Part shown: piece by piece, positions 1-25,526 of the stretch
Position numbering within the stretch: the first letter of the stretch is position 1
Layout: each line of letters opens with the position of its first letter
Position numbers and translations under genes: made by a program
Assembly: GCA_029784825.1 (NCBI GenBank)
Contig: JAFMAU010000026.1
Coordinates: 1-25,526 of the forward strand
Direction of reading: 5' to 3'
Length of the DNA stretch: 25,526 bases
From: Nitrososphaerota archaeon
GTDB lineage: Archaea; Thermoproteota; Nitrososphaeria; Nitrososphaerales; UBA183
Notes under the pieces: model-generated
The model's database searches: none
What the model was told of the DNA's origin: nothing
What the model saw: the letters and a program-made list of their open reading frames with translations, nothing else

Positions 1-333
1 GATGAGGTCTACTCTAGGATCCATCTCGTCGGGAGAGTAAATCAAGTGGAACTCATCGATCATCATTTGATTAATTCCATCCTCTACACTCTGCCATCCT
101 AATATCATACACTCGGCGAATCTACGTTTCCTCATAAGAAATGGGATCCAGGCCCCGTGATCCACCGGGCCTGGCACTTCGTCACTCAACAACTCCGTCG
201 TGGGGTTAAGGGTCGGTATAAGGTATGGGGCATCCCCAAGGTTAGGACCATACCTCAGAAGTGAATTACGCTCGAAGGCGCTTGGATGTGTATCTTTCTT
301 CCACAGACGTGTAGGTTCTTCGTCTTGGTTGGA
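1..333 (-). CDS. Unidentified partial ORF running off the left edge
   Basis: The minus strand is open from about 333 to the window edge and reads like real protein, including the segments LIPTLNPTTELLSDE and GAWIPFLMRKRRFAE. I do not recognise the family. There is no ATG, GTG or TTG in this frame before the middle of the segment. A GTG at 469 opens a different frame that stops at 266; moving from that frame into this one needs a single extra nucleotide. The gene may therefore start at 469 and be frameshifted, or be a decayed remnant. A GC-rich inverted repeat (CCAGGCCC...GGGCCTGG, 148-174) lies inside it and shares CCACCGGGCCTGG with the R repeats. Function unknown. Confidence 0.35.
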
Positions 334-570
334 CTAGGGGCCTTCTGGGTATCACTTGGAACCTCTTAGGAGTTGTCGGTTGTCTGACCTTGGCTGGTTC
401 TCCTATTGTCCCTTCAATGGAGATCCAGAAGAGACCGCAGTTCACGCCCGCGGCCACTTTTGTCGACACTTTCGCTTATGCACCCCCAAGACGTAATAGC
501 TAAGACTCGTTATTGAGGGTTTCATCGCGGTTCAAAGGGGCATTTAACCGAAATGAACTCGCGCGAATCC

Positions 571-590
571 GGGCCAGACGGGAATCGAAC
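571..590 (-). other. tRNA 3'-end-like fragment (possible att remnant)
   Basis: Read on the minus strand, these 20 bases have the layout of tRNA positions 53-72: G53, T-loop TTCGATT, T-stem 3' strand CCCGT, acceptor 3' strand CTGGCCC. The sequence upstream (CCAA) does not form the matching T-stem, and no intact tRNA can be drawn. A 3' tRNA fragment that breaks off inside the T-loop is what a tyrosine-integrase attachment site leaves. It touches the start of repeat R1. This is an inference from layout only; no integrase is in the window. Confidence 0.35.
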
Positions 591-736
591 TTGGATTGCT
601 GGCGAAGCAGGATACGCGACGAGAGAAATGGGGGAAAGGTATTCGTTACACTTCTGTAACGGGCCCCACCGGGCCCGGGATGAATTAGCTCAGAATGGAC
701 TCCGTCTGGCTGGAATAGCTGATTTCTGGCGATTCC
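581..736 (+). repeat. Dispersed tRNA-like repeat R1
   Basis: This is the longest copy. The part from about 661 (GGGCCCCACCGGGCCCGGG) through TTAGCTCAGAATGGACTCC and GGAATAGCTGATTTC aligns with R2, R4 and R5. The left part carries extra sequence absent from the other copies. Its ends are complementary: GGAATCG at 581-587 and CGATTCC at 730-736. It lies between the 3' end of the surface-protein gene at 755 and the unidentified gene at the left edge. Confidence 0.6.
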
Positions 737-754
737 AAGATGCGGCTCTGCGGC

Positions 755-1396
755 CTAGCCGGTATTCACATTCAGGTAGGTTCCTGTCTGGTTGGCGAAC
801 CACTGTAGTTCCAGTCGGTTGTTGACCTCTGCAACGGACGGCGAGGGAAGGGACCCCGATGCAGGGGCAGGCGGCGCCCATCTGAATATTACGCTCTGGT
901 TCCCAAAGCTCCTGCTGGAGACATTGAGGACGAGGCTGAACGCACTCTGGAGCGTTGGTGTTCCTCCATACCCAGTGCCGTTGTATTCCATGTAGAAGGT
1001 GAAGTTGCCAACGGTGAACTGCTTGGGCATGGTGCGATAGAGGAGTATGGTGCCCGCGGGGAAGCTGGCCGGAGGTGCGTGCGGACAGTATTCTGATTGT
1101 GATGCGCCTGGAGCCAATCCTCCGCACAGCTGTTGAATTATGCTCGTCTGCGCGGCAATGTCGTTGTTGTCACTGGCGAGTGAGGCATTGAGAGCTGATA
1201 TTTGATTCGACATAGAGGTGTAGTTGTAGGCAAGAGTTACGGCAAGCGCAGTTATGATGAAGAGGAGTATCACAGTGGATGCCCCAATCGCCCTTCTCGA
1301 AGCCGTGACGTTACTGACATTCATTTCCGGAACCGCAATGCCTGCGAGGGATTTACGCCTACTTACCAGAACGGCCCAGCCTATCCCAGGCCCCAT
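755..1396 (-). CDS. Membrane-anchored surface protein with pilin-like N-terminus
   Basis: The 213-residue protein has a short N-terminal stretch, then a basic segment SRRAIGAS followed by a hydrophobic helix (about residues 41-60, STVILLFIITALAVTLAY) and a Ser/Thr/Asn-rich exterior with several N-glycosylation sequons (NAS, NVS, NQS, NQT). A basic-then-hydrophobic N-terminus is seen in archaeal type IV pilin-like and other anchored proteins, so it probably sits outside the membrane. No enzymatic motif is visible. An internal ATG at 1324 (MNVSNV) gives a shorter N-terminus nearer the usual distance to the helix and could be the true start. The gene follows a 50-residue ORF by 8 nt. Near its 5' end it shares 17 of 18 bases with the other surface-protein gene (5758-7029). 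The specific function is unknown. Confidence 0.6.
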   Translation of the reverse strand: MGPGIGWAVLVSRRKSLAGIAVPEMNVSNVTASRRAIGASTVILLFIITALAVTLAYNYTSMSNQISALNASLASDNNDIAAQTSIIQQLCGGLAPGASQSEYCPHAPPASFPAGTILLYRTMPKQFTVGNFTFYMEYNGTGYGGTPTLQSAFSLVLNVSSRSFGNQSVIFRWAPPAPASGSLPSPSVAEVNNRLELQWFANQTGTYLNVNTG

Positions 1397-1404
1397 TCCA
1401 GCAA

Positions 1405-1557
1405 CTACTTGCCAAGCCCGACCAGTCCTTTCTCTGATACCAGCCTGTCCTCCACATCCTTGAGGCGATTCAAGGCGATCAGGCGGTCCTCATACTCGTC
1501 CAGATTCACAGGACACTTGACGATGACGTAGCTGTTAACAGTTTCTCGAGTAGTCAT
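1405..1557 (-). CDS. Small 50-residue hypothetical protein
   Basis: An ATG at 1557 opens a 50-codon frame ending in TAG at 1405. The product begins MTTRETVNSYVIVKCP and continues with a charged amphipathic helix (DEYEDRLIALNRLKDVEDRL). It has no TM segment, and composition is that of a small soluble coiled-coil or helical protein. It ends 8 nt before the start of the surface-protein gene on the same strand, so the two are probably co-transcribed. No family is recognised. It could be a small regulator or the antitoxin-like partner of a neighbour, but nothing in the sequence shows that. Confidence 0.45.
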   Translation of the reverse strand: MTTRETVNSYVIVKCPVNLDEYEDRLIALNRLKDVEDRLVSEKGLVGLGK

Positions 1558-1711
1558 GCGAGAGCCGGGCAGGTGTCTGAGGGCCCATACATGTGCCGGA
1601 GTCCCGGCCAGGATGCCTCCTCCTGATCTGGGCTAAAGCCTGCCTATTTCTTCAAGGAACCGACGGTGGCGCTTCAGGATGTCGTCTAGGTTCGCCGACC
1701 AAACATCCTCG

Positions 1712-2119
1712 TCAATGGTGCCGCTTCGGCCCTTTCCCGCCATTTCCCTTCAGCCAAGAGGCCACGTCCGCTTTCTTATGTGTTCCGCTGCGGATGCCTT
1801 TGACTACCTCAACATCGTATGTGTTGGCAGCCTGGAAGCCGTTCGATTCCAGGAAATTGGCTGCGGCAGCGTAGGCGGTCCTTCTGTTCCCGCTTTCGAA
1901 GGGGTGTCCCTTGACGATGCCGATCAACAGGACGGCTGCCTTCTCGTATATGTCGCCAGCCTCGGACTCGACTTCTTCCAGGACTTTCGCTATCTTCCCC
2001 CGGCCGACTTCGCCCATTAGTATTCCGTGTCGGTCGGCTTTGTGAACCCGGATCGTCTGGAGGATGCGTCGATTTGTCTCGACTATTTCATCCAGGGTCG
2101 GGTAAGAGATCTCTGACAC
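1712..2119 (-). CDS. doc: Doc/Fic-family toxin, probably frameshifted near its C-terminus
   Basis: The 135-residue product carries the Fic/Doc catalytic motif as HPFESGNRR (residues 72-80; family pattern HxFx..[GA]N.R). This family transfers phosphate or AMP to target proteins; Doc phosphorylates EF-Tu. The GTG start at 2119 has TTCTTAAGA about 28 nt upstream, fitting a leaderless transcript. The last ten residues (GGKGPKRHH) look wrong. Shifting by one nucleotide near 1735-1745 opens a frame that continues to a TAG at 1633 and encodes a plausible helical tail (DDILKRHRRFLEEIGRL). Either the gene is broken or an extra base sits in the GGGAAAGGG tract. No Phd-type antitoxin is next to it. Repeat R2 starts about 145 nt upstream. 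Confidence 0.72.
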   Translation of the reverse strand: MSEISYPTLDEIVETNRRILQTIRVHKADRHGILMGEVGRGKIAKVLEEVESEAGDIYEKAAVLLIGIVKGHPFESGNRRTAYAAAANFLESNGFQAANTYDVEVVKGIRSGTHKKADVASWLKGNGGKGPKRHH

Positions 2120-2264
2120 TTCTTGAGGTTGCGGGGCCGGGTCTTAAGAAGAATCGCCGTGATGCCGAAATAGTCATGGACAGGGATATCTCCTTCAACG
2201 ATGAACACTCTTTAGCGCGGTCGAGTCTCCTCTTGGCTGATCCGCATGAGCGCCAGGCCAGGTT

Positions 2265-2404
2265 GAGATTCGAACCCATAATGGGTCGGGGCCCCTCCGG
2301 GCCCGGGTTGTAATAGCTCAGAATGGACTCCGTTTGGATGTCAGAGTATGATTCAAGCTATTTGTAGAAAGGCGTTCTCGGGCCATTTGACACCACAAGC
2401 AAGG
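2265..2404 (+). repeat. Dispersed tRNA-like repeat R2
   Basis: It starts GAGATTCGAACCCATAATGGG, whose minus strand is the B-box-like GGGTTCGAATCTC. A GC-rich dyad (GGGGCCCC, GGGCCCGGG) follows, then TTGTAATAGCTCAGAATGG, which fits the archaeal A-box/D-arm pattern on the plus strand. The tail GTTCTCGGG...CCACAAGCAA matches the tail of R5. It separates the Doc gene from the CLC gene. Confidence 0.75.
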
Positions 2405-2497
2405 TTTAGTATGGTTTCTGCACGGTTCGAACTAGACCATCTCGGCAAGAAGAACGCGGGATTATCCATCGGCCAAGGCACGTTTAAGACACCGCTG

Positions 2498-2503
2498 GGA
2501 GGT
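2498..2503 (+). promoter_or_regulatory. Shine-Dalgarno site for the CLC gene
   Basis: GGAGGT lies 7 nt before an ATG at 2511. It is the clearest Shine-Dalgarno sequence I saw and decides the start of the CLC gene, even though that ATG frame is interrupted after 14 codons. A TTTAAG box precedes it at about 2483. Confidence 0.6.
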
Positions 2504-2510
2504 CAGCGAA

Positions 2511-4347
2511 ATGTCTCAAGAGGCGACAGAGAGGACTGTCAAACACCCAATCTAGAATCAACAGGATTATCCAAAGCAACTACCTTGCAAAATGGACGGT
2601 AATCGGCCTCTTCATTGGGGTGATCGCAGGGATTGGCGCTATCATCTTCTACGTGCTGATCCAATTCGTGACGAACTCCATGCTAGGCGGGATTACCGGA
2701 TTCTACCCGCCCAACCCGGCTGGAGAGTCAGCCTCAATTCTTGGCACAAGTCCGAATTTCTGGCTCATCCCGTTGTCGACCGCCATCGGCGGCCTGGCCA
2801 CAGGGATCATCGTCTACAGGTTCGCCCCTGAGGCAGAGGGTCACGGAACGGACGAGGCGATTGCAGCCTTCCATCGCAAGGACGGCAAGATAAGGCGGAG
2901 GATCCCCATCGTCAAGGCGATTGCATCAGCGTTCACCATTGGCTCTGGGGGAAGCGGAGGGAGAGAGGGGCCGACGGCGCAGATAGCGGCTGGATTCGGT
3001 TCGTTCGTGGGGGATACTCTGAAGCTGGCCGTGAAGGACAGGAGGATCGCTGTCGCCGTCGGGATAGGAGCCGGAATCGGTTCGATATTCAAGTCCCCGT
3101 TCGGCGGCGCAATGCTCAGCGGGGAGATACTGTACAGCGGGGGAGACTTCGAGACCGAGGCGCTGATACCGGCGTTCATCGCCTCGCCAATAGGATATGT
3201 AATCTTCGCCTCCTTCACGGGGTTCACGCCGATCTTCGGGAACTCGGTTTCGTATTCATTCACTCATCCGGCCAACCTGCTCTTCTATGCACTGTTGGGC
3301 CTTGCCTGCGGAATCGTTGGACGGGCGTACACCATGACTTTCTATTCGGTAAGGCGTCTCTTCGCAGCTCTGAAACTTCCAAGGTATGCCAAGCCTGTCA
3401 TTGGCCTGACGATATCGGGCGTAATCGGGGTATTCTTCCCTGAGGTCCTGGGTCTCGGTTACGGCTTCCTCCAATATCTGATGAACGGCCAGACCAGCCT
3501 GGTCGGGATTAACTTCGTCTCAGCACCTATCCTTGTCGTGCTCCTGCTGGTTGTCCTCTTCAAAATCATAGCCACTTCATTCACCGTTGGCTCGGGTGGG
3601 AGCGCCGGAGTGTTCGCCCCTTCATTGGTCATCGGCGGATTCGTCGGTGCGTCATTCTGGGTCGCGCTGAACACAGCGCTTCCCGGAGTGATTCCCATCC
3701 CGGCGCCGTTGGTAATAGTCGGAATGGTGGCCTTGTTCGGCGGGGTAGGTCGGGTACCCATTGCAGTGATTCTGATGGTGAGCGAGATGACCGGAACCCT
3801 CTCTCTTCTGGCCCCTTCAATGGTGGCCGTTGTAGTCTCTTACTTTGTGGTGGGGCCGAAATACACCATATATCGGAGCCAGGTTTCGAAACGATCCGAC
3901 TCTCCGGCCCACAGGGGAGAATACAACGTCCCACTGCTGACGAAGTTATTCGTCTCGGACGCGATGAACCATGCCGTGGCGACGTTCACTCCCGATGACG
4001 TGGTGTCGGCTGCCTACCAAGCCATGCTTGACAAGGGCTTCCGAGGAATCCCCATCGTTCAAGATGAAAAGACCGTCGGGATCGTGACCATGAGCGACCT
4101 TCTACGGGTTCCCCGCGAGCAGATGGCCTCGACGCCAATCAAATCGGTTATGACCACCAACCTCTTGGTTGTCTACCCCGACGAGTCGCTACTGGTTGCC
4201 CTTGACAGGATGACAAACCATGGCGTCGGCCGCCTCCCGGTCGTTTCGAGGGAGACGGGCAGGTTGTCTGGGATCATCACCCGCACTGATGTGATCAAGG
4301 CCTACAATAGGGCGGTCGAACTGCTCTCCAGGTCTGAGTCCACTTGA
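2511..4347 (+). CDS. CLC-family chloride channel/antiporter with two CBS domains; N-terminal frameshift
   Basis: An integral membrane CLC protein moving chloride (or similar anions) through the cell membrane. The selectivity motifs are visible: GREGP with the gating glutamate, and GVFAP in the second half. The first GSGIP-type motif appears as GHGTDEA, as in some CBS-bearing prokaryotic CLCs. A glutamate in SGEILYSGG lies where the proton glutamate of exchangers sits, so a Cl-/H+ antiporter is possible. Two CBS domains (LFVSDAMNHAV... and IKSVMTTNLLV...) occupy the last ~130 residues and should bind adenine nucleotides. The intact frame can begin only at GTG 2620, which is inside the first helix. 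A good Shine-Dalgarno and ATG at 2511 give MSQEATERTVK, then stop; dropping one base near 2541 joins this to TQSRINRIIQSNYLAKWTV and the rest. The gene is probably frameshifted or mis-sequenced at its 5' end. Confidence 0.9.
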
Positions 4348-4403
4348 GCCGAGCCCGTTAATCACTGTGTGCAAATTGTCGAACGGCTCACCACCGAAGC
4401 GTT

Positions 4404-4688
4404 TTACCGGTCTTTGGGAGTAGGACTAGCTAGAATTTTCCAAATGACGCGTTTCCGAGGCGCATTCACTGGTGGTCCTTGTGAACCACTCCTCAGAAGC
4501 GTGATCATGACCATAATGACAAGCCCAGCGAAGAAAACCAAGGCACCAATAACTAGAGTTAGCTGGGCACTAAACTCCCCCTGTCCATACCCCCATGCCG
4601 ATATCCCGACGCCTATGAACATAAGAACAACCCCTGCTAGCAGTAGGCGAAGACTCAAGGGTCGTACCCTCAGCGACCCAGGGTCCAA
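4404..4688 (-). CDS. Small two-TM membrane protein
   Basis: The 94-residue product has two hydrophobic helices (about residues 13-33, LLLAGVVLMFIGVGISAWGY, and 42-63, LTLVIGALVFFAGLVIMVMI) joined by a short GQGEF loop, with a basic C-terminal tail (APRKRVIWKIL). The start chosen is TTG 4688; a TTTTTAGG box lies just upstream. It is convergent with the CLC gene. No family is recognised, and function cannot be inferred beyond membrane location. Confidence 0.5.
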   Translation of the reverse strand: MDPGSLRVRPLSLRLLLAGVVLMFIGVGISAWGYGQGEFSAQLTLVIGALVFFAGLVIMVMITLLRSGSQGPPVNAPRKRVIWKILASPTPKDR

Positions 4689-4830
4689 CCAACCCTAAAA
4701 AGTCCCCCCCGGGGTAGAGGAATACTTTTGAACGACGCCCCTGATGGAGAGTTCAACCTGTGCTTCCTTGGCTGAATTGGGGTGCCACGGTCAGTGACGT
4801 CCATTAACCAACATGTGCATGGTGTCGAAC

Positions 4831-4864
4831 GGATTCGGTCCTATTATGGGTCCGGACCCCACCA
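4831..4864 (+). repeat. Partial tRNA-like repeat R3
   Basis: Positions 4843-4864 are identical over 22 bases to R4 (5586-5607), including the palindromic GGGTCCGGACCC core. Upstream, GGATTCGGTCCT lines up without gaps with AGATTCGAACCC of R4. The right half of the element (TAGCTCAG and beyond) is missing or unrecognisable. It lies about 20 nt beyond the end of the first VapC gene, so R3 and R4 bracket the VapBC pair. Confidence 0.65.
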
Positions 4865-4883
4865 CTAATGACCTGATTGCAAC

Positions 4884-5279
4884 TTACACAATTATCGCTT
4901 CGGACAGCCCCTCGAAATGCTTGTCCCCTGTAACCACCTTGGCGGAGGCAATCCTGGCTGTTGCCAAGATAATCGAGTCAGCCATCCCCCAATTCTTGAC
5001 TGTCGACTTTCGTTCGTGGTTCAACTCTCCCGCAAGCAGCGCAATCTGCCGATCGACGCTCGCAACCGAGGTCTTAGACGTCATGAAGGCGACGTCTTCC
5101 TCGAATGTTCGCCACTTTTCCCTCAGATACTTTTCCTTCAACTCCGCGAGGCTCACAACCGAGGTGGCTGCCGTTTCGCCTTCGACGAACCGGCGAGCCC
5201 TCCTTCCCGATTCAGTTCCTCGGAAATACTCGATCCAGGCATAGGAGTCTATCACGTACTCATAACTCATGAAGCTCAC
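4884..5279 (-). CDS. vapC: VapC-type PIN-domain toxin (first VapBC module)
   Basis: A 131-residue PIN-domain endoribonuclease, the toxin half of a type II toxin-antitoxin pair. The acidic Mg2+ site is present: D11 (YVIDSYAWIEYF), E46 (SLAELKEKY), D101 (GMADSIILATAR) and D119 (VVTGDKHF). PIN toxins cut tRNA or rRNA; the target cannot be read from sequence. It overlaps the antitoxin gene by 20 nt if the GTG at 5279 is used, or 11 nt with the ATG at 5270 (MSYEYVIDS), which is the more VapC-like N-terminus. It appears intact and is autoregulated from the operator ahead of VapB. Confidence 0.9.
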   Translation of the reverse strand: MSFMSYEYVIDSYAWIEYFRGTESGRRARRFVEGETAATSVVSLAELKEKYLREKWRTFEEDVAFMTSKTSVASVDRQIALLAGELNHERKSTVKNWGMADSIILATARIASAKVVTGDKHFEGLSEAIIV

Positions 5280-5460
5280 TTTCCTCCTTTGGACTGAATG
5301 GAGTCATCTTCGGATGCGCGCCGAACATGGTTTCCGGGATGTTCTCGGCCTTGTTGATGAGATGCCGTAGAGTCTCGTCCATGCTCCTTGCGTGGTACTT
5401 CTTCTTGAGCTCCTCCAAGACCTTCGCTGTGTTTCTCTTCACTTCCACCGTGGTGGACAT
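5260..5460 (-). CDS. vapB: VapB-type antitoxin (first module)
   Basis: The 66-residue protein begins MSTTVEVKRNTAKVLEELKKKYHARSM, a short beta-strand followed by helices as in ribbon-helix-helix antitoxins. The C-terminal part (MFGAHPKMTPFSPKEESELHEL) is the type of extended tail that wraps a PIN toxin. It is translated just ahead of, and overlapping, the VapC gene. The ATG at 5460 is supported by a TTAATA box about 27 nt upstream and by an operator-like dyad that reaches into the start codon, so the message is probably leaderless. It should neutralise VapC and repress its own operon. Confidence 0.8.
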   Translation of the reverse strand: MSTTVEVKRNTAKVLEELKKKYHARSMDETLRHLINKAENIPETMFGAHPKMTPFSPKEESELHEL

Positions 5461-5486
5461 AGCTATGGACTATGGGCCATAGCTAT
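5459..5486 (-). promoter_or_regulatory. VapBC operator/promoter dyad
   Basis: A perfect 10-bp inverted repeat, ATAGCTATGG (5459-5468) and CCATAGCTAT (5477-5486), with a smaller nested dyad TATGGGCCATA (5471-5481). It covers the stretch from the TTAATA promoter box to the vapB start codon. This is where an autorepressing antitoxin complex would bind. The function is inferred from position and symmetry. Confidence 0.65.
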
Positions 5487-5573
5487 TAAGGGTTGCTACC
5501 AATTTGCTCGAGCCGTGGGTGCTCCCCGAAAGTGGGATCGACAATGAACTTGAGAAAAGGGCAGACTGGATTG

Positions 5574-5672
5574 AGATTCGAACCCATTATGGGTCCGGAC
5601 CCCACCAGGCCTGTGTTGTAATAGCTCAGAATGGACTCCGATTGACTAGGATAGCTTGATTCAGGCGAATCT
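5574..5672 (+). repeat. Dispersed tRNA-like repeat R4
   Basis: A compact 99-nt copy. From left to right: AGATTCGAACCC (B-box-like on the minus strand), the palindrome GGGTCCGGACCC, TTGTAATAGCTCAGAATGG (A-box-like on the plus strand), ACTCCGATTGACTAGGATAGC and TTGATTCAGGCGAATCT. The outer ends pair (AGATTCG at 5574-5580 with CGAATCT at 5666-5672). It lies between vapB and the 3' end of the second surface-protein gene. Confidence 0.75.
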
Positions 5673-5757
5673 TCAGTGCGTCCATGTTCGGATAAGTGAA
5701 GTGGCGGGACGGCCTTGTGCTGGTCCTAATCTGAAAGAGCATCGGACTGGTTGTTTG

Positions 5758-7029
5758 CTAGGCCACGCTAAAGTAGAGCAACACTAAATTGCCCCACTCA
5801 TCTCCGGTCATTACCGTATACGTCCCTGAGCCGAACTCATGGAAAGTCATTGCCGGAAATCCGGGAGACGGGATCGCGTACCCCGTCCAGTAACCATCGA
5901 AGGTAATTGTCGTGTTCATCTGGACCTTGAAGGTCGGCGCAGATGGAGTCGAAATGAGGACGGCCAAAGCCGCGTCGCTCTGTGGCGCGAACTCATAGTA
6001 TTGTATGGTAGGTGCCACTGGGCAACCTCCTGCTACCGGTTTGGAGGGGGCGAGGTAGGTTCCAGTTGAGATGTTTCGGGCAGAATAGTATCCCTGAAAG
6101 ACTGCTACGCCGAAGGGATACTCCCAGCTTGCGCATCCAGCACTCACCGAGAGTCCTTTCACGGGCCAGCGATTTGTGGAGTTGACAGGATTCAACGCCG
6201 ACAGCGTGTTGGACAGGCTCGCGTTCACGGCTACATACTCGCCTGGCTGGAGCTCCGTCGAGTTCAGCGCGAGGCTCAAGCGTAGGCCCTGCGGGGTGAC
6301 GGCTGAAGCCGTGGCTCCAGATACTTCGAAGTACTCCAGCTCCTGCTGGCCCCAGGCGTCTTCGATCAAGACGGTGTAGATGCCCGGAGAGAATACCTGG
6401 AATGCGTAGTTCGTACGTCCGTCCGACAGTTGGCCGTCGGGGGTCCAGTAACCGCTGAGGACATCGGTGTAGTTGACCGGATGTGTGAAATTCCCGATGA
6501 TAGAGGAGTCGTGAACGAGATTGCTGTCGGGGAGGAAGGTCAGGGTGCTATTGTAGGAGCGAAAACATGGAGGTATAATCGATACGTTATGAAGCAATAG
6601 AGCCGTTCCACTTGAAAGAGTCGAGTAGGTGTAATCGCCCATGTAGACTTTGTATGATGTCGGGAGCGTTCCGCAGGGAGCGCCGACGAGTAGGATCCTG
6701 AACTGAACCGGCAACGGGTTGAACACCTCGGCTCCGATTGTTATGCTCTGACCCTCGGCGATTGCGTGAGGAGAGACTATGGGGATCAGCTCGAGGTTCG
6801 GATTCGCGACCAAGGTGGTAGTGTGAGTCGAGACATAGCTCGGAGCGTGCTCTGCTGCGTTACCAACCAGATACCCCACTCCTGCGCCGACGAGAATGCC
6901 AACCACGGCCACCACAGCGACGACCTCCCCGCGCATTGAAACCGCAGAGTTGACGGCGTTTCGGCTCATAAGACTAGTTACCAGAACGGCACAGCTGCCT
7001 TGATAGGGCGGGCGGGCTACTCCAATCAC
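5758..7029 (-). CDS. Anchored extracellular protein with two GYWT...Y(T/E)V-type repeats
   Basis: The 423-residue protein has one N-terminal TM helix (about residues 35-57, VVAVVAVVGILVGAGVGYLVG) and a long exterior rich in Asn sequons and Ser/Thr. Two related segments are visible: GYWTPDGQL...SPGIYTVLIEDAWGQQ (middle) and GYWTGYAI...GSGTYTVMTGDEWGN at the C-terminus. Both end in a beta-strand (YFEV, YFSV), which points to duplicated beta-sandwich domains. I recall similar G-T-Y-T-V...D-E-W-G segments from thaumarchaeal surface proteins, without having checked. GTG 7029 starts 1 nt after the DUF2283 stop; ATG 6969 (MSRNAV) is an alternative with a more typical signal-anchor distance. It is the last gene of a probable vapB-vapC-DUF2283-surface protein operon. 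Confidence 0.75.
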   Translation of the reverse strand: MIGVARPPYQGSCAVLVTSLMSRNAVNSAVSMRGEVVAVVAVVGILVGAGVGYLVGNAAEHAPSYVSTHTTTLVANPNLELIPIVSPHAIAEGQSITIGAEVFNPLPVQFRILLVGAPCGTLPTSYKVYMGDYTYSTLSSGTALLLHNVSIIPPCFRSYNSTLTFLPDSNLVHDSSIIGNFTHPVNYTDVLSGYWTPDGQLSDGRTNYAFQVFSPGIYTVLIEDAWGQQELEYFEVSGATASAVTPQGLRLSLALNSTELQPGEYVAVNASLSNTLSALNPVNSTNRWPVKGLSVSAGCASWEYPFGVAVFQGYYSARNISTGTYLAPSKPVAGGCPVAPTIQYYEFAPQSDAALAVLISTPSAPTFKVQMNTTITFDGYWTGYAIPSPGFPAMTFHEFGSGTYTVMTGDEWGNLVLLYFSVA

Positions 7030-7030
7030 T

Positions 7031-7231
7031 CTAGTGCTTGGAGCGCACCAGCTGCGCCTTGATCTCCTTCCTAACGGTGGGCGGAAGGAGGAGTTCGATC
7101 CCCAGGACCTTCTTCTTGGAGTCGAGGTCCACTACCATGTTGTCGGCCAGGGGCTCGCTTGAAGATACCCTGCCATTCTTCAGCCTCAGGTAAAGCGCGT
7201 CGGCGTCCTTGTCAAACTCGAGTGAAGCCAA
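7031..7231 (-). CDS. DUF2283 family protein
   Basis: The 66-residue product starts MASLEFDKDADALYLRLKNGRV, then NMVVDLDSKKKVLGIELL, the typical DUF2283 pattern of a strand carrying D-x-D-ALY-L-L followed by V-D-D-G-IE-L. The biochemical role of DUF2283 is not established; members often sit near toxin-antitoxin genes. Here it starts 17 nt after vapC of the second module and ends next to the start of the surface-protein gene, so it is probably co-transcribed with both. Confidence 0.85.
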   Translation of the reverse strand: MASLEFDKDADALYLRLKNGRVSSSEPLADNMVVDLDSKKKVLGIELLLPPTVRKEIKAQLVRSKH

Positions 7232-7248
7232 ACCTCTTTGCCCCTTCC

Positions 7249-7626
7249 CTAGAAGAGGTGCAGTCCGTCCTGTGTGAACTGTTCGAAGTGCCTGGAGTCG
7301 AGAGTCGAGAGCCTGGCCGACCTGTTGATGGCCACCGCCGCTATCATGGTGTCGATTCTGCGGACTGGCTTGCCCCTTTTCTCCGCCGTCAACTCGAGGC
7401 GTGACGATACTTCTGCGTCCTCCTTCTCGTATGGGAGCACCCGCAACCTTCCGATCTTCTCTACGGACTTGGTGTATTTCTTCAGGCCATAGAGGAGCTC
7501 GTGCATGTTGATGGAGGTTGTGCCTACGTCCTCACCGGCCTCGCTAAGCGCCTTTAGCAGGCGGTCCCCCTCGGAAGACTCTTTGTCGAGAATTTCGATT
7601 AAAACGTTCGTGTCGAGTAGGATCAT
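7249..7626 (-). CDS. vapC: VapC-type PIN-domain toxin (second VapBC module)
   Basis: A 125-residue PIN-domain nuclease with the full acidic set: D5 (MILLDTNVLIEIL), E43 (NMHELLYGL), D92 (RIDTMIAAVAI) and D110 (LSTLDSRHF). It resembles the archaeal VapC group that is paired with COG1753-type antitoxins. The ATG overlaps the antitoxin stop by 4 nt, giving coupled translation. It differs clearly from the VapC at 4884-5279, so the two modules are not a recent duplication. Confidence 0.93.
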   Translation of the reverse strand: MILLDTNVLIEILDKESSEGDRLLKALSEAGEDVGTTSINMHELLYGLKKYTKSVEKIGRLRVLPYEKEDAEVSSRLELTAEKRGKPVRRIDTMIAAVAINRSARLSTLDSRHFEQFTQDGLHLF

Positions 7627-7835
7627 GCCCTCTTCTCTTCCCTGCGGGCTGAAATCTCGGACAGCAGCTTTCGCTTGTCGGCGAAGGTCAGTTTCCCACG
7701 CATCCTCTTCAACACCTCGACCGAACTCCCCTGCTCGACAAGCCTTACGAAAAGGTCACTGAAGCTCTCGTCCGGGTCTTTCACCGCGACTAGTTTCTCG
7801 TAGACATCGTCTTTTATCGTCAGTGTCTTGGTCAT
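7623..7835 (-). CDS. vapB: VapB-type antitoxin, COG1753/UPF0330-like (second module)
   Basis: From the ATG at 7835 the 70-residue product begins MTKTLTIKDDVYEKLVAVKD and continues SFSDLFVRLVEQ, the standard pattern of the COG1753 antitoxins (strand, then helices). The tail (RKLLSEISARREEKRA) is highly charged. An upstream in-frame start at 7898 would add residues with no family match and would read through the promoter, so it is rejected. TTTATATG about 30 nt upstream fits the archaeal TATA box. It binds and inhibits the VapC it overlaps by 4 nt. Confidence 0.85.
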   Translation of the reverse strand: MTKTLTIKDDVYEKLVAVKDPDESFSDLFVRLVEQGSSVEVLKRMRGKLTFADKRKLLSEISARREEKRA

Positions 7836-7844
7836 GAAGCCTAT

Positions 7845-7868
7845 GTGTTTAAACATACATATAAACAT
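7845..7868 (-). promoter_or_regulatory. Promoter/operator of the second VapBC operon
   Basis: An AT-rich island with TTTATATG (minus strand) as TATA box. A perfect 10-bp palindrome TGTTTAAACA at 7846-7855 is followed by a second TAAACAT at 7862-7868. Position and symmetry fit an autoregulatory antitoxin site. R5 starts 16 nt further upstream. Confidence 0.55.
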
Positions 7869-7883
7869 GGCATGCATCATTCC

Positions 7884-8022
7884 GAGATTCGAACCCATAT
7901 AGGTTCGGACCCCACCGGGCCTGGGTTGTAAGAGCTCAGAGTAGACTCTGATTGGCTATCATAGCATGATTAGAGCCGTTTACAGCTGGTGGTTCTCGGG
8001 ACGCTCGAACCCACAGGCAAAG
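7884..8022 (+). repeat. Dispersed tRNA-like repeat R5
   Basis: It starts GAGATTCGAACCCATATAGG and contains GGACCCCACCGGGCCTGGG and TTGTAAGAGCTCAGAGTAGACTCTG, then ATAGCATGATTAGAGCC. The tail GTTCTCGGGACGC...CCACAGGCAAAG matches R2. In this copy AGAG...CTCT flanks the A-box-like segment and can pair. It ends 3 nt before the stop codon of the truncated sorting-signal gene. Confidence 0.75.
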
Positions 8023-8024
8023 AC

Positions 8025-8340
8025 TCAGAGGCCCCGTCGCCTCATTAGTAAGTATGAGAACACGACAGCAGCAATGGAAACCCCCACTGGAAGAAGCTGA
8101 AGTGGGAACTCGGGGATTCCCCCACCCCCCTGTGATGTCAAGGATGAAGTGGTGGAGCTGGCACTAGTTGTTGCACCGCTCGCCGTCGAAACGGACGTTG
8201 TTGTGGAGATGCCCGCCGTCTGCAGGGCGTAGGTCGCCGACATTGTCAGATTCGAGTATAGTTCGACCGTCCTTGCCGGGTTTGCCTGGCGCAGGGGGAC
8301 CCATACTGTGGATTCCGCCTCGAACAAGCGCCCCAGAAGC
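8025..8340 (-). pseudogene. C-terminal remnant of a cell-surface protein with a PEF-CTERM-like sorting signal
   Basis: The minus-strand frame ending at 8025 encodes a Ser/Thr-rich linker (ISTTTSVSTASGATTSASST), a Gly run, IPEFP, a hydrophobic helix (LLPVGVSIAAVVFSYLL) and MRRRGL. This is the tripartite layout of archaeal C-terminal anchoring/sorting signals such as PEF-CTERM. Upstream, ESTVWVPLRQANPARTVELYSN still looks like a real exterior domain. Beyond about 8340 the same frame is merely the complement of the ACT-V4R gene, so the N-terminal part of the surface protein is missing. I read it as a gene fragment cut off by a rearrangement at roughly 8340-8380. Confidence 0.6.
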
Positions 8341-8418
8341 GTTCCTGACGGCCGGCAAACGGCCCCCCTCCCCGAGGGTGCTAACGCTTTTAGCGAAGCG
8401 ATGCCGCTCGCAAACCGC

Positions 8419-9201
8419 ATGTCCCAGGGTCCGAGGGGGATCCCGATATTCATCTTCGCGCCTTCGAGGAACGTGTTCAGGATAACCTCTGTCCACAAGA
8501 ACGTGCCCGGGTCTCTATTGGAGCTGCTCACGGAGATTTCGAAGTCAAAGCTGAACATATTGAGCGTGACCACGTCCGCCATTCCAGATGCCGAGTCGGC
8601 AACGCTGACCCTTGTCGTGGAGGCTTCGCCCGACGTGACCTTGCGTGATGTAAAGTCAAAGCTCAGGCCCTCGGCCCTGGTGCCGAGCATAGAAGTGGAG
8701 CCGGCGCACAGTGGGCTGGTGGTGGAAGACGGCCACTTCCCCATCATCATGAGCGGGGGAGAAAGACTGCTGCTGATGAGAGCGGACCTCTTCGTGCCGA
8801 TGACTGCATCGCTGAAGAAGACGTTCGGGACAGGAGGCGACGTGATACTCTATCAAATGGGGTATTCCTACGGAGAGACCGCGATGCAGAAGTTCATCGC
8901 TCTGATGGGGAGAGACTATGTTCAGGAGAACTTCAGAGAACTCGGAAAGGTCTATACCGCCCTGGGGTGGTGTAAGCCTACGTTGACCAAGCTGAGCCCA
9001 GAGCAGGGAGAGGTCGAGGTTGAGATGGAGGACAGCTTCGAGTGCTCAGGTCAGAGGTCGATGGTGCGGGGAAGCCAGTTTCTGCGGGGCCACATGACCG
9101 CTGTGATGGATGTCGCGTGGAGAAAGGAGTTCTCAAGCGAGGAGACAGAGTGCATCTCAAGGGGGGACGGTCGATGCAAGTTCGAATTCAGGGCGAAGTA
9201 G
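8419..9201 (+). CDS. ACT-like plus V4R domain protein
   Basis: The 260-residue product has an N-terminal ACT-like fold (ITSVHKNVPGSLLELLTEIS...ILSVTTSAIPDAESATLTLVVE, about residues 15-75), a linker, then a V4R (4-vinyl reductase) domain over the last ~140 residues, ending in the typical SEETECISRGDGRCKFEF with two cysteines. ACT domains usually bind small ligands such as amino acids; V4R domains are small-molecule-binding modules, often regulatory. No DNA-binding domain is visible, so a sensor or partner of a regulator is the best guess. I chose ATG 8419 because CTTTTAG at 8388 is about 29 nt upstream (leaderless). ATG 8401 or 8308 would extend into sequence unlike the family. Confidence 0.75.
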   Translation: MSQGPRGIPIFIFAPSRNVFRITSVHKNVPGSLLELLTEISKSKLNILSVTTSAIPDAESATLTLVVEASPDVTLRDVKSKLRPSALVPSIEVEPAHSGLVVEDGHFPIIMSGGERLLLMRADLFVPMTASLKKTFGTGGDVILYQMGYSYGETAMQKFIALMGRDYVQENFRELGKVYTALGWCKPTLTKLSPEQGEVEVEMEDSFECSGQRSMVRGSQFLRGHMTAVMDVAWRKEFSSEETECISRGDGRCKFEFRAK

Positions 9202-9305
9202 AGTCGACCAGGGGACTGCGGGCCGGGCGCGAGGCTCCTAGTCGCGATCGCTGCCCCGCAGAGATCCGACGCACACGCCGGAGATCTGCATGCCCCTCGA
9301 GAATC

Positions 9306-9321
9306 TTCTCAAGCTTGAGAA
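9306..9321. promoter_or_regulatory. Perfect 16-bp palindrome ahead of the universal stress gene
   Basis: TTCTCAAGCTTGAGAA is fully self-complementary. It sits about 105 nt after the ACT-V4R stop and 45 nt before the universal stress protein ATG, just upstream of the probable TATA box (ACTTAAAC, 9333-9340). It could be a regulator site for the stress gene or a terminator hairpin for the gene before it; there is no T-run right after it, which favours an operator. Confidence 0.5.
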
Positions 9322-9366
9322 TCGGCTCGTGAACTTAAACGGAGCTCGTCGGCGGCGGGAAAGGAA

Positions 9367-9801
9367 ATGGCCCGAAGACCGTTAGAGCACATCTTGGTAG
9401 CATACGACGGTTCCGAGAATGCACTGAGGGCCTGCGAGGTCGCGTCGGTCCTTGCAAGCCGCTTCGGTTCCAAGGTCAGCCTGTTGTATGTCATCCCGAC
9501 CCTGAGCATCTACACCGCACCCATGGCCGACCAATACTACGCGTTCCAGCGGGGAGCGGCGGAGTCGGCGGTAAGAGAGTGCCAGGGGGTCTTCGACCGC
9601 CACGGCGTGACGGCTACCGTCGATATCGTCCCGGCTCGTTGGTCCATCGTGGAGACGATTTTGAGCTATGCACTTGACAGGGGCGCGAGCCTCATAGTCG
9701 TCGGGGCCAGGGGAACGGGAGGCTTCGAGAAGTTGCTCGTCGGGGGCGTCGCCAGCGGCGTCGTCGCCCACGCCCACTGCCCGGTGCTCGTCGTCAAGTG
9801 A
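9367..9801 (+). CDS. Universal stress protein (UspA family)
   Basis: A 144-residue cytoplasmic protein of the ATP-binding Usp type. The N-terminus HILVAYDGSENALRACEVA and the C-terminal GARGTGGFEKLLVGGVASGVVAHAHCPVLVVK fit the family; the latter is the nucleotide-binding loop (G-x2-G-x9-G-S/T pattern, with some variation). Length is normal. TTAAAC lies about 29 nt before the ATG, fitting leaderless transcription, and the 16-bp palindrome sits just upstream. It precedes a metal-transport ATPase on the same strand, which suggests a stress-linked setting, though an 88-nt gap with its own TTAATT box separates them. The exact role in this organism is unknown. Confidence 0.93.
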   Translation: MARRPLEHILVAYDGSENALRACEVASVLASRFGSKVSLLYVIPTLSIYTAPMADQYYAFQRGAAESAVRECQGVFDRHGVTATVDIVPARWSIVETILSYALDRGASLIVVGARGTGGFEKLLVGGVASGVVAHAHCPVLVVK

Positions 9802-9889
9802 GCTTCTGCACGGGCCGGCCCCAACCGCGTTTTCATTTGTGGGAAGCGTATCACCGCCTTAATTCTCCGACCAGCGGCGGACTCTGAAA

Positions 9890-11758
9890 ATGAGCCGCGT
9901 CGGGCGAAGGACTGGGAGCAGGCAGGCACGGCCGCTGGTCAGGGCCTATCCCCTCCCGTTCATCGCACTGGCCGGGATGGGGACAGGTGTTGCCTTCGCA
10001 CTATTTGGAGATGGCGACGCCGCCAGGGCGGTCTGGTACGGAACCCTCGTAGTAGGGGGCCTGCCTGTCGTCGCGAAGACTGTCCGGGGGGCGCTGAAGC
10101 GCAAGTTCGCAGCTGACCTGATTGCGATGCTTGCGATAGTCACAGCGATCTTGACCGACGAAGCCTTCGCGGGAGTCGTTATAGTCCTGATGCAGACAGG
10201 AGGGGAGGCGATAGACGACTACGGGTTCAGGAGGGCCTCCTCGTCGCTCGAAGAGCTCATTGCGAGGGCACCGAGGCTCGCGAGGCGCAGGCGGAGCGAC
10301 GCCCTTGAAGAAGTGAGAGTGGAGGAGGTGAAGATCGGGGACGCCTTGGTCGTCAGACCGGGGGACCTCGTTCCTGTGGACGGCTCGGTCGCATCCGAGC
10401 CCGCGGAAGTGGACGAGTCAGCCCTGACTGGAGAGCCCCTTCCAAAATCAAAGTTCCTTGGAGACAAGCTGCTGAGCGGAAGCGTGAATGTGGGACCTCT
10501 GTTCGAGATGATCGCATCGAAGGAGAGCGGGAAGAGCCAGTACTCCAGGATTGTCGAGCTCGTGAAGGAGGCCCAAGGTCAGAAGCCGCCCATACAGAGA
10601 CTTGCGGACAGGTATGCGGTGTGGTTCACCCCGATTACGGTGGCGGTGGCGCTGGCCAGCCTTGCCCTGACCCGGAGTTTCGATGCGTTCCTCGCAGTCC
10701 TGGTCGTGGCGACCCCGTGCCCGCTCATACTTGCGACCCCTCTGGCTGTGATCAGCGGAGTCAACAGGGCGGCGAAAGAAGGAATCATCGTGAAGAGCGG
10801 CGCGGCGATTGAGCAGATCGGAAGAGGAAGGGTGGTCATATTCGACAAGACCGGTACTCTCACCTTCGGAACGCCTGCAATCGAGAGGGTCGTACCGATG
10901 GGATGGGAGGCAGACGCCATCCTGAAGTTGGCGGCGAGCGTAGAGCAGTACTCCACTCACCCCGTCGCCGTCTCGGTCGCCAAGGCAGGCAGGGAGAGGT
11001 TCGGCGGGCTCCTCCCGGCGAGGGATTTCGCAGAGGCACCAGGCCGAGGGGTCAGGGCGAAGGTCGACGGCGCGAGTGTGGTCCTTGGGTCACAGACTTA
11101 CGTGGAGCAGGCAATCGGCGGGAGGTTCGATGCGGGCTCCGGAGATGTGCTGGAAGAGGCCCAGGCAAAGGGGAAGCTCGTGTCGTTCGTCGCTGTCGAC
11201 GGAAGACCTGCAGGGATCATCGTATTCAGCGACCAGCTCAGGCCGGGCGTTCCCGCGATGCTCCTGAAACTCAGGGAACTGGGCGTAGAGCAGGCGGTGA
11301 TGCTGACAGGAGACTGCGCCGCGAACGCGGAGACCGTCGCGAAGGAGGCGGGGATCGAGAAGGCAGAGGCGAACCTCTTGCCGCAGCAGAAGGTGGATGA
11401 GGTGAGGAAGCTGACCGAAGAGTTCGGCTCATCGATAATGGTTGGGGATGGGATCAACGACGCACCGGCCCTGGTGGCCGCAACGGTGGGAGTGGCGATG
11501 GGCGCCCACGGAACCGGGATTTCAGCCGAGGCGGCGGACGTCGTCCTGCTCGTCGACGACGTGACGAAGGTCGGTGACGGGATCGCCATAGGCCAGAGGA
11601 TGCTCCACATCGCGAAACAGAGCATCTTCTTCGGAATGGGCGGGAGCTTCGTCCTGATGGTAGTGGCGTCGTTCGGGTATATTCAGCCTGCGATAGGCGC
11701 CGTCATGCAGGAGGCCTTGGACATCACGGTGATCCTCAACGCCTTGAGGGTAAGGTAG
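9890..11758 (+). CDS. P1B-type heavy-metal ATPase with TPCP motif, no N-terminal metal-binding domain
   Basis: A 622-residue ATP-driven metal pump of the cell membrane. Landmarks: TGEP at 180-183 (actuator domain), TPCP at 275-278 in the ion-binding helix, DKTGT with the phosphorylated D319, the STHP signature of P1B ATPases (H357-P358), MLTGD, and GDGIND at 519-524. There is no N-terminal CxxC or His-rich domain and no C-terminal hemerythrin domain. A TPC core rather than CPC, CPH or SPC recalls the P1B-5 (Nia-type) group linked to nickel/iron. Substrate is therefore uncertain but copper (CPC) is unlikely. CCTTAATT about 28 nt before the ATG supports the start. It is a possible export system, downstream of a stress protein. 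Confidence 0.9.
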   Translation: MSRVGRRTGSRQARPLVRAYPLPFIALAGMGTGVAFALFGDGDAARAVWYGTLVVGGLPVVAKTVRGALKRKFAADLIAMLAIVTAILTDEAFAGVVIVLMQTGGEAIDDYGFRRASSSLEELIARAPRLARRRRSDALEEVRVEEVKIGDALVVRPGDLVPVDGSVASEPAEVDESALTGEPLPKSKFLGDKLLSGSVNVGPLFEMIASKESGKSQYSRIVELVKEAQGQKPPIQRLADRYAVWFTPITVAVALASLALTRSFDAFLAVLVVATPCPLILATPLAVISGVNRAAKEGIIVKSGAAIEQIGRGRVVIFDKTGTLTFGTPAIERVVPMGWEADAILKLAASVEQYSTHPVAVSVAKAGRERFGGLLPARDFAEAPGRGVRAKVDGASVVLGSQTYVEQAIGGRFDAGSGDVLEEAQAKGKLVSFVAVDGRPAGIIVFSDQLRPGVPAMLLKLRELGVEQAVMLTGDCAANAETVAKEAGIEKAEANLLPQQKVDEVRKLTEEFGSSIMVGDGINDAPALVAATVGVAMGAHGTGISAEAADVVLLVDDVTKVGDGIAIGQRMLHIAKQSIFFGMGGSFVLMVVASFGYIQPAIGAVMQEALDITVILNALRVR

Positions 11759-11848
11759 CCACGCTCCACCCCAGGCCGCGGCCCCAGGGAGGTTCCGATC
11801 CGACCGGCACCGCTCCTTTGCCCACCCCCTTTCTGAGCGGCCCATCAC

Positions 11849-11857
11849 CCTTAAAGG
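11849..11857 (+). promoter_or_regulatory. Leaderless promoter box of the aminotransferase gene
   Basis: CCTTAAAGG lies about 27 nt before the GTG at 11880, the usual archaeal TATA-to-start distance when the transcript begins at the start codon. It supports the GTG as the real start. CCCTTAAAGGG is also symmetric. Confidence 0.5.
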
Positions 11858-11879
11858 GCCAGAGTCGGAGTTCCGAGTC

Positions 11880-13229
11880 GTGCAAGCGGCGCTGTTCGAT
11901 GAGAGCGAGGTGCTGAAACACTTCGGGGCCAGGACGAGGCGCTCGGCTGAGCTCTTTCGGAAGGCGACCCAGGTCACCCCGGGAGGGGTCATGGCCGGGA
12001 TCAAGTTCTTCGAGCCATACCCGGTGTTCATGAACCGGGCGGATGGGTCCCACGCCTGGGACGTCGACGGCAACGACTACGTAGACTATCTGATGAGCTA
12101 TGGGGCGATCGTGCTTGGGCACGGCTCCCAGGCCCAGCGACGGGCGACGGAGGCCGTGTGGAAGTCGATCGGCACTTCCGTCATGGGAACGCCGACGGAG
12201 GTGGAGGTCGAGTACGGGGCCATCCTCAGGGACATCTACCACCCAGGGGGCCTGATCAGGTTCACCAACTCGGGGCTGGAGGCGACCTTGCTCGCGGTCA
12301 GGCTAGCGAGAGCCTTCACAGGGAGGCGGAAGGTGGCGAAGTTCGAGGGGCACTACCACGGCGCGGTGGACCGGCTCCTTTTCAGCTACACGCCGCCGGC
12401 CAGCAGGGCGGGGCCGGACGAGTCCCCCCTCCCGATCGGAGACAGCGCAGAGATAGACGGAGAGATGCTGCGGGACTCTCTGGTACTCCCGTTCAACGAC
12501 CTAGATTCGACCGAGAGGCTGCTGACGAGCCATTCGAGAGAGTTGGCGTGCGTCATAATGGAACCGTTCGAAGAAGGGGTGATTGCGGCTGAGGGCAGGT
12601 TCATGGCTGGTCTGAGGGGCATCACCAAGGACCTGAAGATACCGCTGATCTACGACGAAGTGAAGACAGGGCTCAGGGTGAGGATAGGAGGGGCATCGGA
12701 GTTCTACTCTCTGACCCCCGACCTCGCTTGCCTCGGGAAGATAATCGGCGGGGGCATGCCCATAGGGGCGGTGGTCGGCGACTCCAGGATCATGGACCTG
12801 TTGGACCCGCGCGGAGAGAAGCCTTCGAGGGTCTTCCATTCCGGGACATTCAACGGCAATCCCCTTTCACTGTCGGTCGGAAGGGCGACGGTCGAAGAGA
12901 TATCTCGGAGCGGGAGGTTCGACACCCTCCGCAGGCGCACGGACGACCTGAAGAGGGCGTTCTCCGGCGAACTCTCCCAACGCCACATCCCCCATCAGAT
13001 TCTCGGAGAAGGAGGGATGTTCAACCTGTTCTTGACCGACAGGAAGGTCAGGAACTACCGCGACGCCAGGAGGTCAGACCTTCGCACCAGGAGGCTGCTC
13101 GACCTCGAGCTGATCTCGCGGGGCGTCTACCTGAAGCCGGAGAACAGGTTCTGCCTCTCCCTTGCCCACACTGCGGACGACGTGAGCCTGACCCGGGAAA
13201 GGTTTGCATCGTCCTTGGACTCCGCCTAG
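11880..13229 (+). CDS. Class III (HemL-like) PLP aminotransferase
   Basis: A 449-residue cytoplasmic PLP enzyme of fold type I, closest in appearance to glutamate-1-semialdehyde aminomutase. Visible features: TPGGVMAGIKFFEPYPVF and ADGSHAWDVDGNDYVDY at the N-terminus, KFEGHYHGAVD, the cofactor aspartate in IYDEVKTG, and the Schiff-base lysine K287 in LGKIIGGGMPIGA. It differs from true HemL: NSGLEA instead of NSGTEA, and GTFNGNP rather than the GTLSGNP gating loop. I therefore do not assign it to tetrapyrrole synthesis. It may be an aminotransferase or aminomutase of unknown substrate. The next gene, a PurD-like ATP-grasp enzyme about 105 nt downstream on the same strand, may act in the same pathway. 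Confidence 0.88.
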   Translation: MQAALFDESEVLKHFGARTRRSAELFRKATQVTPGGVMAGIKFFEPYPVFMNRADGSHAWDVDGNDYVDYLMSYGAIVLGHGSQAQRRATEAVWKSIGTSVMGTPTEVEVEYGAILRDIYHPGGLIRFTNSGLEATLLAVRLARAFTGRRKVAKFEGHYHGAVDRLLFSYTPPASRAGPDESPLPIGDSAEIDGEMLRDSLVLPFNDLDSTERLLTSHSRELACVIMEPFEEGVIAAEGRFMAGLRGITKDLKIPLIYDEVKTGLRVRIGGASEFYSLTPDLACLGKIIGGGMPIGAVVGDSRIMDLLDPRGEKPSRVFHSGTFNGNPLSLSVGRATVEEISRSGRFDTLRRRTDDLKRAFSGELSQRHIPHQILGEGGMFNLFLTDRKVRNYRDARRSDLRTRRLLDLELISRGVYLKPENRFCLSLAHTADDVSLTRERFASSLDSA

Positions 13230-13300
13230 GCGGACCGCGAAGACTCTCGGAAAAACGCAGACGATCGAGTCGCGCATCGGAAACCCGGCGTCTTGCAACG

Positions 13301-13309
13301 AATATTAAC
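13301..13309 (+). promoter_or_regulatory. Promoter box of the ATP-grasp gene
   Basis: AATATTAAC is about 30 nt before the ATG at 13335. It gives the ATP-grasp gene its own probable leaderless promoter and argues against the in-frame upstream start at 13293, which would lie before the box. Confidence 0.5.
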
Positions 13310-13334
13310 GAGCGGTAATTCCGTTCGATATCGG

Positions 13335-14606
13335 ATGAAGTTTCTTTTCGTTACCTTCGAAAGCCTCTCGGCAGATCTGGCGTGGCAGCTGAAGAAGGAG
13401 GGGCACGATGTCAAGATGTACTGCCACGGGCAGGGAGAGAAGGACGTCGGGCTCGGCTTCTTCGAGAAAGTAGACGAGTGGGAGCCGCTCAAGGAATGGG
13501 CGGACGTAATCGTTTTCGACGACATAGGGTTCGGGAACAAGGCGGAGCAGCTACGCAACGAAGGCAAGGCGGTGGTCGGGGGGAGCACCTACACCGACAA
13601 GCTGGAGCTCGACCGCGAGTTCGGTCAGTCAGAGCTGAACTCGGTCGGGGTCGAAGTCCTCCCAAGCTGGAACTTCACGTCGTTTGATGAGGCCATAGAG
13701 TTCGTGAAGAAGAACCCAGACAGGTATGTGCTGAAGCCGAGCGGGAAGGCGCAGAGCGAGAAGGAGCTCCTCTTCATCGGCCAGGAAGTGGACGGGAAGG
13801 ACGTGCTCCAGGTCCTTGAGCACTACAGGACGAACTGGTCGAAGAAGATCAAGGAGTTCCAGATGCAGAAGTTCGCCGAGGGAGTGGAGATCGCGGTGGG
13901 CGCATTCTTCAACGGGAAGGACTTCGTCATGCCCGTCTGCGTCAACTTCGAGCACAAGCGGCTCTTCCCCCAGGAGCTTGGACCGAGCACCGGTGAAATG
14001 GGAACACTCGTCTACTGGACGAGGGACAACCCGGTCTTCCAGAGGACGTTGCTGAAGATGAAGGACAAGCTCGTCGCTAGCCGATACGTCGGATATATCG
14101 ATATCAACTGCATCGTAAACAGCAAGGGGATCTGGCCGCTCGAATGGACCTCGAGGTTCGGGTTCCCGACAATCAGCATCCAGATGGAGGGCATAACCAG
14201 CGAGTGGGGACCGTTCCTGTCGGACATCGCCCGGGGGAACGACGCGCAGCTGAAGACGAAGAAGGGATACCAGGTCGGCGTCGTCGTCGCCATCCCGCCC
14301 TGGCCTTTCGAAGACGAGAAGGCTTTCAAGAAATACTCCGAGGGGGCGACCATCCTCTTCAGGCGCCAGGGCCTCGACGGCATCCACTTGGGGGAAATCA
14401 AGCTGGAAGAGGGGGACTGGCACATCGCCGGGAACTCTGGATACGCGCTCGTGGTGACGGGATCAGGAGCCACGGTTTCAGACGCAATCGAGAAGGCGTA
14501 CTTCAACGTCGGCAACGTGATGATCCCGAACATGTTCTACAGAATCGACATAGGGCAGAGGTGGACCCGCGACAGCGACAAGCTGATCAGCTGGGGCTAC
14601 ATCTGA
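13335..14606 (+). CDS. PurD-like ATP-grasp enzyme
   Basis: A 423-residue cytoplasmic protein. It starts MKFLFVTFESLSADLAWQLKKEGHDVKMY, a Rossmann-like pre-ATP-grasp domain. The central part (DRYVLKPSGKAQ, FQMQKFAEGVEIAVGAFFNG) is the nucleotide-binding part of ATP-grasp ligases, and PLEWTSRFGFPT takes the place of the metal/phosphate-binding E-x-R-F-G-P stretch of glycinamide ribonucleotide synthetase (PurD). The normal PurD product motif N-x-R-x-G-D-P-E is not matched exactly, so purine synthesis is not assured; many archaea keep paralogues of unknown substrate. It would join a carboxylate to an amine using ATP. Its position right after a class III aminotransferase suggests a shared substrate, which is inference. 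Confidence 0.82.
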   Translation: MKFLFVTFESLSADLAWQLKKEGHDVKMYCHGQGEKDVGLGFFEKVDEWEPLKEWADVIVFDDIGFGNKAEQLRNEGKAVVGGSTYTDKLELDREFGQSELNSVGVEVLPSWNFTSFDEAIEFVKKNPDRYVLKPSGKAQSEKELLFIGQEVDGKDVLQVLEHYRTNWSKKIKEFQMQKFAEGVEIAVGAFFNGKDFVMPVCVNFEHKRLFPQELGPSTGEMGTLVYWTRDNPVFQRTLLKMKDKLVASRYVGYIDINCIVNSKGIWPLEWTSRFGFPTISIQMEGITSEWGPFLSDIARGNDAQLKTKKGYQVGVVVAIPPWPFEDEKAFKKYSEGATILFRRQGLDGIHLGEIKLEEGDWHIAGNSGYALVVTGSGATVSDAIEKAYFNVGNVMIPNMFYRIDIGQRWTRDSDKLISWGYI

Positions 14607-14765
14607 GTCTTCGAGCTCTGCCAAGACATCGGGATATCGCTGACAGTCGCACCTCCAGTCCGTTGGACTTGTTCGCCCAAGCCTGAGGTTGCATCTTCGG
14701 AAGGCGAAGAGGGGCGGACAGCGACGCAGGTAAGCGAGCGCCTTTCAGCCTTCAGGCGGCATTGG

Positions 14766-15194
14766 TCAGGCCTGAGATGTCGAGCCGGGCCAAGCCCAGT
14801 CATCCTTGGCGTCGCGCGCCCTGACCAAGTAGTAGGCTGCGAAGACGATCAGGAGTAGCTCTGCCGCGGAGCCCAGGACGATGGTCGCCGCAGCGAGCAG
14901 GTTACCGCTCGCGACCAGGGCGAAGTGCGCCGGTTGCGAAAGTGTCAGTGCGAGGGCCACGACAGCGAGCACTAGACCAAGGACGTAGGAAGCGAAAGGG
15001 CGGACGAAGGTCAGGACGCTGTCGACGAAGAAGAGCACCCACCCCAGCGCCACGGAGTCGAATGCAACGGGAGGGAGGACCTGGTACGCCTGCCAGAGGA
15101 AGACAGCTCCGAGGACCGTCGAGAAGAGGATCAGCCCCTGTACGATCCTCTGAAGCGGGTTCACGTTCGGGCAGCCCAGGGTTCCATATTTCAA
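14766..15194 (-). CDS. Four-TM membrane protein of unknown function
   Basis: The 142-residue product has four hydrophobic helices: about residues 17-37 (IVQGLILFSTVLGAVFLW), 46-66, 69-86 (ASYVLGLVLAVVALALTL) and 96-122 (NLLAAATIVLGSAAELLLIVFAAYYL), then a short charged tail. No family is recognised. The start is TTG 15194, the only in-frame start that keeps the first helix, with AT-rich sequence (TTCAAAAG) upstream. It is divergent from the M1 aminopeptidase with about 50 nt between them, so the promoters overlap. It converges on the ATP-grasp gene; a weak hairpin (CGCCT...AGGCG, about 14739-14758) lies between them. Confidence 0.65.
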   Translation of the reverse strand: MKYGTLGCPNVNPLQRIVQGLILFSTVLGAVFLWQAYQVLPPVAFDSVALGWVLFFVDSVLTFVRPFASYVLGLVLAVVALALTLSQPAHFALVASGNLLAAATIVLGSAAELLLIVFAAYYLVRARDAKDDWAWPGSTSQA

Positions 15195-15244
15195 AGTATG
15201 GAGCCAGAAACTCTTTTGAAGAAAGGAAGGAGCCGTCGGGCCTC

Positions 15245-17734
15245 ATGACCGGCCCGCACAAGTCTTTCCACCTTCCGGAGTCGAGGCGCCACTACCCTCC
15301 GCAGATGGACTACCGCACGTCTCACGTCAGGATCGAGCTCGCCCTCGACTTCAAGGCGAAGAGCATCTTCGGAGCCTGCACGCTCGACATCGAGCCGGTC
15401 AGGGGAGACCTCGCGAAGGCCCGCTTCGACGCGTGCGACATGCAGATAAGTTCAGTGACAGTCGACGGGACACCGGCCGCGTTCGAATACGACAGCTCGA
15501 GCCTCGAGGTCGGGCTGAGCCCTGGGAGGGCAAAGCATTCGATCAGGATCGGGTATAGCGCGGCCCCTCCGACCGGGGTCCACTTCACCGGCCCGGACAA
15601 GGAGTTCCCCGAGAAGGAGGTGCAGTGCTGGACCCACAGCGAAGCCGAGGAAGCGCGGTTCTGGTTCCCCTGCCACGACCACCCGGCGGACAAGTCGACG
15701 AGCGAGATGATCATCACCGTGCCCAAGGGGTTCAGGGTAATCTCCAATGGGAGGCTGGTCTCGTCCAAGGTCGAAGGGGAGTACGCGACGTTCCACTGGC
15801 GTGAAGACGTCCCTCACTCTACCTACCTGACGTCCTTCATCGCCGGGAGGTTCGAAGCCATCGAACAGGAGGCCGGCGGGGTGAAGCTCAGATACAACTT
15901 CCCGGCGTCGAAGAGGGCCGACGTGATGAGGTACTTCGGAGAGACCCCCAGGGTGGTCCAGGTCCTCGAAGAGATCACCGGAGTGAAATTCCCCTACGAG
16001 AAGTACGACCAGACCACGGTCGAGGACTTCGTGGCCGGAGGCGAGGAGAACATCAACGCTACGACCTATGCCATGCACTACTACCCCGACGCGCCGTCCG
16101 AGGAGGACTTCGCGACGTCCTACGGGGCGCCCTACCAGAGAGCGGTCGACCTCGTCGCCCACGAGACAAGTCACCAGTGGTTCGGGGACCTAGTCACTTG
16201 CTCGGATTGGGCCCATGCCTGGATCAACGAAGGGTTCGCGTCGTACTTCCAGGTGCTGTACCTGGAGAGGACCCGGGGGGTGGACGAGATGGTGTGGCAC
16301 CTCGACAGGCGGTGCCGCGACTACTTCGACGAAGATGCGGACGAGTACAGGAGGCCGATAGTCGAGAGGGACTACGTCTGGCCTGACGATCTGTTCGATG
16401 CCCACCTCTACCCCAAGGGGGCGGCCAGGCTGCACGAGCTGAGGTTCCTGATGGGGGATGAGGCCTTCTTCAAAGGGATCAACGCCTACCTGAAGACCTT
16501 CGCGCGGTCGACCGCAGACACCGACGACTTTCGCAAGTCTTTGGAGAAATCGAGCGGCTTGCAGCTCGAGGAGTTCTTCGAACAGGCGTTCTACAGGCCC
16601 GGGCACCCCGAGTTCGAAGTCAGCTACTCGTGGGACGATGCGGGCAAGACCGCGAACCTCAGGGTGAAGCAGGTGCAGAAGACCGATGACGGGACCCCGG
16701 TCTTCAAGCTGCCCTGCGACGTCGTCTTCTACACGTCAGGAGAGAGGCGCCAGTTTCGGGTCCTCCTGGACTCGGCGGACCAGTCTCTGACCTTCTCGCT
16801 GCAGGCCAAGCCCACGATTGTTGAGTTCGACCCACGGAGGTGGCTGCTCAAGAAGCTGAAGTTCGAGAAGAGCCTCGACCTCCTGCTCAACCAGCTGGAG
16901 GGGAGCCAGGACGCGTGGAGCAGGGCGGAAGCGGCGAAGGAGCTTGGAAAGCTGAAGAACGGCATGGCTGTGGACGGGCTTTCAAAGGCAGCGGCGAAGG
17001 AGCAGTTCTGGCACGTCAGGGCGTGCGCCCTCAGGGCGCTCGGTGAGATCGGCACCACGCCGGCCTTCGAAGCGCTCCAGAGGCTGGGGGCCCCAAAGAA
17101 CAGGTACGTGAGGCGGGCCCTTGCGGAAGCCCTCGGGAACTTCAAGGAGGAGAAGGCGAGGGGAGTGCTACGGAGCTTCCTCGAATCGGACGAGAGCCCC
17201 TTCGTCAGATGCGAAGCGGCGCTCGCGCTGGCGAAGTCGTGGCCTGAAGGCGCCCTCCCCTATCTGAAGGAAGCGATGTCTGTCCACACGGTAAACGAGG
17301 TGCTGGCAGAAGCGAGCCTCGACGCAATGGGGAAGCTGAAGGCCGACGAGGTCAGAGGGATAGTGACGAAATCCCTCGCGTACGGCAACCCCACCCGAGT
17401 GAGAATAGGGGCGCTCAAGGCGATCAAGGGGAGGGGGCAGATACTCGACGAGGAAGTGCAGGTCCTGAAGTCGATCCTGGAGGACCCGAGGGACTTTCGG
17501 GTCAGGATCTATCTGGTGGGGGACCTTGTGAGGCCCCTGGGGGACAGGAGGTTCATTGATGCGATGAAGAAGGCGTCGAGCACCGACAGGATCGACCAGG
17601 TGAGGAGGAAGGCCCTGGAGACGTATCATGAGCTCCTCGCCTCCACCGAGTCGTCGGCAGCGCTTTCCAAGCTGAGGGAAGAGGTCGAGCAGCTGAAGGA
17701 AGAGAACCGCAGGCTCGTCAGGTCTGCTGGCTGA
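15245..17734 (+). CDS. M1-family aminopeptidase fused to HEAT-like repeats
   Basis: An 829-residue zinc peptidase removing N-terminal residues from peptides, probably cytoplasmic (no signal peptide). The zinc site is H306-E-T-S-H310 with E329 in NEGF, the exact HExxH-x18-E spacing of M1. The substrate-anchoring motif reads G265-G-E-E-N269 instead of GAMEN, and the catalytic tyrosine is Y389 in HLYPKGA. From about residue 540 to 800 come alpha-helical repeats of HEAT/armadillo type (WSRAEAAKELGKLKN, HVRACALRALGEIG, YVRRALAEALGNFK, FVRCEAALALAK), then a short coiled coil (LSKLREEVEQLKEENRRLV). ATG 15245 has TTTTGAA about 30 nt upstream; an open frame extends to 14942, but that part is only the complement of the four-TM gene. 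Its stop overlaps the convergent gene by 17 nt. Confidence 0.92.
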   Translation: MTGPHKSFHLPESRRHYPPQMDYRTSHVRIELALDFKAKSIFGACTLDIEPVRGDLAKARFDACDMQISSVTVDGTPAAFEYDSSSLEVGLSPGRAKHSIRIGYSAAPPTGVHFTGPDKEFPEKEVQCWTHSEAEEARFWFPCHDHPADKSTSEMIITVPKGFRVISNGRLVSSKVEGEYATFHWREDVPHSTYLTSFIAGRFEAIEQEAGGVKLRYNFPASKRADVMRYFGETPRVVQVLEEITGVKFPYEKYDQTTVEDFVAGGEENINATTYAMHYYPDAPSEEDFATSYGAPYQRAVDLVAHETSHQWFGDLVTCSDWAHAWINEGFASYFQVLYLERTRGVDEMVWHLDRRCRDYFDEDADEYRRPIVERDYVWPDDLFDAHLYPKGAARLHELRFLMGDEAFFKGINAYLKTFARSTADTDDFRKSLEKSSGLQLEEFFEQAFYRPGHPEFEVSYSWDDAGKTANLRVKQVQKTDDGTPVFKLPCDVVFYTSGERRQFRVLLDSADQSLTFSLQAKPTIVEFDPRRWLLKKLKFEKSLDLLLNQLEGSQDAWSRAEAAKELGKLKNGMAVDGLSKAAAKEQFWHVRACALRALGEIGTTPAFEALQRLGAPKNRYVRRALAEALGNFKEEKARGVLRSFLESDESPFVRCEAALALAKSWPEGALPYLKEAMSVHTVNEVLAEASLDAMGKLKADEVRGIVTKSLAYGNPTRVRIGALKAIKGRGQILDEEVQVLKSILEDPRDFRVRIYLVGDLVRPLGDRRFIDAMKKASSTDRIDQVRRKALETYHELLASTESSAALSKLREEVEQLKEENRRLVRSAG

Positions 17735-18086
17735 CTCCCTTGCGCACGGAAGTCCCATGGGTGGAGGTCACCCGCGACTGCCTCGATGAAAGCAGCCTCT
17801 TCATCTTCGGACCCATCGAGTCGAAGACGGCGGCGATGTTGTAGCCGTCACCGGTGAATGCGTGCCTGTCCTTCGGAGTGTAGACCTCGACCGAGACCTC
17901 GTACCTTGCGTGAGTCTTCCCAGGCTTCTTCGACTTCACGACGGCCCTGATCTCCTCGATGAAAGGGTAGACCTTGCAGAGCTCGGCGGAGAGCTTTTCG
18001 AATTTCATCTTCGCCTCGTCTGCCTCGATGGGCTCCTCGGGGAGGCCGACGATGTAGAACGGCGGGCGCGATTCACCGTTTGTCAT
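17718..18086 (-). CDS. Small conserved-looking protein, possibly HPF/RaiA-like
   Basis: The 122-residue product reads MTNGESRPPFYIVGLPEEP, a helix (ADEAKMKFEKLSAELCKVYP), strands IEEIRAVVKS and ARYEVSVEVYTP, then HAFTGDGYNIAAVFDSMGPKMKRLLSS. The strand pair followed by H-A......(Y)NIAAVFD..GPKMKRLL recalls ribosome hibernation factors (S30AE fold), where V-x-V-x-L-P...HA...D-x-Y-A-A-I-D-L-x-x-K-L-x-R-Q-L occurs. This is a pattern resemblance only. CCATAAAGG on the minus strand is about 30 nt before the ATG (leaderless). Its 3' end overlaps the 3' end of the aminopeptidase gene. Confidence 0.6.
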   Translation of the reverse strand: MTNGESRPPFYIVGLPEEPIEADEAKMKFEKLSAELCKVYPFIEEIRAVVKSKKPGKTHARYEVSVEVYTPKDRHAFTGDGYNIAAVFDSMGPKMKRLLSSRQSRVTSTHGTSVRKGVSQQT

Positions 18087-18186
18087 GCGAGAACGGTCAA
18101 CGGCCGACGAGGCAGTCCTTTATGGATTCTGAACTTGGCCGACCACCGGCGGAGCGGTCTGCGGACAGGCCGCCGGATCTCGGAGT

Positions 18187-19668
18187 CTAGTCTGGCAGCA
18201 CCAGCCCGTAGGCGACCTCATCGATGTCCCCTCCCTCGTTCACGAAGATGTGCCTGGTCTGGGTGAACTCCAGGATCCCCTCCAGGCCCAGCTCCCTCCC
18301 GATCCCGCTCTTCTTGAAGCCCCCTCTGGGGGCAGCTGCAGACAGGAGGTGATACTCGTTCACCCAGATAGTGCCCGCGTCGATCCCTCCCGCCACCCTC
18401 TTCGCCTTCTCCCTGTCCTTGGTCCAGACCCCGGCCGCCAGACCGTACACCGTGTCGTTCGCCGCCCCGATTGCGGCGTCTTCGCTGTCGAATTCACAGG
18501 CAACGAGCACGGGGCCGAAGATCTCCTCCCGAGCGACCTGCGAATCCTCGGGGACGTCTGTCAGCAGGCTGGGGGCGTAGTAGAGTCCCCCCTCAGGGAC
18601 GGACTGGGAAATCTGCTTCTGGTAGTACATGTGGGCGCCCTGTCCAATCCCCTCGTCGACCAAGGTCTCGATCTTCCTCCTCTGCTCTTCGGTGGTTATG
18701 GCGCTGACATCAGTCTCCATCTCGAGAGGATTCCCGGCCCTCATCCTCTCCATCCCCTCCTTCAGCTTGGCGAGGAACTTCGCCCTGATCGAGGACTGGA
18801 CTATGAGCCTGCTCCCTGACTCGCAGAGCTGTCCAGAGTTCAGGTAGATTCCGAACAGCACCCCTCTCGCCGCCTTCTCGAGGTCGGCGTCCTCGAATAC
18901 GATGTTGGGGGACTTTCCCCCAAGTTCCAGAGTGAACTTCTTCACGCCGGAGGAGCTTGCGAGCAGCCTCTCCCCGGTCGCGGTAGAACCTGTGAAGCTG
19001 ACCATGTTGACCTTCGGGCTGGCCACGAGGGTCTGGCCCACAGATTCGCCGCCTCCTGTCAGAGCGTTCAGGACGCCTGCCGGGAAGCCGACTTCGCCGC
19101 AGTCCTTTGCAAGCTCCAAGGCCGTCAGCGGCGTGTAGTGGGATGGCTTCAGCACGACGGTGTTCCCTGTGAGCAGTGCCGGTGCCACCTTCCACACGGC
19201 CATGAGGAAGGGGAGGTTCCAAGGCGCGATTGCACCCACGACGCCGATGGGGGCGTACTGCACGATCCCCGTCGTCCCAGGGAATTCGGGGTGTTCGATT
19301 TCTCGGACGGCTGGGACGTCCTTGGTGGTCCCGAAGTATCGGATGTGTTCGATTCCGAGCGGAAGGTCCATCATTGTGCTCTGCCTGATCGTCTTGCCGG
19401 TGTTCAGAGTCTCCAGCAAAGAGTATTCATCTGCCCTAGACTGGATCCTTTCTGCCAGCTTCAGGAGGAGCCCCTGCCTCTCCCGCAGGCTGGTCTTCGA
19501 CCATTTCCTGAAGGCGTCCTCGGCCACGTCGATCGCTTCCTTCGTCTTTCCCCGGTCCGCGTGGACGACTGTGGTGATCAGGGAACCGTCGGCAGGGCTC
19601 CGGAGCGCCGACTCCTCCCCTTCGAAGTCCTCCTCCCCACCGATTACGTTCCCGTACCTCTCTTTCAT
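18187..19668 (-). CDS. NAD(P)-dependent aldehyde dehydrogenase
   Basis: A 493-residue cytoplasmic oxidoreductase of the ALDH superfamily, oxidising an aldehyde to the carboxylic acid. The N-terminus of the catalytic core has GAIAPWNLPFLMAVWKVAPAL; the general base is E248 in LELGGK and the nucleophile is C282 in SGQLCESGSR (GQ.C..GSR is standard). Near the C-terminus come EEIFGPVL and GGFKKSGIGRELG. It looks like the betaine/semialdehyde type, but the substrate cannot be told. Its ATG overlaps the stop of the iron alcohol dehydrogenase by 4 nt (ATGA), so the two are translationally coupled and should act in series: alcohol to aldehyde to acid. Length is normal. Confidence 0.95.
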   Translation of the reverse strand: MKERYGNVIGGEEDFEGEESALRSPADGSLITTVVHADRGKTKEAIDVAEDAFRKWSKTSLRERQGLLLKLAERIQSRADEYSLLETLNTGKTIRQSTMMDLPLGIEHIRYFGTTKDVPAVREIEHPEFPGTTGIVQYAPIGVVGAIAPWNLPFLMAVWKVAPALLTGNTVVLKPSHYTPLTALELAKDCGEVGFPAGVLNALTGGGESVGQTLVASPKVNMVSFTGSTATGERLLASSSGVKKFTLELGGKSPNIVFEDADLEKAARGVLFGIYLNSGQLCESGSRLIVQSSIRAKFLAKLKEGMERMRAGNPLEMETDVSAITTEEQRRKIETLVDEGIGQGAHMYYQKQISQSVPEGGLYYAPSLLTDVPEDSQVAREEIFGPVLVACEFDSEDAAIGAANDTVYGLAAGVWTKDREKAKRVAGGIDAGTIWVNEYHLLSAAAPRGGFKKSGIGRELGLEGILEFTQTRHIFVNEGGDIDEVAYGLVLPD

Positions 19669-20804
19669 GGCCCGTCCCGCTGGTACGCCCTTATGAAGAG
19701 GTTCTTCAGGTCTGCAGATCCTGAATCCTTCGGGTTGGTGACCATCCCAGTAGACTCGGAGGCGAGGGAGACGAGATCATCCAGGCTCGAGTTGTACTCC
19801 TCAGCGGCAATCCCAGCTTCTCCGCCACTCCGGGCTTGGCCCATGGCTCCGAGAACATTCTCGAGCGAGTCCGAGAGCCTAGCGCCTCTGTACTCCCCCG
19901 GCACCATCCTGTTCAGCCTGTCGTAACGTTCAGCGCAAGCGTCGTTGTTGAAGGCGACCACGTGGGGGAGGAAGAGGGCCACGGCCTTGCCGTGGGGAGT
20001 CTTGAAGCGCGCCCCCAGGGCGTGCCCAAGGGCGTGTACCAGCCCTATCTGAGAGTTTGAGAATGCGAGGCCGGCCATGGACGCTCCGATATGGACCCTG
20101 TTCCTCAGCTCCAAGTTCGTGGGGTCGCCGATCACCCCCAGCACCCCGCCTAGGACGAGCTCCAGAGCCTTCTCGGCCATGGCGTCCGAGAAAGGATTGC
20201 GCCAGGTGCTCCCATATGCCTCGACCGCATGGGCTATGGCGTCCGAGGCGGTGTTCCTGGTCTGCTCGACCGGGAGGGACACGACGAACGCCGGGTCCAG
20301 GACGGCGTAGTCGGGCAGGATCTCTGGCGAGGCGAGTTCGTGCTTCCTCTTTTCACCCTCCACGGTGAGGACGGCGGCCCAGGTGCACTCCGAGCCTGTC
20401 CCGCTCGTGGTGGGCACAGCCAGGAGCCTGCTCTTCTTCCTCAGCCCGAGCTTGACGAGCGGGGTGATGTCGTACACTGTGAGGTCCGGGCGCTCGTAAA
20501 GTGAGAAGAGGATCTTTGCCGTGTCCATGGCCGACCCGCCCCCCACAGCAACGAACCAGTCCGGGGCGAACTCCCTGACGCGCTCGAGGTGGGCCGTCAT
20601 CTCTGACAGCGGGGGTTCCTCAGATACGTCGCCGATCACCAGGGACTCTGCTCCGTCAGGGAGGGCGCGGCGGACTCGCTCAGGGATGTCCGTCCTCAGC
20701 AGGTTCCTGTCAGTTACTATGACTGCCCTCTTCATCTCCAAGGAGGAGACGAAGGAGACCGAGTCCTCGCCGAAGACGATCTCGGGGGACCTGAAGAACC
20801 ACAT
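19665..20804 (-). CDS. Iron-containing (group III) alcohol dehydrogenase
   Basis: A 379-residue metal-dependent NAD(P)-alcohol dehydrogenase. The cofactor motif GGGSAMDTAK is present, as is TTSGTGSECTWAAVLT. The metal ligands have the canonical spacing: D188 and H192 (ASDAIAHAVEAYG), H257 (VHALGHALG), H271 (TPHG). The substrate could be a primary alcohol, diol or hydroxy-acid; nothing in the sequence decides it. It starts 9 nt after the SCP2 gene and overlaps the aldehyde dehydrogenase by 4 nt, forming a three-gene operon on the minus strand. In this context it would convert an alcohol to the aldehyde used by the next enzyme, or reduce the aldehyde in reverse. Confidence 0.94.
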   Translation of the reverse strand: MWFFRSPEIVFGEDSVSFVSSLEMKRAVIVTDRNLLRTDIPERVRRALPDGAESLVIGDVSEEPPLSEMTAHLERVREFAPDWFVAVGGGSAMDTAKILFSLYERPDLTVYDITPLVKLGLRKKSRLLAVPTTSGTGSECTWAAVLTVEGEKRKHELASPEILPDYAVLDPAFVVSLPVEQTRNTASDAIAHAVEAYGSTWRNPFSDAMAEKALELVLGGVLGVIGDPTNLELRNRVHIGASMAGLAFSNSQIGLVHALGHALGARFKTPHGKAVALFLPHVVAFNNDACAERYDRLNRMVPGEYRGARLSDSLENVLGAMGQARSGGEAGIAAEEYNSSLDDLVSLASESTGMVTNPKDSGSADLKNLFIRAYQRDGP

Positions 20805-20813
20805 TCTTCAACA

Positions 20814-21218
20814 TCAGAATTCCGTCTGCACCATGGTGGTCGTGTTCACCATCTCCTTGGCGGCCTTCGTGAACCTCATCACCTTCATCATGGAGCCCTG
20901 CAGTTTGAACTTCCCGGTCAGCAGCCCCTGGATGGGGTCGATTTCCTTGTTCATGAGCTTCCGCCAGTTGGTGAAGGGGCCGCTGTACTTGTACTCGGGG
21001 ACGGGGAGGTCAGACTCTGTGAACGAGAATTTCGCGTCTCTGCACTTTCCATGGTAGAGGTCCAGGTATATGTACGCGTCTCTGTCGAAGGAGTCGTCCT
21101 TCTTCACCACGAAGGTCATCGCGCCCTCCCAGTTCTTCCCAGAGTCGGCGTAGGACTCGTTCGCGTTCAATTTCTCCATGTACTCCCTTACCCAGTCTTC
21201 GCTTGGGAACTTGACCAT
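20814..21218 (-). CDS. SCP2 sterol/lipid-carrier domain protein
   Basis: A single-domain protein of about 134 residues (from ATG 21218; GTG 21230 would add four residues). It shows the SCP2 layout: FPSEDWVREYMEKLNAN helix, a beta-sheet (AMTFVVKK, AYIYLDLYHGKC, AKFSF), then GPFTNWRKLMNKEIDPIQGLLTGKFKLQGSMMKVMRFTKAAKEM. The ending with DPIQGLLTGKFKLQG is typical. SCP2 folds carry a hydrophobic pocket for lipids or acyl compounds. It is the first gene of the operon with the alcohol and aldehyde dehydrogenases, so it may present a hydrophobic substrate to them. No clear TATA or Shine-Dalgarno was found, so the start is uncertain by four codons. Confidence 0.85.
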   Translation of the reverse strand: MVKFPSEDWVREYMEKLNANESYADSGKNWEGAMTFVVKKDDSFDRDAYIYLDLYHGKCRDAKFSFTESDLPVPEYKYSGPFTNWRKLMNKEIDPIQGLLTGKFKLQGSMMKVMRFTKAAKEMVNTTTMVQTEF

Positions 21219-21282
21219 AGCAGGCTGCACCCAAGGAACAGCCAGTCGAAAAGCGTAGCGGTAAGGTGAGAGGGAGGCCCTA

Positions 21283-21942
21283 CTAGAAGCCGAGGACCCC
21301 CGGGAGCTCGCCCAGGGTCGCTATCACGAAGTCTGCCCCCTCGCTTCTTAGGCGCTCGGCGGTAAAGTTCCCCGTAGCGACCGACACTGCCTTCGTCCCC
21401 GCCCCCTTCGCCGCCGCGATATCGTAGGGGCTGTCGCCCACGTAGCAGACCTGGTCCGGCCTGACCCCCAGCATGCTGACCGCCTTGGAGATGCCCTCTG
21501 GCCTCGGCTTCATCGTGCCCGTGTCGTCCCTTGTCAACACGAACTCGAAGTACGTCATTAGGCCTTCCTTCTTCAGCGACAGGGTGGCCGCCCTCCGACC
21601 GCTGTTCGTCAGGACGCAGAGCCTGACGCCTTTCGTCTTCAAGCGTCTGAGAGTATCTACTGCACCCGGGAAGACGGAGGACGAAGCTACCCCTTCGAGC
21701 TCCATCGAGTCCAGGACGGAATAGGCTTCGCTCCGGAGGCTCTCGAACCTTCCAGGCCCGTCCGAAGCCGCCTGTGCCCTGGCAAAGTCGAGTATCTGCT
21801 GGGTGGGGGTGGCCAGATCCAACCCTCCTGTGTCGAAGCCGCGCTTCTTCATCAGGTCCAGCAGGGTCCTCCTCCAGTCGCGTATGTCGAGGTTGAAGGT
21901 CACGAGGGTGCCGTCTAGGTCGAAGATGACTGCTGCTGCCAT
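21283..21942 (-). CDS. HAD-superfamily phosphatase (phosphoglycolate phosphatase-like)
   Basis: The 219-residue product has all four HAD motifs: D8-x-D10 in FDLDGTLV (nucleophile and acid/base), LTNSGRRAA (motif II), the lysine in DTGTMKPRPEG (motif III), and GDSPYDIAAAKGAG (motif IV). The helical cap lies between residues about 20 and 90, as in the phosphoglycolate phosphatase/PGMB group. The substrate is a small phosphorylated metabolite that cannot be named from sequence. A 42-residue membrane peptide gene ends 6 nt upstream on the same strand, and the HAD gene probably relies on that gene's promoter. The SCP2 gene starts about 65 nt downstream. Confidence 0.88.
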   Translation of the reverse strand: MAAAVIFDLDGTLVTFNLDIRDWRRTLLDLMKKRGFDTGGLDLATPTQQILDFARAQAASDGPGRFESLRSEAYSVLDSMELEGVASSSVFPGAVDTLRRLKTKGVRLCVLTNSGRRAATLSLKKEGLMTYFEFVLTRDDTGTMKPRPEGISKAVSMLGVRPDQVCYVGDSPYDIAAAKGAGTKAVSVATGNFTAERLRSEGADFVIATLGELPGVLGF

Positions 21943-21948
21943 GCCGGC

Positions 21949-22077
21949 CTAGATCTTCTTCTTCGAAAAGAGGATCAGGATGGCGAGCCCCACGAGGCCG
22001 ATGGCTACGATGAGAATCGCGATCGCGGTGAAGGTGTCCGACCCCTCAGCCTGCAGGGCTGGCAGGTGAGAAAGCAA
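21949..22077 (-). CDS. 42-residue single-TM peptide
   Basis: A TTG at 22077 opens a 42-codon frame ending in TAG 6 nt before the HAD start. The product begins LLSHLPALQAEGSDTFT, has one hydrophobic helix (AIAILIVAIGLVGLAILIL) and ends FSKKKI, a tail-anchored or C-terminal-helix layout. GATAAATAAG on the minus strand about 28 nt before the TTG fits a leaderless promoter. Being directly promoter-proximal to the HAD phosphatase suggests co-transcription. No family is recognised and translation is unproven. Confidence 0.5.
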   Translation of the reverse strand: MLSHLPALQAEGSDTFTAIAILIVAIGLVGLAILILFSKKKI

Positions 22078-22100
22078 CTTGCGAATCGGCGGCGCGGTTC

Positions 22101-22143
22101 TTATTTATCCGTTATCGAGCGCCCGTGTTTGCAAGCGTTAAGT
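22101..22143. promoter_or_regulatory. Divergent promoter region
   Basis: TTATTTATCC (22101-22110, read GGATAAATAA on the minus strand) is about 28 nt from the minus-strand TTG at 22077. GTTAAGTAG (22137-22145) is about 27 nt before the plus-strand GTG at 22167. Both distances match archaeal TATA boxes for leaderless transcripts, so two genes seem to diverge from here. Confidence 0.5.
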
Positions 22144-22166
22144 AGCTTGGGCAGTCTGTATCGATC

Positions 22167-23528
22167 GTGCCAACCCGCCTGACCTGCTTCGGAGGGGTGG
22201 GCGAAATCGGCGGGAACAAGTTCCTCCTCGAGGACAGGGGGACGAAGGTCCTGCTCGACTTCGGCGCTGGGTTCACAGACGGCTCAGAGTACTTCGACTC
22301 CGGCATCACGCCAAGGAACGTAAACGGGGCGGGGGACCTGTTCGAGTTCGGACTCCTCCCTGAGATTCCAGGCCTCTACTCGGAGAAGGCGCTCCAGAAC
22401 ACTTCGCTGAAGTACGCGGAGCCCGAGGTGGAAGCGGTGGTCCTCAGCCACTATCACTGGGACCACACGGGGAGGATCGGATATGTGGACCCAAGGATCC
22501 CGGTCTACTGCGGGGAGACCACCAACCTCATCCACGAGGCCTACAGCGAGTCGTCGTCATCCCCCCTCGACGGGCACCCGGTCAGGAAGTTCAGGACAGG
22601 GGACAGGTTCAGGGTCGGGCCGATGGAGTTCGTCCCAGTCCACATCGACCACTCGATACCTGGGGCGTACGGGTTCGTGATACACACGAGCGAAGGGACG
22701 ATTGCCTACACGGGGGATTTCAGGTTCCACGGGCCGGCCGGGGCGATGACGAGGGACTTCGTCGAAGCGGCGAGGACCGAGAAGCCTGACGTCCTGCTTA
22801 CGGAAGGGACAAGGGTGTCCGCAGGCGGCTCGAGCGCGAACATGAGCGAAAGGGCGGTGCTCGACGAGGCGTGCCGCATGGCCAAGGGGACACGGCGCCT
22901 GGTCCTGTCGACCTTCCGCGGGAACGACGTGGACCGGATCAACACGTTCAACGCAGCTGCAAAGGCCGCGGGGAGGAGGCTCGTCGTATCCATGAAGACC
23001 GCCCTCCTCCTCGACAAGCTGAAGGGGGACAGGCGCCTGGACGTCCCCCGCATCGGAAAGGACGTCGACGTCTACCTGAGGAGGAAGAAGTCAGGGAAGC
23101 TCGACGACGTCGACTACTACACCTGGGAGAGGCCTTTCCTCGGGTCAGGGGTCAGCGCCTCCGACATCAGGCGACGGCAGGGGGAGGTCTTCCTCCACCT
23201 GGAGTCCTGGAGCTTCCCCGAGCTGATCGACATCAAGCCTGAGAAGGGGGGGACTTACATCCATGCAGCCACCGAGGCTTTCAACGAGGAAGGGGAGAGG
23301 GACGAGGAGGTCATCAGGAACTGGATACGCCACGTCGGCTTCAGGTACTCCCAGCTGCACGCGTCCGGGCACGCGCCGATGAAGGAGGTAGGGGAGCTGG
23401 TGAACGGCGTCTCGCCCAAGCTCGTGGTCCCGATACACACCGAGAATCCCGGCCTCTTCAGGTCGTTCAAGGGGGGGAGGTGGAAGCTGCGGCCCCCGAA
23501 GAAAGGGGTCCCCGTCCCGATAGAATGA
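22167..23528 (+). CDS. RNase J-like metallo-beta-lactamase/beta-CASP protein
   Basis: A 453-residue zinc hydrolase. The N-terminus CFGGVGEIGGNKFLLE is typical of RNase J-type proteins. The zinc site includes H95-Y-H97-W-D99-H100 (SHYHWDHTGRIG), the histidine in PVHIDHSIPGAYGFVI and the aspartate in YTGDFRFHG. A beta-CASP-like part follows (LVLSTFRGNDVDRINTF), and the C-terminal LHASGHAPMKEV carries the SGHA motif of RNase J. It is shorter than bacterial RNase J (about 550), lacking the extra C-terminal domain. Such enzymes trim RNA from the 5' end or cut internally. The GTG start has GTTAAGTAG about 27 nt upstream. RNA as the substrate is family knowledge, not shown here. Confidence 0.87.
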   Translation: MPTRLTCFGGVGEIGGNKFLLEDRGTKVLLDFGAGFTDGSEYFDSGITPRNVNGAGDLFEFGLLPEIPGLYSEKALQNTSLKYAEPEVEAVVLSHYHWDHTGRIGYVDPRIPVYCGETTNLIHEAYSESSSSPLDGHPVRKFRTGDRFRVGPMEFVPVHIDHSIPGAYGFVIHTSEGTIAYTGDFRFHGPAGAMTRDFVEAARTEKPDVLLTEGTRVSAGGSSANMSERAVLDEACRMAKGTRRLVLSTFRGNDVDRINTFNAAAKAAGRRLVVSMKTALLLDKLKGDRRLDVPRIGKDVDVYLRRKKSGKLDDVDYYTWERPFLGSGVSASDIRRRQGEVFLHLESWSFPELIDIKPEKGGTYIHAATEAFNEEGERDEEVIRNWIRHVGFRYSQLHASGHAPMKEVGELVNGVSPKLVVPIHTENPGLFRSFKGGRWKLRPPKKGVPVPIE

Positions 23529-23582
23529 GCGTCGACCTGCGGCCGCAAACCTAGAAATACGGTGCTGAGGCGGCGCAAAGCA

Positions 23583-25022
23583 ATGGGATCCCAGGAGGCA
23601 AAGTCACTGGCCGAAGGGGCGATTTCGAAGGCGGGCAGTGCAGGCGCCAGCTACGCCGAAGCCAGGGTGATGGCGACCTGGGAAAGGCAGTTCGCGCTGA
23701 AGAACGGGGAGCCGCAGCCGTCTTTCTTCGCACAGGGGTACGGGATAGGCATCAGGGTCATCGCCGACGGCGCCCTCGGGTTTGCCGCGACGAACGACAT
23801 GAAGAGGCAGACGGTCAATGAAATAGCCTCCAAGGCGGTCAGGCTAGCCAAGGCCTCGTCGGCTGTCCTGAAGAAGCCGGTGGTTCTCGACTCATCGAAG
23901 CCCGCGAAGAAGAGGTGGGCGGCGCAGGAGACGAAGAAGATCGAGAATGCGGACGCTTCTTGGCTGAGGAGCGTCCTCCTCGATGTGGAAGGGAGGATCG
24001 CAGACGGGAAGGCAGGGGTGAAGCTGCCGGGCAGGATCCTCTACCTTGGGGCTGAACTGGAGGAGAGGTTCTTCGTCAACACTGACGGGGCGAGGGTGGA
24101 GGGAAGGCTGCCGAGGGTGAGCTTCTTCGCATCGCTTACTGGGATGGAGGGAGGGGAGACGGCCCAGAGGTTCATCCAGCAGGGGGAGACCGGAGGGCTC
24201 GAGGTCGTAAAGAGGATAGGTCTGGCGGATATAGTGGAAGAGGAGGCGCGGGCCATGGGGAAGGTGCTCAGGACCGCGACGAAGCCGCCGACCGACACTG
24301 TGGACGTCGTCCTGAGCCCGGAGCTCTCAGGGATAGCGGCCCACGAGTCGGTGGGGCACCCCCAGGAGGCGGACAGGGTCCTGGGGCGCGAAGGCGCCCA
24401 GGCAGGGGAGTCCTACCTGAAGTCTGACAGCCTCGGGAGGAAGATCGGGAGCCCTGAAGCGAACGTGAGCGACGATCCGACGCTGCTGCGCTCGAACGGG
24501 TACGTGCCTGTGGACGACGAGGGGGTGGTGGCGAGCAAGAGGCTGCTCATCAAGGAAGGCGTGATCAACGAGTTCCTGCAGAACAGGACGACGGCTGAGG
24601 AGTTCGGCCTGAAGAGCAACGGCGCTTCCAGGAGCGTCTCTTACAACCGGGAGCCGATAATCAGGATGTCGAACACATTCGTGGAGCCGGGGGACTACAC
24701 GACCGAGGAGCTCCTGAAGGAGGTCAGGCACGGAGTCCTCTTCAAGACTTTCACCGAGTGGAACATCGACGACAAGAGGCTGAACCAGAGGTACGTCGCC
24801 CTCGAAGCGTACGCCATCGAGCAGGGGGAGCTCAGGGGGTTGCTCAAGTATCCGGTTCTAGAGATAACGACGCCGAAGCTCTGGGGGAGCGTGAAGGCGA
24901 GGAGCAGGCACATGGAGTTCGAGGCTGCGACCTGCGGGAAGGGGGACCCCATGCAGGGTGCGCCTGTGTGGACTGGGGGCCCCGAGACCCTGCTCGCGGG
25001 GATCAAGCTGGGGGCGAGATGA
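23583..25022 (+). CDS. tldD: TldD-family metallopeptidase
   Basis: A 479-residue zinc protease subunit of the TldD type, with the catalytic HExxxH as H254-E-S-V-G-H259 (IAAHESVGHPQEADRV). The N-terminal SYAEARVMATWERQFALKNGE and the C-terminal part (RNRTTAEEFGLKSNGASRS, then CGKGDPMQGAPVWTGGP) follow the family. TldD works with its inactive partner PmbA/TldE, cleaving unstructured peptides and in bacteria maturing some modified peptides. The chosen ATG 23583 has CTAGAAATAC about 27 nt upstream; an open frame extends to 23562 without family support. Its stop overlaps the start of the next gene (ATGATG containing TGA), so the two subunits are translationally coupled. Confidence 0.93.
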   Translation: MGSQEAKSLAEGAISKAGSAGASYAEARVMATWERQFALKNGEPQPSFFAQGYGIGIRVIADGALGFAATNDMKRQTVNEIASKAVRLAKASSAVLKKPVVLDSSKPAKKRWAAQETKKIENADASWLRSVLLDVEGRIADGKAGVKLPGRILYLGAELEERFFVNTDGARVEGRLPRVSFFASLTGMEGGETAQRFIQQGETGGLEVVKRIGLADIVEEEARAMGKVLRTATKPPTDTVDVVLSPELSGIAAHESVGHPQEADRVLGREGAQAGESYLKSDSLGRKIGSPEANVSDDPTLLRSNGYVPVDDEGVVASKRLLIKEGVINEFLQNRTTAEEFGLKSNGASRSVSYNREPIIRMSNTFVEPGDYTTEELLKEVRHGVLFKTFTEWNIDDKRLNQRYVALEAYAIEQGELRGLLKYPVLEITTPKLWGSVKARSRHMEFEAATCGKGDPMQGAPVWTGGPETLLAGIKLGAR

Positions 25023-25526
25023 TGGACCTGGAAGAGCTCAACGAGACCGCAGTCAGGGCCGCGGCGAGGCTCGGCGCAGACGACGCGGTGGCCCTAAGCG
25101 CGAAGAGCGCAGACAGCATGATCAGGTTCGCCAACAACTCGGTCTCTGTCGTGAACAGGGTGGAGGAGGCGGAGCTGTCGGTGTACCTTGCCAAGGACGG
25201 GAGGAGAGCAATCGCCTCGACGTCGAACCTGGAGCTTGCAGCCGTCAAGAAGTTCGTGAAAGACCTCTTCGGGTCGCTGAAGGGGCTCCCGAAGTCTGAA
25301 TACGTCCCGCTTCCAGGGAAGTCGGTCAGGTACTCCCCGAGCCTGCTCGGGTATGACAGGAAACTGGAGGACGTCGACCCGGAGCTCCCCGAGCTGGCGA
25401 AGGAGGCCATCGACTCCGCACTCTCCTCCGGGGGGAAGCGCTCGGCCGGGGTGATAAGCGCAGGCAAGGGGACGGTGGCCATAATGACCTCGACGGGTAC
25501 GAAGGGCTCAGACTCGAGGACCGCGA
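25019..25526 (+). CDS. pmbA: PmbA/TldE subunit, partial
   Basis: The frame from ATG 25019 (or 25022) runs off the right edge after about 169 codons. The product MDLEELNETAVRAAARLGADDAVALSAKSADSMIRFANNSV is the N-terminal fold shared by TldD and PmbA, and ELSVYLAKDGRRAIASTSNL follows the family. Genes in this position after tldD encode the partner that lacks the zinc motif; the part that would show this is outside the window. The overlap with tldD supports a two-subunit complex. Confidence 0.88.
   Translation, partial: MMDLEELNETAVRAAARLGADDAVALSAKSADSMIRFANNSVSVVNRVEEAELSVYLAKDGRRAIASTSNLELAAVKKFVKDLFGSLKGLPKSEYVPLPGKSVRYSPSLLGYDRKLEDVDPELPELAKEAIDSALSSGGKRSAGVISAGKGTVAIMTSTGTKGSDSRTA

Follow-up and report, generated by a model that had tools for sequence, protein, structure and literature searches.

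Repeats derived from tRNA 3' ends appear to delimit exchangeable gene cassettes in a thaumarchaeal genome and its relatives

Integron attC sites fold as single strands, and the tycheposons of Prochlorococcus are tRNA-targeted elements, some of which carry cargo only; we know of no arm shared by several tRNA targets among them. Integrons and CALINs, including archaeal ones, form arrays of small cassettes with one site per cassette, frequently without a nearby integrase (PMC9668308, parts consulted). According to the available portion of PMC5704250, CIMEs have no integration genes, keep their att sites and are found in tandem beside other elements, one example being the 3' end of a tRNA-Lys gene. 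The ssrA islands of Dehalococcoides are arranged in tandem downstream of one RNA gene, with a 20-bp direct repeat of its 3' end, and 16 of them are described with and 15 without an integration module (PMC3146451, in part). Closest in host are the thaumarchaeal integrated elements, which the consulted part of PMC6563490 describes as integrating at tRNA 3' ends through short att sites (median 17 bp), the cryptic ones having a median size of 17 kb and the integrase as their most conserved protein. Here we analysed a stretch of 25,526 nucleotides (the window), in which a family of repeats appears to consist of recombination sites that duplicate the end of a tRNA gene and separate small exchangeable gene cassettes; soil archaea apparently accumulate and exchange such cassettes at a number of different tRNA genes.

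Repeats of the window and their tRNA targets

A first-pass annotation of the window had listed five copies (R1 to R5) of one element with a T-arm-like core and a common order of parts, all in one orientation. The repeats are real and beyond chance: TAGCTCAGAATGGACTCCG occurred exactly 3 times in the window and in none of 100 shuffles, GATTCGAACCCATWATGGGTC occurred 4 times at ≤3 mismatches and never in the shuffles, and a 76-nt repeat family had 4 members with 68-100% identity. The count of five was less accurate, since only R1, R2, R4 and R5 are complete and R3 comprises just the left half. R1 is moreover peculiar in that its left part (571-660) is unlike those of the other copies; because positions 636-723 recur in genome G199 (80% identity to L132 12800-12712), this left arm was assigned to a second subtype. 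The common orientation held throughout the window, where all repeats are on the + strand and the arm profile recognised 4 arms, every one within 571-8022. As for the tRNA likeness, it applies to the core and the sequence immediately left of it but not to TAGCTCAGAATGG, which in the intact copies seen is located past the tRNA 3' end and is not tRNA-derived. The target in the window is presumably a tRNA-Arg gene left of position 1, the tRNA-Arg gene of this array not lying within the window, where ARAGORN gave no match.

Table 1 Probable attachment sites and cassette cargo in the variable part of the window
Feature	Coordinates	Strand	Components
R1 attachment site	571..740	+	left arm 571-663 (second subtype, shared in part with L132); core CCCCACCGGGCCCG 664-677; right arm 678-740
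R1-R2 cargo	755..2119	-	protein without Pfam hit 755-1396 (first-pass annotation: surface protein); Fic/Doc protein 1712-2119
R2 attachment site	2267..2369	+	left arm 2267-2291; core CCCCTCCGGGCCCG 2292-2305; right arm 2306-2369
R2-R3 cargo	2620..4688		CLC channel with CBS domains 2620-4347 (+; Pfam); small ORF 4404-4688 (-)
R3 left half	4832..4864	+	left arm and CCCCACCA, i.e. part of the core; without right arm
R3-R4 cargo	4884..5460	-	VapC (PIN; Pfam); presumed antitoxin without Pfam hit
R4 attachment site	5575..5677	+	left arm 5575-5599; core CCCCACCAGGCCTG 5600-5613; right arm 5614-5677
R4-R5 cargo	5758..7898	-	protein without Pfam hit 5758-7029 (first-pass annotation: surface protein); DUF2283 7031-7231; VapC-type PIN 7249-7626; VapB-type 7623 to about 7835
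R5 attachment site	7886..7986	+	left arm 7886-7909; core CCCCACCGGGCCTG 7910-7923; right arm 7924-7986
Segment distal to R5	7987..11842		V4R-like 8308-9201; Usp 9367-9801; P-type ATPase 9890-11758

Three parts make up a complete site: the left arm, a 14-bp core identical or nearly so to the tRNA-Arg 3' end, and the right arm, which measures about 52 bp and whose consensus is an imperfect palindrome. In relatives, core and right arm were found at the 3' end of intact tRNA-Arg genes (CCG, TCG, GCG), and the same right arm lies 3' of intact tRNA-Asn, Gln, Lys, Ile, Ala and Gly genes in related Thaumarchaeota (Ala and Gly at one locus each), as well as 3' of the truncated tRNA 3' ends that delimit cassettes there. 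That the core is a tRNA 3' end, and that arrays at different tRNAs have the right arm in common, is not visible from the letters of the window alone. Twenty of 106 arms are beside a tRNA called by ARAGORN. Among the 84 arms without a called tRNA and with enough upstream sequence, 71 have a tRNA tail (at least 12/14 nt) just upstream, compared to 23 of 2000 random places, 51 of the tails used in this test having been drawn from the fetched loci themselves; the other 13 have no clear tail. In those genomes reached solely with the arm-only model, 20 of 21 arms follow a tRNA tail. The 22 arms located at most 80 bp from a tRNA gene all lie on its 3' side, 20 of them in the orientation of the tRNA, and neighbouring arms point in the same direction in 34 of 38 pairs and in opposite directions in 4. 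A direct repeat of the tRNA 3' end, hallmark of tRNA-targeted islands, is thus found at the cassette borders.

The exact 28-nt pattern had no match in genome contigs, and diverged copies were then found by BLAST and profile searches of relatives. Matches to the R1 model covering only positions about 3-48 resemble ordinary tRNA ends and were left out of the counts. A class-wide search gave matches in 33 genomes, 11 of them with a single match, some possibly due to chance, and, the arm being palindromic, some copies entered the count once per strand. A control search in another phylum gave 0/295, an empty answer that says little alone. Origin from a virus was unsupported, the exact 19-nt pattern being present in 0 viral contigs (a weak test). 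It should be considered that the relatives compared are mostly MAG assemblies and that all the evidence comes from assembled sequence.

Cassette cargo and its variation among relatives

The first-pass annotation had proposed repeated site-specific insertion or cassette exchange, and had expected, if so, copies flanking different gene groups and empty sites in relatives. Different gene groups were indeed found: 27 short cassettes of relatives, holding 45 ORFs, are flanked by the sites. The median gap between delimiting sites is 2.2 kb in related Thaumarchaeota, and arrays at different tRNAs have cargo in common. The VapBC pair located between R3 and R4 reappears in an 875-bp Lys-type cassette (L134:10925-11501) that has no other cargo, with amino-acid identities of 77% and 68%. 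Fic relatives of the R1-R2 cargo occur in L155, L127 and L152 (29-45% identity), and CLC relatives near tRNA-Arg arms (L070, L133), near a weak arm (L118) and near a tRNA-Gln (L063). The 423-aa protein encoded between R4 and R5 has relatives in Gln (L115), Asn (L112) and Arg (L066) arrays, with 28-36% identity. In that same R4-R5 cargo, the longest VapB-type ORF extends to 7898, entering R5.

The variable part extends past position 8022, given that colinearity with the closest relative, L001, begins only at about 11,843. The stretch 7987..11842 is probably a further variable segment beyond R5, and in L131 a tRNA-Asn cassette carries a relative of its ATPase and no further cargo. A distal attachment site of this segment was not recognised, a decayed one being sought by eye at 11.74-11.90 kb.

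With regard to empty sites, two pairs of loci differ by single cassettes, neither site being wholly empty, and in both the breakpoints lie in or beside the core. L064 and L068 have two cassettes in common (87% and 89% identity), between which L064 carries 965 bp that are absent from L068, where the junction is inside the site, beside the core. In L064 and L001, the 98-aa-type cassette is preceded by a core without a recognised arm. L067 and L068 share their tRNA-Arg(CCG) site and are 91.5% identical in its flanks, and a 2.5-kb cassette of L067 is absent from L068. Over about 250 bp, the tRNA site of L068 and the DNA that follows it match (77%) L067 at its distal site and beyond, and not the DNA following the tRNA site of L067; this match beyond the site, lower than the 91.5% of the flanks, may represent a related rather than the same unit. 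These single-cassette differences, together with the copies at intact tRNA 3' ends, argue for repeated site-specific insertion or exchange.

Candidate recombinases and competing explanations

Neither the window nor the 27 short cassettes yielded an integrase, and only 5 of 68 arm-bearing loci contained an integrase ORF or remnant. Since almost no cassette carries a recombinase, this would have to be supplied in trans. In 12 of the 20 loci examined (a raw count), an integrase of the tyrosine-recombinase fold has its start beside a tRNA end. In L140, a 493-aa integrase frame abuts a Lys-type site and shares 32 nt with the edge of one cassette, from which it reads away; its model predicts a tyrosine recombinase fold with the catalytic residues present, the integron integrase 2a3v being among the best fold matches. 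Remnants beside sites or tRNA ends were found in L104 (118 aa, 75% identical to the L140 integrase and 116 bp from a Lys-type site), L132 (127 aa) and L030 (131 aa). Few arms, on the other side, were seen near integrases: a confident arm only in L094 among 20 PF00589 neighbourhoods, and an arm match, a weak one, only in L173 among 20 L140-type neighbourhoods, so that the link between integrase and arm is thin. The integrases of L163 and L094 matched TIGR02249 with 17.3 and 27.5 bits, respectively (cut-off 265).

Several candidates were discarded. A reading in which some genomes had no integrase (PF00589 absent from G001 and G018, absent from 11 of 18 genomes, and sub-cut-off in G199) was dropped because the divergent tyrosine recombinase of G199 (L163) scores under the Pfam cut-off and the L140 family has no Pfam hit. 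A serine recombinase as common agent was rejected, PF00239 being present in 8 of 13 genomes and absent from G127, G205, G001, G026 and G019, as was the L094 integrase as cognate enzyme, no confident arm being near its relatives in G005 and G011 (94% and 88%). Divergent tyrosine integrases of the L140/L152/L163 type make the best candidates. Their gene starts adjoin tRNA ends of the same kinds, and they may act in trans on the cassettes.

A different history would have each cassette start as an integrase-bearing tRNA island and decay to a cis-mobilizable remnant, the arrays growing by passive accretion followed by deletion with no dedicated trans system. Accretion is known to yield tandem islands with and without integrase (PMC5704250 and PMC3146451, parts consulted), and the integrase remnants mentioned, restricted to L104, L132 and L030, would fit such a decay. 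It does not readily explain why none of the 45 ORFs of the short cassettes encodes an integrase, nor why the arm is conserved across targets when 19 of the 20 fetched L140-type integrase loci lack an arm match, and the recurrence of cargo at different tRNAs is not predicted by decay alone. We regard this history as possible, though somewhat doubtful. It is very improbable that the repeats are decaying duplicates of tRNA genes and their 3' flanks that homologous recombination has spread without any site-specific event: this would account for a core equal to the tRNA 3' end, but the left arms of internal copies are not tRNA bodies, one and the same arm follows different tRNA genes, and the presence/absence breakpoints fall in or beside the core.

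The palindromic arm itself admits two further readings. Its position within 15 nt of several intact tRNA genes, and its imperfect symmetry, could suggest that the arm acts at the level of RNA or transcription (as tRNA trailer, terminator or leader) and lies 3' of tRNA genes by coincidence; yet the arm is equally found 3' of short tRNA fragments between cassettes, only 20 of 79 tRNA genes in the fetched loci have it, the window has no match to a known RNA family in Rfam at the gathering threshold, and RNAalifold on 40 right arms returned 0 pairs and no consensus structure (for the arms alone), which leaves this option scarcely credible. As far as the arm goes, the same folding result counts against a true integron, whose site would fold single-stranded as attC does. 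Tandem cassettes, a palindromic element and the modelled resemblance of the L140 integrase to 2a3v would speak for it, whereas exchange takes place in or beside the tRNA-derived core, outside the palindrome, and the short cassettes are devoid of integrases of any kind; we give it hardly any credence.

A proposed exchange system and its described counterparts

Very probably, R1 to R5 serve as attachment sites for site-specific recombination directed at tRNA 3' ends, which builds cassette arrays; the recombinase would be supplied in trans. Comparison of the loci bears out the tRNA identity of the core, the shared arm, the orientation, the presence or absence of cassettes and the cargo common to different tRNA targets. 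Each site combines a target-specific left arm, a core identical or nearly so to the final ~14 nt of the target tRNA, and the palindromic right arm common to several tRNA targets, an arm that may have a part in the reaction. A free cassette bearing one site, presumably as a circular intermediate, would recombine with a tRNA end or a resident site. Exchange in or beside the core would rebuild the tRNA 3' end and leave the next site still usable, so that repeated insertion would line up short cassettes (with toxin-antitoxin pairs, surface proteins, transporters or single enzymes) in tandem and in the same direction, while recombination between two sites would remove or swap a cassette. More tentatively, and with considerable doubt, this could be an integron-like exchange system of a soil Thaumarchaeota clade, in which tyrosine integrases acting in trans on a tRNA-end core plus universal palindromic arm recognise the arm alike at seven tRNA kinds, and cassettes move between tRNA arrays and species; tRNA genes would then be a distributed storage of swappable genes.

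Should the attachment-site reading hold, an archaeal group that has received little study would possess a modular system of gene exchange, probably missed by scans for integron sites or with the Pfam integrase model. It would offer exact DNA sites for read searches, explain hypervariable stretches beside tRNA genes and predict where toxin-antitoxin and surface genes are traded. The arm common to different tRNA targets also provides a handle for finding the recombinase and for testing one enzyme family for many targets.

The first-pass annotation knew of no described element with this layout. Tycheposons differ in host. Tandem tRNA islands and integrase-less relics are already known, and so is the general layout, in which islands stand in tandem at a tRNA or tmRNA gene and some of them lack an integrase; no description was found, in the literature searched, of one arm shared by several tRNA targets between which cargo crosses. 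The thaumarchaeal integrated elements belong to the same phylum and have the same tRNA 3' targeting, and neither a shared arm nor a cassette array was found described in the consulted part of PMC6563490. As in CIMEs (PMC5704250, available portion), the cassettes lack an integrase while keeping att sites, but here they are small, and one arm motif and cargo are shared across tRNA targets. The cassette layout is like that of integrons and CALINs as presented in the part of PMC9668308 consulted, with the difference that here the core is a tRNA end and no consensus fold was found for the arm. Finally, whereas the Dehalococcoides islands have a single target, ssrA, and a serine recombinase (PMC3146451, in part), the sites described here are found at several tRNAs and their candidate enzymes are of the tyrosine type.

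The repeats and the 3' ends of tRNA genes

Repeat and shuffle analysis showed the repeat family in the window to be genuine, with four complete copies (R1, R2, R4 and R5) and a left half, R3. In the aligned copies, GATTCGAACCCATTATGGGTCCGGA on the left is followed by CCCCACCGGGCCCG in the middle and by AATAGCTCAGAATGGACTCCG...GATTC on the right; neither ARAGORN nor Rfam at gathering threshold called a tRNA or RNA family in the window. With R4 as query, matches were found in 10 of 20 relatives' genomes, several of them starting within an intact tRNA-Arg gene, and in several relatives the core plus the right arm (hereafter the arm) equal the 3' end of tRNA-Arg and its immediate downstream flank. 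The arm also lies 3' of tRNA-Asn, Gln, Lys, Ile, Ala and Gly genes (the last two at one locus each), and at many such loci extra copies stand behind only the final ~14 bases of the same tRNA; one tRNA-Ser(gct) call bears a tRNA-Ile tail. Sites are named below (Arg-type, Lys-type) after the tRNA whose 3' end their core matches.

After merging of overlapping matches (109 profile rows), 106 distinct arms were obtained, and a called tRNA adjoins 20. For 84 of the other 86 there was sufficient upstream sequence, and a tRNA tail (at least 12 of 14 bases, against 51 tails from the fetched loci) precedes 71 of these, compared to 23 of 2000 random positions. Because the first model contained the core, the test was repeated on genomes reached only by an arm-only model, where 20 of 21 arms followed a tail. 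Of the arms, 22 have a tRNA gene no more than 80 bp away; every one of these is on the 3' side of that gene, and 20 share its orientation. The orientation is the same for 34 of 38 pairs of adjacent arms, a count that takes in the near-identical loci L107 and L109, and the median same-strand spacing is 2,243 bp (33 gaps; L109 left out). Opposite-orientation arms (see table) include two at a contig end with 56 bp between them, and may reflect assembly joins, inversions or palindromic ambiguity.

The consensus of 109 aligned arms is an imperfect palindrome of 42.5 bits. Since RNAalifold predicted no pairs over 40 arms, we consider the arm a putative double-stranded protein-binding site. Under strict filters the arm-only model matched 33 of 400 genomes of the class, training genomes counted, of which 22 had at least two matches (maximum 11 per genome); for the phylum of a Micrarchaeota genome the result was 0 of 295.

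The ATP-grasp gene in the conserved part of the window has its nearest relatives in archaeal MAGs, many labelled Thaumarchaeota or Nitrososphaerota. The nearest, L001 (90% identity in the best segment), is labelled 'bacterium', and a Gagatemarchaeum locus, L045, is more distant (73%). Relatives also occur in records labelled Planctomycetia (L034, 55%) and Micrarchaeota (L013-L016, L019 and L020, 73-75%), which may reflect mislabelled bins or gene transfer.

Presence, absence and sharing of cassettes

The window is colinear with L001 only from ~11,843. Its repeat copies are separated by genes with Pfam matches for a Fic/Doc protein, a CLC channel, two PIN-type toxin pairs and a DUF2283 protein, and by two further proteins without a Pfam match, the "surface proteins" of the first-pass annotation. 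By eye, a minus-strand ORF end (GGGGIPEFP plus a membrane anchor) resembles the end of a 1023-aa beta-helix protein in cassette L094; it may be a surface protein's tail, left by truncation. Also by eye, GTTCGATTCCCGTCTGGCCCG, inside the R1 left arm, differs by one base from relatives' tRNA-Lys 3' end; L132 has a similar GGAATCGAACCCGATT upstream of an R1-like site.

At a tRNA-Arg(CCG) site, L064 and L068 have flanks of 81-83% identity and two cassettes in common (87% and 89%), between which L064 carries a 965-bp segment, arm included, that is missing from L068. The junction in L068 corresponds to a left half-site, with a partner switch of sequences beside CCCCAC. L067 and L068 share ~91.5% identity in both flanks, and the L068 tRNA site with the sequence beyond it (~250 bp) matches the L067 distal site and downstream DNA at 77% and does not match L067's own tRNA site; therefore, a 2.5-kb L067 cassette is absent in L068. 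As 77% is below the flank identity, the stretch beyond the site may be a related unit and not the same one. Behind a tRNA-type core, clearly so in L064 and L001, stands a small cassette that carries a 94-98 aa gene and lacks the common arm; it may belong to a second cassette class.

Cargo is shared between tRNA targets. In genome G199 a Lys-type cassette (L134) carries nothing but the counterpart of a PIN toxin pair of the window (77% and 68%), and an RHH + ParE-like pair occurs in Arg arrays L063, L066 and L067 and Lys-type arrays L103, L104, L134 and L140. The Lys-type array L103 holds relatives of the cyclase of Arg array L063 (44%) and of the beta-helix protein of Asn-type array L094 (48%), and an Asn cassette in L131 has a 76% relative of the window P-type ATPase as its only cargo. 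By DNA matches, the CLC channel has tRNA-Arg arms nearby in L070 and L133, a weak arm in L118 and tRNA-Gln in L063.

A candidate recombinase

No integrase was found in 27 short cassettes (400-5000 bp gaps, same strand, L109 left out; 45 ORFs); at the edge of one of them there is a 32-nt overlap with the L140 integrase frame. Integrase ORFs or remnants occur in 5 of 68 arm-bearing loci (L094, L104, L132, L140, L152). Among 20 PF00589 neighbourhoods a confident arm was present in one (L094); PF00589 scored L163 below cut-off and did not match L140 or L152. In the L140 family, Y-x-x-R mostly replaces the usual H-x-x-R, and the invariant tyrosine has a long C-terminal part behind it.

The L140 protein model (mean pLDDT 84.8, pTM 0.65) matched archaeal XerA, integron integrase 2a3v and Cre in structure comparison, and relatives were found in 20 of 30 genomes. 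At 12 of 20 places picked from the L140-relative list, without a random control, the integrase frame has a tRNA (ARAGORN call or 14/14 tail) no more than 150 bp from its 5' end. In L152 the integrase adjoins a tRNA-Ile tail, with two Ile-type sites 6.7 and 7.5 kb onward, and L104 retains a 118-aa C-terminal remnant with 75% identity to the L140 protein; a Lys-type arm lies 116 bp away. An arm match near L140-type integrases was found at only one of 20 places (L173) and was weak, which counts against a direct integrase-arm link; for this reason, a candidate enzyme acting in trans on the cassettes remains a proposal.

Coordinates of features in the window and in loci of related genomes (L-numbers)
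Locus	Position	Strand	Feature
Window	571-599	-	GTTCGATTCCCGTCTGGCCCG
Window	8025 to ~8300	-	ORF end GGGGIPEFP
L064	11,137-12,100		965-bp segment
L068	12,559-12,590		Left half of site
L067	16222-18694		2.5-kb cassette
L064	10689-11136		94-98 aa gene cassette
L001	7556-7904		94-98 aa gene cassette
L068	12559-13014		94-98 aa gene cassette
L163	1052-2302		Tyrosine recombinase missed or under-scored by PF00589
L140	250-1677		Tyrosine recombinase missed or under-scored by PF00589
L152	16225-17520		Tyrosine recombinase missed or under-scored by PF00589
L123	2160-2199		Opposite-orientation arm
L145	9827-9874		Opposite-orientation arm
L154	9012-9049		Opposite-orientation arm
L169, L174, L176, L177, L179, L180			tRNA within 150 bp of integrase 5' end
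L181, L182, L183, L185 (opposite strand), L186, L187			tRNA within 150 bp of integrase 5' end

Comparison with known systems

The first-pass annotation had suggested that the repeats stem from repeated site-specific insertion or cassette exchange, and the analysis supported this. Earlier papers describe thaumarchaeal elements integrated at tRNA genes, and integration in tandem (PMC6563490), together with integrated elements without an integrase, attributed to loss (PMC8371274), tandem ssrA islands of Dehalococcoides, 16 with and 15 without an integration module (PMC3146451), and CIMEs (PMC5704250); archaeal integrons depend on attC (PMC9668308). The terms integrase, mobile, cassette, transposase and genomic island are absent from the Gagatemarchaeaceae genome paper (PMC10640624), and no published shared arm at several tRNA targets was recognised in titles and abstract starts, a search with subscription papers and preprints outside its scope. 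The system is a variant of known ones: a cassette array anchored at the ends of tRNA genes, with multiple targets and a common arm.
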